Shown piece after piece: positions 1-64,000 of a DNA stretch of 64,000 nucleotides. The position numbers were made by a program, and so were the translations under genes. The notes beneath the pieces are model-generated. The model did no database searches. It was not told the DNA's origin and saw only the letters and a program-made list of their open reading frames with translations. The stretch covers positions 1-64,000 of the forward strand of contig CAMUYQ010000006.1 in assembly GCA_947165025.1 (NCBI GenBank), in the 5' to 3' direction. Each line of letters opens with the position of its first letter. Position 1 is the stretch's first letter. This DNA comes from an uncultured Lachnospiraceae bacterium (GTDB taxonomy: Bacteria; Bacillota; Clostridia; Lachnospirales; Lachnospiraceae).

Positions 1-2
1 TA

Positions 3-233
3 GAAATCCCCGAACTGGCAAATTATGAACATTCTGTTAATAGCCCGCAAAACTGAAACCTGGTTATTGAGATGGAAAACCTACAGTATATTTCTTCAGC
101 AGGTATCAGGCAACTGGTCACGATCTATAAGAAGATGAATGGCCAGCTCCTGATAAAGAACGCTTCTTTTGAACTTATGGACATTTTCCGCTCTGCCGGA
201 ATGGACAATATCATCAGATTTGAGTGGCGATGA
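3..233 (+). pseudogene. STAS-domain (anti-sigma factor antagonist-like) gene, 3' part with an in-frame stop
   Basis: The frame beginning at base 3 reads EIPELANYEHSVNSPQN, meets a TGA at 54-56, then continues NLVIEMENLQYISSAGIRQL and ends at 231-233. The segment after the TGA matches the second half of a STAS domain of the SpoIIAA/RsbV type: a 'YISSAGIRQL' motif holding the Ser that is usually phosphorylated, followed by a strand-helix ending near SAGMDNII. The residues before the TGA look like the preceding STAS helix (PELANYEHSV), so one domain seems to be interrupted by a nonsense codon with no frame change. The 5' end lies outside the window. It is either a pseudogene or a sequencing error. 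A short restart at ATG 72 would lack half the domain. The last 20 bases overlap the convergent ridA gene. Confidence 0.55.
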
Positions 234-594
234 CCTCTACTTCGCACAGAGCCCCCTTGGGCAGTGATGACACTCCGACACATGATCTTGCGGGCTTTTC
301 GGTAAAGTATCTCGCATATACTTCGTTAAACGCAGCAAAATCATTGATATCCGTAAGGAAGCAGAGAGTTTTGACGGCATTGTCCGTGTTTGTTCCGGCC
401 GCTTCAAGTACAGCCACCAGATTCTTCATGACCTGTTCTGCCTGTTCTTCGATAGTTGTTCCGATGAGATTTCCCGATACCGGATCAAGAGCGATCTGCC
501 CTGATGTATAAACAAGTTCTCCTGCAATTACAGCCTGTGAGTAAGGGCCGACTGCCGCAGGTGCCTTGTCTGTATGTATCTTCTTTGTATCCAT
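214..594 (-). CDS. ridA: RidA family reactive enamine/imine deaminase
   Basis: This 126-residue protein is full length for the RidA/YjgF/TdcF family. These cytosolic homotrimers hydrolyse 2-aminoacrylate and other reactive enamine/imine intermediates released by PLP enzymes such as threonine dehydratase. Visible hallmarks are the N-terminal 'APAAVGPYSQAV' and 'VYTSGQIALDP' segments, the central 'EEQAEQVMKNL' helix, and the C-terminal 'PARSCVGVSSLPKGALCEVE', which contains the conserved substrate-binding Arg. The start ATG follows a GGAGG ribosome site at about 9 bases. It is transcribed divergently from comEC and its end overlaps the STAS remnant. Several PLP enzymes elsewhere in the window (glyA, ilvE) fit a protective housekeeping role. 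RidA assignment is secure; the preferred substrate cannot be read from sequence. Confidence 0.93.
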   Translation of the reverse strand: MDTKKIHTDKAPAAVGPYSQAVIAGELVYTSGQIALDPVSGNLIGTTIEEQAEQVMKNLVAVLEAAGTNTDNAVKTLCFLTDINDFAAFNEVYARYFTEKPARSCVGVSSLPKGALCEVEVIATQI

Positions 595-626
595 GGTTGA
601 TTCCTCCTTTATCGTTTTGCTGCTAC

Positions 627-635
627 ATTATAACA
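627..635 (-). promoter_or_regulatory. Extended -10 promoter of ridA
   Basis: On the minus strand the sequence reads TGTTATAAT, an extended -10 element about 33 bases upstream of the ridA start. No clear -35 box is seen, as is common for extended -10 promoters. Confidence 0.55.
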
Positions 636-645
636 CGGATTACCA

Positions 646-674
646 TTGATTGCGCAGGTATCATCTGATATACT
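646..674 (+). promoter_or_regulatory. Sigma-70 type promoter of comEC
   Basis: TTGATT (646-651), a 17-base spacer and TATACT (669-674) form a good vegetative promoter. Transcription would start near 681. That rules out a TTG start for comEC at 650 and supports the ATG at 734. Confidence 0.6.
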
Positions 675-733
675 CATATCGTATCTGTGATCACATCGGA
701 TATCATGTTCATTCATATTACGGAGGGCAATAT

Positions 734-3166
734 ATGCCGGTAAAGCGGCCGGTATGTCTTATCTGCCTGATATTCCTGTTTATGATCTATATATTTACCC
801 AGGGTCCGCCGTCACCTTCATGGGATGTCGACAAAGCAGCGGATATAACGGTCACTGTACGCGGCAAGGTCGTTGACAGACAGGAAAAGAACGGATCATT
901 TCAGGTTTATCTTACAAACGTATCGATCATATCAGACAGGACATATTTTCCCGAAACTTCAAAAGGAATAGTGGTAAAGCTTGCCGAGAGCGCACAGAGC
1001 GCCGGTTATGTCAGGATCGGCTCGAAGGTCGAGGCAAGAGGGGTATTTGTGCCCTTTGAAAAGCCAAGGTGTGAGGGGATGTTTGACTCGCGCACATATT
1101 ATCTGATAAAGGGCTATGACGGCCAGCTTAAGCGCGCAAGGATCACCGGAGTCTCCGCCGGATATGACCGCATTAATGAAGCTTTAAGACGTGTAAGAGA
1201 CAAGGCGTATGACATCATGAAGGACAACATGGGTGAGGATGATGCCGCGCTTCTTGCGGCAATGACGCTTGGTGACAAAAGCGGGCTTGATGCCGAGATA
1301 AAGGAACTGTATCAGCGCGCGGGTATCAGTCACGTTCTTGCTCTGTCAGGACTTCACATCGCATCTGTTGGCCTGGCGCTACTGGCACTGTTTAAAAGGA
1401 CGGGTATGCCGTCAAAGGCAGCTTCCTTCATCTCATTTTTCATCATAGCAGCATATGCAGTCATGACAGGTATGTCGGTCTCTACCGTAAGGGCAATGAT
1501 CATGTTCGGCCTGTTCGTTCTTGCTGACTTCTGTGGCCGTACCTATGATCTTCTTTCGGGAGCATCCGTCTCTGCGCTTATCATTCTTATCATTGATCCG
1601 CTGTACCTGTACGACACCGGCTTCCTGCTCTCGTTCGGAGCTGTTCTCGGTATCGCAATCATCTTCCCGGTGTTCGATTCGATCCCCACGCTTTTTCTGC
1701 GCACACGAAAATCATCGGACGCACCTTTCGTGTCTGCGGTCAAAAAAGTGTATCAGGCCATGTGCGTGAGTCTGTCTGTGACGGTTGCCACCTTTCCGGT
1801 AATGGGTAATTCCTTCATGCAGATATCTGTCTTCTCGGTCGTCCTGAATCTTGCCGTGATACCTCTTATGGGGGTGGTGCTGTTTACGGGATTTGCGGGT
1901 ATCATCGCCGGTTTTTCAGGCGTTGATCCGGGCTTTATATTTAAAATAACACATTATATTTTACTGTTTTTTGAGACCTCCGGGAATATTTTTGAAAAAA
2001 TTCCCGGAAATATACTCGTGATCGGCAAACCGGCAAAATGGCAGATAATAACATATGCAATCGTTACGGGAAGCGCGGTAATAACGTGGCATATCGCCGT
2101 TGCTCAAAACAATAAAATAACGCGAAAGGAGAAAGGTATTGACCCAACCGGTCGGCGTTTATTCAATAATATCAAAAGTTATGAAAAAAATTCACGAAAT
2201 AAAATAACATATTTAATCCAAACAAGAAAAGACAGGAGGATATTTTTAAACAAAAAGAAATTAATCACAACAATAACACTAGTTATGTTTTTGGCGGCAT
2301 CGACCATATTCATGCTTCGTTTCAGATGCGATATTGAGATCAGGACGGTGGATGTCGGACAGGGTGACTGCACTTTCATATGCGGGAGCCGTATCCCGAA
2401 TGTTATAATCGACGGCGGGAGCAGTGACATAAAAAAGGTCGGAAAGAACAGGATCGGACCTGTTCTGAAAGCGAACAGGATACAGACGGTTGACTGGTGC
2501 TTCCTGACACATATGGATGATGACCATGTCAACGGAGTTATCGAGATGCTTGAGGACAGAGGATGCGGTATAAGGATCAGGCGTGTCGCGGTATCGTCTT
2601 ATGTCCTTAACCGGCCGGAACGATCCGACAATCTCCTAAGGCTTCTTGCTGCAGCCCAAAAGTCCGGCACGGACATAGTCGCCATATCCGCAGGTGATGT
2701 TCTGGATCTGAAAGATGTTAGGCTTGTCTGCATAAGTCCGCCGCAAAATGGAGCATATTCGGGAGGAGAGACGACTACCGATGAGAACGATAATTCTCTT
2801 GTCATCAGGCTTGAATATGACATAGCCGGAGGGGAGGATTTCAGGGCGCTGTTTACCGGGGATATCGGTGCCGGAGTTGAAAGGAGCTTTATAAGTGAAG
2901 CCGGAGAGTGTACATATCTTAAAGTCGCCCATCACGGAAGCCGCAATTCCTCGGCGGATGATTTTCTGAAAAAGGTGGATCCGAAGATCAGCGTGATATC
3001 GGCGGGGGTGGACAATTCATACGGGCATCCGCACAAGGAGACGATCGAAAGACTCAAAAAAACGCACAGCAGCATATACTGTACGAATGAGACCGGGGAG
3101 ATCATTACCTTTGTCGATGACGGGAAGATTGTAATAACAACCATGTCATATTATAATGATTCCTGA
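734..3166 (+). CDS. comEC: ComEC/Rec2 competence protein: DNA-uptake channel with metallo-beta-lactamase-like domain
   Basis: This 810-residue inner-membrane protein is predicted to carry single-stranded DNA across the membrane during transformation. Order of parts: N-terminal TM helix (about 6-25); DUF4131/OB-like extracellular domain (about 30-150); polytopic Competence domain with the family signature 'VLALSGLHIASVG' near 201-213; a basic linker; then a C-terminal metallo-beta-lactamase domain with 'THMDDDHVNG' (about 591-600), 'KVAHHGSRNSS' and 'SYGHPHKE'. The ATG at 734 follows GGAGG by 7 bases and lies downstream of the promoter. The linker DNA (about 2100-2270) is much richer in A/T than its surroundings. 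Length and motifs are those of an intact ComEC. No other competence gene is visible here, so whether the cell is transformable is open. Confidence 0.95.
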   Translation: MPVKRPVCLICLIFLFMIYIFTQGPPSPSWDVDKAADITVTVRGKVVDRQEKNGSFQVYLTNVSIISDRTYFPETSKGIVVKLAESAQSAGYVRIGSKVEARGVFVPFEKPRCEGMFDSRTYYLIKGYDGQLKRARITGVSAGYDRINEALRRVRDKAYDIMKDNMGEDDAALLAAMTLGDKSGLDAEIKELYQRAGISHVLALSGLHIASVGLALLALFKRTGMPSKAASFISFFIIAAYAVMTGMSVSTVRAMIMFGLFVLADFCGRTYDLLSGASVSALIILIIDPLYLYDTGFLLSFGAVLGIAIIFPVFDSIPTLFLRTRKSSDAPFVSAVKKVYQAMCVSLSVTVATFPVMGNSFMQISVFSVVLNLAVIPLMGVVLFTGFAGIIAGFSGVDPGFIFKITHYILLFFETSGNIFEKIPGNILVIGKPAKWQIITYAIVTGSAVITWHIAVAQNNKITRKEKGIDPTGRRLFNNIKSYEKNSRNKITYLIQTRKDRRIFLNKKKLITTITLVMFLAASTIFMLRFRCDIEIRTVDVGQGDCTFICGSRIPNVIIDGGSSDIKKVGKNRIGPVLKANRIQTVDWCFLTHMDDDHVNGVIEMLEDRGCGIRIRRVAVSSYVLNRPERSDNLLRLLAAAQKSGTDIVAISAGDVLDLKDVRLVCISPPQNGAYSGGETTTDENDNSLVIRLEYDIAGGEDFRALFTGDIGAGVERSFISEAGECTYLKVAHHGSRNSSADDFLKKVDPKISVISAGVDNSYGHPHKETIERLKKTHSSIYCTNETGEIITFVDDGKIVITTMSYYNDS

Positions 3167-3188
3167 CGTTGAATTACGGAGGTATCGG

Positions 3189-4052
3189 ATGGAGATCAGG
3201 ACCAACTGCAAAAATGATGAAGCGCTCAGAAAAAGCCTGTCACTTCTTGCGAACAAGGAGTTTGGCATAGATCTTGAGAGCTGGTATGAGAACGGGTTCT
3301 GGCAGAATGATTACATTCCGTACTGCGCCGTTGAGGACGGAAATGTCATAGCAAACGTGTCCGTCAATATATGTAATTTCAAGATCAGATCGCAGATACG
3401 TCACCTTGCGCAGATCGGGACGGTCGTGACCGCGCCCGAGTATAGGATGAAGGGTTATTCTACGCTGCTTATGAACAGGGCTCTTTCGGAGTGTGTCCAG
3501 TCGTTTGAAGGAGTGTATCTCTACTGCGAAGAGAAGACGGTTCCGTTCTATGAAAGGTTCGGTTTCAAACGTACAGACGAGTACATATGCAGCAAAAAGG
3601 TTGACATAACTAACAAAGCAACCGCCGAAAATATCCCGATGAATACTAAAGAAGACTGGGGCAGAATGGTTGACATAATTCAAAGACGCAAGCAGTACGG
3701 TGAGAGGATCATGGTCAACAATACGGGTCTGTTCATGTTCTATCTGGCGGGGCCATTTTCGCAGAACGTATATTATGTACCGTCATCGGAAGCGTATGTG
3801 GTGGCAGCGGCCGAAGGCGATACACTGACGCTTTATGCGGCGTTTGCCGAAGAGAAGATCAGCCTGGGAGATATAATCACATCATTCGGAAGCAGTATCA
3901 GAAACGTCAGCATGGCATTCATGCCGGAAAACAATACCGGGTTTGACCGCAGGAAGAAGGAAGATGAGGGATCCGTTCTGATGACAAAGGGTTCGTTCTT
4001 TGAAAATGCGGCAAACGAAAGGTTCATGTTCCCCGAGATCTCGTACGCATAG
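3189..4052 (+). CDS. GNAT family N-acetyltransferase
   Basis: The 287-residue product carries a GNAT fold in its first half. The acetyl-CoA-binding motif A reads 'GTVVTAPEYRMKGYSTLLMN' and is followed by 'PFYERFGFKR', the usual C-terminal strand of the domain. The second half (about 150-287) is a further beta-rich region, as in two-domain Eis-like acetyltransferases. The chosen ATG lies 6 bases after GGAGG (3178-3182). An in-frame upstream ATG at 3156 would overlap comEC and has no ribosome site. The gene begins just 22 bases after comEC and is probably co-transcribed. Substrate is unknown. The GNAT call is firm, the Eis-like comparison tentative. Confidence 0.85.
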   Translation: MEIRTNCKNDEALRKSLSLLANKEFGIDLESWYENGFWQNDYIPYCAVEDGNVIANVSVNICNFKIRSQIRHLAQIGTVVTAPEYRMKGYSTLLMNRALSECVQSFEGVYLYCEEKTVPFYERFGFKRTDEYICSKKVDITNKATAENIPMNTKEDWGRMVDIIQRRKQYGERIMVNNTGLFMFYLAGPFSQNVYYVPSSEAYVVAAAEGDTLTLYAAFAEEKISLGDIITSFGSSIRNVSMAFMPENNTGFDRRKKEDEGSVLMTKGSFFENAANERFMFPEISYA

Positions 4053-4177
4053 CATCATCTTGCTCAAAAAAATCCCGATTTTTCCAATTTAGGTATGGCA
4101 CAATAACACAATATATGGTATTCTGTCTAATGTGGGTGTACCTATTGTAGGGAAGTATAAGTAATGAGGGAAGTAAA

Positions 4178-4738
4178 ATGAGTGTGGAGGAAATGTTTGA
4201 AAGGCTTGAGGCCTGCGATGACGAGCAGCTCAAGGAAGTTAAGCTGTGGCTGTTCAAAGAGAGCATCCGTCTTCGTGACGAGCAGCATGAGCTTGAGATG
4301 GACAGGCAGGATTTTCTGACCGAGCGTGAGAACGCGAGGGAAGAGCTTCGCAGATATGAAGAGCATCTGGCACTTAAGCAGAGACAGTTAAAGCGTGAAG
4401 AAGATCTCATCGAGCAGAAGCACGATGTGATAAAGAGGGGTTTTGAGGAACTTGACCGTGACAGGCAGGCGCTTAACGCCAGAGAAGCTTCGATGCGGGC
4501 AAGGGAAGCGCAGCTTGAAGAGAGAATTGCATATACACCGGACAGCAGTGAGGTCAACGATGTGTTGTTCAGAGGTGCGGATAACATCCTTCTGCTGAAG
4601 AAGAGATACAAGGATCTGATGAAGATGTTCCATCCGGATTGCCTGGGAGGCGACACGGAAATGGTCAAGTCGCTCAACAAAACGTACGACAGGCTGATCA
4701 GGGAATGTGATTCATACGGAAAAAGAAGGCGCGCATAG
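4178..4738 (+). CDS. Coiled-coil protein with C-terminal J-domain-like HPD motif
   Basis: The 186-residue protein is almost entirely charged helix. Residues about 20-125 form a long Glu/Arg/Gln-rich coiled coil. The C-terminal 50 residues read 'LKKRYKDLMKMFHPDCLGG' and then 'EMVKSLNKTYDRL', matching helix II, the HPD loop (about 152-154) and helix III of a DnaJ J-domain. The HPD triad is what stimulates Hsp70 ATPase activity, so this may be a J-type co-chaperone tethered by a coiled coil. It lacks the G/F and zinc-finger regions of DnaJ. No signal peptide is seen. It stands alone, closed by its own terminator. I do not recognise a named family; the J-like part is seen, the chaperone role inferred. 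Confidence 0.72.
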   Translation: MSVEEMFERLEACDDEQLKEVKLWLFKESIRLRDEQHELEMDRQDFLTERENAREELRRYEEHLALKQRQLKREEDLIEQKHDVIKRGFEELDRDRQALNAREASMRAREAQLEERIAYTPDSSEVNDVLFRGADNILLLKKRYKDLMKMFHPDCLGGDTEMVKSLNKTYDRLIRECDSYGKRRRA

Positions 4739-4749
4739 CGCCTTTTTTT
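4728..4749 (+). terminator. Rho-independent terminator overlapping the stop codon of the J-like gene
   Basis: GGCGC (4728-4732) pairs with GCGCC (4738-4742) around a GCATA loop, followed by seven T residues. The TAG stop sits in the loop and stem, so coding and termination signals share bases. Confidence 0.85.
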
Positions 4750-4788
4750 ATTTCATGAAGTGTTGTTCAGTATAAGAGGTGATCATCA

Positions 4789-6099
4789 ATGAGAGCATAT
4801 ATAATGCCGCATCCCCCGATAGCCGTCCCCGAGGTCGGGCAGGACAGGATCGATATGATAAGCGATACCGAAGAAGCTTTTGCAAAGGCTTCTAAGGATA
4901 TCAGACAGTACGATCCCGAGACTATAGTGATAATATCACCCCATTACAGCATGTACAGGGATGCTTTTCATATAGCAAAGGGCATAAGATGCACGGGAGA
5001 TCTGGCAGCTTTCGGTGCGCCGTTCCCGTCCTATTCATATCTTTATGACGGAGAACTATCCGACGAGATAACAGCGCTTTGCAACGAGAAGGATATACCG
5101 GTGGTTTATGATGATGAGGACGCCGCCGTGCTTGATCACGGAACGTTTGTCCCGCTTTATTTTGTGACTCGGGAATACGGCGATAAAAACATACCATTCA
5201 TGATAGTCAGGATATCGCCTTCAATGCTGCCTGACGATGATCTTTCGGAAATGGGACATATCATAGAACGTGCGATCGCTCATATCGGAAGACGTGCCGT
5301 GATAATCGCGAGCGGCGATCTGTCCCATAAGCTCAGGGAGGACGGACCTTACGGCTTTATCAAGGAAGGGCCTGAGTTCGACAGGGCGGTCACCGATGTC
5401 ATGAAGAGCGGAGATCTTTCCGCCTTTACAAAGATAGATAAGAAGATAAACGATCTTTCTGCAAACTGCGGATACCAGGGGTTCGTGATGCTTTCAGGAG
5501 CGCTTCGCGATTACAGGATCACGCCTGATTTCCTTTCGTATGAAGGAACGTTCGGCGTAGGTTACGGAATATGCATCTTCGAGTGCGAGAACTGGTTTGT
5601 GCGGCTTGCAAAACAGTCGCTCGAGACGTATATAAGGTCCAAACGCACCCTCACCGAAAAAGACGCATCCGACTACCCCGGATCGTTCAGGGATGACAGG
5701 GCCGGAGTGTTTGTCTGCATCAAAAAGAACGGCATGTTAAGAGGCTGCATCGGGAGCATACTTCCCGCGTATGATGATGTCTTTGAAGAGACGTGCGCGC
5801 TTGCGATAAGCTCCGGAACGCACGATCCGAGATTTGAACCCGTGAGAGAAGATGAACTTGAAGATCTGAAATACACGGTTGATGTTATGGGAGTTCCCGA
5901 AAGCGCCACCGTCGACATGCTCGATGAGAAGAAGTACGGCGTCATCGTAAGCTCGGGAGGCCGTCGGGGCCTTCTTCTTCCGAACCTTGAAGGCGTTGAC
6001 TCCGTAGAGGAACAGATCCAAATATCACTTCAGAAGGGCGGTATCTCACCGCGCGAGTCATATTCCATAGAACGGTTCATGGTGGAGCGTCACGAATGA
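4789..6099 (+). CDS. AmmeMemoRadiSam system fusion: LigB-type dioxygenase-like (Memo-like) domain plus AMMECR1 domain
   Basis: The 436-residue protein joins two of the three parts of the AmmeMemoRadiSam set. Residues about 1-265 resemble the class III extradiol dioxygenase/Memo fold: 'MPHPPIAVPEVGQ', 'VIISPHYSMYRDAF', 'LDHGTFVPLYFV' and 'IIASGDLSHKL' supply metal-binding-like His and acidic residues. Residues about 275-436 are an AMMECR1 domain, with 'GVFVCIKKNGMLRGCIGS' and 'LKYTVDVMG'. A GGTG-type ribosome site precedes the ATG. The stop codon overlaps the start of the radical SAM partner in an ATGA junction, implying translational coupling. The biochemical role of this conserved set is unsettled in the literature. 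Domain identity is confident; function is not. Confidence 0.9.
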   Translation: MRAYIMPHPPIAVPEVGQDRIDMISDTEEAFAKASKDIRQYDPETIVIISPHYSMYRDAFHIAKGIRCTGDLAAFGAPFPSYSYLYDGELSDEITALCNEKDIPVVYDDEDAAVLDHGTFVPLYFVTREYGDKNIPFMIVRISPSMLPDDDLSEMGHIIERAIAHIGRRAVIIASGDLSHKLREDGPYGFIKEGPEFDRAVTDVMKSGDLSAFTKIDKKINDLSANCGYQGFVMLSGALRDYRITPDFLSYEGTFGVGYGICIFECENWFVRLAKQSLETYIRSKRTLTEKDASDYPGSFRDDRAGVFVCIKKNGMLRGCIGSILPAYDDVFEETCALAISSGTHDPRFEPVREDELEDLKYTVDVMGVPESATVDMLDEKKYGVIVSSGGRRGLLLPNLEGVDSVEEQIQISLQKGGISPRESYSIERFMVERHE

Positions 6100-6911
6100 T
6101 ATGCGATAACTGCCCGCACGGGTGCGATCTGAAAGAGGGCATGACAGGAAGGTGTCATGCAAGAAGTGCAAAGGACGGTGCGATCGTCTGCGAGAATTAC
6201 GGCGCCATAACCAGCCTTGCACTCGATCCCATTGAGAAGAAGCCGCTTGCGATGTTTCATCCCGGAAGTTATATACTCTCTGCCGGATCATATGGCTGCA
6301 ATCTCACATGTCCGTGGTGCCAGAATGATTCGATCTCGCGGGGAAAGGTTGCGGCAGATCACCTTACACCTCGGGAGCTTGTTGATATCGCGATCGAAAC
6401 GAAGAGGCGCGGCAACATCGGGATCGCATTCACATACAACGAGCCGTCTGTCGGCTTCGAATTTGTTCTTGATACCGCGGCCCTTGCCCGCGAAAATCAT
6501 CTCGTCAACGTATCGGTCACGAACGGGATGCTGTCCCGAAAAAGGTTTGATGAACTCGCACGATTCATTGATGCCTGTAACATCGATCTGAAGACGGGAT
6601 CTGCCGAAAAATACGCATCGATCGGAGGAGATCTGTCGCTGATCCGCGAAAATATAACAAGTGCCGCAAAAAAAGGTTGTCATGTGGAGTTGACAACACT
6701 GGTAGTTCCGCGGTTTAATGACAGCAGGGATGATTTTTGCGACACTGTCGCTTTCATTAAAGAACTGGATCCTGATATACCGCTTCACATCACCAGGTTC
6801 TTTCCTGCGGGAAATATGAGAGATACGGCACCCACGGACCTTGAAGTTCTGTACCGGTTCAGGGATATCGCAAAGAAAAGCCTTAATAATGTATTCTTGG
6901 GGAATGTCTGA
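6096..6911 (+). CDS. AmmeMemoRadiSam system radical SAM enzyme (AmrS-like)
   Basis: This 271-residue enzyme has the radical SAM cluster motif 'CNLTCPWCQN' (CX3CX2C, about 67-74), followed by the SAM-binding 'FTYNEPSVGFEF' region and 'NIDLKTGSAEKY'. An N-terminal 'CDNCPHGCDLKEGMTGRC' cysteine set is typical of this PflA-related family. Length is somewhat below the usual ~330 because the C-terminal extension is short. It overlaps the upstream Memo-like/AMMECR1 fusion by four bases, so all three modules of the set sit in two coupled genes. It probably modifies a protein or small molecule with its partner, but the substrate is not known from sequence. Confidence 0.9.
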   Translation: MICDNCPHGCDLKEGMTGRCHARSAKDGAIVCENYGAITSLALDPIEKKPLAMFHPGSYILSAGSYGCNLTCPWCQNDSISRGKVAADHLTPRELVDIAIETKRRGNIGIAFTYNEPSVGFEFVLDTAALARENHLVNVSVTNGMLSRKRFDELARFIDACNIDLKTGSAEKYASIGGDLSLIRENITSAAKKGCHVELTTLVVPRFNDSRDDFCDTVAFIKELDPDIPLHITRFFPAGNMRDTAPTDLEVLYRFRDIAKKSLNNVFLGNV

Positions 6912-6912
6912 A

Positions 6913-7947
6913 ATGTATAAAATGAAAAGATCAATACTGATAAAATCGATCGCAGGTGCTGTAGTTCTTGCAACGATCCTCTCATCGCCGGTGAAGGCTG
7001 CCGAAGTGATAACGGATCCGGCTACACAGCTTCCGGTTATGCAGGCTGTCGATCCGGTCGATCTGTTCCTTTCACAGTCGGCGTTTATCGGCAATTCGGT
7101 AGGTGAAGGCCTTACGATGTACAACAACGCGATGAAGAAGGTTCCGCTTGGGAGCGCGACGATGCTCACAAGAGTCAGTTATTCGTTCTATGCGGATGCA
7201 AACAGGATGACCAAGTTTCTGCCGGTTCTGAACGGCCAGCCCATGAGAGCAAAGGATGCGATAAAGCTTTCGGGAGCTTCATATGTGTTCATATGCATGG
7301 GAACGAACGATCTGGTGGGAAAGAGTGCGCCTGAGACTGCATTTGCAAAATACCAGGAGTATCTTGCGCTCATCATGGCCGAGAATCCGGGCGTTCTTCT
7401 GTTTATAGAGAGCTGCACACCGACCCGACCTGGAAGCAATGTCAACAATGAAAAGGTCACAAAGTTCAATGCATATATGCAGAGTTACTGCGATATGTTC
7501 CCGAATATGTTCTATGTCGATATCGCAACTCCGCTCAAGGATGAGACCGGATACCTTTCAAAAGCGCTTACATCCGACGGAAGTGTTCATCTGACAAACA
7601 AGGCATATGCGATCTGGGCAAATACGATAAGGACGTATATCACCAATTTTCTTATTGCCAGAAGCGCTGCACTCAGAGAGCAGAATGAGAAGGACCGTCA
7701 GCTTGCCGAGGCAAATTACAGGGCGAGCATGAAGCAGATGGAAAAGCTTCAGAATGAAAAGCGGGAGGCAAGACTTGCGGCCGAAAAAAGAGCCGCCGAG
7801 GCAGAAGACGAAAAACGCCGCGAGCAGCTCTTAAAGAGTCCTGATGAAGTTGAAATGATGCATTCCTATTCTTCAGTTGCGTCTTCCGCTTCCGAACCAT
7901 TGCTTGCCTCTTCTTTGGCCGATGCCACTTTCAGATCTTCTCTGTAA
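6913..7947 (+). CDS. Secreted SGNH/GDSL-type hydrolase-like protein with C-terminal coiled coil
   Basis: The 344-residue product starts with a signal peptide (basic start, hydrophobic stretch, likely cleavage after 'SSPVKAAE'). SGNH landmarks follow: block I 'FIGNSVGEGL' (GNS in place of GDS), block III 'FICMGTNDLVG', and a catalytic-type 'SDGSVHLTNKAY' (DxxH). Residues about 250-315 are a charged coiled coil rich in Glu/Arg/Ala. Family members often de-esterify or de-acetylate envelope glycans. The start is placed at 6913, right after the radical SAM stop; the ribosome site is weak (GGGGA). The last 82 bases run antisense over the end of the next gene, so the final ~27 residues may be a recent extension. 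Confidence 0.78.
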   Translation: MYKMKRSILIKSIAGAVVLATILSSPVKAAEVITDPATQLPVMQAVDPVDLFLSQSAFIGNSVGEGLTMYNNAMKKVPLGSATMLTRVSYSFYADANRMTKFLPVLNGQPMRAKDAIKLSGASYVFICMGTNDLVGKSAPETAFAKYQEYLALIMAENPGVLLFIESCTPTRPGSNVNNEKVTKFNAYMQSYCDMFPNMFYVDIATPLKDETGYLSKALTSDGSVHLTNKAYAIWANTIRTYITNFLIARSAALREQNEKDRQLAEANYRASMKQMEKLQNEKREARLAAEKRAAEAEDEKRREQLLKSPDEVEMMHSYSSVASSASEPLLASSLADATFRSSL

Positions 7948-8180
7948 TCTGAGATCTTCTCGTCTGCAGCGATCAGCTTGTTCATGTATTCCATAAGATC
8001 GGATGCCGGTGCATCCCTGTACAGTTCATAATACTTTCTGCCGAGCCTGTAATAGTATTCCTGCTTTTTTGCTTCTTCAGCCTTGATCAGAGCGTGCAGT
8101 CTTGCTATCTCACCGTATTCCCTGGCCTTATCAACAACAACGTTTATTGTATCCGCTACCTTTTCTGTTACATCGGACAT
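7866..8180 (-). CDS. Small charged helical protein, unknown function
   Basis: I do not recognise this 104-residue protein beyond its general form. It is predicted all-helical: 'VTEKVADTINVVVDKAREYGEIARLHALIKAEE' spans one long amphipathic helix, then a Tyr-rich 'EYYYRLGRKYYELY' stretch, and an acidic Glu/Ala-rich tail. No cysteines, signal peptide or TM segment are present. A strong GGAGG site precedes the ATG. It sits immediately downstream of holA on the same strand (12-base gap), so the two are probably co-transcribed. The tail overlaps the convergent SGNH gene by 82 bases. A role as a small coiled-coil partner is possible but unsupported. Confidence 0.75.
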   Translation of the reverse strand: MSDVTEKVADTINVVVDKAREYGEIARLHALIKAEEAKKQEYYYRLGRKYYELYRDAPASDLMEYMNKLIAADEKISDYREDLKVASAKEEASNGSEAEDATEE

Positions 8181-8192
8181 TTCAGTACCTCC

Positions 8193-9176
8193 TTATTTCC
8201 TGCCTGCCATCTCCAGTATCAGAGTCTCCACTCCGATCTGAGGATCGATGAGGCCGCTCTTTATGCGCTCGTCAGTATCGGCACACATGGTCACTTTTTG
8301 GGTCAAACTGATTTTACTACTCTTTTTTGCGGCTGGCAATGCCATCCTGACTCGGGGCTCGCGCATTGTAAGAAGCTTTGCCATTTCAGCCGTACTCATA
8401 TGCTCACCGTCAAGTTCCTTGACATGAAGAAGGAGCCGGAGCTGCTCGCGAAGAAGAGAAAGTATGCCCATCGGATCGCTTCTTAAGGCGAGAAGATCCG
8501 TATAATATACGAGTGCCTTCTGGGTCTGTCCGGCAAGAATGGCATCGATCATCGCAAATATCGCATCCTCGGGAGGAGCCGGTATCGTAGCTTCAATATC
8601 GGAAGTACGTATCCCGTCTTTTCCGAAAGTGTAGGAAATGATCTTCTCCAGATCATTTGAGATCTCCCACATGTCATTACCGCACCGCTCCATAAACAGG
8701 TCGAGTGCGTCGCCCGTGATCGGACGGTGTTCTTTGCCCAGCCGCTTGATTATCCAGTCACGCAGGCTTTCTTCGGAAAGATTGCCGAACTCGGCAATAC
8801 AGCCCGTTGATTTTACGGCTTTTGACTGCTTCAGTCGCATGTCGATCTTCTCCTCGGAAAAGATCATGACAGTGCTTTCGGGAATGTTCGGTATATAGTC
8901 CGCCAGTTCTTCGCAAGCCTTCGAGAAAAGGTCGGTATCCTCAAGCACGATCACGCGTTTTTCGGCAAGGAACGGCATCGTGTCCGCAAGTGCAAGGACC
9001 TCTTTGATATCGATCTTGCGGCCGGAAAAATGAGTCACGTTCATGGTGTCCCCGGCTGCGGCAAATATGCCGGTGAGTGCCTTGACATAGCGGTTTCGCT
9101 GATAGTTCTGCACTCCCCAGAGGACATATATGTTCCTGTATATGCCTTTTTTGATGTCAGCTTCGAGCAGTTTCAT
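8193..9176 (-). CDS. holA: DNA polymerase III subunit delta
   Basis: The 327-residue protein matches HolA, the clamp-loader subunit that opens the beta clamp for loading onto primed DNA. Landmarks include the N-terminal 'KKGIYRNIYVLWGVQNYQ' (equivalent to the usual LYGxExY segment), 'LAEKRVIVLEDTDLF', 'DMWEISNDLEKIISYT' and the C-terminal helical collar 'DPMGILSLLREQLRLLLHV'. The ATG at 9176 aligns with family starts; an upstream in-frame start would add 13 hydrophobic residues that do not belong. No Shine-Dalgarno is seen, and a TGTTATAAT extended -10 ends only 7 bases before the ATG. The mRNA may therefore be leaderless or nearly so. The gene is normal in length. Confidence 0.92.
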   Translation of the reverse strand: MKLLEADIKKGIYRNIYVLWGVQNYQRNRYVKALTGIFAAAGDTMNVTHFSGRKIDIKEVLALADTMPFLAEKRVIVLEDTDLFSKACEELADYIPNIPESTVMIFSEEKIDMRLKQSKAVKSTGCIAEFGNLSEESLRDWIIKRLGKEHRPITGDALDLFMERCGNDMWEISNDLEKIISYTFGKDGIRTSDIEATIPAPPEDAIFAMIDAILAGQTQKALVYYTDLLALRSDPMGILSLLREQLRLLLHVKELDGEHMSTAEMAKLLTMREPRVRMALPAAKKSSKISLTQKVTMCADTDERIKSGLIDPQIGVETLILEMAGRK

Positions 9177-9183
9177 AACCACG

Positions 9184-9192
9184 ATTATAACA
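9184..9192 (-). promoter_or_regulatory. Extended -10 promoter directly abutting the holA start
   Basis: The minus strand reads TGTTATAAT, with seven bases (CGTGGTT) between the -10 and the ATG. Transcription from this box would start at or next to the start codon. Confidence 0.55.
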
Positions 9193-9261
9193 TAAAAATA
9201 GTGAAAATTTTGCATAAAACTGTGGTATATATCTGAAAGTTATGTTAATATATACAATATG

Positions 9262-9279
9262 TATGGCACATTGGCCATA
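9262..9279. promoter_or_regulatory. Perfect inverted repeat upstream of the chemoreceptor gene
   Basis: TATGGC (9262-9267), six bases, then GCCATA (9274-9279). It lies just downstream of a -10-like TACAAT (9253-9258) and 31 bases before the gene. It may be an operator or an mRNA hairpin. Confidence 0.45.
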
Positions 9280-9309
9280 ACCTGAAAATAACGACAAAGG
9301 AGTTATCAG

Positions 9310-10977
9310 ATGGAAAAGAAGAAAAGCTTTGACATGAACAAAATGCTGCTCCTGTTCAGCATGATCCCGCTTGTTATCGGTGTTACAGTAATGACTATCA
9401 TAGCGATAGTCCTTCTGAACAGTAACCTTGAAGGCAAGATCGAGGACCAGCTTCTTGTGGCTGCACAGGGACTCAAGGACTACACTGAGTTCGAACTGAA
9501 GGAAGGTGCCGAGGAGATCACTTATGATGCTGCTTATATCGATTGTCTGAAGAAGTACGACGTCGATCTTACCGTATTTTTGGGTGATACCCGTTTCTGT
9601 ACTTCCGTACTTAATGACAAAGGCCAGAGAAATGAAGGTACACAGGCTGCCGAAGGAATTTGGCCGACGGTCAAGGCGGGTAATAATTTCGTAAACAGCA
9701 ACACAAAGGTTGCGGGCCAGGATTACTATGTTGTATATCTTCCTCTCCAGGACGCATCGGGAGCTGTTATCGGTATGTCATTTGCCGGAACCCCGAGAGC
9801 AGACGTTGTTAAAGCAAGGAATCACATCATCCTCGTTTCGATAATCGCGGCACTCATCCTTATAGCCTTTTTCATTGTACTTGTACTATTCATTGCCAGA
9901 AAGGTTTCAGCACCTCTTAGGGAAACGGCAGACAGCCTCGAAGTTATCGCAAAGGGTGACTTTACGGAAGAGACGGATACCGAGTCAATGCTTGCCGAGA
10001 CATACAGTCTTATCCAGTCATACAGAGGTCTGCAGGAGAACATCCGTAGCATCCTTATCAAGATCAACGGGTATTCCGGAGATCTTGCAGGAAGGGTAGG
10101 AGAAGTTTCAACGCTAGCTGAACAGAGTGATTCATCTGCCAGTCAGATCAACTCAGCTGTCGGTGAACTTGCACAGGGTGCCGGATCGATGGCCGACAAT
10201 GTTCAGAACATCAACGAGCAGGTCATGGAGATGGGCGGACTTATCAACAACGTTGTTGAATCCGTAGATCTGCTCTCGAATTCTTCGAATACGATGCAGC
10301 AGGCTAACAACGAAGCTTACGGATATATCACAAATCTTGAGAAATCTTCCGCAACAACAAAGGATGCGGTCGCATCGATCAAGTCACAGGTTGTCAATAC
10401 AAATGAAGCCATCATGAGGATCACGAGTGCAGTCGGTATGATCACAGATATCGCGAGCCAGACGAATCTCCTTGCTCTCAATGCTTCGATCGAGGCAGCA
10501 AGAGCCGGTGAGATGGGTAAAGGATTTGCAGTCGTTGCCGAGAGTATCGGTAACCTGGCTAACCAGTCGGCTGAGTCCACTGCAGAGATCCGTGCTATCA
10601 TCGATGAGCTGACCAAGCAGTCGGAACAGAGCGTACTTGCTTCCGAGTCTGTTGAACAAGCTATCAACGAAGAGCAGACGATCCTCGTTGAGACGAAGAA
10701 GAGATTCGATGTCCTTAATGAAGAGATCACGAACTCTGTTGAAGATATCAGGGGTATCTCCTCGCAGACAGAGAGTCTTGAGAAAATCAAGGCAACCATC
10801 GTTGAGAACGTCAGTGATCTGTCGGCTATATCCGAAGAGAATGCTGCAAGCACCGAAGAGGTTACGGCTTCAATGGAGAGCATCGCATCAAACATCAGGA
10901 TAATCAGCGAGAATACCGAAGGCATGAACGAGATCGCCGACAACCTTGTCAATACCGTCGGAGAGTTCAGATTCTGA
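9310..10977 (+). CDS. Methyl-accepting chemotaxis protein with single Cache sensor
   Basis: This 555-residue receptor has TM1 (about 12-34), a periplasmic-side single Cache domain ('[16 protein letters not shown]', '[20 protein letters not shown]'), TM2 (about 175-197), a HAMP linker, and a long cytoplasmic signalling coiled coil. The tip carries the near-invariant '[18 protein letters not shown]', which binds CheA/CheW. Glu/Gln/Ala-rich flanks provide methylation sites. It should transmit ligand occupancy to the flagellar motor, implying a motile cell; no che or fli genes are in the window. An AAAGGAG site lies 6 bases before the ATG. The ligand is unknown; Cache domains of this type often bind small organic acids or amino acids. 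Confidence 0.95.
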
Positions 10978-10996
10978 TAGATACGTTGGATCAAAA

Positions 10997-11023
10997 GGCA
11001 GCGGTTTATCCGCTGCCTTTTTT
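10997..11023 (+). terminator. Rho-independent terminator after the chemoreceptor gene
   Basis: An 8-bp perfect stem, GGCAGCGG with CCGCTGCC, has a TTTAT loop and is followed by six T residues. An A-run precedes the stem, so it may also work weakly in the other direction. Confidence 0.9.
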
Positions 11024-11049
11024 AAAGGGTTCGGATAAAGGAGGGATAC

Positions 11050-11550
11050 ATGAGAGAATTACCAAGACCCGGTCAGGTCTACAGGCACTTTAAGGGTAAT
11101 ATCTACCGGATCATAACACTGGCGTCCCATTCGGAGACGGGAGAGATGCTCGTTATCTACAAAAGGGATGACACGGAAGAGAAGGCATATGCAAGACCTC
11201 TTGACATGTTCATGAGCGAAGTGGACAGGAAGAAATATCCGGATGTCAGGGAAAAGTACAGGTTCACGCTCTGTGATGAGGATGTGCTTACAGAACTCGG
11301 CATTGTCGGCGATGATGCCGAAGGATCGGGACTTGACCCGATGCTTGAGGCATTCCTTGATGCGCGCACGATATCCGAGAAGGTTGAGATATTCTATGAC
11401 ATGAGAAAGGTCGCGGATGACGAGATGCTCGGATATGTTGCGTCCTCTCTCGAGATAGAGGTATCAGGTGATCCTGATGAGAAATATTCCGAGATACTCA
11501 GGGCGCTCAAAGCAAAAGAAAAATATGAAAGTAACAGGTTGCGCGGCTAG
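11050..11550 (+). CDS. DUF1653 domain protein
   Basis: The 166-residue protein begins with a DUF1653 domain: 'RPGQVYRHFKGNIYRIITLA', 'VIYKRDDTEEKAYARPLDMF' and 'KYRF' follow the family's usual order over residues 4-75. Biochemical function is not established; the fold is a small beta barrel. The C-terminal half (about 90-166) is acidic and helical and is not part of that domain. A GGAGG site precedes the start. It lies between a terminator and the glyA promoter, so it is probably monocistronic, although the glyA -35 box lies inside its last codons. Confidence 0.85.
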   Translation: MRELPRPGQVYRHFKGNIYRIITLASHSETGEMLVIYKRDDTEEKAYARPLDMFMSEVDRKKYPDVREKYRFTLCDEDVLTELGIVGDDAEGSGLDPMLEAFLDARTISEKVEIFYDMRKVADDEMLGYVASSLEIEVSGDPDEKYSEILRALKAKEKYESNRLRG

Positions 11551-11567
11551 CGAAATTCCTATATAAT
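11539..11567 (+). promoter_or_regulatory. Sigma-70 promoter of glyA, overlapping the end of the DUF1653 gene
   Basis: TTGCGC (11539-11544), a 17-base spacer and TATAAT (11562-11567). The -35 box lies within the last codons of the upstream gene. A short CGAG/CTCG stem-loop follows at about 11571-11586 in the leader. Confidence 0.65.
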
Positions 11568-11619
11568 CTAACGAGTGATTTTTGCTCGATAACTGCTTAA
11601 TTGAAAGGACGGAACTGAT

Positions 11620-12861
11620 ATGTACTCACTCGATGAAGTTAAAGCCGTTGATACCGAGGTGGCACAGGCGATAGAAGCCGAGATGGCAAGACAGAACAGC
11701 CATATCGAACTCATCGCTTCGGAAAACTGGGTAAGCAAGGCTGTAATGGCTGCAATGGGCTCACCTCTTACAAATAAATACGCGGAAGGATATCCGGGCA
11801 AGAGATACTACGGCGGATGCCAGTGCGTAGACGTTGTTGAGGAGCTCGCAAGAGAGCGTGCCAAAAAGCTCTTCGGTTGTGACTATGTAAATGTTCAGCC
11901 CCATTCGGGTGCACAGGCAAACATGGCAGCATTCTTTGCAATGCTTGAGCCCGGCGATACATACATGGGAATGAACCTCGATCACGGCGGACATCTGTCT
12001 CACGGATCACCGGTCAACATCTCGGGTAAGTACTTCAACTGTGTTCATTACGGCGTTAATGACGACGGATTTATAGATTATGATGAAATGGAGAGGATCG
12101 CGCTTGAGTGCAAGCCTAAGATGATCCTTTCGGGGGCGAGCGCATATGCCAGAGCCATTGATTTTAAGCGCATCAGACAGATCTGTGACAAGGTCGGCGC
12201 CTATATGATGGTCGATATCGCCCATATCGCGGGTCTTGTTGCAACAGGTATGCATGAGAGCCCGTTCCCTTATGCAGATGTTGTTACGACAACAACACAC
12301 AAGACACTTCGCGGTCCCCGCGGCGGAATGATCATGTGTAATCAGGAAGCAGCCGATAAGTTCAACTTCAACAAGGCAGTGTTCCCCGGAACACAGGGCG
12401 GCCCGCTCATGCACGTTATCGCAGCAAAGGCTGTATGCTTCAAGGAAGCACTTTCACCAGAGTTCAAAGAGTACGGTAAGAACATAGTCGCAAACGCAAA
12501 GGCTCTTTGCGAAGGACTTCTCTCAAGAGGTCTGTCGGTAGTATCAGGCGGCACGGATAACCATCTTATGCTTCTCGACCTTCGTCCCCAGAACCTTACG
12601 GGTAAGGAGATCGAAAAGCTGCTCGACGAGGCGCACATCACGGCCAACAAGAACACGGTTCCGAACGATCCGCAGAAGCCTTTCGTTACAAGCGGTATCA
12701 GACTCGGAACACCTGCGGTCACATCGCGCGGCATGAACACGGCTGACATGGACCGTATCGCCGAGGCTATCTCGCTTGTTGTCAAGGAAGGCGAGGCCGG
12801 TGTTTCAAAAGCTCGTGCGATCGTTGACGAACTTACTGCCAAGTATCCTCTTGTAATGTAA
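11620..12861 (+). CDS. glyA: Serine hydroxymethyltransferase
   Basis: This 413-residue PLP enzyme interconverts serine plus tetrahydrofolate with glycine plus 5,10-methylene-THF, the main one-carbon entry point. Signatures: '[14 protein letters not shown]', '[16 protein letters not shown]', '[12 protein letters not shown]', and the PLP-lysine region '[16 protein letters not shown]' with the Schiff-base Lys near 226. Length is as expected (~412-420). The methylene-THF it makes feeds ThyA, encoded 21 kb away. A GAAAGGACGGA ribosome site is present, with its own promoter. No riboswitch fits in the 70-base leader. The call is secure. Confidence 0.97.
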
Positions 12862-12884
12862 TTTGAAATGACGGACGGCAAATA

Positions 12885-14276
12885 ATGGTATTTTCCAGTC
12901 TTTTATTTCTGTTTTGGTTTATTCCGATATTCTTCGCGGTGTACCTCGTCGTACCCGCGAAGTTTCGCAATACTGCGCTTTTTATCGGCAGTATTGTTTT
13001 TTATGCCTGGGGAGAACCGGCATACCTCATCCTCATATTCATCTCGATACTCGTAAACTGGTTCGTAGGCCTTGGCCTTCGCGCTTCTTTACCGGACCGT
13101 CCTCACACTCCTTCGGAGAAAATCATATTTGCGGCTGCGATGATATTCGATTTCGGAATGCTCGTCGTGTTCAAGTACACGGGATTTTTTGTCGAAAACA
13201 TCAATTCGGCGTTTGGATGTTCCATCCCGGATCCGCATCTGACACTTCCTCTCGGGATAAGCTTTTACACGTTCCAGATCGCATCATACGTTATCGATCT
13301 GTACCGCGGAAAGATAAAGGCCGAGAAGAACCCGCTCACACTCGGAACGTATCTTGTCATGTTCCCGCAGCTCATTGCGGGCCCGATCGTTGTTTATTCG
13401 CAGGTTTCGGAAGAACTTCATGACAGGAAGATAACACTTGAAAAGGTATCCGACGGTATCATGACATTCATACTCGGACTGTCGTCCAAAGTGCTTGTGG
13501 CAAACACAGTCGGACAGCTCTGGAACGATCTTGAGCAGATAGGATACGACAGGATATCGATGCCCCTCGCATGGCTTGGTGTTGTCGCGTTCACGCTTCA
13601 GATATACTTTGATTTTAACGGGTATTCCCTTATGGCGATCGGCCTCGGGAAGATGCTCGGCTTTAACATACCTCAGAACTTTAACAATCCGTATGTTTCA
13701 AAGTCGCTGACTGAGTTCTGGAGGCGCTGGCACATGACGCTCTCGGGGTGGTTCCGCGATTATGTGTACATACCTCTTGGTGGAAACCGGAAGGGCCGTA
13801 TCAGAACTTATGTAAACCTGCTCATCGTCTGGTTCCTGACCGGATTCTGGCATGGTGCAGGCTGGAACTTCATATGCTGGGGCTTGTTTTTCTTCATATT
13901 CCTGTCACTTGAAAAATCATTCCTCGGGGCATTCCTCGATGATCATCCGCACTTTGCGAGAGTGTACTCGCTCATCCTTATCGGTCTGTCATGGATGATA
14001 TTTGCGATAACGGATTTTGCAAAGCTTGGAGTTTACGCATCCAGGCTCGTGTCGTTTTCAAGCCTTTCAAACTGCTCGGATGCGCTTTACTACTTAAGAA
14101 ACTACGGAGTTGTCATCGCGATCGGATGCGTGCTGTCCACGCCGCTTCTGTCAAAGAGATTTGACGCGATCAGAAACCGTGCCGGCGGAGTGCTCGTTGC
14201 GCTCATGCTCCTGTTTATAAGCGTGTGCTATCTCGCGGACGCAACGTACAATCCGTTTTTGTATTTCCGGTTTTAA
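12885..14276 (+). CDS. MBOAT family membrane-bound O-acyltransferase (AlgI/DltB-like)
   Basis: The 463-residue protein has about ten to twelve hydrophobic helices and the MBOAT catalytic region: 'SLTEFWRRWHMTLSGWFRDY' followed by 'FLTGFWHGAGWNFICWG', where the His of WHGAGW is the expected catalytic residue. Such proteins pass acetyl groups across the membrane for O-acetylation of exported polysaccharide or wall polymer. It heads a run with a DHHW/AlgX-like protein, an SGNH hydrolase and a DUF4358 lipoprotein, a combination repeated across Lachnospiraceae. The ribosome site is weak (GACGGA). The acceptor glycan cannot be told from sequence. Confidence 0.93.
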   Translation: MVFSSLLFLFWFIPIFFAVYLVVPAKFRNTALFIGSIVFYAWGEPAYLILIFISILVNWFVGLGLRASLPDRPHTPSEKIIFAAAMIFDFGMLVVFKYTGFFVENINSAFGCSIPDPHLTLPLGISFYTFQIASYVIDLYRGKIKAEKNPLTLGTYLVMFPQLIAGPIVVYSQVSEELHDRKITLEKVSDGIMTFILGLSSKVLVANTVGQLWNDLEQIGYDRISMPLAWLGVVAFTLQIYFDFNGYSLMAIGLGKMLGFNIPQNFNNPYVSKSLTEFWRRWHMTLSGWFRDYVYIPLGGNRKGRIRTYVNLLIVWFLTGFWHGAGWNFICWGLFFFIFLSLEKSFLGAFLDDHPHFARVYSLILIGLSWMIFAITDFAKLGVYASRLVSFSSLSNCSDALYYLRNYGVVIAIGCVLSTPLLSKRFDAIRNRAGGVLVALMLLFISVCYLADATYNPFLYFRF

Positions 14277-14348
14277 TTTACGTTCCGATGAGTTGCTTAT
14301 GCATTTCTCACAAAAGGTAAGCCACATACGGAACTGAGACTAAATTAA
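14273..14348. repeat. Extended imperfect inverted repeat filling the MBOAT-DHHW intergenic gap
   Basis: Outer arms TTAATTTA (14273-14280) and TAAATTAA (14341-14348), then GTTCCG (14282-14287) with CGGAAC (14329-14334), and inner CTTA (14296-14299) with TAAG (14318-14321). The structure reaches from the MBOAT stop codon to five bases before the next ATG, where no Shine-Dalgarno is visible. It may be an RNA fold controlling the downstream start. Confidence 0.55.
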
Positions 14349-14352
14349 TGCT

Positions 14353-15477
14353 ATGAAAAAAAACTTCAAATTATTATCAGAATATCCCCTCGTATTTATC
14401 TTCGCGGCGCTGTGCGTGTGCATGCTCGCGGGGTATATCGTGCTGCCGCAGAAGGATTTCTCGGAGATGGAGAACAGGTTCCTGCAGAAACGCCCGAGCG
14501 TTACGGCAGACTCACTTCTTGACGGAAGCTTTATGGAGAGCTTTGAGACGTACACGAATGAACAGATCCCGCTGAGGGATATGTTCGTGAAGATGAAGGC
14601 AGTGTTCGCAACTTATACGGGTGCAACCGAGAATGACGGTATCGCACGCGGCGATGATTCGTATCTGTTTGACAAAGTATGTGCGACGAATGACAAGCTT
14701 CACAAGAACATCTCGGCTATCAGAAGCTTTGCAAAGAATACGGACCGTGATATCTATGTTGCGATCGCGCCGACATCCACCTGGATCAATGCGGGAAGGC
14801 TCCCTGCGGGAATGCCGGTACTTGATGAAGCCGGGGCGAGCAATGAGCTGACCGATGCTCTTAAGGACATCCCCAATGCGCACATGATATATCTGTACGA
14901 GACGCTGGATGCGCATAAGGACGAGCAGCTTTACTACCGCACCGATCACCACTGGACAACGCTCGGGGCGGGATATGCGTATGAGGCGATATGCGAAAAG
15001 ATGAACCTTGAGAAGCAGGATATCACACAGTATGAGAAACACGTGGCGGATGATTTTCTCGGAACGCATTATGCAAAGTACAAGGGCATATTCGTAGTGC
15101 CGGATTCGATCGAGTACTATGATGTTCCGATAAAAGCACTTGAACTTGAGAAGCAAACGGTTGATAATCTTATTGATGAGGAAAAGCTGAAGGGGTACGA
15201 CAAATATGCGGCTTTCATGTACGGAAACGACGGAAAGTACACTGTCCGTGCAGATAAGCATCTTGGTCGCGATCTGATCATTTTGAAAGATTCTTACGCA
15301 AACTGCTTGATTCCTTATCTCGTTATGAATTATGATAATATCACCGTGCTGGATCTGAGATATTTTGCGGGTAATGTTTCCGATGTGCTCGCAAAAGAGA
15401 GCAGTGCGGATGTTCTTCTTATGTATAACTGGACGTTTGTCAACGATGACAATCATTTTTATAAGATGGGGAAATAA
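14353..15477 (+). CDS. DHHW family (AlgX/AlgJ-like) polysaccharide O-acetylation protein
   Basis: The 374-residue protein has an N-terminal TM/signal anchor (about 10-30) and an extracytoplasmic SGNH-like domain. The family-naming motif is present as 'YYRTDHHWTTLGAGYAY' (about 195-211). An upstream 'ARGDDSYLFDKV' segment fits the oxyanion/Ser region of AlgX-like acetyltransferases. These proteins take the acetyl group delivered by the MBOAT channel and place it on the sugar. The gene ends in TAATG, its stop overlapping the next start. No ribosome site precedes the ATG, and the gap upstream is filled by an inverted repeat. Confidence 0.88.
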   Translation: MKKNFKLLSEYPLVFIFAALCVCMLAGYIVLPQKDFSEMENRFLQKRPSVTADSLLDGSFMESFETYTNEQIPLRDMFVKMKAVFATYTGATENDGIARGDDSYLFDKVCATNDKLHKNISAIRSFAKNTDRDIYVAIAPTSTWINAGRLPAGMPVLDEAGASNELTDALKDIPNAHMIYLYETLDAHKDEQLYYRTDHHWTTLGAGYAYEAICEKMNLEKQDITQYEKHVADDFLGTHYAKYKGIFVVPDSIEYYDVPIKALELEKQTVDNLIDEEKLKGYDKYAAFMYGNDGKYTVRADKHLGRDLIILKDSYANCLIPYLVMNYDNITVLDLRYFAGNVSDVLAKESSADVLLMYNWTFVNDDNHFYKMGK

Positions 15478-16634
15478 TGGCTAAAAAGAGCGGATCAAAG
15501 GGCGATCCTTCCAAACGCGAGATCAAGCAGGTGTATATCACCGAGGACGGAAGCGAGGAAACAAGCGTTACCGCCGTTGTCGAGAAGCGCAAGACCAAGG
15601 GCGAAGAGGGAGAAAATCACAGAGACAAGATTTCCGGTGCCACCAAAACACTTCGTATAGTTGCGGTCGCAGTGGCGATGTTCTTCTCGCTTATGCTTGC
15701 AATGATGGTAGGCGTGGGACTGGCGCTGTGGGACAGCAACAGGACGATAGCGGATCTGTCGGCGGCGATCACGGGTGCCCCTGTTCAGGCGGCAACTTAC
15801 GATCAGGTGCCTGGTGACGGTAATCCCGATGCAGAGGCACTGACCACAATAAATGATGACAACGCTGCCGTTGTTTCCGACACACAGGAAGAGTCTTCAG
15901 GCGATGCGACAGATGGGGCCGACTACGGAGAGACGATCGAGTCTGATGAGGCCGGTCTTTCTAAGGCTGACGAAGATGATGAGATAGTAAGTCCCGACGA
16001 ATCTGAGGGACCGCAGGCACTCAAGGATCCTCTTGAAGATTATCCGAGACCTTTTACAAAGGTTGATGAGAGCTATTTTAAAGATGCTCTGTTCATAGGA
16101 GATTCGAGACTTCAGGGATTCGGCTTCTGGTCCGGACTTCCCGCAACGTATTACTGTGCGACGGGCTTCCATATCTACAAATATGAAACTACCAAAGTTG
16201 TCCAGACCGAGAACGGCAAAGTACCGATATTTGATGCGATGCCGTACGATGCGTTCACGAAGATATACATAAAGGTCGGACTTAACGAGCTCGGATACGG
16301 TACCGAGGAAAACTTCGAGCAGACTTATGCACAGCTTATCGCAAAGCTTCGTGAATATGAGCCGCGCGCGATCATATATGTGCACGCCATACTGCCTGTT
16401 ACGGCCAAGAAGAGTGAGACCGACAAGGCACATAACAATCCGAACATAGTTAAGAGAAACGAGGCGCTTAAGGAATTTGCCAAGAGCCAGAAGGCGTATT
16501 TTATTGATGCCGGACCGGTTCTTTCCGACGAGGAAGGCAACTTAAAGCCTGAGATGACAAGCGACGGTATACACCTTAAGCCTGAGTACATGAAGATCTG
16601 GAGAGAGTTTCTTTGTGAGAACGCGGTAAATTGA
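15477..16634 (+). CDS. Membrane-anchored SGNH/GDSL hydrolase
   Basis: The 385-residue protein has a charged cytoplasmic start (1-58), one TM helix (about 60-82, 'VAMFFSLMLAMMVGVGLALW'), an acidic Asp/Glu/Ser-rich stalk (about 110-185), then an extracellular SGNH domain. Catalytic blocks: 'FIGDSRLQGFGFW' (Ser nucleophile), 'IYIKVGLNELGYG' (GLNE replacing the common GxND), and 'TSDGIHLKPEYM' (Asp-x-x-His). It overlaps the upstream DHHW gene by one base, implying coupled translation. It probably trims or transfers acyl groups on the same polymer. Its stop codon begins the first of two GAA-loop hairpins. Confidence 0.88.
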   Translation: MAKKSGSKGDPSKREIKQVYITEDGSEETSVTAVVEKRKTKGEEGENHRDKISGATKTLRIVAVAVAMFFSLMLAMMVGVGLALWDSNRTIADLSAAITGAPVQAATYDQVPGDGNPDAEALTTINDDNAAVVSDTQEESSGDATDGADYGETIESDEAGLSKADEDDEIVSPDESEGPQALKDPLEDYPRPFTKVDESYFKDALFIGDSRLQGFGFWSGLPATYYCATGFHIYKYETTKVVQTENGKVPIFDAMPYDAFTKIYIKVGLNELGYGTEENFEQTYAQLIAKLREYEPRAIIYVHAILPVTAKKSETDKAHNNPNIVKRNEALKEFAKSQKAYFIDAGPVLSDEEGNLKPEMTSDGIHLKPEYMKIWREFLCENAVN

Positions 16635-16682
16635 CCGTATTCCGAAGGAATGCGGTCGCGGCGACATCTGCGAAGCAGATGT
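16633..16682 (+). repeat. Two consecutive GAA-triloop hairpins after the SGNH gene
   Basis: Hairpin 1 pairs GACCGTATTCC (16633-16643) with GGAATGCGGTC (16647-16657), with one T-G pair. Hairpin 2 pairs ACATCTGC (16664-16671) with GCAGATGT (16675-16682). Both have a GAA loop. There is no T-run, so they are unlikely to be terminators. Hairpin 2 and its flank recur after iorA. Confidence 0.7.
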
Positions 16683-16723
16683 TGGTTTGATATATTACCT
16701 AGAACCTGAGAGGAGACAAAAAG

Positions 16724-17191
16724 ATGAGAAAAATGAAGAGACTGACAGGAATTATCGCAGCAGGCGCTATGATTTTCGCGCTCGCGGGCTGTGGAGGCAA
16801 GAAGGGCGACTTTGATGTGACAACGCTCGGAAACGATCTTGATACGAAGATCATGTACCAGGATACGCTCGCAGCCATGGATCTTGATACTGCAGGAATG
16901 TTCTTAAACCTTTCGGAAGTGAACGTTACGAAGGCTGCTGTATATGAAGGATCCGGCGGAACAGCAGAAGAGATAGTAGTTCTTGAGTGCGCATCTGAAG
17001 ATGATGCAAAGAAGGCTGAGCAGGTTCTCAAAGACCGTGTGAGCGAGCAGATCGAGAGCTTCACGGATTACGTTCCCGAAGAGCTTACAAAGCTCAATGC
17101 GGCGGTGATCAAGGTAAGCGGCAAATACGCAGTGTTGTCCGTATCGGATACTCCCGATGAGGCAAAGAAGATCATAGATCAGTACATGTAA
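16724..17191 (+). CDS. DUF4358 family lipoprotein
   Basis: The 155-residue protein has a lipoprotein signal peptide with lipobox 'FALAGCGG' (acylated Cys about 22). The mature part matches DUF4358, a small family found beside MBOAT/DHHW clusters in Lachnospiraceae: 'IMYQDTLAAMDLDTAGMFLN', 'VTKAAVYEGSGGTAEEIVV', 'EDDAKKAEQVLKDRV'. It is anchored on the outer face of the membrane, presumably as an accessory of the acetylation machinery. An AGGAG site precedes the ATG, and a terminator closes the cluster. Molecular function is unknown. Confidence 0.88.
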   Translation: MRKMKRLTGIIAAGAMIFALAGCGGKKGDFDVTTLGNDLDTKIMYQDTLAAMDLDTAGMFLNLSEVNVTKAAVYEGSGGTAEEIVVLECASEDDAKKAEQVLKDRVSEQIESFTDYVPEELTKLNAAVIKVSGKYAVLSVSDTPDEAKKIIDQYM

Positions 17192-17206
17192 GACGAACTA
17201 TAGCGC

Positions 17207-17237
17207 AGACACCGGTTTTACGGCCGGTGTCTTTTTT
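17207..17237 (+). terminator. Rho-independent terminator of the envelope acetylation cluster
   Basis: A 9-bp perfect stem, AGACACCGG (17207-17215) with CCGGTGTCT (17224-17232), is followed by a run of six T residues (17232-17237). Confidence 0.92.
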
Positions 17238-17314
17238 ACAGCCTATAATTGAGCGAATATTCATAATATTAATAAAAAATATTTAAAAAAATTAAAAAAT
17301 AATTAATAATTGTA

Positions 17315-17343
17315 TTGACAATAGACAAATACGGTAATATAAT
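17315..17343 (+). promoter_or_regulatory. Consensus sigma-70 promoter of the free-standing RNA
   Basis: TTGACA (17315-17320), 17 bases, TATAAT (17338-17343): both hexamers match consensus exactly, with ideal spacing and a very A/T-rich upstream region (about 17255-17310) like an UP element. Initiation is expected near 17350. No start codon with a ribosome site and a sizeable frame follows. Confidence 0.85.
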
Positions 17344-17349
17344 ACAGAC

Positions 17350-17798
17350 ATAAACAAAGAACGTGATTGAGTTCAAGAGACACGGGCCCACCGTACACAG
17401 GACCCGAATCCATGCAAAGGAGGTACGGACCACCTAAGAACTAAATTTCCAACTTCAAATGAAACACATTAGTGTATGATAATTTGAGATCCTTAGTTCT
17501 TAAGACGATACGAATTCATTATAGAAGATAGTCTACGACAAGGAAAGCGCGAAGAAAAGCGAGGATGCGGTGACGAAGATCACCAGATGACGCATCATGA
17601 AAATGAAGTTCCGGTAGAGAGACAACTGAATAGCGAATGAGATCAAGAATAAATCCTGATAAAAAGGGTCAGGTAAGAAAAGTATCGTTGAACGAGGGAT
17701 TTACGATCGGAGGTATAGTCCATTGGATACAGTTTCGAAGTAGAGGCGGATGCAGATTATAATATCGGCATCCGCTTCTACTATTTGTATGGTTTTTT
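17350..17798 (+). ncRNA. Large structured non-coding RNA, about 450 nt, family not recognised
   Basis: This stretch has no credible gene on either strand but is bounded by a consensus promoter and a strong terminator. Several paired elements are visible. A possible pseudoknot crosses CGGG (17383-17386)/CCCG (17403-17406) with CCGTAC (17391-17396)/GTACGG (17423-17428). A perfect 10-bp stem joins TAAGAACTAA (17435-17444) and TTAGTTCTTA (17493-17502), with inner pairs TCAAAT/ATTTGA and ACAC/GTGT. GATGCG (17564-17569) pairs with CGCATC (17591-17596) around GTGA/TCAC. Further stems are CCTGA/TCAGG (17655-17673) and ATCGT/ACGAT (17684-17707). The next gene is convergent, so this is not a leader. 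I do not recognise tmRNA, RNase P, SRP or 6S RNA features. It could be a known large RNA family (ROOL, OLE, GOLLD, raiA type) that I cannot match by eye, or a new one. Confidence 0.75.
17739..17798 (+). terminator. Terminator of the structured RNA
   Basis: AGTAGAGGCGGATGC (17739-17753) pairs over 15 bp (one G-T) with GCATCCGCTTCTACT (17768-17782). A T-rich tail ends in TTTTTT (17793-17798), just before the end of the convergent kinase gene. Confidence 0.8.
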
Positions 17799-17806
17799 AT
17801 TTCGGG

Positions 17807-20158
17807 TCAGTGATCCAGATTTGTGCTTATGACGTCTGAGAGTTCTTCGATCTTCATCGGTTTGCTCATATAGTCGGCAAATCCGTTTTCAAGATACATC
17901 TCCCTTGCGCCGGCTATAGCGTTTGCTGTGAGGGCGATATATGGAGTATCTGCGTTCATATTGCCCGGAAGATCAGATGCTTTATGAAGTGTTTCTATTC
18001 CGTCCATGCCGGGCATCATATGATCAAGAAGTATGACATCGTATCTTTCCTGCGTGATCATTTCGAGCATCTGTGTGCCGCTTGTTGCGGTCACAACATC
18101 AGCCTTCAGGATCTTCAGAAGGCCTCCGGCAACCTTGAGGTTCATCTTGCTGTCATCTACGACCAGAACCTTTACACCGGACAGATCGGCAAGGTTTTCA
18201 TCCGTTGTGTCGTCTTTGGCGGCAGCTTTTGACGTACTGATGTCGCCTATCGGAGAAGGATCGGTGATCGTCTGCGGGAAACATACTGTAAATTCGGTTC
18301 CCGCACCGTATGTGCTGTCGCATTCTATCGTACCGTTCATGAGCCTGACAAGGCTGGATGCTATGGCAAGGCCGAGTCCGGTTCCTTCGATGGACGCCGT
18401 TTTAGTGCTGTCGAGTCTTTCAAAACGTTTGAACAGTTTATGCCGGTCGCTGTCCTTTATCCCTATGCCGGTGTCTTTGACGGACACAAGAACGTTTATG
18501 TGATCCTCGTCGGTTTTCTTGCAGTTGATGTTCAGCGTGATGCTGCCTTTAGGGGTATATTTGACCGCGTTCCCAAGAAGATTGATCATGATCTCACGTA
18601 TACGCTTCTCGTCACCGATGAGCTTTGACGGAAGATCGGGTGAGATGTTTTTGACAAATTCAAGCCCCTTCTCGTCCGCCCTGACGCTTATCATCGTGAT
18701 GATGTTGTTGATCAGAAGCTTTGTATCGTATTCGGCTTCCTCTATCTCCATACGTCCCTGCTCGATCTTCGAAAAATCAAGAACGTCGCTTATTATCTCA
18801 AGAAGAGCTGTTCCGGCTCCCTTGATGTTCTCGGCATATTCATGCACCTTTTCGCCGGTGTCCTCGCGAAGGATCAATTCGTCCATTCCGAGTATTGCAT
18901 TGATGGGAGTCCTGATCTCGTGACTCATGTTGGCAAGGAATGTTGTCTTTGCCCGGTTGGCACTCTGCGCTTCGAGAGTTTCTGCCCTGAGCATGCTGAC
19001 CCTGCGGACCTCTTGAGCGACCGCAAGTATCAGAAGCGCAAGCAGTCCCAGGGCAACAAATGCCCCGTCATTTGTGTGAACGGGGAGATTTACGTGAATG
19101 AGTTCGGCCGTGCTGAGTACGGCAAATATGCCGAATCCTACCGCGATCTCGGTGTTCTCTTTATGCCCCAGTTTGAACGTGTCATAAGCTATGATACCGA
19201 AACAGAACAGTGCAACGATGCCGGCAATGATATTGCTGATCGTCATGGTCTTGCTGAAGTCGGCAATGCCGAGAAAATGAAGCAGTGTCAGTATCACAAA
19301 ATTCGCGATTATCAGAGTGCACAGCGGATAGTATATTTTCGGATACCTGTATCCGGCTGTACTGTATATATAAGCGAGAATCGGGAAAGGAACCATCATG
19401 ATGACAAGATAAGCAGCGATCCCGTCGATGAAATAGTTCTGGAACAGAAGAGGATATGTGAAGTTATCAAATATGAGCCATATAGCTCCGCCGAGAACGG
19501 CCAGACTTAAATACCATATCGGGAAAGGCTGTTTCTCACGTATCCTGTGCATCAGTGCGATTATGGTGATTATCGTTCCTGAAGTAATGATCGCGAACCC
19601 CAGGAAGACAATGAGTATGTTGTCATGTATGAGAGTCATGGCAAACCCGAGACGGTTTCCGATAAATATTTCTTCGGAGTGGAAGTCGGAGTATGGATAA
19701 TCCGGATACACCACTTTCAGTTCTTTACCCTTATCGGTCTTCCTCAGCGTTATCGGTACCCAGATACGCTTAACATTTTTTCCAAACGGCGAATAGCTCA
19801 GCCTGTAGCTGTTTCTCATCTCTCCGTCAATGTATGCGTCGATATCGTTTCCGGACAGGATGAACATACAGTTTCCATCGGCGATCGTATCGGTAAGAGT
19901 TGTTGTGAGCACAACATCACTTCCGGGTTCGACGTCAAAAATCTCGTTCATTCTGTACTGCCGTACCGTTCCGTTTGCAGCCGTATAAGACCATACGGCA
20001 TCGTACGGCTCACTTTCGTTTGCATAAAGGGAAGGATTTTTGACGAAGATCTGTCCGTAGATATAGAGGATCAGTGTGAACAGAAGGAAAGTACACATGA
20101 AGATCCTTATGATTATATCGAATATGCTGTGGGTTGATTCGCGCCCTCTTATACTCAT
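17807..20158 (-). CDS. Hybrid sensor histidine kinase/response regulator, multi-TM sensor
   Basis: The 783-residue protein has an N-terminal TM, an extracytoplasmic beta-rich sensor (about 40-170), and a seven-or-so-helix membrane region (about 175-385). A HisKA domain follows ('FLANMSHEIRTPINAILG', His about 413), then HATPase ('INLLGNAVKYT', 'VKDTGIGIKD', 'EGTGLGLAIASS') and a receiver ('VLVVDDSKMN', 'VILLDHMMPGMDG', phospho-Asp about 712, Lys in 'MSKPMK'). The layout resembles 7TM-DISM type kinases. It should phosphorelay through its own receiver to an HPt partner such as the one encoded nearby. Start at 20158 is chosen from the adjacent extended -10; an in-frame ATG 60 bases further in has an AAGGA site and is an alternative. 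Confidence 0.92.
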   Translation of the reverse strand: MSIRGRESTHSIFDIIIRIFMCTFLLFTLILYIYGQIFVKNPSLYANESEPYDAVWSYTAANGTVRQYRMNEIFDVEPGSDVVLTTTLTDTIADGNCMFILSGNDIDAYIDGEMRNSYRLSYSPFGKNVKRIWVPITLRKTDKGKELKVVYPDYPYSDFHSEEIFIGNRLGFAMTLIHDNILIVFLGFAIITSGTIITIIALMHRIREKQPFPIWYLSLAVLGGAIWLIFDNFTYPLLFQNYFIDGIAAYLVIMMVPFPILAYIYSTAGYRYPKIYYPLCTLIIANFVILTLLHFLGIADFSKTMTISNIIAGIVALFCFGIIAYDTFKLGHKENTEIAVGFGIFAVLSTAELIHVNLPVHTNDGAFVALGLLALLILAVAQEVRRVSMLRAETLEAQSANRAKTTFLANMSHEIRTPINAILGMDELILREDTGEKVHEYAENIKGAGTALLEIISDVLDFSKIEQGRMEIEEAEYDTKLLINNIITMISVRADEKGLEFVKNISPDLPSKLIGDEKRIREIMINLLGNAVKYTPKGSITLNINCKKTDEDHINVLVSVKDTGIGIKDSDRHKLFKRFERLDSTKTASIEGTGLGLAIASSLVRLMNGTIECDSTYGAGTEFTVCFPQTITDPSPIGDISTSKAAAKDDTTDENLADLSGVKVLVVDDSKMNLKVAGGLLKILKADVVTATSGTQMLEMITQERYDVILLDHMMPGMDGIETLHKASDLPGNMNADTPYIALTANAIAGAREMYLENGFADYMSKPMKIEELSDVISTNLDH

Positions 20159-20164
20159 GTGCCA

Positions 20165-20173
20165 ATTATACCA
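20165..20173 (-). promoter_or_regulatory. Extended -10 promoter abutting the kinase start
   Basis: The minus strand reads TGGTATAAT, with only six bases (TGGCAC) before the ATG at 20158. A transcript from here would be leaderless for that start. Confidence 0.5.
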
Positions 20174-20250
20174 CACATTACGGGCCCAAAATCTGAAAAA
20201 TATGATAAAATATAAAAGAAATTTGATAATAAGATCTCCGGGAGGGTACA

Positions 20251-22296
20251 TTGAACGACATACGAAAAGAACGACTGATCATAGTCATCACGACACTTGC
20301 GGGAATATCGTGCATACTCCAGAACTGGTTCGGAGATTGGGAATTCTGGGTCCCTGCGGTAGTATTTGCGGGAATGATACTCCTTTGGATCATTCATCTT
20401 GTGCACAGGTTTGATCCGTCTTCGAGGATCAACCTGTATTTTGCTTTTGCGGCATTTCTTCTGTTCTATCATGGCATTCATGACACAAGTCTGTTTGACA
20501 TATCGGTATCGGTAGCGCTGTTCATGGTCACGTTCACATCGGCCGACAGGATAATCCTTCTGAATATCATACTGGCGGAATACGTACTGGTCATGGTGAT
20601 CCAGTTCAGATTTCTTGTTATCAGCAATCGGACCGGCATGAGTGCGTTTGATGTCATGAGAATCGTTTACCATGTAGCTACCGTTCTGACTATGTACATT
20701 TTCAGCCGAATAACCGTTAACAGAAGGAGCGCTGAAAAAGAACTTGAAGATGAATGGGTTAAGACCGTTAATGAGAATAACCATGACATGGAGGATTTTC
20801 TGTCGAACATCTCTCATGAACTGAGAACGCCCGTAAATGTCATAAGCGGGATGACAACGATCATGCAGAAGAACAACGACAGCAAAGAACTTGGGTCCAT
20901 ACAGGACGCAGGCATCAGGCTGGCTCATCAGATCGAAGATATCCAGGATTATACGGAGATCAAGCGCGGACAGCTTCATATCGAGGAAGAAAACTATATG
21001 TGCGTTTCTCTCGTTAACAATGTTGTGGCGAATTTCAAGGCCAAGCATACGAAGGATCTTGAACTGATCGTGGATGTTTCTCCGCTGGTGCCGACAATGC
21101 TGAAGGGAGATATAGAAAAGCTTCATAAACTTTTCAGGCATCTTCTTGAGAATGCGGTCAAGTTTACGAAAAAAGGCGGAGTGGTAATAAGGGTATTTTC
21201 TGTTCCGCATGAATACGGCGTGAACCTTATGATCGAGATAACGGATACAGGTATCGGAATGACAAGAGCCGATATGTCACGTGTATCCAAGGGAATGTAT
21301 CAGGCAAACAAAGAACGTGACCGAAGTACTGGCGGTATCGGTATCGGCCTTCCGATCGTATACGGATTTGTGCATGAAATGGGCGGCTTCGTCAATATCA
21401 GAAGCACAAAGGGAGTGGGTACTACGGTACGTGTTTCGATACCCCAGGAAGTTGTGGATCCCCAGCCCTGCCTGAGCGTAAACGATCCTTCGCAAAAGAA
21501 CATTGCATTCTATATAAGACCGGAGAAGTTCAAAGTACCCGTAATGAGGGATTTTTACAGGGAGATGGCTGTCAATCTTTCGACAGGACTGAAAACGAAA
21601 ATGTACTATACGGGTGAAAAACGTGAGATCGAACATCTGACGACGGAAGGTGTGATCACTCATATCTTTACCGGACAGGAAGAATACGAAGCCGACAGAG
21701 CTTTCTTTGACAATCTTGTTTTAAATGGTTTTGAAGTGACCGTAGGTGTTCACGAGGGATCTTCCGATAAGGTATCTGACGGAGTGATCGCGGTGCCGGA
21801 TCCCCTCTATGCATTTCCTGTTGTCAGGGTCCTTAACGGTGAATATGATTGCGCCGGTGGTGTTGAGGAAAGGGGAAAATTGTGCTTTACCGGAATAAGC
21901 GCTCTTGTTGTTGATGACGAGCCGATGAACCTTGTCGTGGCAACGGGCCTTCTGCGGGATTACAAGATATTTGCCGATACGGCCGAAAGCGGACAGGAGG
22001 CCATTGAGAAATATGAGAGTGGTGACTACGATGTGATATTCATGGATCATATGATGCCCGAGATGGACGGCGTGGAAGCGATGAAGAGGATCAGACAGGT
22101 AGCTGATGCAAGCTACAGGAGGCCTGTCATCATCGCGCTTACAGCCAATGCACTCAGCGGCGCCAGGGAAATGTTTGCAAAAGAGGGATTTGACGGGTTC
22201 GTCGCCAAGCCGATCAATATCGCTGAATTCGAACGTGTCATGAAGAATGTCCTTCCCGAGGAAGCGGTAAAATACGAGGGGAGGGATGCGCAGTGA
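20251..22296 (+). CDS. Hybrid sensor histidine kinase/response regulator, membrane bound
   Basis: This 681-residue kinase starts at a TTG preceded by a strong GGGAGGGT site. Five or six TM helices (about 8-155) lack a sizeable outside domain, so it probably senses the membrane or a hydrophobic signal. HisKA ('FLSNISHELRTPVNVISG', His 189) and HATPase ('LLENAVKFT', 'TDTGIGMTRA', 'GGIGIGLPIVYG') follow. Residues about 415-540 look like a decayed receiver with no phospho-Asp. A genuine receiver comes last ('ALVVDDEPMN', 'VIFMDHMMPEMDG', Asp 599; 'FVAKP' Lys). It is divergent from the preceding kinase and overlaps the next one in a GTGA junction, so the two are translationally coupled. Confidence 0.93.
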   Translation: MNDIRKERLIIVITTLAGISCILQNWFGDWEFWVPAVVFAGMILLWIIHLVHRFDPSSRINLYFAFAAFLLFYHGIHDTSLFDISVSVALFMVTFTSADRIILLNIILAEYVLVMVIQFRFLVISNRTGMSAFDVMRIVYHVATVLTMYIFSRITVNRRSAEKELEDEWVKTVNENNHDMEDFLSNISHELRTPVNVISGMTTIMQKNNDSKELGSIQDAGIRLAHQIEDIQDYTEIKRGQLHIEEENYMCVSLVNNVVANFKAKHTKDLELIVDVSPLVPTMLKGDIEKLHKLFRHLLENAVKFTKKGGVVIRVFSVPHEYGVNLMIEITDTGIGMTRADMSRVSKGMYQANKERDRSTGGIGIGLPIVYGFVHEMGGFVNIRSTKGVGTTVRVSIPQEVVDPQPCLSVNDPSQKNIAFYIRPEKFKVPVMRDFYREMAVNLSTGLKTKMYYTGEKREIEHLTTEGVITHIFTGQEEYEADRAFFDNLVLNGFEVTVGVHEGSSDKVSDGVIAVPDPLYAFPVVRVLNGEYDCAGGVEERGKLCFTGISALVVDDEPMNLVVATGLLRDYKIFADTAESGQEAIEKYESGDYDVIFMDHMMPEMDGVEAMKRIRQVADASYRRPVIIALTANALSGAREMFAKEGFDGFVAKPINIAEFERVMKNVLPEEAVKYEGRDAQ

Positions 22297-25200
22297 GCTT
22301 CAGAAAGAGATATGATAGATTCCAAAACTATCTGTTCGATTCATCGATATACGTAAAGGACAGGACATTTGTACTGTTTACGATAACAGAACTGACAGCT
22401 CTTTTTACATATTCGCTGGTCAGCGTGGCCCTCGGTGACAGCATAATATCGCTTCTGTTTCCTTTGCTCGGTGTGATAATCGGGATACTGTTCCTCTATT
22501 ATTTCGGGAAACATAATAAAATGGGGACAGCAAAGGTCGTAATGACGCTGATACTTGTACTGTTCCTCAGACCGGTTTCATTCTTTGCCAAGGGAGGAAT
22601 TTCGAACGGAACGATGATAATGTTCCTGCTTGGGGGATACTATCTGGTACTCGTCCTTGACGGCAGGTTCCGTATTGTGATGTGTATTATCGATACTGTC
22701 ATAGTTATCGCGTGCGGGATGATCTCCTATTACCGACCGGATCTTCTGCCGGAATATTCCCGCAGGAACGATTACATCTATTCCTACAGCCAGTACGTCA
22801 TTGCTTTTGTCGTGCTGACGATACTGATCACATTCTGGACAAAGATCCTGCAGAAGGAAGCAAAGACCGCAGAGGAAAAATCAAAGGAGCTCGAGGAACT
22901 GAACCGTTCGCAGAACCGCTTCTTCTCAAGTATGAGCCATGAGATACGTACCCCGATCAATACCGTTCTCGGACTTAATGAGATAATCCTCCGCCAGGAA
23001 GATGCTTCCGAAGAGATCATAAAAGATGCGAGAAACATTCAGGGCGCCGGCAAGATGCTTCTGGCCCTTATAAATGACATACTCGATGTGTCTAAGATAG
23101 AAGCTGGCAAGATGGATATCGTGCCGGTAAACTATGATGTTGCTGCACTTATTTCCGAGATCGTCAATATGATCTGGCTGAAGGCCGAGGAGAAGGGGCT
23201 GAAGTTCAATGTTTCGATAGACCCCAATGTTCCGCAGTCACTTTTTGGTGATGAGGTCAGGATCAAACAGATACTCATCAATCTTCTGAACAATGCAGTC
23301 AAATATACGAGAGAAGGTTCGGTGGGACTTCATATCGAGTGCGATTATCCGGAAGAAGGGGAAGTCCTTCTGAAGATAAATGTTTCCGATACCGGAATGG
23401 GTATAAAGCCTGAGGCTCTGCCGCATCTGTTTGATACATTCCAGCGTGTTGACGAGGAAAAGAACCGGTATATCGAAGGAACGGGACTTGGTCTTTCCAT
23501 AGTCAAACAGCTGGTCGAACTTATGGGCGGTGAGATTACCGTAAACAGTGTTTATTCGGAAGGTTCAACATTTGCGGTAGCAATTAAGCAGAAGATATCT
23601 TCTGATGATCGTATAGGCGATATCAGCATCACGAACGCCGGTCTTTCAAAGAATGAAAAGTTTGAACACAGTTTTACGGCACCCGATGCAAGGATACTCA
23701 TTATCGATGACAACGAGATGAACCTTCAGGTTGAGGAGAAGCTCATTGCCGGAACAGGCATAACCGTTGATCTTGCGCTTTCCGGTAAGGATGCGCTCAA
23801 CCTTACGCTCAGGAACAGATATGATGTCATCTTCATGGATCATCTGATGCCTGAAATGGACGGTATAGAGTGCTATGGAAATATCAGAAACCAGAAGGGC
23901 GGACTCAACCAGAACGTGCCGATCATAGTGCTCACGGCAAATGCCGGCGGAGAAAACATCGAACTGTATAACAATACCGGATTCGACGGATATCTTGTCA
24001 AACCCGTATCCGGAAGACAGCTTGAGGATATGCTGATCAGAAACCTTCCGGCGGAAAAGGTGATCCGGAATGTTAATGCCGATATGAAAGAATCACAGAT
24101 AAGCACGGCGAGCAGTTATGCAAGGAAGAAACCGGTCATCATCGCAACGAGCACGATGAGCGACCTTCCCGAAAGCGTCATCAAAGAACTTCAGATCAGT
24201 ATCGTTCCCTATACCGTCATAACGAATGAAGGTGTGTTCTATGACAATATAGATATCGATTCCGAAGAGCTTGTCCGGTATATGTCCGACAAGACCAAGA
24301 TGGTTGATTCGGAGCCTCCGACGGAAGATGTTCTTACCGAATTCTTTGCGGATGAGCTTAAGAGAGCGCATCACCTTATCTATATTACACTGACAACGGG
24401 ATCGAGCCGCGAATACGGCCGTGCGATAAACGTTGCGAAGACGTTTGAGAACGTTACTATAGTCAATTCGGAATGCCTGTCGAGCGGTACCGGAATACTG
24501 GTAGCGATCGCGGCACGTCTTGCGCAGCAGGGCATGACTGTTGAGAGGATCGTGTCGGAACTTGAGACAGCAAAGAAGCTGATCATGTGCAGTTTTGTCG
24601 TCAGAAATACCGATGTCATGGCGCGCCGTAACAGGATCAGCCCGTTCATGAACAATGTCCTGAACACGTTGTGGCTCCGCCCGATGCTGAGGATGAAGAA
24701 CGATAAGCTCGGAGTCGGCAGGATGCTGTTCGGTGACGAGAAAAAATGCTACGCAAAATATATCAGACATGCGCTTTCGGCAAGGTCATCAACGGACCAT
24801 TCGTTTGTCTTTATCACATATGCGGGTATGGCTGAAGAGGAGCTTGTCTGGGTGGAAGATGAGCTTCGCGAGAATATGAAGTTTGAAAATATCATATTCC
24901 AGAAGGCATCTGCAGGTATATCGAGTAACTGTGGAGGAGGAACTTTCGGACTCATTTATCTTCTCAAGGGTGAGCACAATTACAATCTCGGACCGGTATT
25001 TGCAAAAGCAAACGAGGAGTATGAGGAATACATAGAGCCTGAGGAGACCGGAGATGAAGAGATCGCGGCAGATGACACTGTTTTGGAAGAGGTTTTGGCA
25101 GATGAGACCGCCGAAGACAGATGGTATGCTCATATCCCGGGTATCGATGCGGCGGCAGCCCTTCGTAACAGCGGATCCGAGGAAGCGTTCCTGTCGGTGC

Positions 25201-25691
25201 TTCGGATATATTATGATTCGTATGAGGCCAGATCCGGCGAGATCCAGAAGTTCTATGATTCCGAAGACTGGGAAAACTACACCATAAAAGTCCATGCCTT
25301 AAAGAGCAGCTCACGCCTTGTCGGTGCGCTGAAGCTCGGAGATGATGCTGAAGCGCTTGAGGATGCAGGGAAAAAGAAGTATATTGACTTTATATCAAAT
25401 AATCATGATAAAATGATGAATGAGTTTAAAGAGATCATCGATGCTCTTTCACCTGAATTCGGGAAACAGGAAGATCTGCCTTTGATCGATGCCGACATGC
25501 TCGCCGATGCCTATGCGGGACTGTCGGAGTTTGCTGAGAACATGGACTATGAGCTTTCAAAGATGGTGATGGATTCCGTCAAAGAATATAATCTTCCGCC
25601 GGATGACGAGGAGCGGTTCCAACGGATCAACACTAAGCTGTCGCAGATGGATTGGGACGGCATCAAGGAGATAATCGAAGAAGTCAGGTGA
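22293..25691 (+). CDS. Hybrid histidine kinase - receiver - DegV domain - HPt fusion
   Basis: The 1132-residue protein starts at a GTG overlapping the upstream stop, with a GGGAGGGA site. Parts: about six TM helices (25-185); HisKA ('FFSSMSHEIRTPINTVLG', His 216); HATPase ('LLNNAVKYT', 'EGTGLGLSIV'); receiver ('ILIIDDNEMN', 'VIFMDHLMPEMDG', Asp 516). Residues about 613-895 match a complete DegV fold: 'ATSTMSDLPESVIKELQISI', 'ITLTTGSSREYG', 'IVNSECLSSGTGILV', 'RRNRISPFMN' and a late 'NCGGGTFGLIYL'. DegV proteins (FakB type) bind a fatty acid. An acidic linker (905-945) leads to an HPt domain with 'VHALKSSSRLVGA' (His 1001). A DegV domain inside a phosphorelay kinase suggests a cytoplasmic lipid sensor. 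All domains look intact; lipid binding is inferred. Confidence 0.93.
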   Translation: MSFRKRYDRFQNYLFDSSIYVKDRTFVLFTITELTALFTYSLVSVALGDSIISLLFPLLGVIIGILFLYYFGKHNKMGTAKVVMTLILVLFLRPVSFFAKGGISNGTMIMFLLGGYYLVLVLDGRFRIVMCIIDTVIVIACGMISYYRPDLLPEYSRRNDYIYSYSQYVIAFVVLTILITFWTKILQKEAKTAEEKSKELEELNRSQNRFFSSMSHEIRTPINTVLGLNEIILRQEDASEEIIKDARNIQGAGKMLLALINDILDVSKIEAGKMDIVPVNYDVAALISEIVNMIWLKAEEKGLKFNVSIDPNVPQSLFGDEVRIKQILINLLNNAVKYTREGSVGLHIECDYPEEGEVLLKINVSDTGMGIKPEALPHLFDTFQRVDEEKNRYIEGTGLGLSIVKQLVELMGGEITVNSVYSEGSTFAVAIKQKISSDDRIGDISITNAGLSKNEKFEHSFTAPDARILIIDDNEMNLQVEEKLIAGTGITVDLALSGKDALNLTLRNRYDVIFMDHLMPEMDGIECYGNIRNQKGGLNQNVPIIVLTANAGGENIELYNNTGFDGYLVKPVSGRQLEDMLIRNLPAEKVIRNVNADMKESQISTASSYARKKPVIIATSTMSDLPESVIKELQISIVPYTVITNEGVFYDNIDIDSEELVRYMSDKTKMVDSEPPTEDVLTEFFADELKRAHHLIYITLTTGSSREYGRAINVAKTFENVTIVNSECLSSGTGILVAIAARLAQQGMTVERIVSELETAKKLIMCSFVVRNTDVMARRNRISPFMNNVLNTLWLRPMLRMKNDKLGVGRMLFGDEKKCYAKYIRHALSARSSTDHSFVFITYAGMAEEELVWVEDELRENMKFENIIFQKASAGISSNCGGGTFGLIYLLKGEHNYNLGPVFAKANEEYEEYIEPEETGDEEIAADDTVLEEVLADETAEDRWYAHIPGIDAAAALRNSGSEEAFLSVLRIYYDSYEARSGEIQKFYDSEDWENYTIKVHALKSSSRLVGALKLGDDAEALEDAGKKKYIDFISNNHDKMMNEFKEIIDALSPEFGKQEDLPLIDADMLADAYAGLSEFAENMDYELSKMVMDSVKEYNLPPDDEERFQRINTKLSQMDWDGIKEIIEEVR

Positions 25692-25707
25692 ACCGGAGGT
25701 TTGAAGC

Positions 25708-26475
25708 ATGTATCACAAAATACTGATAGTTGCAGCCGCAGAGGGTTTCATAATAAAAGGTCTGGAGACAAAGGTCAGAGGCCTTGGTGTTGAGCCGGTA
25801 TTCTCAACGTTTAAGATGAAGGATCTCGACAATAAATGTGAGACTACGGACCTTGTCATCATCTTTACGGATGATGGCGTAAGAAACTATGCGGATGTAC
25901 TCGTGTACATCAAGGACCGCTGTTCCGACAATGATGTGCAGATCATCATCATCGGGACTAAAGAGGAGTTTGATATCGTTAAGGGGTTCATTCCCGAAAC
26001 AAACATCTTCAAAATGTTCGAGAGACCGCTTGATATGGATATGCTCATATTCGAACTCGGGAAATATCTTGATGAGGATGCTCAGCATACAAGAAGAAAG
26101 AGTATTCTCATAGTTGATGATGACGTTGCATACATGAGCATCATAATGGACTGGCTCAAGGATAAGTACCGTGTTTCCCTTGCCAACTCCGGAATGCAGG
26201 CGATCACGTGGCTTGCCAAAAATCATGCCGATCTCATTCTTCTCGATTATGAAATGCCGATAACACCAGGACCGCAGGTTCTTGAAATGATAAGGTCCGA
26301 CGCGGCAACGGCAGATATCCCTGTTATGTTTCTTACGGGTAAAGGTGACAAAGAGAGTATAATGAAAGTGCTTGCATTAAAGCCTGTCGGATATCAGCTT
26401 AAGTCGATAGAGCGTAATCAGCTTCGCGAAAATATAGCCAATTATTTTGCAACACAGAATGCAAAAGGGAAATAA
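25708..26475 (+). CDS. Tandem-receiver response regulator without output domain
   Basis: The 255-residue protein holds two receiver folds. The N-terminal one (about 1-120) is degenerate: 'HKILIVAAAEGF' lacks the acidic pair and 'LVIIFTDDG' lacks a clear phospho-Asp. The C-terminal one (about 131-250) is canonical at 'SILIVDDDVAYM', 'LILLDYEMP' (Asp 180) and 'MFLTGKG', but the usual Lys-Pro near the end reads 'GYQLKSIERN'. No DNA-binding domain is present, so it probably acts through protein contacts, perhaps as phosphate acceptor for the HPt fusion encoded 16 bases upstream. A GGAGG site precedes the ATG. Confidence 0.88.
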   Translation: MYHKILIVAAAEGFIIKGLETKVRGLGVEPVFSTFKMKDLDNKCETTDLVIIFTDDGVRNYADVLVYIKDRCSDNDVQIIIIGTKEEFDIVKGFIPETNIFKMFERPLDMDMLIFELGKYLDEDAQHTRRKSILIVDDDVAYMSIIMDWLKDKYRVSLANSGMQAITWLAKNHADLILLDYEMPITPGPQVLEMIRSDAATADIPVMFLTGKGDKESIMKVLALKPVGYQLKSIERNQLRENIANYFATQNAKGK

Positions 26476-26497
26476 AAAATTGGAGGACTAGAGTAAC

Positions 26498-28513
26498 ATG
26501 AAGGAAAAGAAGAGAAAATCGCTTAAGAAGACGTTGCTGTCGAAGATCATCATCTATGTTGCTATCATCATAGTCGTGATCACTCAGATCAGCATCAAGC
26601 TTGCATCGGATAACATCCAGTCACTTATGAACAATGTCCTTGCAAGAGAGTCAGCAACGTATGCGAGTGAGATCCACAGCTGGTGGACCAGCATCGAGGA
26701 AAGGGTAGGACAGACCGCCGATGTCATGAAGAATATTCCCGACCTGTCATATGATGATGCTCTTTCAATGCTGCTCAAGCTTACCGAGCTCGATCCCGAT
26801 TCGCAGGACATATATCTTGCGTATGGAGAGACAGGCAAGTTCCTTGACGGATCCGGATGGGTTCCCGATGATACTTTTGTATTTACCGACAGACCGTGGT
26901 ATCAGGGTGCCATAGCAGCGGGCGGCAAGATCTATTCTTCTGAACCTTATGTTGACGCATCGACCGGCAAGACATGTCTTGCCTGCGCGGTAATGGTGAA
27001 GGACAATGTAGTGTTGTCGAGTGATATCAACTTTGACAAGGTTGCCGAAAAGGTTTCCGGGTTCTCATCACTTTCGCCTGATGCCAAATACTACATAATC
27101 AACAAGGAAACAAAGGACATTCTGATCAGTAATGTCCAGTCAAGCGTAGGACAGAACCTGTCATCAACGACCGATCCGATAGCTGCAGGACTCGCTCCTG
27201 TGTTTGATTCACTGAACAAGAGTGCAACAGCCGGAGGTGAAAAGGTCGTTACAGCGAAGTCTGCATCGGGATCACAGATGTATACCGCAACGGACATACC
27301 CGAGACATCGTGGGCGGTTGTAAGTGCTGTTCCTTCATCGCTCCTGAGCAATACGATCTGGAAGGTCATGCTCTTAACGTTTGCAGGTGCGATCATCCTT
27401 CTTGCGATCATTTCCGCTGTCATGTATGTCATGCTTGGAAAGGCCATCAATCCTGTTACGACGGTTACCGAACGTATCACGGATATCAGTAAGGGTGATT
27501 TCACAGTTAAGATCACTCCGGAGGGAAACAATGAGATCACGACGCTTGCAGAGAGCCTTAACGAATATATCGAGAAGATGCGCGCAACATTCAACAGTCT
27601 GACTGATATTTCCGGAGCCATGAACAGCCGCGCCGGTGAATGTTTTGATATTTCGAACATCCTTTCAAGTGCAAACAGCAACCAGGGTGAGTCGATCGAG
27701 AAGCTCAATGCAACGCTCAATGACATGAACGCATCCATCGAGGATATCGCACATGCCGCAACGGAACTTGCAGCAACATCAAACCAGCTCGCACAGAATG
27801 CGGAAGACGTCAAAGTGCTTTGCGATGAGACACTTGATGCATCCTCAAGAGGTAAGGATGAGATGGACAGCATGAACAGAAATGTCGGAACGCTGAACTC
27901 CACAATAAACGATCTCAGTTCGCTCATAAGCGAAACAGCAAAGACAGTCGAGGAGATAACAGGTATTACCGATACTATAAATGCGATTTCAAGCCAGACG
28001 AACCTCCTGTCGCTCAACGCTTCGATCGAGGCTGCAAGAGCAGGCGAGATGGGGAAGGGCTTTGCAGTAGTTGCAACAGAGGTCGGAACGCTTGCCAACC
28101 AGTCATCTGAAGCAACGGAAACTATCAGAAGACTTGTTGAGGGTATCACGAAGAATATCTCCGATATCAACCATAAGGCGGAGATCTGCGTGAATGATAT
28201 GCAGGCCTGCATGAATGCTGTAACGGGTGCAAACGAATCGTTTGAGAAGATATACGGACATGTTGCAAAGGCAACGGAAGGTATCAACGAGATCGCGACG
28301 GGTATCGAGAGGATCAATGATGTTGCCTCAAATAATGCAGCAACGACACAGGAACAGGCTTCCAATATTTCCGAAGTACTGAGCCTGAGCAATATGATCG
28401 TTTCGGAGAGCACAAGGCTTCGTACCGAGACGGAGAACATTACGAACATTTCAGAGAACCTGAACAAGTACTCAGACGAGATCAATTCCGATCTGTCACA
28501 GTACACGGTTTAA
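26498..28513 (+). CDS. Methyl-accepting chemotaxis protein with double Cache sensor
   Basis: The 671-residue receptor has TM1 (about 12-35), a large extracellular dCache domain (about 40-285; 'TDRPWYQGAIAAGGKIYSSE' and 'YVDASTGKTCLACAV' are typical), TM2 (about 290-315), a HAMP linker ('ISKGDFTVKI') and the signalling coiled coil with hairpin tip '[16 protein letters not shown]'. It follows the tandem-receiver gene by 22 bases with a GGAGG site, so it is probably in the same operon as the kinases. That suggests the kinase cluster and motility respond to related signals. dCache domains usually bind amino acids, amines or purines; the ligand here is unknown. Confidence 0.95.
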   Translation: MKEKKRKSLKKTLLSKIIIYVAIIIVVITQISIKLASDNIQSLMNNVLARESATYASEIHSWWTSIEERVGQTADVMKNIPDLSYDDALSMLLKLTELDPDSQDIYLAYGETGKFLDGSGWVPDDTFVFTDRPWYQGAIAAGGKIYSSEPYVDASTGKTCLACAVMVKDNVVLSSDINFDKVAEKVSGFSSLSPDAKYYIINKETKDILISNVQSSVGQNLSSTTDPIAAGLAPVFDSLNKSATAGGEKVVTAKSASGSQMYTATDIPETSWAVVSAVPSSLLSNTIWKVMLLTFAGAIILLAIISAVMYVMLGKAINPVTTVTERITDISKGDFTVKITPEGNNEITTLAESLNEYIEKMRATFNSLTDISGAMNSRAGECFDISNILSSANSNQGESIEKLNATLNDMNASIEDIAHAATELAATSNQLAQNAEDVKVLCDETLDASSRGKDEMDSMNRNVGTLNSTINDLSSLISETAKTVEEITGITDTINAISSQTNLLSLNASIEAARAGEMGKGFAVVATEVGTLANQSSEATETIRRLVEGITKNISDINHKAEICVNDMQACMNAVTGANESFEKIYGHVAKATEGINEIATGIERINDVASNNAATTQEQASNISEVLSLSNMIVSESTRLRTETENITNISENLNKYSDEINSDLSQYTV

Positions 28514-28529
28514 TAAGATCATTCAGCGA

Positions 28530-28562
28530 TCCCCCGGCCTCAGGATTTATAGGGCCGGGGGA
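28530..28562 (+). terminator. GC-rich hairpin closing the signalling operon
   Basis: TCCCCCGGCC (28530-28539) pairs perfectly with GGCCGGGGGA (28553-28562). The T-tail is poor because the next promoter's -35 box starts immediately after, so termination strength is uncertain. Confidence 0.6.
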
Positions 28563-28591
28563 TTGTCGTATCTAAAGAGTTCTGATATACT
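28563..28591 (+). promoter_or_regulatory. Sigma-70 promoter giving a near-leaderless amidase mRNA
   Basis: TTGTCG (28563-28568), 17 bases, TATACT (28586-28591). The ATG is at 28601, nine bases after the -10, so the 5' leader would be about 2-3 nt. No Shine-Dalgarno is present. Confidence 0.6.
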
Positions 28592-28600
28592 ATATCTTGT

Positions 28601-30061
28601 ATGATTATGCACAGATCCGGACTAAATAAACAGCAAAAAGCCCGACGTATGATTTTCGGTCTTATGTTCATGACCGTGTTGTTTGTTGCGGTCGGATGTG
28701 TGAATACGTATGCCGCACCTTCGGTCACCATCGTAATAGATCCGGGACATGGCGGCGAGAACGAACCTAACAGTGAGACCAATTCGGGAGCCCGTTATAA
28801 CGGCCTTGACGAGAAAAACGTAAACCTGGTCACGGCGCAGGCCATGTACGACGAGCTGAGCGAGTATGGTAATGTTAATGTATATATCACAAGGGATGTC
28901 GATACGGCACTCACGCTCGAGCAGCGTGTCGACTATGCAAAATCGGTAGGCGCCGATGTTCTGATATCGATCCATTACAACGCGTCTGCGGATCATAATT
29001 TCTTCGGATCGGAGATATTTACTTCCGCATACGGTAAGTGCTATGGAACCGGACATGCGCTCGCAGAGAAGATAATGGATGAGTGGGTCTTGGACGGTAA
29101 CATACGTAAGGATATCAAGACCCGCATAGGTAAGAAGGGCGATTACTACGGCCTTATCAGACATGGGACCGAGAACAACCTTCCGACGATAATACTTGAG
29201 CACGGATACCTTGATAACGACAGGGACTACCAGAGGATCAACAACGAAGAGGCATGGAAGCGATTCGGAGTGCTTGATGCCACTGGGGTCGCGAAGTATT
29301 ACGGACTTGAGAAGTATGTCGTTAAGGAATCGATCGGACCCGACAAAGAGCCCGAGGAACCTTCGGAAGCGGTAAGGCCCGACGAGTCCGAACCGACAGG
29401 CGTAAGGCTTGAGGTAGACAATTACAGCAGCAATAAGGGAAATGTTGATTTTACCCTTTATGCATATGACGACGAGAGCAGACTTCTGTATTACGGCTTC
29501 AAAACGGGAGACGTTGACGATGACACCGTATTTGATGAGCTCGAGCTGTGGGACGGCAAAGGCGGCAAGCTTACCGGTACATACCATCTGCAGCCCGGAT
29601 ATGAAGGAAAGCTCACCGCGATGGTATATAACGTTTATCAGCTTCACACGATGAGCAACAGCGTCGATCTTGTTCCTAACGAAGAGGAAGAGGACGACGA
29701 GGAGGATAATGCCGTTGTTGATGACGGCGAAAGTCAGGGCGAAGATGATAAGATGTTCACGGATGATTTTCAGAAAGAGGCCGGAGAGGACTGGATAATC
29801 GGCGGCGACCTTCCGAAGGTGGACACGACCGCGATAGCAAATGCGATCGACAAGAATACCGAATCAACTGTAAAGAGTTCGTATACGGGTCTTATCATCG
29901 CGGGACTTGTTGCTGCGATGACCATAGCCGTTGCGATCGTGATATCGATAAGCATAGCATCACAGAAGAGGAAAAAGAAAAAGCGCAGAAACAGACAGGG
30001 CAACCGGGATGTTTTTGACTGGGCGGATGATTATGATAAAGACAGATGGAATAATTTTTGA
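28601..30061 (+). CDS. N-acetylmuramoyl-L-alanine amidase (Amidase_3), membrane anchored
   Basis: The 486-residue protein begins with a TM/signal segment (about 14-36). Its Amidase_3 domain (about 42-245) shows the zinc ligands and fold marks 'VIDPGHGGENEP', 'LDEKNVNLVTA', 'ADVLISIHYNAS' and catalytic 'TIILEHGYLDNDRDY'. This cuts the bond between MurNAc and the stem peptide. A beta-rich accessory region (about 265-350) and a long acidic stalk follow, then a C-terminal TM helix (about 428-452) and a basic Lys/Arg tail. The enzyme would thus sit between two membrane anchors, or be held by the C-terminal one after signal cleavage. No ribosome site is visible and the promoter abuts the start. Confidence 0.9.
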   Translation: MIMHRSGLNKQQKARRMIFGLMFMTVLFVAVGCVNTYAAPSVTIVIDPGHGGENEPNSETNSGARYNGLDEKNVNLVTAQAMYDELSEYGNVNVYITRDVDTALTLEQRVDYAKSVGADVLISIHYNASADHNFFGSEIFTSAYGKCYGTGHALAEKIMDEWVLDGNIRKDIKTRIGKKGDYYGLIRHGTENNLPTIILEHGYLDNDRDYQRINNEEAWKRFGVLDATGVAKYYGLEKYVVKESIGPDKEPEEPSEAVRPDESEPTGVRLEVDNYSSNKGNVDFTLYAYDDESRLLYYGFKTGDVDDDTVFDELELWDGKGGKLTGTYHLQPGYEGKLTAMVYNVYQLHTMSNSVDLVPNEEEEDDEEDNAVVDDGESQGEDDKMFTDDFQKEAGEDWIIGGDLPKVDTTAIANAIDKNTESTVKSSYTGLIIAGLVAAMTIAVAIVISISIASQKRKKKKRRNRQGNRDVFDWADDYDKDRWNNF

Positions 30062-30665
30062 TGTTGACGGGACCCTCTGGGATTCGACCGATATAGTCAA
30101 AGATGCGTGGAACCGCGCATTTATCGACAGCGGATATCCTGATCCGAAGATCACTGCCGACAGGCTGAAGGGGCTGTTCGGACTGCCGATGGACGATATC
30201 ATCCTGGACGTATTCCCGGAAGGGACCGAGGAAGAGATCAAAAAACTGACACCGGTAATATACGGCAACGAGGACAGTTACCTTGATAAATACGGCGGAA
30301 AGCTATACCCGGGGATCGTAGAGACGATAAAAAAACTTTCAGAGACATTTCCGGTGTTCATTGTCAGCAACTGCCAGAGCGGTTACATTGAGCTGTTCAT
30401 GAGAAAGACCGGATGCGAGGACTATATCACGGATCATCTGTGCTTTGGCGATACGGGTCTTTTTAAAGCCGACAACATCAGGAAGATCGTTGAAAAGCAT
30501 AAGCTGGCGCATCCTGTTTATGTAGGTGATACCGTGATGGATAAAGACGCCTGCAAGGAGGCGGGCTGTCCGTTCATATTTGCAAGATACGGGTTCGGGG
30601 ATACAGATGACTATGCGGCTGCGATCGACAGACCCGACCGGCTGACGGAAATACTTACGGTTTGA
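30033..30665 (+). CDS. HAD superfamily hydrolase (phosphoglycolate phosphatase-like)
   Basis: The ~210-residue protein shows HAD motif I 'IIFDVDGTLWDST', motif II 'FPVFIVSNCQSG', and motif III/IV 'PVYVGDTVMDKDACKEAG' with a helical cap between I and II. The family removes phosphate from small metabolites such as phosphoglycolate or nucleotides. It overlaps the end of the amidase gene by 29 bases. The start is uncertain: ATG at 30033 fits the family best, ATG at 30027 is an in-frame alternative, and neither has a good ribosome site, which suggests translation by coupling. Substrate unknown. Confidence 0.85.
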   Translation: MIKTDGIIFDVDGTLWDSTDIVKDAWNRAFIDSGYPDPKITADRLKGLFGLPMDDIILDVFPEGTEEEIKKLTPVIYGNEDSYLDKYGGKLYPGIVETIKKLSETFPVFIVSNCQSGYIELFMRKTGCEDYITDHLCFGDTGLFKADNIRKIVEKHKLAHPVYVGDTVMDKDACKEAGCPFIFARYGFGDTDDYAAAIDRPDRLTEILTV

Positions 30666-30694
30666 TCAATGATAAGGAGTAAAGGGGGAAAATC

Positions 30695-32302
30695 ATGAAG
30701 ATCACATTTTTAGGCGCTGCGCATGAAGTTACGGGAAGCTGCCATTACCTGGAAGTAGGAGACAAGCACATTCTTGTCGACTACGGTATGGAGCAGGGCA
30801 TCAACATTTACGAGAACATGCCTATCCCGGTGGATGCGGCGATGATCGATTATGTGCTGCTGACCCATGCACACATTGACCATTCGGGTCTTTTGCCGCT
30901 TCTGTACGCAAGAGGCTTCAGGGGAAGCATTTACGCGACAGATGCAACGGTCGATCTTTGCAGCATAATGCTCAGAGACAGTGCACACATCCAGATGCAG
31001 GAAGCTGAATGGAGAAACCGTAAGGCGAAGAGATCGTCAGAAGTTGAAGAGTTCGTTCCGCTTTACAACATGGAAGATGCGGACGGTGCGATCAGATGCC
31101 TTGTTCCGGTACCTTACCGCAAGAAGAAGATGGTTTGTCCTGAACTGTCTATCAGGTTTACCGATGTCGGACATCTTCTCGGATCATCCGCTATAGAGGT
31201 ATGGCTGACCGAGGACGGTGTCACGAAAAAGATCGTGTTCTCCGGTGATATAGGAAATGACAATCTGCCGCTCATACGCGACTTCGAGACTGTAGACGAA
31301 GCCGATTACGTGCTCTGCGAATCTACTTACGGCGACAGGATGCATGTTAAGGACCGTGTCGATTACGTTGAGGAACTGGCACAGATCATCAGGGATACGT
31401 TCGCAAAGGGCGGAAACGTAGTCATTCCTTCGTTTGCGGTAGGACGTACACAGGAGATGCTGTACTTCATCAGACAGATCAAGGAGAGAAAGCTTCTTGA
31501 CGATCTGGGTGATTTTCCCGTATGGGTGGATTCACCGCTTGCCGTTGAGGCTACCGGGGTGTTCAACAAGAACGTTTCGGAGTGCTTTTCCGATGAAGCG
31601 CTCGAGCTTGTAAAACGCGGCATCAACCCGCTCGTGTTCACGGGACTGAACCTTTCGATCACGAGTGATGAATCAAAGGCGATCAACTTTGATAATGAGC
31701 CGAAGGTCATCATATCGGCGTCCGGTATGTGTGAAGCGGGCCGTATCAGGCACCATCTGAAGCATAACCTGTGGCGTGAGGAATGTACGATACTGTTCGT
31801 CGGATATCAGGCGGTCGGAACGCTCGGACGCTCGATAGTGGAGGGTGCAAAGGAAGTCCATCTGTTCGGTGAAAAGATCGAGGTCAGGGCTAAGATCATG
31901 AAGCTCGAGGGTGTTTCGGGACATGCCGATAAGGCCGGACTGACGCGCTGGATGCTCGGATTCAGGAACGATCCGAAGATGGTGTTCATCGTTCACGGCG
32001 ACGATGAGGTTACGGATTCATTTGCCGCATATCTGCATGATGAGCACGGCTTCAATACATATGCGCCGTTCTCGGGAACATGTTATGATCTTATTGCCGA
32101 TGACTTTGTTGAAGAGACTGTCGGCATCAGGATAGAAGGTGCGAAGAAGAAGACACGCACGACATCGACCGTATTCGAGAGACTCCTTGCTGCAGGCCAG
32201 AGGCTGCTTGCGGTCATCAGTCACAACGAAGGCGGAGCGAACAAGGATCTGGCCAAGTTCGCGGACCAGATCAACAGCTTATGTGATAAGTGGGACAGAT
32301 AA
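30695..32302 (+). CDS. MBL-fold/beta-CASP exoribonuclease-like protein
   Basis: The 535-residue protein is a metallo-beta-lactamase nuclease of the CPSF/Ysh1-like type. Visible: 'KITFLGAAHEVTGSCHYLE', the zinc motif 'LTHAHIDHSGLLPLL', 'TDVGHLLGSSAIEVW', 'VIPSFAVGRTQEMLYF', 'VIISASGMCEAGRIRHHLKH' and 'GVSGHADKAGL' with 'VFIVHGDDE', the beta-CASP and RNA-specificity regions. Such enzymes cut or trim RNA. Its length includes a C-terminal ~70-residue extension. An AAGGGGG site precedes the start. It sits 29 bases after the HAD gene. Function as an RNase is from family knowledge. Confidence 0.9.
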   Translation: MKITFLGAAHEVTGSCHYLEVGDKHILVDYGMEQGINIYENMPIPVDAAMIDYVLLTHAHIDHSGLLPLLYARGFRGSIYATDATVDLCSIMLRDSAHIQMQEAEWRNRKAKRSSEVEEFVPLYNMEDADGAIRCLVPVPYRKKKMVCPELSIRFTDVGHLLGSSAIEVWLTEDGVTKKIVFSGDIGNDNLPLIRDFETVDEADYVLCESTYGDRMHVKDRVDYVEELAQIIRDTFAKGGNVVIPSFAVGRTQEMLYFIRQIKERKLLDDLGDFPVWVDSPLAVEATGVFNKNVSECFSDEALELVKRGINPLVFTGLNLSITSDESKAINFDNEPKVIISASGMCEAGRIRHHLKHNLWREECTILFVGYQAVGTLGRSIVEGAKEVHLFGEKIEVRAKIMKLEGVSGHADKAGLTRWMLGFRNDPKMVFIVHGDDEVTDSFAAYLHDEHGFNTYAPFSGTCYDLIADDFVEETVGIRIEGAKKKTRTTSTVFERLLAAGQRLLAVISHNEGGANKDLAKFADQINSLCDKWDR

Positions 32303-32321
32303 AAAAGAAAGAGGTGTAAAT

Positions 32322-32561
32322 ATGTCATTTTTTGCAGCAATCATCATCGGTGGTATTTCAGGCTGGCTCGCAGGAAAGATCATGGGAAGTGCACACGGAG
32401 TGATCATCAATATCATCCTCGGTCTTTTGGGCGGAGCATTCGGCGGCTGGCTCGGAGGACTTATCGGACTTGATAACCCTAAAAAGAGCTGGATCGGACG
32501 AATCGTTATTTCCGTTGCGGGAGCATGTGCCCTGATAGCGATTGCAAGATTTTTGTTCTAG
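32322..32561 (+). CDS. GlsB/YeaQ/YmgE family small membrane protein
   Basis: This 79-residue protein is almost wholly hydrophobic, with three Gly-rich TM helices: 'FFAAIIIGGISGWLAGKIMG', 'GVIINIILGLLGGAFGGWLGG' style segments and 'IVISVAGACALIAIARF'. This matches the transglycosylase-associated/GlsB stress-response family, often induced by envelope or general stress. The ATG at 32322 follows GAGGTG by 6 bases. It is 19 bases downstream of the beta-CASP gene and likely co-transcribed. Molecular function is unknown. Confidence 0.9.
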   Translation: MSFFAAIIIGGISGWLAGKIMGSAHGVIINIILGLLGGAFGGWLGGLIGLDNPKKSWIGRIVISVAGACALIAIARFLF

Positions 32562-32583
32562 GTGATCCGGTAAAGAGGATAAG

Positions 32584-33429
32584 ATGACTAAAGGTGATAT
32601 ATATTTCAGGGAAATAACCGAGAGGATCATGAGCGAAGGATCGCTTGACAGGAATCCGCGCCCTCATTATTCGGACGGGACACCTGCTCATACGCTCTCG
32701 ATCGATCACGTGACATGCACATATGATCTTGCAGCGGGCGAGTCCCCGTTCATAACACTTCGGCCGATAGCGATAAAGTCCGCGATAGGAGAGCTTCTGT
32801 GGATATACCGCGACATGTCGAATGACCTTGATCTTCTCAGGGACAAATACAACATTACATGGTGGGACGAGTGGGATATCGGCGACCGCACGATAGGACA
32901 GTGCTACGGTGCGACCGTAAAGAGACATAATCTCACCGAGAACCTCATAAACGATATCAGGAACGATCCCGACGGAAGACGCCATATCATCAATATGTGG
33001 CAGGAGGATGATTTTAAGGAAAAGCACGGGCTTAAGCCGTGTGCGTACCAGACCGTGTGGAACGTCAGATATAAGGATGATAAGACGTTTCTTGACATGT
33101 GTCTGTTCCAGAGAAGTTCGGACTATCTTACCGCAGGCTGCATCAACCAGCTCCAGTACACGGCGTTTCTGATCGCGATCGCAAATCATCTCGGATACAC
33201 GCCGGGAAGATTTACGTGGTTTGTTGCAAACGTACAGGTTTACGACCGCCACATGGATCAGGCGAAGGAGATGCTCTCGCGCGAAAGTGTTGATTGCGCG
33301 CCGGTTATCACGCTCCCGGAGCGAAAATCATTCTGGGATCTTGAAGTTGACGATTTCAAGGTTGAGGGGTATCCGCGGGACGTTATCAAAGAGAAGAATC
33401 CGCAACTTAAATTCGACCTAGGTATTTGA
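32584..33429 (+). CDS. thyA: Thymidylate synthase, divergent ThyA type
   Basis: The 281-residue enzyme should methylate dUMP to dTMP with methylene-THF. Family marks: 'AIKSAIGELLWIYR', 'WDEWDIGDRTIGQCYG', the Arg pair 'DGRRHIINMW', catalytic Cys in 'LKPCAYQTVW', 'QRSSDYLTAGCINQLQY' and 'VQVYDRHMDQ'. Several usually fixed positions differ: PCA rather than PCH after the nucleophile, and SSDYLTAG for SADVFLG. It is a divergent branch, and a deoxynucleotide hydroxymethylase cannot be excluded by eye. The neighbouring dfrA, which would recycle the dihydrofolate made by ThyA, supports the thyA reading. An AGAGGA site precedes the ATG. Confidence 0.9.
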   Translation: MTKGDIYFREITERIMSEGSLDRNPRPHYSDGTPAHTLSIDHVTCTYDLAAGESPFITLRPIAIKSAIGELLWIYRDMSNDLDLLRDKYNITWWDEWDIGDRTIGQCYGATVKRHNLTENLINDIRNDPDGRRHIINMWQEDDFKEKHGLKPCAYQTVWNVRYKDDKTFLDMCLFQRSSDYLTAGCINQLQYTAFLIAIANHLGYTPGRFTWFVANVQVYDRHMDQAKEMLSRESVDCAPVITLPERKSFWDLEVDDFKVEGYPRDVIKEKNPQLKFDLGI

Positions 33430-33434
33430 AAAAT

Positions 33435-33576
33435 CCAGGTAAGGGACGATGTTGTTTCCGAGAAAACCTTGTGAATGCGTCCGCGCTTGGCGAGGTTTTT
33501 AACGAGCCTAGCGTCGGCTACGCACCGAACAGGAGCGAAAGCGTGTTTTCGAGGAAATTACATCGCCACTTACCGG
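33435..33576. repeat. 142-bp extended palindromic element between thyA and dfrA
   Basis: The left arm 33435-33467 (starts CCAGGTAAGGGACGATGT) and right arm 33545-33576 (ends ACATCGCCACTTACCGG) are imperfect inverted copies of about 32 bases. A nested pair follows: 33477-33491 (GCGTCCGCGCTTGGC) with 33506-33523 (GCCTAGCGTCGGCTACGC). The loop is GAGGTTTTTAACGA. The whole block could fold end to end. It has no gene. It resembles an ERIC/MITE-like interspersed repeat or a structured leader of dfrA. Confidence 0.7.
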
Positions 33577-33591
33577 AAAAAGGAAACTAAT

Positions 33592-34095
33592 ATGAAATGT
33601 ATCGCAGCAGTAGATAACAACTGGGCCATTGGCAACAAGGGAAAGCTCCTTGTCTCGATCCCGAACGATCAGAAGATGTTCAGAAACGAGACAACGGGCA
33701 AGGTCATCGTACTCGGGCGCAAGACCCTCGAGACATTCCCAAACGGACTGCCTCTCAAGAACCGCACGAACGTCATCCTGACGCATGACAAAAACTATAA
33801 GGGGGGGGATGCCATCATAGTTCATGACGATGATGAGCTTTTTGCTCTTCTCAAAACGTACGATTCTGACGATATATATATAATAGGCGGTGAAAGCGTC
33901 TATAAGAGATACGTTAAGTACTGCGATACCGCGATAATCACGAAGATCGACCAGACATATGAATCGGATGCGTATTTCCCCGATCTCGATAAAGATGATG
34001 ACTGGACGATGACTGCGGAGTCAGAGGAATTTACGTATTTCTCGGTTGAATACACATTCAGGGAGTATAAGAACAAAAACGTCAGCACGTTCTGA
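33592..34095 (+). CDS. dfrA: Dihydrofolate reductase
   Basis: The 167-residue protein is standard length for DHFR, which reduces dihydrofolate to tetrahydrofolate with NADPH. Signatures: 'CIAAVDNNWAIGNKGKLLVS' with the Met20-loop equivalent, 'PNDQKMFRNETTGKVIVLGR' (acidic residue at the Asp27 site, then the NADPH-binding strand), 'KTLETFP', 'IIGGESVYKRYV' and C-terminal 'YFSVEYTFREYKN'. An AAAGGA site precedes the ATG at 33592. An in-frame upstream extension would run through the palindromic element and is rejected. It pairs functionally with thyA upstream. Naming as dfrA is by function, not by resistance class. Confidence 0.93.
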   Translation: MKCIAAVDNNWAIGNKGKLLVSIPNDQKMFRNETTGKVIVLGRKTLETFPNGLPLKNRTNVILTHDKNYKGGDAIIVHDDDELFALLKTYDSDDIYIIGGESVYKRYVKYCDTAIITKIDQTYESDAYFPDLDKDDDWTMTAESEEFTYFSVEYTFREYKNKNVSTF

Positions 34096-34120
34096 AACAT
34101 TCAGTTAACGGGGGATAAAG

Positions 34121-34915
34121 ATGAAGGGAAAAAAGAAACTGTTAACAAGAATGCTTGCAGCACTTCTGGCTGCGGCAACGATAGCGACCGTCATTCCGGC
34201 CGACGTTCATGCGGAGATATTCTATCTGCAGACGGGAAGACGGCTTGATACGGATTTCTATGCGAATTATTATCCGGACCTGAAGGCAAAGTACGGATAC
34301 AATGCGCACAAGCTTCTCGACCATTACATTAACTACGGAATATTCGAGAGACGTATCCCGTCCATGTATTACCTTAACAACATGGATGCGCTGGCGATCG
34401 GAGACTATGTTCCGCGTGAACTTTTATACCAGAGAAAGAGCCTTCGTAAGAACTGTTCAAAGGCTGAGTTCTTCAACGCGTACGATGAGGCATATCATAA
34501 TGTCTGCGTTCCCGCAAAGACCGCAGCTCCGCTTAACATGTATGCCCAGATGGGTGTCGTTGCAAGGAAGCTATACGACCGCGTGAACACTTATCCCGGA
34601 GTCAAGTACAAGACAAAGGGTGAGCATTACAACGATCCGTGCGGCGTGTTCGGTAACGTCGATAAGATCGATCCCAATAACAACAACAGCCCGAGGATCC
34701 CGTACGGTGCCGACTGTGCGGGCGCTACGCGTGCTGTCGGACTGTGCCTTAACATACTGTGCATCCCTTACCAGCATGTGAATGAGAACAAGTGGAAGCA
34801 GCAGTGGTGCCGCGTCAATATCAACGGCAAATACTACGTTATCGACCCGTATGTTTCCCCCTACGTAATGGAAGAAACGTATTACGTACGTCTGTATCCG
34901 CCATATATGCTTTAA
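34121..34915 (+). CDS. Secreted transglutaminase-like protein
   Basis: The 264-residue protein has a clear signal peptide with likely cleavage after 'ADVHA' (about 31). Residues about 42-75 match the short helical repeat 'DFYANYYPDLKAKYG...YGIFERR' found in clostridial surface proteins. The C-terminal 90 residues look like a transglutaminase/cysteine-protease core: 'YGADCAGATRAVGLCL' supplies a Cys before a helix, and 'QQWCRVNINGKYYVIDPYVS' matches the usual H-x-W...DP strand, except that Gln replaces the expected His. A His lies nearby in 'PYQHVNENKW'. It could be an inactive or altered member. A GGGGGA site precedes the ATG. Confidence 0.7.
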   Translation: MKGKKKLLTRMLAALLAAATIATVIPADVHAEIFYLQTGRRLDTDFYANYYPDLKAKYGYNAHKLLDHYINYGIFERRIPSMYYLNNMDALAIGDYVPRELLYQRKSLRKNCSKAEFFNAYDEAYHNVCVPAKTAAPLNMYAQMGVVARKLYDRVNTYPGVKYKTKGEHYNDPCGVFGNVDKIDPNNNNSPRIPYGADCAGATRAVGLCLNILCIPYQHVNENKWKQQWCRVNINGKYYVIDPYVSPYVMEETYYVRLYPPYML

Positions 34916-34986
34916 GATGAACCTTTTTCGCGTTTCGTAACGTCTTAATATAGGTGTGATATTGTGCGTATGATTTTCGGACTGTT

Positions 34987-35718
34987 ATGGAATTTGAAGA
35001 AGATATAAAGAAAAAGAAGAAAAAACGGATAGCGATCATAGCCGCTGTGCTTGCGGCTCTTATTGCGATAGCCGTTTTTTTTATTTATGAATATAACAGC
35101 ATCATTGCCGTAAGCATGAGGATCACCCGTATGGTCGGTACCGTCAATCTCTACGAGGACGGTCAGGAAAAATCAATGCGGGAGAAGATGCGTCTCAAAG
35201 CGGGACACAGCCTCAAGACGGCGGATGAGTCGCTTATCATGATAACCCTTGACGAGACGAAGCTCTTTACGATGGAGCAGTCCAGCCGCGCCAAGATAGT
35301 TCCGGCACGCAAAAAGCTCAAGTTTGAGCTCGAAGAGGGAAGCCTGTTCTTTAACGTCACAGAGAAGATCCCCGAAGATGAAGAATTCAATATCAGCACG
35401 ACCACGATGGTCTGCGGTATCCGCGGAACGAGCGGATACGAAGGCGAGGATGCCGGCAATCACGAGACACTTATGGTGACTGACGGTCTTGTTCACGTTG
35501 TCGCAACAAACCCTAGAACAAAGGAACAGACCGAGGTCGATGTTGCGGCGGGCGAGATGATCACGATCTACCTTGATGAAGAGGCGCTCGGAAATGCCAC
35601 GATCTCGATAGTCAAGCAGCCGTTCCGTGAAGAGGACCTTCCCGCGCTCGCGCTTGATGCGATCGCAAAATCACCTGAGCTTCAGAAGAGGATATGCAGG
35701 TCCACGGGATTTTTTTAA
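34987..35718 (+). CDS. Membrane-anchored FecR-domain protein, possibly the 5' part of the giant surface protein
   Basis: The 243-residue product has a cytoplasmic Lys-rich start, one TM helix (about 16-34, 'IIAAVLAALIAIAVFFIYEY') and an extracellular FecR domain (about 45-205: 'RMVGTVNLYEDG', 'LKAGHSLKTADESLIMITLD', 'FNISTTTMVCGIRGTSGY'). No Shine-Dalgarno precedes the ATG, and an in-frame stop upstream blocks extension. It ends at a TAA inside the seven-T tract. Insertion of a single T would run it straight into the next reading frame (giant repeat protein), which lacks its own secretion signal. In related organisms FecR domains often sit at the base of long repeat proteins. It is either a stand-alone protein or the anchored N-terminus of a phase-variable or frameshifted product. 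Confidence 0.85.
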   Translation: MEFEEDIKKKKKKRIAIIAAVLAALIAIAVFFIYEYNSIIAVSMRITRMVGTVNLYEDGQEKSMREKMRLKAGHSLKTADESLIMITLDETKLFTMEQSSRAKIVPARKKLKFELEEGSLFFNVTEKIPEDEEFNISTTTMVCGIRGTSGYEGEDAGNHETLMVTDGLVHVVATNPRTKEQTEVDVAAGEMITIYLDEEALGNATISIVKQPFREEDLPALALDAIAKSPELQKRICRSTGFF

Positions 35719-38700
35719 AGAAGCTTAAAGCACTTGCCAAAGTATGTACCGTACCCGGAAAATCGATGTACGGCGAAGCTGTTAACGAACTTAAAAGGGA
35801 CGGTATAAACGACGCGATCCCGTTCATGGGAAGCCCTGCAAAGGGTATGGTCAAGGCAGCAAACGATGCGGTTGATGTTGCGGGAGAAGATCTTCCGCTT
35901 GAGATAGCGATAATCACCGGCGCCAGGGATGTTTCCGACGGTGAGCAGGATAACGGATACAGCGACGATGATGTCGGATCCGTGATAGAAAGCTCTGCCG
36001 GGGTCATTTCCGAGGCCGTTGTAGAAGCACGTGATGGCGGAGTTCCCGAAGAGCGCCTTCCCGAGGTTGTAGAAGCCGTTTCGGATACTCTTTCAAATGC
36101 GGTCGAGGATATGGCTGTGTCACAGCTTTCATCCGACGAGATCGTTCAGGTTGTTGAAACGATTGGACAGGTTTATACGGACGCTATCAAAGAGACGGCA
36201 GGTGATCCCGAGATCATGGAAGCGGTCGCATCAGGCGATCTTGACATAGGTGATGTTATCATCGCGTCTATCGGTGATCAGTCAAAGTATATTGACGATA
36301 CGGTCAAGTCCGAGATGGAGGTTGCAGCATCCGGCGAAGAGACATCGATAGAGCTTCTTACAAAGCTTACAGCCCGGAAGCCGAACAAACCCGCTGCTGA
36401 TGAAACAGAGAAGAAGACCGCGAAGTCAGAGGAGACTCCCAAGAGCGCCCAGAGTGCATCTGACGCCCCCGTTGTTACGGCAGGAGCTGCAGCTATAGCA
36501 ACACCGGTACCCGAAAATCAACCATCCGCAGTTGTCGCAAGCACTCCGTCGGAAGGCTCTTCCGACACTCCTTCTGACAGCGGATCATCAGGATCATCGG
36601 GTTCGCCGTCATCAGGCACGCCCTCAAACGGCGGAAATCCCAACAACAATCAGTACGGTGGCATGACTGTTGACCCAAATATCACGGGTGGAGTCGTTAA
36701 GCCGGATCAGAGTAATAATGCACCCGTTCAGGGCGATACCGTAACGCTTAACATTACTCCGAACAGGGGTCATTCACTCGACCATATCACGATAAACAAA
36801 GTTGATGATTCGGGCAATGTTATCGGCACTGTTCCGACGACAGAAGTTGATCCGGGCAAGAAGTATACGTTCGATATGCCCGACACCAAGGTGGTCGTTG
36901 AAGCATCATTTACGCCCAACACATATAACATAAATCTGGATCTTGACGGCGCTGTCGTTAATTCCGGAAACGTAACTCAGTATACTTTCGGAACGGCTGT
37001 GACGCTTCCGACCGATGTAACAAAAGCTGAAGATACCGATTACAGATATACATTTGACGGGTTCTACGATGCCCCGACCGGCGGGAACAGGATCACGGCG
37101 ATCGGCACAAATGAGATAGATGATAAGACATATTACGCACGCTTTACGACAACGAAGAAGGTAAAGGGTGTAACGCTTGCGGGTACCGCGTCCGTTGTAA
37201 AGGGACAGACGATCACACTTGACGCCTCGATCACTCCTGCGGATGCGGCGAACAAGGATGCATCATGGTCGGTCATCGGTGCGACCGATATAGTAACACT
37301 CACTCCGAATACATCAAACAAACTGCAGGCAAGCGTTAAGGGCCTTAAGGACGGCACTACAACTGTCAGAGTGACGACGGCTGACGGAACGTTTACGGCC
37401 GACTGTGTTGTTACGGTAACGCTTCCGACATTTACTCCATCCGTTCCTTCAAACATACCGGGCGGCAGTATCACGGTTTCGCCTACAACATATACGGAAG
37501 GCCAGACCGTAACGATCAATGTCACACCCGATACGGGTAAGGAGATAGATACTATTGCCGTTAACAACGTTAATACGGACGGCACAACAGGTTCTGCGGT
37601 AACGCTTACGACCGTGACACCCGGAACGGAATATCAGTTCACTGCACCGGAAAATGAAGTAAAGATCAGTGCGACATTTAAGAACTCGACCTATCCCGTA
37701 ACGCTTTATACCGATGCGACTACTGTTTACACAAATACAGAGTATACGTTCGGAACGGGACTTACCCTTCCGACAAGTGCGGTAAGGTCTGATGATGCCA
37801 CATACAGATATACGTTTGCCGGATGGTTTACCGATCCTACGGGCGGCTCACAGGTGACTGCGATCGGGTCTTCGGAAACCGGAGCAAAGGAATTCTATGC
37901 GCACTGGACGACTGAGAAGATAGTAACCGGAGTTACATGGGCTGCATCCACTCCGAACACGGTTGAGAAGGGCAGTAGCATTTCGGTAACTGCGGTCGTA
38001 TCCCCGACTGATGCCGCAAATACAGCAGTTACATTTGAAAGCTCAAATATAAATATCGCAACGGTAACATGGAGCGGCCTTACGGCAACTGTTACGGGTA
38101 CGGGAGTCGGAACAGCAGACATAACGGTCAAGACTGTGGATGGTAACAAGACTGCAACACTGAACGTCACGGTCACGGACCCGGCAGCAGTTCCTCATTC
38201 GGTTACGATAGGTACGATAACCGGCGGAACTGTAGTTGCCGACAAGACAAGTGCAGTGAAGGGTGAGACGGTCACGCTGACGGTAACTCCGTCCACGGGC
38301 CAGGCGCTTGATAAACTTGAGGTAAAAGCTTCCGACGGAAGGACTGTTTCTCTGACAAAGAAGTCGGAAAGCGAATATACATTCCGCGCACCAGAATCGG
38401 ATGTGACCGTCACAGCGACATTCTATACAGCAGCATCAGCCCATTCCGTGACTGTTGGAATGGTACCGTACGGCTGTAACATAGAACTTGAAAAGGGCAA
38501 ATACGATAAGGATGAGACAGTTGCTGTTACCGTTAAGTTACAGACCGGTGTGGAACTGACCGAACTCGGATATGTTGATAAGACAACATATGATAATAAT
38601 CCTATCAATCCCACCCTGACGGATATCACGACAGTGGACGCCAGCGGAAAGTATACGTTTACAATGCCAGATGAGGATATTGTCATCTGCGCGGTATGCA

Positions 38701-41700
38701 AAGAACTTTATGCACTTAACATGAACTATCTGGCGGCCGGAGGAAGCGTGACGGCAAGTGTCAACGGTTCAACTGTAACAAGTGCGACTGACGGAGATAC
38801 CGTAACACTTGTGCTGCAGCCTGCCGCGGGATACAGCTTTATGGCAAATGATCCCGATTCACTCACGGTTAAGTATACTTACTGGGATGGATCGATCATT
38901 GATGTAACACTTTCACAGATAACCCAGTTGGGCGATCAGTATACATGTAGCTTTACGATGCTGTATTATGACGTATCGATCACTGCAGTGTTTATTTCAA
39001 ACAGCAGTATCGAGTACGGAGTCGGAATAGATCCGACGCAGACAGCAAACGGTACGATCACGGCGGATAAGGAAGATGCCAAGGCCGGTGAGATAGTGAC
39101 TCTTACCGCTACACCTGACAGCGGATATGCACTTGACCATGTTACGGTAACGACTGCAGGAGGAACTCCTGTCGCTGTATCCGATCAGCTCTCATTCGCG
39201 ATGCCTGCTGAAAACGTAACTGTAACAGGTGTGTTTGCAAGACTTTATGATGTTTCGTGTGTTGCCGGCATAGGTGGAAACCTTGATATATGGGATGATA
39301 AGGCGATCCCGGGTGCCCATAACGAATTCCGGATAATGGTTGAAGATGGTTATGAGCTGGATGATTTTCTCGTTAAGGATGATTCGGGAAGCAGTATAGC
39401 TGTAACATTTGTGGAAGAGGGAGACATGTCGGGTATGCCGGTTATGCCACCCGCAACACCTCAGTCATATCATTATTATATTTACAGTTTTACAATGCCT
39501 GAAAGCAACGTGACGATCTCGGCATCATTCGTTGGAAAATCATTCGGTATCAGCAGTCTGTACTCATCTGACGGAACCTCATTCGGAACGGCAACAACGT
39601 ATGGTACGGTAGCAGTTTCGATAGGCGGAAGTGCCGCTTCGATCGGCAGAAAAGGGGATAGCGTAACTCTTACGGTTGCTCCTGCAAACGGAAGATATTG
39701 TGAATCAGTAACTGTTGAAGACAGTAACGGAGCGTTAGTACAACTTACAAATGTGTCCGCAAATGTATGGTCATTTACGATGCCTTCTTCTGATGTCACG
39801 ATCAAGGCAGTGTTCAGGGAAACATTCAGCCTGACAGCGGAAGTATATTTTGTTGATGCAGGCGGAAATGAAACAAAGGATACTACGGGAACATACGGAA
39901 CTGCGAGCCTGAACATGACAAGCGGTATCGATCCTTCGGTACCGGTGACATTAACAACATCAGCTGTATCGGGATACTACTGTGATTCATATGAGTTCAC
40001 GTCGGGCAGCGATCCTTCGACATGGATTGGTACGAGAAGCGGAAAGATCACGTCCGCGTCCCAGTCGCTGAATATAAACACTACGTTGGGTGCACATCAG
40101 ACCGTTAAGGTTTATGTCAAAGAGTCGCCGGCGCGGACATATTCCGTAGCCATTTTGTCAAGTATTTCGCAGTCCGTATCAACGGACAAGACGTCGGCAA
40201 GGGCAGGTGAAACGGTAACACTGACTGTTACCCCGGTACCCGGATATTACTGCGAGACGATCGAACTCTTTGACGAAAATCATAACATTATTGCAACTGT
40301 TTTTGACGGGGTTCTGAAATCCGGTACAGTATCCTTTACGATGCCGGCTGCCGATGTTGGAGTTACGGCTACATTTGAGTCATGTTATCAGATCACCACG
40401 GACTATAATCCGGGTGGCGGAACTGTTGTTGTCGATGATTATGCGGCAAAAGGAGAAAACGTATCCGTTACCGCAACACCCAATTCAGGATACATTCTTA
40501 AGTCTCTTAAGTATTCATATGAAGAGCGGACGTTCATAGGAATAAACGGTAAGACAGGTCAGCCCGAATATGATTACCGGACTGTTGAGAAAGACATATC
40601 GGTATCAGGTGGAGCAGGCAGCTTTACGATGCCCGAATCGGATGTAACCGTTACAGCCGAGTTTGAATCGACATCAACGACAGCATATCCGGTTAATATT
40701 GATACAACTAATATAACAAACGGAACGGTGACAAGCTCTGTATCTGAATCAGTGCCGGGTAAAAAAGTTCTCCTTACCGTTACACCTGAGCCGGGATATG
40801 CACTTAAGGAACTGACTGTAAAAGATGAAGCCGGTACTGAACTGATCGTAAGTGCGATCACGGGTCCTTCCGGTGAAAACTATATGTTCTATATGCCGGA
40901 TGGTAACGCTGAGATAACAGCTCTGTTTGAGGTGCTTTATTCGATCACATACGATCTTCATAAAAACAGCCAGTCTGAGTCGAAAGTATACGGTGTCAGC
41001 AGTGCGCTGGCCGGTTCCACGGTTACGCCCAGTGTTTATGAAGAGATGTGGCTTACCAACACTAAATATGACAGATTAAAACAGTTAAAGATCAGTTATG
41101 TTGAAAATGGTTCAACTGTGACACAGGAGATTACACCGAATAACGGAACATACAGTTTTGTGATGCCGGAAGCGGATGTAACTGTTATCGCATACTTTGA
41201 TTTCATGTACCGTGTCAGGGTCGATATAGTTGGTTCGGGAACATATACTCAGGATAAGATTGAAGTTGCACAGGATGAATATATCAATTACACGATCACT
41301 CCTGATGTCGGATACGTTCTTCAGAAAGTAACGTATCAGGTGAGGGGAGATGGTTTCAGTGGTAAACCTTCACCGTGGGGCTCCGAGTACGAACGATCGC
41401 CTGCAAAGAATACTGATGGAACATATTCGTTCACCTATCAGCTCTCATACTGCAGTTCGAATTACAGGCCGTATATCAAACTGCATTTTGTTAAAGAGAC
41501 ATTTGCGGTAACAGTATCGGATACAATAACCGGAGGTACTGTGGCACCAAGTGAAACATCAGCTGAGGCGGGAAGTACGGTAACACTTACCGTTACACCG
41601 GACAGCGGCAATACGCTGAAGAAGCTTTCCGTAACCGATGTGGACGGTACGCCTGTTTCCGTACATTATGAGTCGACGGGATACACGTTCACAATGCCTT

Positions 41701-42659
41701 CAAAGGCAGTTAATGTTTCGGCCGAGTTTGTCGGCAACGGAAGTGTCGGTGCTGCCACCGGAGATGATCCTTCAGGATGGTTTAGCGGTTCAAACAGCGG
41801 AAAGAGTATAGTGGAAGTATCTTCTGACGTGACTCTTACCGGAGATCTTGTTATACCTTCGGGAATGACACTAAATATCAATTCCGGAAAGACTGTGACG
41901 GTCCCGGGCGGAAAGACTCTTACGATCGAAAGCGGAGCGCTTCTTAACAACTATGGAACGCTTACCATTGAAAGCGGTGCTACGTTCACGAATAACGGAA
42001 CTTATAATAACTACAGTGACCATACGCTGAATAACTACGGTAAGATAGTTAATACCGGAACACTTGTGAATGGTGACGGAGTTGCAAACGACGGACGCAT
42101 TAACAACTTTGAAGGAGCCGTTATAGAAAACAGCGGAAAGATCGTCAATAACGAAGGCAGTGTCGTAAATAACGAAGGCGAGATAGACGGAAACAACATC
42201 ACCGGAAGCGGAAAGCTCAATGATCCCGCTGATGCTGTCAAAGATTCCAAGGCTGAAAAAGCCGCTGACGATAAAGAGAAGCCTGCGGAAAAAGACGAAT
42301 CCGGCAAAAAGAAGGAAGAGACTGCACCTGCCACAGAGAAAGCGCCCGGTTCAGAGAAGAAAGAGTCTGAGACGCCGGCACCTCAGAGTGAGGTTAAGCC
42401 TTCAGATCCTGCAGAGAACAAACCTTCCGAAAATACCGAGACCAAGCCTGCAGATCCTGCGGATACAAAACCTGCCGAAGGCAGTGAGACCAAGCCTGCT
42501 GAGGGTGCAGAAACAAAGCCTGCCGATGGCAGTGATACGAAACCTTCAGATAACACTGAGACAAAACCGGATGAGGGTAAAGATACAAAACCTTCGGAAG
42601 GAGATAACAAGCCGAAAGATACGGAGAAATCGGATGAGACTGGGAAAAACGGGGATTGA
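35694..42659 (+). CDS. Giant repeat protein: InlB-type B-repeats, Big_2 domains and beta-helix, no signal peptide
   Basis: This 2321-residue frame begins with an Asp/Glu-rich helical stretch (1-260) and a Ser/Gly/Pro linker (about 275-325). About fifteen divergent InlB B-repeats follow ('GGTVVADKTSAVKGETVTLT' then 'YTFTMP..DVTVTATF' in each). Two Listeria-Bacteroides repeats ('YTFGT.LTLPT ... YRYTFAGWF') and two Big_2 domains (about 485-580, 740-820) are interspersed. Next comes an Asn/Gly-rich beta-helix (about 2045-2170) and an 8-residue (E/D)TKPAEGS-type tail. There is no signal peptide, LPXTG motif or C-terminal TM. The ATG at 35694 lies inside the FecR gene, with AGAGG only 2 bases away, so independent translation is doubtful. 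The architecture is that of an adhesin or S-layer-like filament whose anchor is the FecR frame. Confidence 0.85.
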   Translation: MQVHGIFLKKLKALAKVCTVPGKSMYGEAVNELKRDGINDAIPFMGSPAKGMVKAANDAVDVAGEDLPLEIAIITGARDVSDGEQDNGYSDDDVGSVIESSAGVISEAVVEARDGGVPEERLPEVVEAVSDTLSNAVEDMAVSQLSSDEIVQVVETIGQVYTDAIKETAGDPEIMEAVASGDLDIGDVIIASIGDQSKYIDDTVKSEMEVAASGEETSIELLTKLTARKPNKPAADETEKKTAKSEETPKSAQSASDAPVVTAGAAAIATPVPENQPSAVVASTPSEGSSDTPSDSGSSGSSGSPSSGTPSNGGNPNNNQYGGMTVDPNITGGVVKPDQSNNAPVQGDTVTLNITPNRGHSLDHITINKVDDSGNVIGTVPTTEVDPGKKYTFDMPDTKVVVEASFTPNTYNINLDLDGAVVNSGNVTQYTFGTAVTLPTDVTKAEDTDYRYTFDGFYDAPTGGNRITAIGTNEIDDKTYYARFTTTKKVKGVTLAGTASVVKGQTITLDASITPADAANKDASWSVIGATDIVTLTPNTSNKLQASVKGLKDGTTTVRVTTADGTFTADCVVTVTLPTFTPSVPSNIPGGSITVSPTTYTEGQTVTINVTPDTGKEIDTIAVNNVNTDGTTGSAVTLTTVTPGTEYQFTAPENEVKISATFKNSTYPVTLYTDATTVYTNTEYTFGTGLTLPTSAVRSDDATYRYTFAGWFTDPTGGSQVTAIGSSETGAKEFYAHWTTEKIVTGVTWAASTPNTVEKGSSISVTAVVSPTDAANTAVTFESSNINIATVTWSGLTATVTGTGVGTADITVKTVDGNKTATLNVTVTDPAAVPHSVTIGTITGGTVVADKTSAVKGETVTLTVTPSTGQALDKLEVKASDGRTVSLTKKSESEYTFRAPESDVTVTATFYTAASAHSVTVGMVPYGCNIELEKGKYDKDETVAVTVKLQTGVELTELGYVDKTTYDNNPINPTLTDITTVDASGKYTFTMPDEDIVICAVCKELYALNMNYLAAGGSVTASVNGSTVTSATDGDTVTLVLQPAAGYSFMANDPDSLTVKYTYWDGSIIDVTLSQITQLGDQYTCSFTMLYYDVSITAVFISNSSIEYGVGIDPTQTANGTITADKEDAKAGEIVTLTATPDSGYALDHVTVTTAGGTPVAVSDQLSFAMPAENVTVTGVFARLYDVSCVAGIGGNLDIWDDKAIPGAHNEFRIMVEDGYELDDFLVKDDSGSSIAVTFVEEGDMSGMPVMPPATPQSYHYYIYSFTMPESNVTISASFVGKSFGISSLYSSDGTSFGTATTYGTVAVSIGGSAASIGRKGDSVTLTVAPANGRYCESVTVEDSNGALVQLTNVSANVWSFTMPSSDVTIKAVFRETFSLTAEVYFVDAGGNETKDTTGTYGTASLNMTSGIDPSVPVTLTTSAVSGYYCDSYEFTSGSDPSTWIGTRSGKITSASQSLNINTTLGAHQTVKVYVKESPARTYSVAILSSISQSVSTDKTSARAGETVTLTVTPVPGYYCETIELFDENHNIIATVFDGVLKSGTVSFTMPAADVGVTATFESCYQITTDYNPGGGTVVVDDYAAKGENVSVTATPNSGYILKSLKYSYEERTFIGINGKTGQPEYDYRTVEKDISVSGGAGSFTMPESDVTVTAEFESTSTTAYPVNIDTTNITNGTVTSSVSESVPGKKVLLTVTPEPGYALKELTVKDEAGTELIVSAITGPSGENYMFYMPDGNAEITALFEVLYSITYDLHKNSQSESKVYGVSSALAGSTVTPSVYEEMWLTNTKYDRLKQLKISYVENGSTVTQEITPNNGTYSFVMPEADVTVIAYFDFMYRVRVDIVGSGTYTQDKIEVAQDEYINYTITPDVGYVLQKVTYQVRGDGFSGKPSPWGSEYERSPAKNTDGTYSFTYQLSYCSSNYRPYIKLHFVKETFAVTVSDTITGGTVAPSETSAEAGSTVTLTVTPDSGNTLKKLSVTDVDGTPVSVHYESTGYTFTMPSKAVNVSAEFVGNGSVGAATGDDPSGWFSGSNSGKSIVEVSSDVTLTGDLVIPSGMTLNINSGKTVTVPGGKTLTIESGALLNNYGTLTIESGATFTNNGTYNNYSDHTLNNYGKIVNTGTLVNGDGVANDGRINNFEGAVIENSGKIVNNEGSVVNNEGEIDGNNITGSGKLNDPADAVKDSKAEKAADDKEKPAEKDESGKKKEETAPATEKAPGSEKKESETPAPQSEVKPSDPAENKPSENTETKPADPADTKPAEGSETKPAEGAETKPADGSDTKPSDNTETKPDEGKDTKPSEGDNKPKDTEKSDETGKNGD
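35710..35716 (+). repeat. Seven-T homopolymer at the FecR / giant-protein frame junction
   Basis: In the FecR frame the tract reads GGA TTT TTT TAA. With one more T it would read TTT TTT TTA AAG AAG and continue for about 2300 codons. The same outcome would follow from -1 ribosomal slipping at T TTT TAA. Confidence 0.75.
42390..42629 (+). repeat. 24-bp tandem repeat coding the KP(A/S)(E/D) octapeptide tail
   Basis: Ten units of eight residues, consensus (E/D)TKP(A/S)(E/D)GS, fill the C-terminus of the giant protein. The first and last units are more diverged. Such Pro/Lys/Glu tails often span or bind the cell wall. The copy number could change by slippage. Confidence 0.8.
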
Positions 42660-43650
42660 GACAACACAGAATGCGTTCGGTGCACTTCCTATACAGAGGA
42701 TCAGTGACGATGAGGCTGTAAAGCTTCTGCGCATGGCCTATGAAGGCGGGATGACATACTTTGATACCGCGAGAGCGTACAGCGACAGTGAGCACAAGGT
42801 CGGTCTCGCATTTGAAGGTATGCGCGATAAGGTATTCATCGCGACAAAGACTGGAGCCGTTACAGCGGAAGGGTTCTGGAATGATCTTGAGACATCGCTT
42901 CGCACACTTCGTACGGACTACATCGATGTTTACCAGTTTCACAATCCTGCGTTCTGCCCGAGACCCGGGGATGAGAGCGGTCTTTACGATGCCATCCTGA
43001 AGGCAAAGGAGCAGGGAAAGATCAGGCACATCGCGATCACGAATCACAGGCTTTCCGTGGCAAAGGAAGCGATAGAAAGCGGCCTGTATGAGCTGCTGCA
43101 GTTCCCTTTCTCATATCTGTGTGATGACAAGGATATTGAGATAGTTGATATGTGCAAAAAAGCGGATATGGGCTTTGTGGCTATGAAAGCTCTTTCCGGC
43201 GGACTTATCACGGATTCTGGCGCAGCATATGCATTCATAGCACAGTATGACAACGTGCTTCCGATATGGGGCGTCCAGAGAGAGACGGAGCTTAACGAGT
43301 GGCTTTCCTACATGGATAATGCGCCCGTTATGAACGATGAGCTGAAAAAGATAATCGATGATGACCGTAAAGCCGTGGCGGGTGATTTTTGCCGCGGATG
43401 CGGCTACTGTATGCCCTGTCCTGCAGGGATAGAGATCAACAACTGCGCGCGTATGGCACTTCTTCTCAGGCGCGCGCCGTCGGCCGCATGGTTAAGCGAT
43501 GAGTGGCAGCAGAAGATGGCGAAGATCGATGACTGCCTGCACTGTAATGCGTGCAAAGGAAAGTGTCCGTACGGACTCGACACGCCGACACTTCTTGAAA
43601 AAAATCTGGATGACTACAGGATGGTCCTTTCCGGAAAGATAACCGTCTGA
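42634..43650 (+). CDS. Aldo/keto reductase with C-terminal 4Fe-4S domain
   Basis: The 338-residue protein has an AKR barrel (1-225): 'TGIETTQNAFGALPIQ', 'GMTYFDTARAYSDSEHKVG' with catalytic Asp and Tyr, 'DKVFIATKTGA' with Lys, 'TDYIDVYQFHNP' with His. The C-terminus carries ferredoxin-like clusters, 'CRGCGYCMPCPAGIEINNC' and 'CLHCNACKGKCPYG', typical of clostridial 4Fe-4S AKR proteins. Start is ATG 42634 with a GGAG site; it overlaps the end of the giant gene by 26 bases in another frame. The much longer open frame extending upstream is only the antiphase of the repeat tail. Substrate is unknown. Confidence 0.92.
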   Translation: MRLGKTGIETTQNAFGALPIQRISDDEAVKLLRMAYEGGMTYFDTARAYSDSEHKVGLAFEGMRDKVFIATKTGAVTAEGFWNDLETSLRTLRTDYIDVYQFHNPAFCPRPGDESGLYDAILKAKEQGKIRHIAITNHRLSVAKEAIESGLYELLQFPFSYLCDDKDIEIVDMCKKADMGFVAMKALSGGLITDSGAAYAFIAQYDNVLPIWGVQRETELNEWLSYMDNAPVMNDELKKIIDDDRKAVAGDFCRGCGYCMPCPAGIEINNCARMALLLRRAPSAAWLSDEWQQKMAKIDDCLHCNACKGKCPYGLDTPTLLEKNLDDYRMVLSGKITV

Positions 43651-43671
43651 TGAAATAGGCATATCACAGAT

Positions 43672-44922
43672 ATGAAGATCAAAACTGTCAGAAAATCATA
43701 TGATGAGGTTATCTCGATCACGCCACCTGAGCACATCAGGCCGAAGAGGCCGATGGGTGCACTTCGCGTGCTTATGAAGGTTTTATCGGCGCCGGATCTT
43801 AAGGCGGTTGATTTTACGTATGCGGATGAAACGGACGGTGAAGCATCCGCAGGGCCGAGACTCATTCTCATGAACCACTCGAGTTTTCTCGATCTTGAGA
43901 TAGCTTCCCGCATGATAAAGGAGCCTTACAACATCGTGTGCACGTCGGACGGACTTGTCGGAAAAGAGCAGCTGATGAGAAATCTCGGCTGCATCCCGAC
44001 CAGGAAGTTTGTCACGGATGTCCGACTGATATCGGATCTGAAGTATGCGCTCAGGGAAAATAAAACGAGCGTTCTTATGTATCCCGAGGCGAGCTATTCG
44101 TTTGACGGAACTGCCACAAGGCTGCCGCGCAAGATGGGAGTACTTTTCAAAGCGCTCCGTGTGCCGGTATGTATGATCACAACATACGGTTCGTTTGCAA
44201 GGGATCCTCTGTACAACTGCCTTCAGAAGAGAAAGGTCAAGGTGTCCGCAGTGATGAGGTGTCTCCTGACTGCAGATGAAGTTAAGGAGCGAACGATAGA
44301 AGAGATCGACGCTATACTTGATGAGGCATTCTCGTTTGATTATTTCAAGTGGCAGGCCGATGAAGGAGTACGCATCACGGAAAACTTCAGGGCCGACGGT
44401 CTTAACAGGATACTGTACAAATGCCCGCACTGCATGGGTGAGGGAAATTCAGAAGGACTCGGGACGACATTTGTGTGTCATGACTGCGGGGCGCTTTATG
44501 ATATGGATGAGCTCGGAAGGCTGTCTTCACGCGCGCAGAACACAAAGTTTTCGCACATACCCGACTGGTATGCGTGGGAACGTAAATGCGTAAGGGAAGA
44601 GATCGAAAACGGAACGTACAGTCTCGATACGGATGTGAACATTGGGATGATCGTAGACTACAAAGCGCTCTACATGGTCGGTCGCGGGCATCTTCATCAT
44701 GATGCGTCGGGCTTTACGCTGACGGGATGCGACGGGAAACTGTCCTATTCGCAGGGACCGAAGAAATGCTACAGCTGCTACAGCGATTACTACTGGTACG
44801 AGATCGGTGATGTTATATGCATCGGCGACAACAAAGCGCTGTACTACTGCTTCCCCGACAGTAAAGATATCGTTGCCAAGGCTAGACTGGCAACGGAGGA
44901 GATATATAAGCTTAATTCATGA
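43672..44922 (+). CDS. PlsC-like 1-acylglycerol-3-phosphate acyltransferase with zinc-ribbon-like C-terminus
   Basis: The 416-residue protein carries the acyltransferase motifs 'LILMNHSSFLDLEIA' (H-x4-D type) and 'SVLMYPEASYSFDGTA' (the EGTR-like block), followed by a substrate-binding 'VPVCMITTYGSF'. From about residue 245 a Cys-rich segment ('YKCPHCMGEGNSEGLG', 'FVCHDCGALYDM') looks like a zinc ribbon, and 'YSQGPKKCYSCYSDYYWYEI' continues the Cys-rich pattern. Classical PlsC enzymes are about 200-250 residues and lack this region, so it is an unusual fusion. The gene ends flush with the convergent deaminase (no gap). Phospholipid acylation is inferred from motifs. Confidence 0.82.
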   Translation: MKIKTVRKSYDEVISITPPEHIRPKRPMGALRVLMKVLSAPDLKAVDFTYADETDGEASAGPRLILMNHSSFLDLEIASRMIKEPYNIVCTSDGLVGKEQLMRNLGCIPTRKFVTDVRLISDLKYALRENKTSVLMYPEASYSFDGTATRLPRKMGVLFKALRVPVCMITTYGSFARDPLYNCLQKRKVKVSAVMRCLLTADEVKERTIEEIDAILDEAFSFDYFKWQADEGVRITENFRADGLNRILYKCPHCMGEGNSEGLGTTFVCHDCGALYDMDELGRLSSRAQNTKFSHIPDWYAWERKCVREEIENGTYSLDTDVNIGMIVDYKALYMVGRGHLHHDASGFTLTGCDGKLSYSQGPKKCYSCYSDYYWYEIGDVICIGDNKALYYCFPDSKDIVAKARLATEEIYKLNS

Positions 44923-45390
44923 TCAATACTTCCGGGCATCAAGTGATGCGTATTCGTCAAACAGTTCAAGACACGCATCGCGGTCGATCTGAGTCAGGTA
45001 ATCTTCGAATGCATCGCGCCCTCCGAACTTATCGTCAAAAGCCTTGTCACGAAATCCTATCCGCGCATTGTCCTCGATCGTACAGCCGTAGTATATCTTA
45101 TCTATGTTCGCCCACATGCACGCCGCAAGACACATCGGGCACGGCTCCCCTGTAGTATAGAGAGTGCATCCCGTAAGATCATATGTTGAGAGCTCCTGCT
45201 CGGCAGCCCTTATCGCGGTTACCTCGCCGTGTGCCGTTGAGTCGCATTTCTCAAGAACCCTGTTGTGACCGCGCGAGACAACGCGTCCGTCCTTGACTAT
45301 CACACTTCCGAACGGTCCGCCGTGACCGGCGAAAATCCCTTCTCTGGCTTCTTCTATTGCCATAAGCATATACGGATTGATATCAGACAT
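44923..45390 (-). CDS. guaD: Guanine deaminase-like nucleoside/base deaminase
   Basis: The 155-residue enzyme belongs to the CDA/MafB deaminase fold with zinc sites 'TAHGEVTAIRAA' (HxE) and 'EPCPMCLAACMWAN' (PCxxC). The N-terminal 'GGPFGSVIVKDGRVVSRGHN' and the Phe/Asp-rich C-terminus ('GFRDKAFDDKFGG') follow B. subtilis GuaD, which converts guanine to xanthine, more closely than tRNA adenosine deaminase TadA. An AAGGGGGA site precedes the ATG. Its promoter shares bases with that of ilvE on the other strand. The gene end touches that of the acyltransferase gene exactly. GuaD is likely; other purine or pterin deaminations are possible. Confidence 0.82.
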   Translation of the reverse strand: MSDINPYMLMAIEEAREGIFAGHGGPFGSVIVKDGRVVSRGHNRVLEKCDSTAHGEVTAIRAAEQELSTYDLTGCTLYTTGEPCPMCLAACMWANIDKIYYGCTIEDNARIGFRDKAFDDKFGGRDAFEDYLTQIDRDACLELFDEYASLDARKY

Positions 45391-45414
45391 GGCTCATTCC
45401 CCCTTATATTATTG

Positions 45415-45465
45415 ATTATACATAGCCCCACGGCTCTTGACAATTGAAGAAAGCAAGCGGATAAT
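45415..45465. promoter_or_regulatory. Back-to-back promoters of guaD-like gene and ilvE with overlapping -35 boxes
   Basis: Plus strand: TTGACA (45437-45442), 17 bases, GATAAT (45460-45465). Minus strand: TTGTCA (45443-45438), 17 bases, TATAAT (45420-45415). The two -35 boxes share five base pairs, so RNA polymerase could occupy only one promoter at a time. Confidence 0.65.
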
Positions 45466-45502
45466 GGGTTGATAAAAATAAATAAGAAAGAAGGAGTGAC
45501 AA

Positions 45503-46528
45503 ATGGAAAAGAAAAACATTGACTGGGGAAACCTGGGGTTTGGCTACATCCAGACCGACTACCGTTTTGTGTCCAATTTCAAGGATGGAAAGTGGGATGA
45601 CGGCGAGCTATCAACGGATGCCAATATCGTTCTTAACGAATGTTCATGCGTGCTCCAGTATGCCCAGACAGTTTTTGAAGGACTGAAGGCTTATACAACG
45701 GAAGACGGAAGAACAGTCGTATTCCGTCCTGATCTAAACGGAGAAAGGCTCGAGCAGTCAGCGGCAAGGCTGAAGATGCCTGTATATCCGAAGGAGAAGT
45801 TCCTTGAAGCCGTTCAGAAAGTTGTTAAGGCAAACGAGGCTTTTGTTCCTCCTTACGGAAGCGGCGCTTCACTTTACCTGCGCCCTTATATGTTCGGTTC
45901 GGATCCTGTCATCGGCGTTAAGCCTGCAACAGAGTATCAGTTCCGTATTCTCACGACACCTGTCGGACCTTACTTCAAGGGCGGCGTTAAGCCCCTTACG
46001 GTCCGCATTTGTGATTATGACCGTGCTGCACCGCACGGAACAGGAAACATCAAGGCCGGCCTTAACTATGCGATGAGCCTGTTTGCGATCGTTGATGCTC
46101 ATGAGAAGGGATTTGACGAGAACTTCTATCTTGATGCGGCAACACGTACAAAGATCGAGGAGACAGGCGGAGCCAACATCATATTCATCACAAAGGACGG
46201 TAAGCTTGTTACACCGAAGTCGGATTCGATCCTTCCTTCGATCACAAGACGTTCTATAGTTCAGGTCGCAAGAGAGTATCTTGACATGGAAGCAGAAGAG
46301 CGTGAGATCCACGTTGATGAGCTTGCGGATTTCGCCGAGTGCGGACTGTGCGGAACGGCAGCTGTAATCTCACCTGTCGGCAAGATCGTCGATCACGGCA
46401 AGGAGATCTGCCTGCCTGCAGGAATGACAGATATGGGACCTGTAACAAAGAAACTTTACGATACACTTACCGGCATCCAGATGGGCAGGATCAAAGGCCC
46501 TGAAGGATGGGTTGTTGAGGTGTGCTGA
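45503..46528 (+). CDS. ilvE: Branched-chain amino acid aminotransferase
   Basis: The 341-residue class IV PLP enzyme exchanges the amino group of Leu, Ile or Val with 2-oxoglutarate. Marks: 'DWGNLGFGYIQTDYRFV' N-terminus, 'YAQTVFEGLKAYTTEDG', 'RPDLNGERLEQSAARLKMP', PLP-Lys in 'GTGNIKAGLNYAMS', and the cofactor-binding 'EETGGANIIFITKDG' and 'ECGLCGTAAVISPVG'. Length is typical of the long-type BCAT. A GAAGGAG site lies 7 bases before the ATG and the gene has its own promoter. In this genomic region it sits near an oxoacid ferredoxin oxidoreductase module, which could consume such oxoacids. Assignment is secure. Confidence 0.95.
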   Translation: MEKKNIDWGNLGFGYIQTDYRFVSNFKDGKWDDGELSTDANIVLNECSCVLQYAQTVFEGLKAYTTEDGRTVVFRPDLNGERLEQSAARLKMPVYPKEKFLEAVQKVVKANEAFVPPYGSGASLYLRPYMFGSDPVIGVKPATEYQFRILTTPVGPYFKGGVKPLTVRICDYDRAAPHGTGNIKAGLNYAMSLFAIVDAHEKGFDENFYLDAATRTKIEETGGANIIFITKDGKLVTPKSDSILPSITRRSIVQVAREYLDMEAEEREIHVDELADFAECGLCGTAAVISPVGKIVDHGKEICLPAGMTDMGPVTKKLYDTLTGIQMGRIKGPEGWVVEVC

Positions 46529-46547
46529 TAGGAAGGATTAGTTATAA

Positions 46548-46967
46548 ATGAAAAAATTCTGGTCTGAATTCAAAACATTCATATCCAAAGGCAGCGTTAT
46601 GGACATGGCAGTCGGTATCATCATAGGCGGCGGCTTCACGGCCATTGTCAATTCGCTCGTTAACGATGTTGTAATGCCTCTGCTGTCGGTACTTACCGGC
46701 GGATATGATTTTACGAAGCTTTCGGTTACTATCGGAAGCGGTGAAAATGCGGCAGCTCTGAACTACGGTCTTTTTATCTCGGCTGTGATCAACTTCCTTC
46801 TGATCGCGTTGGTGATCTTCTGCCTTATCAAGTCGATCAACAAGATGAAGGACAAGATCAGGAAGAACGAGGAGGCGGATCCTACCACGAAGATCTGTCC
46901 TTACTGCAAGTCAGAGATAGACATCGAGGCAACGAGATGCCCGCACTGCACTTCGGAACTTAAATGA
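46548..46967 (+). CDS. mscL: Large-conductance mechanosensitive channel MscL with C-terminal zinc ribbon
   Basis: The 139-residue protein has the MscL core: 'FWSEFKTFISKGSVMDMAVG' amphipathic start and TM1 'IIIGGGFTAIVNSLVNDVVM', a short outer loop ('LTGGYDFTKLSVTI'), and TM2 'GLFISAVINFLLIALVIFCL'. It opens at high membrane tension to release solutes on osmotic downshock. Following the usual cytoplasmic helix is a zinc ribbon, 'CPYCKSEIDIEATRCPHC' (CX2C...CX2C), which E. coli MscL lacks. It lies 19 bases after ilvE with an AGGA site. A palindrome follows that could end the transcript. Confidence 0.93.
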   Translation: MKKFWSEFKTFISKGSVMDMAVGIIIGGGFTAIVNSLVNDVVMPLLSVLTGGYDFTKLSVTIGSGENAAALNYGLFISAVINFLLIALVIFCLIKSINKMKDKIRKNEEADPTTKICPYCKSEIDIEATRCPHCTSELK

Positions 46968-46983
46968 TCTGGATTTACTGAGT

Positions 46984-47039
46984 AAAACAGGGGACGGTTC
47001 TGCGATACGGTATCGTATCACAGAACCGTCCCCTGTTTT
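46984..47039. repeat. REP-like perfect palindrome (ACAGGGGACGGTTCT type)
   Basis: A 19-bp perfect stem, AAAACAGGGGACGGTTCTG (46984-47002) with its complement (47021-47039), continues as GATACG/CGTATC around a GTAT loop. The core resembles palindromes scattered through many Firmicute genomes. It could double as a terminator after mscL, given the TTTT end. Confidence 0.8.
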
Positions 47040-47042
47040 GTC

Positions 47043-47071
47043 TTGACATCCCCCGGAAAATGATATATCAT
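47043..47071 (+). promoter_or_regulatory. Sigma-70 promoter of the symporter gene
   Basis: TTGACA (47043-47048), 17 bases, TATCAT (47066-47071). The -35 box begins four bases after the REP-like palindrome. Confidence 0.65.
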
Positions 47072-47080
47072 CCCTTTAGT

Positions 47081-47107
47081 GCGTTACACTTTAACGCGTC
47101 AAAGTAA
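47081..47107. promoter_or_regulatory. Overlapping inverted repeats in the symporter leader
   Basis: GCGTTA (47081-47086) pairs with TAACGC (47092-47097). The same stretch also shows TTAC-A-CTTT (47084-47092) against AAAGTAA (47101-47107). Either may be an operator just downstream of the transcription start, or alternative RNA stems. Confidence 0.4.
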
Positions 47108-47128
47108 TAAACAGAAAGGGAAGATAAC

Positions 47129-48655
47129 ATGTTAGTAAAAATCTCACTGCTCGTATTATTCTTTGCCGTTATGATCTTCATCGGTTTTGCATCAAAAAAG
47201 AGTGCAAAAGATGTTAACGGCTTTGTTCTCGGAGGACGTAACGTAGGTCCGTGGCTTACCGCGTTCGCATACGGAACATCGTACTTCTCATCGGTTGTGT
47301 TCGTAGGTTATGCCGGACAGTTCGGATGGAAATACGGTATGGCATCAACCTGGATTGGACTCGGAAACGCGTTCATCGGATCGCTCATGGCCTGGGTCAT
47401 CCTCGGCAGAAGAACGAGAGTCATGACCAATCATCTCGATTCCGCAACAATGCCGGAATTCTTTTCAAAGAGATTTGAAAGTCATTCGCTGAAGATCGCA
47501 TCTTCCGTTATCATATTTGTATTTCTTATCCCTTATACGGCATCGATCTACAACGGTCTTTCAAGGCTGTTCTCGATGGCATTTGATATCCCTTATGCAT
47601 GGTGCATAACGGTCATGGCACTTCTGACGGCGCTCTACGTTATCGTCGGCGGATACGTTGCGACCGCATGGAATGATTTTGTACAGGGTATCATCATGCT
47701 GATTGGTATCGCGCTTGTCATATGGGCTGTTCTTAACGGAAAGGGCGGATTCATGAGCGCGATAATGCAGCTGTCTCAGATCGAAAGTGATGTACCCCAG
47801 ACACTCGGACAGCCCGGTGCGTTCGCATCATTCTTCGGAACAGATCCCGCAGGCCTGGTCGGTGTCGTGATCCTTACGTCACTCGGTACATGGGGACTGC
47901 CTCAGATGGTCCATAAGTTTTATGCGATCAAGGATGAGAGAAGCGTTAAGACAGGTACGATCATCTCGACGATCTTTGCTATCGTTGTTGCAGGCGGAAC
48001 ATATTTCCTCGGCGGTTTTACAAGACTGTTTGACGATCCTTCTCTTTACAAAGAGGACGGCTCGATGATGTTTGATGCCATCATGCCTCACATGCTTTCA
48101 ACCCTTCCCGATATACTCATAGGTGTTACCGTTGTGCTTGTCCTGTCGGCTTCGATGTCAACACTGTCATCTCTCGTGCTGACATCCAGTTCAACCCTGA
48201 CACTTGATTTTATCAAAGACCTTTTTGCAAAGAACATGAGCGAAAAGAAACAGGTTGTAACGATGAGAATATTCATCGGTGTGTTCATCCTGATCTCGGT
48301 TCTTATAGCGCTTGATCCGCCGACATTTATCGCACAGCTCATGGGTATATCCTGGGGTGCACTTGCGGGCGCGTTCTTAGGACCCTTTGTATATGCGCTC
48401 TACGATAAGAAAACGACAAAGCTTTCCGTATGGGCGAGCTTTGTGGCCGGTGTGGGCATCACCGTGCTCAACATGTTCTTCAACTTCTTCTCTTCGCCTA
48501 TAGTAGCAGGTGCAGTTGCGATGATCGTATCTCTCATCATCGTTCCGATCGTGAGCCGTATCACGCCGCAGCTGTCAGATGCATCGAAGGATGCGATCTT
48601 CTCATGCTATAACCAGACGGTTGTTGTATCGAAGAAGAACTCGCTGGAAGAATGA
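47129..48655 (+). CDS. Sodium:solute symporter (SSS family)
   Basis: The 508-residue protein has about 13 TM helices and the SSS signature pattern: 'GFVLGGRNVGPWLTAFAYGT' near the start, 'VIVGGYVATAWNDFVQGIIM' in the core, and 'SMSTLSSLVLTSSSTLTLDF' in TM8, where family members bind sodium. It takes up a solute with Na+. Promoter, leader repeats and AAAGGGAAG ribosome site are its own. The gene sits directly upstream of the iorAB-paaK module on the same strand, which suggests import of an aromatic or branched oxoacid, amino acid or carboxylate; this is inference from context. Confidence 0.92.
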   Translation: MLVKISLLVLFFAVMIFIGFASKKSAKDVNGFVLGGRNVGPWLTAFAYGTSYFSSVVFVGYAGQFGWKYGMASTWIGLGNAFIGSLMAWVILGRRTRVMTNHLDSATMPEFFSKRFESHSLKIASSVIIFVFLIPYTASIYNGLSRLFSMAFDIPYAWCITVMALLTALYVIVGGYVATAWNDFVQGIIMLIGIALVIWAVLNGKGGFMSAIMQLSQIESDVPQTLGQPGAFASFFGTDPAGLVGVVILTSLGTWGLPQMVHKFYAIKDERSVKTGTIISTIFAIVVAGGTYFLGGFTRLFDDPSLYKEDGSMMFDAIMPHMLSTLPDILIGVTVVLVLSASMSTLSSLVLTSSSTLTLDFIKDLFAKNMSEKKQVVTMRIFIGVFILISVLIALDPPTFIAQLMGISWGALAGAFLGPFVYALYDKKTTKLSVWASFVAGVGITVLNMFFNFFSSPIVAGAVAMIVSLIIVPIVSRITPQLSDASKDAIFSCYNQTVVVSKKNSLEE

Positions 48656-48695
48656 TCACAGGCTGTCTGTTTTTTCTTTTGTTTTGCCCGGTGTG

Positions 48696-48705
48696 ATGAT
48701 ATAAT
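48696..48705 (+). promoter_or_regulatory. Extended -10 promoter of iorA
   Basis: ATGATATAAT includes TGATATAAT, an extended -10 (TATAAT at 48700-48705). TTTTGT lies 17 bases upstream as a poor -35. The gap after the symporter holds only a weak T-rich stem, so some read-through is likely. Confidence 0.5.
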
Positions 48706-48741
48706 ACTGAGCGTATTTACTATTGAAAGAAGGAAGCAGTT

Positions 48742-50490
48742 ATGAGTGATAAGAAGAAGATCATGATGCTGGGAAATGAAGCCATTGCCCGCGGTGCATA
48801 TGAAGCCGGGGTGAAGGTAAGCGCCGCATATCCGGGAACACCCAGCACGGAGATAAGTGAAAATCTTGTTCAGTACAAGGACGATCTGTACTGTGAGTGG
48901 TCACCGAATGAGAAGGTTGCGACGGAAGTTGCGATCGGCGCTTCGATGGCAGGCGTTCGTGCGATGTGCTCGATGAAGCATGTCGGAGTCAACGTTGCAG
49001 CTGACCCTCTGTATACGGTGTCATACATAGGAGTGTCGGGCGGACTTGTGATGATCGCGGCTGACGATCCGGGAATGTATTCGTCGCAGAACGAGCAGGA
49101 TACACGTATGGTTGCAAGAGCAGCGCACGTGCCGGTTCTTGAGCCTTCGGATTCGCAGGAGGCAAAGGATTTTGTCAAAGCCGCATTTGATATAAGCGAA
49201 AAATATGACACGCCTGTGATAGTACGCACGACTACGAGACTCGCACATTCGCAGAGTCTTGTATCACTTGAGGACAGACAGGATATACCTGATAAAACAT
49301 ATGAACGCGATATCGCAAAACGCGTCATGATGCCTGCGATGGCAAAGGGAAGACATCTCGTTGTTGAGGACCGCGAAAAGAGACTTGAATCGGATTCATG
49401 CGAGATGTCCGTGAACAGGGTCGAGATGAGAGACTCTAAGATCGGTGTGATCACGAGCGGAATACCTTACCAGTACGTCCGTGAGGCGCTCCCCGATGCA
49501 AGTGTGTTAAAGCTCGGAATGGTCAATCCGCTTCCGAGAAAGCTCATAGAGGATTTTTCAAAGAAGGTTGATAAGCTCTACGTGATCGAAGAACTCGAAC
49601 CGCTCATCGAACTCCAGGTAAGAGCGTGGGGTATCAGCTGCATCGGAAAAGAGATATTCACGGTACAGGGCGAGTACAGTGCGAACATGCTCCGCAAGGC
49701 GATCCTTAACGAGAACGTGGACGTAAAATCACCCGCTGACGTTCCGAACCGTCCTCCGATACTGTGTCCCGGATGTCCTCACAGAAGCGTATATACGGTT
49801 CTTAATAAGCTGAAGCTTCATGCGGCAGGTGATATCGGATGTTACACCCTGGGCGCGGTCGCACCGCTTTCCGTTATTGATACTACGGTCTGCATGGGTT
49901 CTTCCATATCAACTCTTCACGGTATGGAGAAGGCAAAGGGTAAGGACTACATCAAAAACTGGGTAGCCGTTATCGGTGATTCAACATTCATGCACACGGG
50001 TGTCAATTCACTCATGAACATGTTCTACAATCAGGGAACCGGGACGGTGATGATACTTGATAATTCCACGACCGGAATGACCGGACATCAGGATCATGCC
50101 GCTACCGGGAAAACACTTCAGGGAGATATCGTTCCTGCGATAAACATATATGATCTCTGCAAAGCGATCGGGATCAAAAACGTAACTGAAGTTGACGCAT
50201 TTGATATCGATACTCTTGAGAAGGTCGTCAAGGAATCCGTTGCGTCCGATGAACTGTGCGTGATCATAACAAAATCACCGTGCGTCATGCTCGGACAGAA
50301 GCCTGTGACACACAAATGTGAGTCGGATCCCGAGAAGTGCAAAAAGTGCGGAATGTGCTTAAAACCCGGATGTCCTGCGATCACAAGACGCGAAGACGGA
50401 ACGGTGGCAATAGATGATACACTGTGCAACGGATGCGATCTCTGTAAGAGCATGTGCAAATTCGGAGCTATTAAATGCACGGATCTGTGA
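48742..50490 (+). CDS. iorA: Indolepyruvate:ferredoxin oxidoreductase, alpha subunit
   Basis: The 582-residue subunit binds thiamine diphosphate and two 4Fe-4S clusters. With IorB it turns arylpyruvates into aryl-CoA plus CO2, passing electrons to ferredoxin. N-terminal pyrimidine-binding half: 'AIARGAYEAGVKVSAAYPGT' and 'CEWSPNEKVATEVAIGASMA'. PP-binding half: 'LCPGCPHRSVYTVL', 'GDSTFMHTGVNSLMNMFYNQ' and 'MILDNSTTGMTGHQDH'. The C-terminus is a ferredoxin domain, 'CKKCGMCLKPGCP' and 'CNGCDLCKSMCKFGAIKC'. An AAGGAAG site lies 7 bases before the ATG. It is full length. Two GAA-loop type hairpins in this window share sequence with the one straddling its stop codon. Confidence 0.96.
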   Translation: MSDKKKIMMLGNEAIARGAYEAGVKVSAAYPGTPSTEISENLVQYKDDLYCEWSPNEKVATEVAIGASMAGVRAMCSMKHVGVNVAADPLYTVSYIGVSGGLVMIAADDPGMYSSQNEQDTRMVARAAHVPVLEPSDSQEAKDFVKAAFDISEKYDTPVIVRTTTRLAHSQSLVSLEDRQDIPDKTYERDIAKRVMMPAMAKGRHLVVEDREKRLESDSCEMSVNRVEMRDSKIGVITSGIPYQYVREALPDASVLKLGMVNPLPRKLIEDFSKKVDKLYVIEELEPLIELQVRAWGISCIGKEIFTVQGEYSANMLRKAILNENVDVKSPADVPNRPPILCPGCPHRSVYTVLNKLKLHAAGDIGCYTLGAVAPLSVIDTTVCMGSSISTLHGMEKAKGKDYIKNWVAVIGDSTFMHTGVNSLMNMFYNQGTGTVMILDNSTTGMTGHQDHAATGKTLQGDIVPAINIYDLCKAIGIKNVTEVDAFDIDTLEKVVKESVASDELCVIITKSPCVMLGQKPVTHKCESDPEKCKKCGMCLKPGCPAITRREDGTVAIDDTLCNGCDLCKSMCKFGAIKCTDL

Positions 50491-50504
50491 AGCAGATGTT
50501 GGTT
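50483..50504 (+). repeat. GAA-loop hairpin across the iorA stop codon, second copy of an intergenic motif
   Basis: ATCTGT (50483-50488), GAA loop, GCAGAT (50492-50497), then GTTGGTT. The same ATCTG(C/T)GAAGCAGATGTTGGTT string occurs at 16666-16687. The TGA stop is part of the stem and loop. Confidence 0.65.
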
Positions 50505-50530
50505 GATGAACAGAATCGATGGGAGAAACT

Positions 50531-51100
50531 ATGGAAACTAAGAATATAATGATCGTCGGCGTGGGCGGTCAGGGAACACTTCTTACGAGCAGGATACTCG
50601 GCGGCGTTATGCTTGACGGAGGATTTGAAGTCAAGATGAGCGAGGTTCACGGAATGGCGCAGCGCGGTGGATCCGTTGTTACTTTCGTACGCTATGGAGA
50701 AGAAGTGTCCGAGCCGATCGTCGAGGAAGGATGTGCGGATGTCCTTATAGCATTTGAGAGACTGGAAGCTCTCCGCTATGCGCATTTCCTGAAGAAGGAC
50801 GGCGTTATCATCGTTAACGACCAGCGCATGGATCCGATGCCGGTCGTAATGGGAGCCGCAAAATATCCCGAGAACATCATCGAGGATCTTTCAAAGGAAT
50901 ATAAAGTCATATCGGTCGATGCGATGGCCGAAGCAAAGAAGCTCGGCAATACAAAGGTCTTCAATGTAGTGATACTCGGTGTTGCCGCCAAGCATATGGA
51001 CTTTACCATTGAGCAGTGGAATGCGGTGATCGAGAGGATCGTGAAGCCGAAGTTTGTGGAGATAAACAAGGAAGCGTTTGAGGTAGGATACAGATTATGA
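50531..51100 (+). CDS. iorB: Indolepyruvate:ferredoxin oxidoreductase, beta subunit
   Basis: The 189-residue protein matches the gamma-type 2-oxoacid oxidoreductase domain: 'NIMIVGVGGQGTLLTSRILG' Gly-rich start, 'MSEVHGMAQRGGSVVTFVR' and 'ADVLIAFERLEALRYAHFL'. It completes IorA into the active enzyme. A GGGAGAAA site precedes the ATG at 50531. The last four bases overlap the start of the acyl-CoA ligase gene (ATGA), so its translation is coupled to the enzyme that would interconvert the CoA product and free acid. The pairing with iorA makes the assignment firm. Confidence 0.95.
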   Translation: METKNIMIVGVGGQGTLLTSRILGGVMLDGGFEVKMSEVHGMAQRGGSVVTFVRYGEEVSEPIVEEGCADVLIAFERLEALRYAHFLKKDGVIIVNDQRMDPMPVVMGAAKYPENIIEDLSKEYKVISVDAMAEAKKLGNTKVFNVVILGVAAKHMDFTIEQWNAVIERIVKPKFVEINKEAFEVGYRL

Positions 51101-52395
51101 TTTGGAATGAAACGAAAGAATGCATGAGTGCTGATGAGAAGCTTACGCTTCAGAGCGCAAGGCTCGTCAAGCAGGTCGACAGGGTTTACCACAACGTTGA
51201 ATACTACAGAAAGCGTATGCAGTCGGTGGGACTCGAGCCCGGTGATATCAAAGGTATCGAGGATCTGAAAAAGCTCCCGTACACGACGAAAAATGATCTT
51301 CGCGATTATTATCCGTTCGGCCTGTTTGCTGTACCGCGTGAGCAGATCGTGCGTGTACATGCATCGAGCGGAACTACGGGAAAAGCTACGGTTGTAGGAT
51401 ACACAAGACGTGATATAGATATTTGGGCTGAGTGCGTTGCAAGGTGTCTGGCCGGCGCAGGTGTCACATCAAAGGATATCATCCAGGTGGCATACGGATA
51501 CGGCCTGTTCACGGGAGGTCTCGGAGCTCACTACGGCGCCGAATACATGGGTGCGACCGTTGTTCCCCAGTCTACCGGAAACACAAAAAAGCTCCTTACG
51601 ATGATGCAGGATTTCGGTGTGACTGCGATCGCCTGCACACCTTCATATCTTCTGCATATTGCTGAAGTGGTAAAGGAAGAAGGTATCCTTGACGAACTCA
51701 AGCTCAAGGTTGCGATCTGCGGTGCTGAGCCGTGGACCGAGAACATGCGACGCATGATCGAGGAAGAGCTTCATATCAAGGCATTTGACATATACGGCCT
51801 GTCTGAGATCATGGGTCCCGGTGTTGCATGTGACTGTGAATTCCACAAGGGACTGCATATACATGACGATCATTTCTATCCCGAGATCATCGATCCTAAG
51901 ACATTTGAACCGGTTGGAGAAGGTGTAACGGGTGAGCTTGTTATAACAACGCTTACAAAAGAGGGACTTCCACTCATCAGATACAGGACAAAGGATCTGA
52001 CGAGCATCGAATACGGAAAGTGTGACTGCGGACGTACGCAGCCGAGGATACAGAAGTTTACCGGAAGAAGCGACGACATGCTCATAATCCGCGGCGTGAA
52101 CGTATTCCCGTCACAGGTTGAAGCCGCTCTTCTTGAGATGGGTGAGACAACCCCGAACTACATGATGATAGTTGACCGTGTCGATCATCAGGATACACTC
52201 GAGGTTCAGGTTGAGGTTGATGAGAGTTACTTCGATGATGATATGAGAGGTCTTGATAATCTTTCAAATAAAGTCAAAGGTGCTCTTAAGCAGGCGCTCG
52301 GACTTGCCGTTAAGGTCAAGCTCGTTGAGCCCAAGACTCTGCCCCGCTATGAGGGTAAGTCGGTGCACGTTATCGATAACCGTAAACTTGAGTGA
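51097..52395 (+). CDS. paaK: Phenylacetate-CoA ligase type aryl-acid/CoA ligase
   Basis: The 432-residue protein is full length for PaaK. AMP-forming ligase motifs: P-loop 'VHASSGTTGKATVVGYTRRD', 'YGLSEIMGPGVACDCE' and 'LITTLTKEGLPLIRYRTKDL', then C-terminal 'GRSDDMLIIRGVNVFPSQVE'. In arylpyruvate fermentation the reverse reaction yields ATP: aryl-CoA + AMP + PPi to aryl-acetate. The four-base overlap with iorB supports use of the same metabolite stream (indolepyruvate, phenylpyruvate or hydroxyphenylpyruvate). Which aromatic acid it prefers cannot be read from sequence. Confidence 0.93.
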   Translation: MIWNETKECMSADEKLTLQSARLVKQVDRVYHNVEYYRKRMQSVGLEPGDIKGIEDLKKLPYTTKNDLRDYYPFGLFAVPREQIVRVHASSGTTGKATVVGYTRRDIDIWAECVARCLAGAGVTSKDIIQVAYGYGLFTGGLGAHYGAEYMGATVVPQSTGNTKKLLTMMQDFGVTAIACTPSYLLHIAEVVKEEGILDELKLKVAICGAEPWTENMRRMIEEELHIKAFDIYGLSEIMGPGVACDCEFHKGLHIHDDHFYPEIIDPKTFEPVGEGVTGELVITTLTKEGLPLIRYRTKDLTSIEYGKCDCGRTQPRIQKFTGRSDDMLIIRGVNVFPSQVEAALLEMGETTPNYMMIVDRVDHQDTLEVQVEVDESYFDDDMRGLDNLSNKVKGALKQALGLAVKVKLVEPKTLPRYEGKSVHVIDNRKLE

Positions 52396-52426
52396 TTCAT
52401 CGCAGCAGAATAATGGAGGTTACAGT

Positions 52427-52843
52427 ATGGCAGTTAAACAGGTAACGGTATTTATCGGGAATAAAGAAGGCAGGATCGAGAAAGTAACGGAGATCCTTAA
52501 GAATAACAGCATCAACATCAGCTCGCTCTCACTGGCAGAGTCGGTTGATTTCGGACTGCTCAGACTTATAGTGTCCGAGCCTGAGAAGGCAAAGGATGCG
52601 CTCAAAGCGGAAGGACTGTCTGTAAGACTGTCTGATGTCATAGCTGTAGAGATCTCAAACAAACCGGGTTCTCTTCACGAACTACTGACTGCGCTTGTTG
52701 ACTTTAACATAGAGTACATGTACGTACTCTCAAGCGCCGACAGAGCCTCTATGGTCATGAAGATCAAGGACTATGAGGCTGCAGAGTCGGTGATCTCTAC
52801 GAGCGGATTCAAGATCCTTTCGCAGAGCGAAGTGTGTCGCTGA
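52427..52843 (+). CDS. Tandem ACT-domain protein
   Basis: The 138-residue protein consists of two ACT folds: 'VTVFIGNKEGRIEKVTEILK' with 'INISSLSLAESVDFGLLRLIV' (about 1-65), and 'AVEISNKPGSLHELLTALVD' with 'IEYMYVLSSADRASMVMKI' (about 68-135). ACT pairs bind amino acids and control linked enzymes. Proteins of this type commonly follow phenylacetate-CoA ligase genes in Clostridia. Start is ATG 52427 after GGAGG. The final 35 bases overlap the convergent PLP gene. It probably senses an aromatic amino acid to tune the iorAB-paaK route; this is inference. Confidence 0.9.
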   Translation: MAVKQVTVFIGNKEGRIEKVTEILKNNSINISSLSLAESVDFGLLRLIVSEPEKAKDALKAEGLSVRLSDVIAVEISNKPGSLHELLTALVDFNIEYMYVLSSADRASMVMKIKDYEAAESVISTSGFKILSQSEVCR

Positions 52844-53921
52844 TAACATCAAGAAGCTTTGCGTTGTCTGAGGGATTCATAAAGCAGATCCTGAAATACG
52901 AGTTGTTCAGGAACGGGAACGATGAGCAGTTGCGGATCATCATATTCCTGCGGATGGCGTTGTCAAAGAGAATGTCGGCATCGACGTTCTCTTTTGTTAT
53001 GCGGCAGAGAACGAAGTTCGCGGTCGGCTCGTACACCTTAAGACCGTCCATGGCACGAAGTGCAGAGGTCACTTTCCTTCTCTCGGATGAGATGAGCTCC
53101 TTTGTCGCTTTGATGTACTCGCTGTCAGAGAACATAAGCTGTCCTGCGATCTCAGCCAGGGAGTTGATCGTCCATGGATCCTTTACGGCATTTATCTCGG
53201 ACATAAGGTCGGCATTGCCGCATATCGCATATCCGAGACGGAGTCCCGGGGAAGCAAAGAACTTTGAGATCCCGCGAAGGATGCAGAGATTGTTGTAACT
53301 TGATGTAAGAGGCACACAGTTTATCGCGTCATAGTCCTCCGCAAATTCAACATATGTCTCATCGATGAGCACGAAGATATCATGCGTCTTGCACGCGTCG
53401 AGTATACGCCTCATCTCATGGCGTGTAACGGCCGATGACGTCGGATTGTTGGGGTTGCACATGATGAGCATGTCTATTGACTCATTCAGACTACCGATCA
53501 GTTCGTCCGTATTAAGGACAAACCCGTCCTCTTCACGAAGGGGAAAGTAGAGGCTCGATCCACCGCCGAGCGAGAGCTCCCGTTCGTATTCCGAATAGGT
53601 CGGTCCGATTATCATTGCCTTTTTCGGTGATACCATCTTGATGAACAGTGAGATCAGTTCGGTCGATCCGTTGCCGACCATGATGCTGTCTGCGGACGCA
53701 TCGGTATAAGATGATATAACATTTCGAAGCTTCGTGTATTCCCTGTCGGGATATGAGCTGATAACGTCAAGATGAGAAGCCAGTTCCTTTGAAAGCCTTC
53801 CCGACAGACCAAGCGGATTTACGTTCGCCGAAAAGCTCACGATATCCTCTTTTCTGATCCCGTAAATCTGTTCTATTTTTTCAAGGTCACTGCCGTGAAA
53901 ATGGTCCTTGTGCTTGAGCAT
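52809..53921 (-). CDS. Class I/II PLP aminotransferase, histidinol-phosphate/CobD-like
   Basis: The 370-residue fold-type I PLP enzyme opens 'HKDHFHGSDLEKIEQIYG' and 'IVSFSANVNPLGLSGRLSKE', the pattern of CobD/HisC-like enzymes. Core marks: 'IMVGNGSTELISLFI', 'MCNPNNPTSSAVTR', 'IDETYVEFAEDYD', the PLP-Lys in 'LRGISKFFASPGLRLGYAIC', and 'NFVLCRITKENVDADI'. It may decarboxylate threonine phosphate (CobD), or act as an aromatic/histidinol-phosphate aminotransferase. With an arylpyruvate module converging on it, an aromatic transamination role is plausible but not shown. GGAGG lies 10 bases before the ATG. The divergent gap holds its extended -10 promoter. Confidence 0.85.
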   Translation of the reverse strand: MLKHKDHFHGSDLEKIEQIYGIRKEDIVSFSANVNPLGLSGRLSKELASHLDVISSYPDREYTKLRNVISSYTDASADSIMVGNGSTELISLFIKMVSPKKAMIIGPTYSEYERELSLGGGSSLYFPLREEDGFVLNTDELIGSLNESIDMLIMCNPNNPTSSAVTRHEMRRILDACKTHDIFVLIDETYVEFAEDYDAINCVPLTSSYNNLCILRGISKFFASPGLRLGYAICGNADLMSEINAVKDPWTINSLAEIAGQLMFSDSEYIKATKELISSERRKVTSALRAMDGLKVYEPTANFVLCRITKENVDADILFDNAIRRNMMIRNCSSFPFLNNSYFRICFMNPSDNAKLLDVISDTLRSAKGS

Positions 53922-53945
53922 TGTTTATTGCACCTCCAGCGATAT

Positions 53946-53989
53946 TTTGGTATACTGATTTGGTATGCTAATGTGCCCGAATTATACCA
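53946..53989. promoter_or_regulatory. Divergent control region before the DUF5717 operon: TTTGGTAT repeats and opposing -10 boxes
   Basis: Two direct copies of TTTGGTAT (53946-53953, 53959-53966) with 13-bp period carry two candidate plus-strand extended -10s, TGGTATACT and TGGTATGCT. On the minus strand TGGTATAAT (53989-53981) is an extended -10 for the PLP gene. The TTTGGTAT pair also falls in the leader of that gene and may bind a regulator. Confidence 0.45.
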
Positions 53990-54052
53990 CTTGGGCGGAT
54001 TTGCGACAAGATTTTTCTTATCCGAAATCTAAAAAGAAAGGCGGTGAATAAG

Positions 54053-57000
54053 GTGCGAAGAGTGATCGACAGATGTGCTGACGGTTTCTTTGATTACGAC
54101 AGCGGAAAACTCCTTTTTTCCACGGCGCGTATCGAAGCAGACATGCCGCAGGGACAGCTGCTTGAAGGAAACTTCGTACTTTCTTCCGAGGACGGAAGGG
54201 ACTTTACCGCAAAGATATATACATCATGCATGCGTCTCGTATGCAGGAACGATCATGTTGACGAAGAGCCGTCGGCCACGATCCATTATGTCTTTGATCC
54301 GACGGGACTGGAGCCCGGTGATGTAGTAAAAGGAGATATACAGGTCGTATCCAATGCCGGTGAGTATTATCTTCCGTTCGTGTTCTCCGTATCGTACGGC
54401 ATCGTCCAAAGTTCTCTCGGTAATGTCAGGAATCTGTTCCACTTCACCAATCAGGCCCAGGTCAACTGGAACGAAGCGGTTGAACTGTTTTATTCGTCCA
54501 ACTTTGTCCAGGTATTCGGCGGAAACGACAGGATCCATTACGACAAGTACAGGGGACTGTCAAACAATCCGAAGGATCCCCAGGCGGTGGATGATTTTCT
54601 TGTTGCGATCAACAAAAAGAGACCGGTCACATATTCTGTGGACCGCACAAAATATGAGTATAACGATGTCTCAGACAATCTCGAATCCGAGTTCATCCTT
54701 CACAAATCAACATGGGGAAACATTGATGCAGGGATCACGTGCGATGTCGATTTCATCAGGCTGGAAAAGGACAGACTCGGTGCGTCTGATTTTATCGGCA
54801 ACGATCATCTCATAAAGTTTACGATCATCGGCGACAATCTCCATGAGGGACGCAACTTCGGAACGATCACGATAAAGAGCGCGAACAGCGAGGTCAATGT
54901 CAACATCATCGCAAGACACCGCGCCAACATAAATGCAAGACGCGCCGCCAGGCGCGAAAAGAAGAACCTTACGATGCGCCTGATGCGTCAGTACATCTCG
55001 TTCAGGATGAAGAAGACGAACGTCGGAAACTGGGTCAGGGAATCGATGAAGATCGTTGAGCGTATGAACTCGCTTGACGACAAAAATCCCGTTTCGAGAC
55101 TTTACCAGGCACAGCTTCTTGTTGTGCAGCGCCGCGACAATGAGGCCGAATGGGTACTCAGTCACGTTGAGAACGAGATGAACATAGCCGGGCGCGATGC
55201 AAGACAGCGTGCATATTTCATGTATCTGCAGACTCTTGTGAACCGCGACGAGGACTACATCAATGAGACCGCATCAAAGGTCAATGAGCTGTTCGAGGCG
55301 GACCCGAAGAGCTTTGAGATACTGTGGACGCTTCTGTATCTTGATGAGTCGCTTGCGGACAATGCGACGCGCAAGATATCTCTTCTTGAGAACATGTTCG
55401 AGAACGGATGCACTTCGCCGATCATGTACATCGAGGCATACAACTTCTTTGTGGCCAATACCGAAAAGCTGAGCAAACTTTCCAAGTTTGAACTTCAGGT
55501 ACTGCTGTTTGCGACAAAGCTCGGTGTTATGGATACGGAGATAGAAAAGCAGATCCTGTATCTTGCGGGTAAGCAGAGAGATTTTGATCCGCTTTTGTAT
55601 AAACTGCTGTGCAACTGCTATGACATTACCGAGGATGAAGAGACGGTCGAGGTCGTTGCGACACTCCTCATAAAGGGTAACCGTTCGGGCGCGCAGTACT
55701 TTGCGTGGTTTGATAAAGCGGTCAAGATGCAGCTTCGTATCACCAAGCTGTTCGAGTATTACATGTACTCGATTCCGAACGATTATGACGGGCTGATCCC
55801 GAGATCCGTGCTCATGTATTTCGGATTCAGGAATGACATGAACTACCACAGGATCGCATTTCTGTATGCGAACCTGATCGCACACAAAAGGGAATATGCC
55901 GACACGTATGACACGTACCGCGAGCATATGCAGGTGTTTGCGGTCGAGCAGATAGAACAGGAGCATATAGACGGAAACCTTGCAAGGATATACGAGGATG
56001 TCCTGTTTCTTGAGATGATCAAGCCGGAAATGGCAAGACATCTTGCAAAGATATTATTCGCACATGAGGTTAAGATCGACGATCCCGAAGCGAAGACTGT
56101 AGTGCTCGTACAGTCGCAGTTTGAGGGTGAGCTTACATTCAAGATCGAGAACGACTTTGCGTATCCGACGATCTACTCGGCTGATTTTACACTCTTTACT
56201 GAGGACTCGTTCAAGAGAAGAAAGATCATCGACTCCGACAACATCAGAAAGCTGATGAACGAAGCCGTATACATGCAGTCGATAAGATACTATGTTCTCG
56301 ATAATGTTTACTTTGACATGTATATGTGCGAAGGCAAGAAGCATTATGTCACGGTCGATGATTCAAATGTTGAGTTCTGCAGGGAGCTGGCTGAATCGAA
56401 GATCGTTGCGGAAAGCTATAAGCGCGATATCAGGATGGCGCTCATCCAGTATTACTATGACAACGATCAGGTAACAACACTTGACGAGTTCCTGCTCAAC
56501 ATGGACATAAAGGTGCTGTCCGCAAAGGACAGGGCGAGCGTAGTCAAGTTCATGACAAGACGCGGTATGTTCGAAAAAGCATACCAGATCATGTGCATAT
56601 ACGGTACCGAGGAGATCGCCGCCAAGGACTGCGTCGGCGTTTGCAGTCACATGATCCAGGAGAAGGATAAGCTTCCGGATCCGCTGCTTTTAAAGCTGTG
56701 TTACTTTGCTTTTGCAAACGGCAAATACGACGAAGTGCTGCTCCGGTATCTTGTAGAAAACTTTAACGGACTGACAAAGCAGCTCCGTAACGTCTGGAAG
56801 GCTGCCAGAAACTTCGATATCGATACGTTCCCGCTGATGGAAAGACTGCTGATACAGATGCTGTATACGCACACGACGGTCGGAGAGAAGGAAGAGATAT
56901 TCGAAGAGTACAGCAGAAACGGAAAGGGTACGAGAGTATGCCTTGCTTACCTGTCGTACTGCTCGTTTGAGTATTTTGCAAAAGAGAGACTCACCGATGA

Positions 57001-57613
57001 GAAGGTTTTCGAGCATATCACTGATATGTACAGGCTCGGCGAACCGGTCAATGATGCATGCAAGCTGGCGCTTCTCAAGTACTATTCGGATGATAAGAGC
57101 AAGCGTACCGAGAAGGTCAAGGCGATGCTCAGAGAGTTCATCGTCGACTTCATGCACAGGAACACTTACTTCAGGTTTTTCGGAAAGTATGCCGATCTTG
57201 TTCCCGAGATATCCGATTATCTCGACAAGACGATCATAGAATACAGGACCAATCCGAACTACCGCGTAATGCTCCATTACATACTTGAGGACGGTCGCGG
57301 CGGTGACGAGAGTTATCACACCGAAGAGATGCGCAATATGTTCGGCGGTGTGTTCACAAGAGAGTTCATCCTGTTCTTCGGTGAGAACCTGCAGTACTAC
57401 ATAACCGAGGAGCAGAACGGCAAGGAAGTCCTGACCGCGAGCGATTCGCTGTCGGTAAGTGACACGAGCGATTCGCGTGTTGAATCGCGCTACACGATGC
57501 TCAACGACATGGTCGTATCAAGAACCGTAAAGGATGACAACACTCTGCTTGATATAATGAGGGAATATGTTGAGGCGGACGCATTTACACACAGAGTATT
57601 CAAGCTCCGCTGA
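54053..57613 (+). CDS. DUF5717 family giant cytosolic protein
   Basis: The ~1186-residue protein begins with two beta-sandwich-like domains (about 10-290; 'LLEGNFVLSSEDGRDFTAKI', 'LEPGDVVKGDIQVVSNAGEY', 'IIGDNLHEGRNFGTITIKS') and continues as a long helical repeat superhelix (about 300-1130) with TPR/HEAT-like helix pairs. There is no signal peptide or TM. It matches my recollection of DUF5717, a Lachnospiraceae family always next to DUF5716. The start is a GTG: 54053 has AAGGCGG at 8 bases; GTG 54044 is an alternative too near that site. It heads a seven-gene run. Function unknown; the layout fits a scaffold for the Hsp70-like protein that follows. Confidence 0.85.
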   Translation: MRRVIDRCADGFFDYDSGKLLFSTARIEADMPQGQLLEGNFVLSSEDGRDFTAKIYTSCMRLVCRNDHVDEEPSATIHYVFDPTGLEPGDVVKGDIQVVSNAGEYYLPFVFSVSYGIVQSSLGNVRNLFHFTNQAQVNWNEAVELFYSSNFVQVFGGNDRIHYDKYRGLSNNPKDPQAVDDFLVAINKKRPVTYSVDRTKYEYNDVSDNLESEFILHKSTWGNIDAGITCDVDFIRLEKDRLGASDFIGNDHLIKFTIIGDNLHEGRNFGTITIKSANSEVNVNIIARHRANINARRAARREKKNLTMRLMRQYISFRMKKTNVGNWVRESMKIVERMNSLDDKNPVSRLYQAQLLVVQRRDNEAEWVLSHVENEMNIAGRDARQRAYFMYLQTLVNRDEDYINETASKVNELFEADPKSFEILWTLLYLDESLADNATRKISLLENMFENGCTSPIMYIEAYNFFVANTEKLSKLSKFELQVLLFATKLGVMDTEIEKQILYLAGKQRDFDPLLYKLLCNCYDITEDEETVEVVATLLIKGNRSGAQYFAWFDKAVKMQLRITKLFEYYMYSIPNDYDGLIPRSVLMYFGFRNDMNYHRIAFLYANLIAHKREYADTYDTYREHMQVFAVEQIEQEHIDGNLARIYEDVLFLEMIKPEMARHLAKILFAHEVKIDDPEAKTVVLVQSQFEGELTFKIENDFAYPTIYSADFTLFTEDSFKRRKIIDSDNIRKLMNEAVYMQSIRYYVLDNVYFDMYMCEGKKHYVTVDDSNVEFCRELAESKIVAESYKRDIRMALIQYYYDNDQVTTLDEFLLNMDIKVLSAKDRASVVKFMTRRGMFEKAYQIMCIYGTEEIAAKDCVGVCSHMIQEKDKLPDPLLLKLCYFAFANGKYDEVLLRYLVENFNGLTKQLRNVWKAARNFDIDTFPLMERLLIQMLYTHTTVGEKEEIFEEYSRNGKGTRVCLAYLSYCSFEYFAKERLTDEKVFEHITDMYRLGEPVNDACKLALLKYYSDDKSKRTEKVKAMLREFIVDFMHRNTYFRFFGKYADLVPEISDYLDKTIIEYRTNPNYRVMLHYILEDGRGGDESYHTEEMRNMFGGVFTREFILFFGENLQYYITEEQNGKEVLTASDSLSVSDTSDSRVESRYTMLNDMVVSRTVKDDNTLLDIMREYVEADAFTHRVFKLR

Positions 57614-57622
57614 TAAGAGGAT

Positions 57623-58900
57623 ATGAGTAAATACATTCTGGGCTACGATCTGAACGACTCGATGTCGCAGATCAGCTACTTTGAACTGAATACTTCCGTT
57701 CCCGAAACGGTCGCAAGCGATGCCGAAGAAGAACGTCTCGGAATACCGACTGTTCTGTCAAAACGTAAGGGCGTTGCGCAGTGGGAATTCGGAAATGCCG
57801 CCATAAGGGCATCCGAACAGGGTACAGCCACACTTGTCAGCCAGCTGATGAGCTTTGCCGCAGCCGGAGCAAAGATCGAGATCGAAGGGGAAGCATATGA
57901 TGCAACGGATCTTCTGATCCTGTTCGTCCGCCGTTCACTCAATCTGCTGTCGATGATACTGTCGCCTTCGGATGTCGAATACATGATCTTCACGGTCGCA
58001 TCGCTTGAAGGAAAGCTCGTCGATATAGTCGAGAAGATCGCAAACGGAATGCCGGTGCCCCGCGAGAAGATAATAATCCAGACATACGAAGAGAGTATCT
58101 ATTACTATCTGCTGCATCAGCCCGCTGATCTGTGGGAGAGGGATGTCAGTGTGTTTGATTATTCGGGACCGCATCTTAAAGCATACGAACTATGGATGAA
58201 CAGGGCAACGGAGCCTGTTGTCGCATTCGTTGACAGAACCGATTTCAAGGATATCAAGATGCCCAAGTTCATGATGAAGGAAGAAGAGTCGATGGAGAAA
58301 GCCGACAGGCTTGACGAGATCGTCCTTCAGCTGGCACACGATTATTTCGCTAACAGGAATGTCGGAACGGTATTCCTTCTCGGTGAAGGCTTTGAGGGCA
58401 GCTGGTGCAACAAGACACTTAAGTTCATGTGTCTCGGGAAGCGTGTTTTCCAGGGCCGCAACATGTACTCGAAAGGTGCGTGCTACTGCGGAAAGGACAA
58501 AGCGCAGCCGTGTGATCTTAACAGGGATTACGTGTTCCTCGGACCCGACAAGCTGAAGTTCAATCTCGGTCTTAAGATGTATGTTGCAGGCGAGGAAGAA
58601 TACATAGCCGTGGCAGACGCAGGTGAGAACTGGTATGACTCAGGTGTGACATATGATTTTGTCCTCGGAAACGCAAAGAGCATTCCGCTTTTGATGACAC
58701 CGCTTGACGGCAAGGGAGCCGAGAACATAGAGGTCGAGCTGACGGGACTTCCCGACCGTCCGCCTAAGGCATCAAGACTCCGCCTTACCGTATCGTTTGA
58801 ATCCGAGAGACGGATGAAGATAGAAGTAGAGGACCTGGGATTCGGAGAGTTCTTCCCGACCACGGGCCGCAAGTGGGAAAAGATAATTGAGTTCGCGTAA
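57623..58900 (+). CDS. DUF5716 family Hsp70/actin-like ATPase
   Basis: The 425-residue protein starts 'KYILGYDLNDSMSQISYF', a phosphate-1 motif of the Hsp70/actin/hexokinase ATPase fold. A second loop 'DVSVFDYSGPHLKAYEL' fits phosphate-2, and 'GTVFLLGEGFEGSW' fits the adenosine motif. Residues about 340-425 form a beta-sandwich ('VELTGLPDRPPKASRLRLTV') comparable in position to the Hsp70 substrate domain. Length is shorter than DnaK (~610). A Cys pair sits in 'GACYCGKDKAQPC'. It is 9 bases from the DUF5717 stop. I infer an ATP-driven chaperone-like partner of DUF5717; nucleotide binding is predicted by motif only. Confidence 0.83.
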   Translation: MSKYILGYDLNDSMSQISYFELNTSVPETVASDAEEERLGIPTVLSKRKGVAQWEFGNAAIRASEQGTATLVSQLMSFAAAGAKIEIEGEAYDATDLLILFVRRSLNLLSMILSPSDVEYMIFTVASLEGKLVDIVEKIANGMPVPREKIIIQTYEESIYYYLLHQPADLWERDVSVFDYSGPHLKAYELWMNRATEPVVAFVDRTDFKDIKMPKFMMKEEESMEKADRLDEIVLQLAHDYFANRNVGTVFLLGEGFEGSWCNKTLKFMCLGKRVFQGRNMYSKGACYCGKDKAQPCDLNRDYVFLGPDKLKFNLGLKMYVAGEEEYIAVADAGENWYDSGVTYDFVLGNAKSIPLLMTPLDGKGAENIEVELTGLPDRPPKASRLRLTVSFESERRMKIEVEDLGFGEFFPTTGRKWEKIIEFA

Positions 58901-58953
58901 GTGCGACAGCACGCAGCAATTCGTGATCGGGATAGAATAACAGGAAACGCATC

Positions 58954-59790
58954 ATGGCAACCGAAATGTACATGTGCCTCGGGGCACTGTCCACAACTCC
59001 ATATTTTCTGTCGGGACTCGGAGTTAACATCTATTCGATGGATGAACTCTGTTATTACCTGTGCGTCAATGCGTACATACTCGACAACGATCTTATCGAT
59101 GCCAGACTGTGTGATTACATGCGTGACAACCTTGAGATGCCGGAACTTTCAAACAAGCTTCGCAAGATGATCAAGGAAGGCAGGACACTCGGTGAGATGG
59201 TCACGACCATTCTGATCGATACGAGATACTGCAATGAGGAAGAGATCACAAAGATAAAGCAGATACTTGTCGATAATGCATCGCTTTCGTTTGCTGCAAA
59301 GAGAAAGGTGCGCGGTGATAATCTACTGTGTGCCAACAAGTATCCGAGAGCGATAGAGGAATACCAGTATGTGCTGTCCGTACTCAACAAAGAAGAGGAG
59401 CCAGAGCTGTACAGTTCGATACTTCACAATGTCGGATGCGCATATTCGATGATGTTCCTTCTCGACAAGGCGGGAGATTATTTCAAACAGGCGTATGAGA
59501 CGGACGGGTCGAGGGAGAGCCTTGTGATGTATCTGATCTGTCTTCGTATGTCCGCCAAGAAGGAAGACTATGACAGGATCGTAGTCAAGAACGGATACGA
59601 CGAGCGTATCGCGCTTGAAGCGGTGCGCGTTGTAACAGCCGCAAGGGATGCACAGATTGACACACCTTACGGTGATGCGATGAAGGATATACTCGGACTT
59701 CATGATTCCGGAAGAGTATCGGAATTCTACAGAGTCCTTGACAATACACTTGATGAATGGAAGCTTGACTACAGACGCAGTCAGGAGTAA
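58954..59790 (+). CDS. TPR-like helical protein of the DUF5716/DUF5717 cluster
   Basis: The 278-residue protein is all-helical. The centre holds two TPR-type units, 'KYPRAIEEYQYVLSVLNKEE' and 'SILHNVGCAYSMMFLLDKAG' with 'YFKQAYETDGSRES'. The first 100 residues ('MYMCLGALSTTPYFLSGLGV', 'YSMDELCYYLCVNAYILD') form a conserved-looking N-terminal helical domain I do not recognise. No signal peptide. A CAGGA site precedes the ATG, 53 bases after DUF5716. TPR proteins often bind Hsp70-like ATPases, so it is a natural adaptor between the ATPase and the membrane protein encoded next. Confidence 0.8.
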   Translation: MATEMYMCLGALSTTPYFLSGLGVNIYSMDELCYYLCVNAYILDNDLIDARLCDYMRDNLEMPELSNKLRKMIKEGRTLGEMVTTILIDTRYCNEEEITKIKQILVDNASLSFAAKRKVRGDNLLCANKYPRAIEEYQYVLSVLNKEEEPELYSSILHNVGCAYSMMFLLDKAGDYFKQAYETDGSRESLVMYLICLRMSAKKEDYDRIVVKNGYDERIALEAVRVVTAARDAQIDTPYGDAMKDILGLHDSGRVSEFYRVLDNTLDEWKLDYRRSQE

Positions 59791-59802
59791 AAAGGGAGCA
59801 AC

Positions 59803-61011
59803 ATGGGACTTGTCAGCTGGTTAAAAGATGTATTCGGATTCGGCGATGATGATTTTGATGACATAGAGTTCAATTATTCATCGGAGTCCACGGAATCCCT
59901 GATGCAGTCGCTCGCGAACGTATCAAAAAAGCGCCGTACTCTTAACATGAACGATAAGGCGCAGCGTGAGCAGTACGTCAGGGAATACTGTGATATGATG
60001 GCCGTCGCATCCAAGGATGTGGAAGCGCAGAAGACAGAGTATCAGCAGGTCACCGAAAGGCTTGCCGATCTTGAAGAGATAGATAAGCTTCCGACGACCG
60101 ACAAGAGTCAGGTCAGGATCCGCGCCAACAAGATCATACGTATCGAACAGGAGAACAACAATTACACGAGACCGGCCAAGAAGATTACAGAGGCCCAGTA
60201 CCGTGATATGGAGCGCCTGGCAAAAGAGATACCCTCTATCCTTGCCAAGATGAAGGAGGACGAGGAGTATCAGATGAAGGTGCGCCGCGACCTTAATCTT
60301 CTTGAGGGAGAAAAGGGTGCCGTCGCTTACCAGCGAAAAGAAGAACGCTCACGTGCACGTACGGCAAAGAACATAGCTTTCATAGCGATATTCGGTGCTG
60401 TAATGGCAGCAGCCCTGATGTTTGTGTTAAACCAGGCCATGCATGTAAAGGTCGAGCTCGGATGGATAATTCTCGCAGGCGCGTTTGCGGTCGCACTTAC
60501 CGCATCATTTGTCATGTACCAGAATGCACAGACCGCGATAGCAAGTGCCAACAGAAGGCTCAACAAAGCCATCAACGTGCAGAATACGGTCAAGATCAAA
60601 TACGTCAATATCACGAACGTGCTTGATTATAACTATGCAAAATACAAAGTCATGAACTCTTATGAGCTTGCTTACATCTGGGAAAAGTATGTCGAGGAAA
60701 AGGAAGCAAGAGAACATGATACCGACATAAGGGAGCGGATGGAGGAGGCAAGGAGCGAGCTGTACCAGCTGCTCAAGCATTACCACATCAACGATCCTTC
60801 GGTATGGGTATACCAGCCGGGTGTGCTCGTTTACGAAGAAGAGGCAAAGGACATCAGAAAGCAGCTGATCGTCCAGAGGCAGAGACTGAAGAAGGGTATC
60901 GATTTTGAGATATACAATCTTGAAACGGCCAAGAAAGAGCTGGAAGCGCTTGTCAGGGAATACCCCAGATATGCAAATGAGATAATCGCGATCGTAGGAG
61001 AGTATGAATGA
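59803..61011 (+). CDS. Coiled-coil protein with two central TM helices
   Basis: The 402-residue protein has an acidic N-terminal 40 residues ('GFGDDDFDDIEFNYSSES'), a long coiled coil (about 50-185), two TM helices (about 190-210 'IAFIAIFGAVMAAALMFVLN' and 218-238 'LGWIILAGAFAVALTASFVM') with a short outside turn, then a second coiled coil (about 240-400). Both ends therefore face the cytoplasm. No enzymatic motif is seen. The gene follows the TPR gene by 12 bases and overlaps the sugar aminotransferase gene by four (ATGA). It could be the membrane dock of the DUF5716/DUF5717 machine. No named family is recognised. Confidence 0.82.
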   Translation: MGLVSWLKDVFGFGDDDFDDIEFNYSSESTESLMQSLANVSKKRRTLNMNDKAQREQYVREYCDMMAVASKDVEAQKTEYQQVTERLADLEEIDKLPTTDKSQVRIRANKIIRIEQENNNYTRPAKKITEAQYRDMERLAKEIPSILAKMKEDEEYQMKVRRDLNLLEGEKGAVAYQRKEERSRARTAKNIAFIAIFGAVMAAALMFVLNQAMHVKVELGWIILAGAFAVALTASFVMYQNAQTAIASANRRLNKAINVQNTVKIKYVNITNVLDYNYAKYKVMNSYELAYIWEKYVEEKEAREHDTDIRERMEEARSELYQLLKHYHINDPSVWVYQPGVLVYEEEAKDIRKQLIVQRQRLKKGIDFEIYNLETAKKELEALVREYPRYANEIIAIVGEYE

Positions 61012-62138
61012 TGATCGATTTTAACGTACCGCCGTATATCGGCACAGAAAAAGAATATGTGGCACAGGCTATCGACAATCATAAGATCAGCGGTGACGGT
61101 GAGTTCACGAAGAAGTGTTCCGAGTGGCTTGAGAAAAAAACAGGATCACCCAAGGTGCTCCTGACTACGTCGTGCACTCACGCGACCGAGATGGCAGCGC
61201 TGCTGTCGAATATCAAACCGGGCGATGAAGTCATCATGCCGTCATATACGTTCGTATCAACAGCGGATGCATTTGTGTTAAGAGGCGCCACGGCAGTGTT
61301 TGTCGACATACGTCCGGATACCATGAACATTGATGAGAAGCTGATAGAAGGTGCGATAACAAAGAAGACAAAAGCGATCGTGCCGGTTCATTATGCGGGA
61401 GTATCGTGCGAGATGGACACGATATGCGACATAGCAAGAAGACACAACCTGCTCGTGATAGAGGATGCGGCACAGGGTGTTATGAGCACATACAAAGGAA
61501 AAGCGCTTGGCGCGATCGGTGATTTCGGAGCTTACAGTTTTCACGAGACGAAGAACTTCTCGATGGGTGAAGGCGGAGCTATCCTTATCAGGAATGAAGA
61601 CCTTATCGAGCCTGCCGAGATCATCCGCGAAAAAGGAACGAACAGGAGCAAATTCTACCGGGGACAGATCGACAAATACACATGGGTAGATGCGGGTTCT
61701 TCGTATCTTCCGAGTGAGCTGAATGCGGCATATCTGTACGGCCAGCTTGAGAAGGCTGACATGATAACCGAATGGCGTATGAAATGCTGGAACAGATATT
61801 ATGAGATGCTGACTCCCCTCAGCAAAAAGGGTGCGATCGAACTCCCCTATGTTCCCAAAGAATGCACGCACAATGCCCATATGTTCTATATCAAGGCAAA
61901 GGATCTTGACGAAAGGACAAGACTTCTTAAGCATCTCAAGGAGAACGGTGTTGATGCGGTGTTCCATTACATACCGCTTCATTCCGCGCCTGCCGGCAGA
62001 AAGTTCGGAAGATTTTACGGAACGGACAGATACACGACCGTCGAGAGCGAGAGACTTGTGCGCCTGCCGATGTTCTACGGTCTGTCGGATGAGAACGTTG
62101 AGAAGATATGTGATACCGTCATCAGGTTTTATTCATAA
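61008..62138 (+). CDS. DegT/DnrJ/EryC1/StrS aminotransferase, WecE (RffA)-like
   Basis: The 376-residue PLP enzyme matches dTDP-4-amino-4,6-dideoxygalactose transaminase: 'FNVPPYIGTEKEYVAQAID', 'LTTSCTHATEMAALL', 'PGDEVIMPSYTFVSTADAFV', 'VIEDAAQGVMSTYKGKALG', PLP-Lys in 'SFHETKNFSMGEGGAIL', and 'YLPSELNAAYLYGQL'. It adds an amino group to a keto-sugar nucleotide destined for surface glycan. Translation is coupled to the upstream membrane coiled-coil gene by an ATGA overlap, with a GGAG site. RffA-type substrate is inferred from family. No sugar-nucleotide dehydratase is in view. Confidence 0.9.
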   Translation: MMIDFNVPPYIGTEKEYVAQAIDNHKISGDGEFTKKCSEWLEKKTGSPKVLLTTSCTHATEMAALLSNIKPGDEVIMPSYTFVSTADAFVLRGATAVFVDIRPDTMNIDEKLIEGAITKKTKAIVPVHYAGVSCEMDTICDIARRHNLLVIEDAAQGVMSTYKGKALGAIGDFGAYSFHETKNFSMGEGGAILIRNEDLIEPAEIIREKGTNRSKFYRGQIDKYTWVDAGSSYLPSELNAAYLYGQLEKADMITEWRMKCWNRYYEMLTPLSKKGAIELPYVPKECTHNAHMFYIKAKDLDERTRLLKHLKENGVDAVFHYIPLHSAPAGRKFGRFYGTDRYTTVESERLVRLPMFYGLSDENVEKICDTVIRFYS

Positions 62139-62158
62139 AAGGTCTGGAAGGAGAGACA

Positions 62159-63085
62159 ATGGATATTTCGGTCGTAATTCCCGTATACGGATGCAGGGAC
62201 GGATTGTATGAACTGTATACGAGACTGTCAAATACGCTGAAGAAGATCACGGCAGATTACGAGATAATTCTCGTTAATGATGCATGTCCCCAGGGGTCAT
62301 GGGAAGTGATCGAGGACATATGCAAAAATGACGGGAAGGTAAAAGGCATCAACTTTTCGAGAAACTTCGGACAGCACCGCGCGATACTCGCGGGTCTTGA
62401 CAGATGCACCGGAGATGCGGTCGTTGTAATGGACTGCGATCTTCAGGACCGCCCCGAGCACATCGAGGAGATGTATGAAAAACTGAATGAAGGATACGAT
62501 GTTGTCTGGGCAAGAAGGGTAGACAGAAAAGATAAGAAAAGTGTTAAATTCCTTTCAAAACTTTTTTATAAGTTCTGCAACCTCTTCACTGATAAGGACA
62601 TCGATTCAAACCTGAGCAATTACAGCATCGCCAGAAGTAAAGTCATTAAAGAGCAGTGTAAGATGCGCGAAAAGAGCCGCGATTTTTCCGTGTTCCAGCA
62701 GTGGCTCGGATTTAATGTCGCATATCTTGATCTTGAGAGTGACGAGAGAATATCGGGAAAGAGTTCATACAAGCTCTTCAGGAAGATCAAGCTCGCGCTT
62801 GATATCATCACCTCACAGTCAAACAGACCGTTGTATCTGTCGATCGGTTTCGGGTTTGCGTTCGTGATACTGTCAGTGATCATTATCATTTACTATCTGA
62901 TCAATTATTTTGTTCTCGGAAATGTCGTTGAAGGTTGGACGAGCCTGCTCGTGTCACTGTATCTGATCGGCGGGATAGTGATGATGTTCCTCGGAGTGAT
63001 CGGACTCTACATCGGAAAGATATTTGACGAAGCAAAGAACAGACCGCTCTATGTTGTTAAGGATACATTAAACGATAAAGAATGA
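62159..63085 (+). CDS. Glycosyltransferase family 2, GtrB/ArnC-like polyprenyl-phosphate sugar transferase
   Basis: The 308-residue membrane enzyme has a GT-A domain, 'DISVVIPVYGCRDGLYELYT', 'LVNDACPQGSWEVI', 'NFSRNFGQHRAILAGLDR' and the metal-binding 'VVVMDCDLQDRPEHI'. A C-terminal pair of TM helices follows (about 220-245 'LYLSIGFGFAFVILSVIIII' and 260-285). This layout is that of dolichol/undecaprenyl-phosphate sugar synthases, which load a sugar on a lipid for use outside the cell. A GGAGAG site precedes the ATG, 20 bases after the aminotransferase gene. Together they point to making and flipping an amino sugar. Sugar identity unknown. Confidence 0.92.
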   Translation: MDISVVIPVYGCRDGLYELYTRLSNTLKKITADYEIILVNDACPQGSWEVIEDICKNDGKVKGINFSRNFGQHRAILAGLDRCTGDAVVVMDCDLQDRPEHIEEMYEKLNEGYDVVWARRVDRKDKKSVKFLSKLFYKFCNLFTDKDIDSNLSNYSIARSKVIKEQCKMREKSRDFSVFQQWLGFNVAYLDLESDERISGKSSYKLFRKIKLALDIITSQSNRPLYLSIGFGFAFVILSVIIIIYYLINYFVLGNVVEGWTSLLVSLYLIGGIVMMFLGVIGLYIGKIFDEAKNRPLYVVKDTLNDKE

Positions 63086-63092
63086 TCATAAG

Positions 63093-64000
63093 ATGAAAAA
63101 GATCGCTATAATAGGAGCCTCCTATCTTCAGGAGCCGCTCATTCAAAAAGCAAAGAGCCGTGGCCTTGAAACGCATGTGTTTGCGTGGGCAGCGGGAGAT
63201 GTCGGCGAAAAGAGCGCCGATCATTTTTATCCGATAAGCATTACCGAAAAGAATGAGATATTAAAAGAATGCGAAAGGATCGGAGTTGATGCCGTATGCT
63301 CGATCTCATCGGATCTTGCATCCGTCACGGTAAATTTCGTAGCCAATGCGATGGGTCTTATCGGAAACAGTCCGGAATGTACACTCTCATCAACTAACAA
63401 ACATCTGATGCGCAGGTGCTTTGAAGAAAACGGTGATCCGTCACCGAAGAGCATGAAAATATCATCCCATGATGAGATCAAAGATACATCATTTGAATAT
63501 CCCGTGATCGTAAAGCCGCTCGACAGATCCGGAAGCCGTGGAATCACGAAAGTTACGGACAGGGCACAGCTTGAGGGCGCGATCGAAGCCGCGCTTTCGG
63601 CAGGATTTGAGAAGAGCGTTCTTATCGAGGAGTTTGTTGAAGGAAGTGAATTCAGTGTTGAATTCATATCGTGGAAGGGTGAGCATGAATTCCTGGCGCT
63701 CACACAGAAATATACGACAGGAGCTCCGGCGTTCATAGAGACCGGGCATCTTGAACCCGCGCAGGTTGATGCGGATACTCTTGAACGCATCAAAAAGGTC
63801 GTGTCGCATGCGCTTGACAGCCTGAAAGTTGAGTACGGTGCATCCCATTCGGAGGTGAAGATCACACCGGACGGTGACATTAAACTGATAGAGATAGGTG
63901 CACGTATGGGCGGCGATAATATAGGTTCTTCGCTGGTGAAGCTTTCCACCGGATATGATTTTCTCGATGCCGTGATAGATGTATCGCTTGGCATAAAGCC
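63093..64000 (+). CDS. ATP-grasp enzyme, 3' end beyond the window
   Basis: The open frame starts at ATG 63093, 7 bases after the glycosyltransferase stop, and runs to the window edge (302 codons seen). N-terminal 'KKIAIIGASYLQEPLIQKAK' is the pre-ATP-grasp Rossmann-like domain. The ATP-grasp core shows 'YPVIVKPLDRSGSRGITKV' (ATP Lys), 'VLIEEFVEGSEFSVEFI' and 'KLIEIGARMGGDNIGSS' (metal-binding Glu/Asn region). Such enzymes ligate a carboxylate to an amine or thiol, as in PurK, CarB or peptide-like modifications. In this operon it may attach an amino acid to an amino sugar; that is speculation from context. Confidence 0.85.
   Translation, partial: MKKIAIIGASYLQEPLIQKAKSRGLETHVFAWAAGDVGEKSADHFYPISITEKNEILKECERIGVDAVCSISSDLASVTVNFVANAMGLIGNSPECTLSSTNKHLMRRCFEENGDPSPKSMKISSHDEIKDTSFEYPVIVKPLDRSGSRGITKVTDRAQLEGAIEAALSAGFEKSVLIEEFVEGSEFSVEFISWKGEHEFLALTQKYTTGAPAFIETGHLEPAQVDADTLERIKKVVSHALDSLKVEYGASHSEVKITPDGDIKLIEIGARMGGDNIGSSLVKLSTGYDFLDAVIDVSLGIK

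Follow-up and report, generated by a model that had tools for sequence, protein, structure and literature searches.

Shine-Dalgarno (SD) elements of the STAB-SD type, such as those of the hbs and aprE leaders, are situated close to the 5' end, have no useful start codon and stabilize the downstream mRNA. Large structured bacterial RNAs (OLE, ROOL, GOLLD and raiA) are free-standing, hundreds of nucleotides long and complex in fold. Bacterial minigenes such as axe-txe mg2, the LEE4 leader and ycbK are ORFs of two to six codons behind a strong SD in leaders of real genes; a UAA stop and Thr as last codon are linked to ribosome drop-off (PMC8708949). In Staphylococcus aureus, an extended SD was visualized by cryo-EM at ordinary gene starts, with spacer letters pairing to 16S bases upstream of CCUCC (PMC13009471). 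Structured RNAs and minigenes are already known, each separately.

The RNA described here is likewise free-standing and of similar size and complexity to OLE, ROOL, GOLLD and raiA, but it has no covariance-model match and its shared core is a predicted ribosome-binding module. It shares very short ORFs and strong SDs with the minigenes; in contrast to these, several such elements occur per free-standing structured RNA, most of them carrying CCN rather than a start codon. As in the STAB-SD, hbs and aprE leaders, an SD lacking a useful start codon is found close to the 5' end, but here the module recurs with a constant spacer and there is no mRNA behind it. Pairing of GWCC with GGAU(C), predicted only, resembles the extended pairing of S. 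aureus, here in a non-genic RNA.

The window, i.e., the whole stretch of 64,000 nucleotides analysed from an uncultured Lachnospiraceae bacterium, was confirmed to contain a free-standing gene (17315–17799) for a predicted structured RNA of about 440 nt with many helices and its own terminator (Table 1). An earlier interpretation from the letters alone (sequence-only reading) had described a perfect promoter behind an A/T-rich region, and both are present. A terminator-like hairpin (17207–17232) directly 3' of the preceding gene, which encodes a DUF4358 protein, is part of that gene, so that the RNA itself would begin near 17350, not at 17242 where the interval given earlier opens. The stretch had also been called gene-free. 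Indeed, the ORF list holds no ordinary gene from the promoter to 17800, and short listed ORFs (e.g., 17637–17762) are without support, but the RNA does contain a mini-ORF of six codons. Of 159 distinct RNAs, 128 have a near-consensus promoter (75 a perfect one) in the 290 bases leading up to the first module, as opposed to 1 of 130 control windows 1200 bases downstream (perfect in none). Transcription of the RNA is deduced from this family-wide conservation. In 11 of 12 aligned sequences of the close subfamily (L018 deviates), the −35 box is embedded in an ATTGT-ATTG-ACAAT inverted repeat (17300–17343), which may represent an operator.

Table 1. Predicted features of the RNA gene and its promoter, in window coordinates
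Feature	Position	Strand	Basis or remark
Possible UP region, A/T-rich stretch	17258–17312	+	Sequence; A/T-rich in 12 aligned relatives too
Promoter TTGACA-17-TATAAT	17315–17343	+	12 of 12 consensus positions; family-wide promoter test
RNA (extent deduced)	17350–17799	+	Start about 7 nt past TATAAT; 3' end in T-rich tract
5' hairpin CGGGCCC/GGACCCG	17383–17406	+	3 of 6 pairs change both sides, 12 sequences
Module 1, AAAGGAGGTACGGACCACC	17416–17434	+	9-nt Shine-Dalgarno word and conserved spacer; weak hairpin GG.GGU/ACC.CC
Module 1 frame CCT AAG AAC TAA	17433–17444	+	CCN at the place of the start codon, in-frame stop
Stem-loop H3–H5 past module 1	17435–17502	+	Good support for H5; poor alignment of H3 (57 % of cells pair) and H4 (74 %)
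Helix H6 closing the central domain	17505–17511 with 17682–17688	+	Nearly invariant
Central domain, H7–H10, with conserved ACAAGGA internal loop and GCGANGNRAAGC hairpin	17532–17618	+	Covariation; single folds
Hairpin H11 CCTGAT/GGTCAGG	17655–17673	+	12 aligned relatives
Module 2, GGAGGTATAGTCCA	17709–17722	+	Shine-Dalgarno and spacer of the terminal mini-ORF
Terminal mini-ORF TTG GAT ACA GTT TCG AAG TAG (fM-D-T-V-S-K)	17723–17743	+	Start and stop statistics
Terminator stem-loop, 14 bp	17740–17781	+	Begins at the stop codon; T-rich tract then to about 17799

The window contains no Rfam 15 family at or above its gathering score (models of OLE, ROOL, GOLLD, raiA, tmRNA, RNase P, SRP and 6S included), in agreement with the earlier statement that hallmarks of the last four are lacking. 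The best sub-threshold matches of a permissive scan of the window belong to unrelated families (E 1.1–2.9), and 20 homologous loci yielded nothing except one tRNA; a known Rfam family is ruled out by these three scans. In the open-licence literature, including the main texts of PMC11109978, PMC8632094 and PMC8040213, no such RNA was recognized. Lachnospiraceae, Blautia and Roseburia go unmentioned in the main texts of three discovery papers, and Eubacterium in those of two of them. The RNA may overlap with one of the 3161 candidates of PMC8040213. As far as searched, the anatomy is new: a free-standing structured RNA family that shares a core of start-less, putative docking sites for ribosomes and, in most of the members checked, ends in a predicted start-stop mini-ORF against the terminator.

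A large structured RNA is borne out by the fold of the strand 17350–17796 (−120.9 kcal/mol, z = −5.65), which none of 100 shuffles equals, and by a covarying central domain. Of 82 pairs compared across the 12 closest relatives, 13 are altered on both sides (5.9 ± 1.7 in shuffles, none of 500 equalling the observed count), and the 31 further pair types show no excess over shuffles, 431 of 500 of which reach 31. Helix H6 yields no covariation information due to its near invariance. The strong 3' hairpin seen earlier is kept in the 12 aligned relatives; its absence from the output of a simple terminator scan is probably due to a loop exceeding the limit of that scan. The possible pseudoknot, however, was not found: the single long-range helix tested, joining the flank of module 1 with module 2, does not rise above shuffled partners (131 of 500 reach the observed value; 42 RNAs).

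The central-domain model R2, built from the 12 relatives, also detects a second subfamily, of which four members match (E 3e-6 to 0.01). In an alignment of 16 sequences, 11 of 17 pairs of the domain change both sides and 98.9 % of cells pair, which corresponds to few independent events because the alignment (A5; R2 aligned 16 of the 25 loci given) is model-fitted and biased toward its structure and the sequences represent two clades. None of 500 shuffles matches any of five measures, and slid versions do not exceed 4 such pairs or 48 % of cells. Single folds display the architecture in six of nine further sequences, namely L027, L031, L032 and L034 of the second and L022 and L024 of a third subfamily; those of L026, L020 and L029 differ partly or wholly.

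The most conserved parts of the RNA resemble ribosome-binding modules, for which reason it would not be purely noncoding in design. Each module consists of a Shine-Dalgarno word and a fixed spacer (GGAGGU-AYRGWCC-A), the word having the form AAAGGAGGU in the window. Two copies are present there, GGAGGTACGGACCACC (17419–17434) and GGAGGTATAGTCC (17709–17721), each with the full word followed by AYRGWCC. Across the loci retrieved, 273 distinct elements were collected, the invariance of which is partly built in by the fixed search patterns, and related sequences among them are not independent events. They comprise 70 elements continuing with NTG, 195 start-less ones (CCN 185, ACN 10) and 8 of other kinds, most of these judged unrelated by eye. 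The frame of the start-less elements is closed within 4 codons in 156 of 195, compared to 29 and 64 for the other two frames. Among 194 CCN, ACN or AAN elements with a stop, UAA (163; UAG 22, UGA 9) and a last codon for Thr (98) prevail, both traits linked to drop-off in PMC8708949. The coding-like wobble at every third base of module 1 is partly fixed by the search. Module 1 was rejected as the C-terminus of an upstream ORF (RRYGPPKT followed by stop), the frame being closed upstream in 101 of 142 RNAs; in 17 it includes a start, and in the other 24 it stays open but lacks one.

With the presumed 16S tail, the module is predicted to form a duplex of −13.9 to −15.7 kcal/mol, more stable than that of a plain AAAGGAGG site (−11.5 kcal/mol), since the tail offers GGAU(C) as a pairing partner for GWCC, and also more stable than the module's own fold (−1.5 to −3.0 kcal/mol). 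The word TGGATCACCTCCTTT occurs at four places in the genome of a relative, and the longer 16S-tail pattern GGNTCACCTCCTTTCT was not found in the own draft assembly. On contig 8 of the own genome (L196, 92244–92255, minus strand), GAGGTACAGACC stands two bases ahead of the start codon ATG in an ORF judged by eye to be lipoprotein-like, i.e., a module in the ribosome-site position of an ordinary gene.

Module number and kind vary between RNAs. Anaerobutyricum hallii L053 contains nine modules, eight start-less copies in tandem plus a terminal TTG copy before the terminator. The RNAs of Blautia schinkii L075 and of the locus L120 combine start-less CCN copies, ATG minigene copies and a terminal TTG copy in this order. 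The ATG copies of these arrays read ATG-AGA-ACT-TAA, ATG-AAA-TCT-TAA or ATG-AAA-ACT-TAA, the first two of which occur in L075. Single folds of array repeat units as hairpins are weak and mixed. Promoter and terminal mini-ORF are kept in L018 (222–610) and L020–L022, from which module 1 is apparently absent. Two complete copies of the RNA stand in tandem at L071 (4178–5047, minus strand), each with promoter, module 1, terminal mini-ORF and a hairpin-like end.

In the 70 NTG elements, TTG (37) and ATG (31) are the usual starts (GTG 2, CTG 0), and an in-frame stop follows within 7 codons in 64 and within 10 codons in 69, versus 30 and 38 within 7 codons for the other frames. The resulting mini-ORFs are usually 5–7 codons long. 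A terminator was located by a simple finder behind 41 of the 70, with the stem beginning at −4 to +2 nt relative to where the stop codon ends; stop codon and stem likewise meet in the window. Away from the RNA, NTG follows in 6 and CCN in 14 of 77 pattern matches. With the strict pattern, an NTG element was detected in 59 of the 139 RNAs that have module 1 and enough downstream sequence. A relaxed pattern (free spacer, NTG with Asp or Asn as next codon, a stop no more than ten codons on and a hairpin there) revealed a terminal mini-ORF in 25 of the remaining 80 (opposite-strand control: 1 of 80). Overall, the mini-ORF was recognized in 84 of the 139 RNAs and by neither pattern in 55. Judged by its letters, the terminal module has the composition of a minigene (SD, start codon, very short ORF, stop), and the start-less modules offer a start-less SD in the 5' part of the RNA as in STAB-SD elements.

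Besides the locus itself, blastn retrieved eleven strong matches in genomes of the same genus (E 1e-48 to 1e-96), and at E ≤ 1e-4 the RNA was found in 14 of 37 genus genomes, the own one counted. A profile of these relatives detected further distant copies in the same and two other genera. The 47-nt core model R1, built from 66 sequences, has matches in 70 of 200 family genomes (69 of 199 genera, about a third) and in 4 of 391 genomes of the class, genome counts that are lower bounds because only 15–30 candidates per genome were scored. All four class genomes belong to the same family, which accounts for 16 of the genomes listed in the class set, and R1 has no match outside the family among the 391. 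At least 119 stretches of named genomes contain AAGGAGGTACGGACCRCC. Among the 80 matches listed, one is a chance match in an actinomycete (Spongiactinospora, L114); the others carry the name Lachnospiraceae, one of its genera or loose labels (Eubacteriales, uncultured bacterium). L114 was kept in early counts of core and module 1 and left out of those of neighbours, the long-range helix, the 273 elements, frames, promoters, codons and the 139 RNAs. The word RGAGGTACRGACCRCC occurs in 76 of 397 family genomes (reversed control word: 2 of 397). The RNA thus far appears confined to one family, the Lachnospiraceae. A mobile or repeat element or a phage RNA was dismissed, given one full copy in the own genome, no match of the RNA in phages or plasmids and none of the 18-nt word in viral contigs.

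Upstream of the RNA, 19 of the first 25 loci have a relative of the DUF4358 gene; downstream, 18 have a codirectional amidase-family gene (identity as Pfam Amidase_3 checked at L014 only). Between genera the neighbouring genes differ and none is general; due to this variation, the RNA leads no one gene. Downstream of the RNA in the window, two hybrid histidine kinase genes (Pfam HisKA, HATPase_c, Response_reg) stand head to head (17807–20251, minus strand; 20251–22296, plus strand), their ORFs overlapping by one base. The former is convergent to the RNA and occupies the position of the amidase gene in most close relatives.

The role of the RNA probably involves ribosomes. Ranked first, and favoured tentatively, is a ribosome-engaging RNA built of docking modules that would act in trans as a decoy or a brake on initiation. 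According to this proposal, 30S subunits would dock on the modules, the start-less ones holding a subunit without productive initiation, while the terminal module would let a ribosome initiate and then halt or terminate against the terminator hairpin; the folded centre would serve as scaffold. Such a decoy is consistent with a free-standing gene under its own promoter amid changing neighbours, with the start, early in-frame stop and abutting terminator stem of the terminal modules, with the early in-frame stops of the start-less ones, with arrays mixing start-less and start-bearing copies (L075, L053) and with a predicted 16S duplex more stable than both that of a plain site and the module's own fold. 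Against it stand the RNAs lacking a recognized terminal mini-ORF and the divergent relative L189, in which (1501 onwards) the terminator-like hairpin is preceded by a start-less CCA copy as final module, where others have NTG. As the mini-ORF is missing in some RNAs, yet was found again behind differing spacers, the odds of the readings are unchanged. Furthermore, the in-frame stop of CCN modules is unexplained if initiation never takes place there, and the module letters also form a small hairpin, so that a protein could be the real partner.

The objection concerning the in-frame stop applies equally to the possible, if rather doubtful, explanation ranked second, a ribosome-guarded RNA-protein particle. 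Here, a 30S subunit near the 5' end and another at the terminal mini-ORF would protect the structured RNA from decay in the manner of STAB-SD leaders, the function residing in the folded centre, probably as an RNA-protein scaffold. Protection of RNA by ribosomes at SDs and minigenes is described in PMC8708949 and PMC7509114. Module 1 lies 48–276 nt after the start of the −35 box in 142 RNAs (range scanned: 30–300 nt upstream) and offers the start-less SD that a STAB-SD needs, and the centre keeps its structure between subfamilies. However, the nine modules of L053 exceed the need of one guard. In addition, R2 has no convincing match among 79 loci from other genera of the family (three hits, E 0.05–0.71), which makes the centre specific to close relatives: the centre changes while the modules stay.

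That the small hairpin is itself the functional part appears unlikely. GAGGUAYRGWCC would then bind an RNA-binding protein for which the RNA would serve as a sponge, with the resemblance to an SD being incidental or derived from mRNA targets of that protein. Module 1 can indeed form GG.GGU/ACC.CC with a conserved purine mismatch, and tandem copies would suit such a sponge, but the hairpin is weak (−3 kcal/mol), NTG starts and in-frame stops at fixed places would be superfluous for a protein site, and RAGGTAYRGWCC recurs at only 4 further sites of the own genome, of which one lies at a plausible gene start.

Even less probable is a dual-function RNA whose product is a micropeptide, usually of 5–7 residues (fM-D-x-[EVI]...). 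Its best argument is the second codon of the NTG elements, which specifies Asp in 54 of 70 with both codons in use (GAT 32, GAC 22), together with the recurrence of MDEIA, MDEIV and MDSIV also where the spacer differs. With the start read as Met, however, the 70 elements encode 54 different peptides, which differ in length and final residue and are not long enough to serve as an export signal.

There is very little to be said for a cis-acting leader, in which ribosomes on the mini-ORF would break the terminator and allow transcription into the next gene. The stop abutting the terminator and the codirectional amidase-family gene of the first set of loci would fit, but among 65 RNAs the next gene runs in the same direction in 38, is convergent in 23 (as in the window) and was not found in 4, and downstream gene families differ between genera; on these grounds a uORF leader, attenuator or riboswitch was rejected. 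A CsrB/RsmZ-type sponge for CsrA is scarcely credible and was likewise rejected: the modules do hold GGA, ANGGA averages 5.6 versus 4.2 in shuffles (25 RNAs) and the own genome carries csrA, but GGA is not enriched (12.0 versus 11.7 in shuffles; 25 RNAs) and csrA does not co-occur with the RNA, exceeding the cut-off in 31 of 70 RNA-bearing genomes (39 without) versus 77 of 130 others (odds ratio 0.55, p = 0.053).

The ribosome-engaging decoy or brake can be taken one step further, to an RNA that works as a natural ribosome trap. Composed of start-less docking sites for 30S subunits and of abortive minigenes, in numbers that vary between species, such an abundant RNA would set the supply of free small subunits for initiation in Lachnospiraceae. 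In this specific form the idea is speculative and on balance improbable. In a major gut family, about one in three sampled genera carries the RNA. It is absent from Rfam 15, and its carriers include culturable species such as A. hallii and B. schinkii. If it binds ribosomes as its sequence suggests, it would influence translation in a manner new for an RNA.
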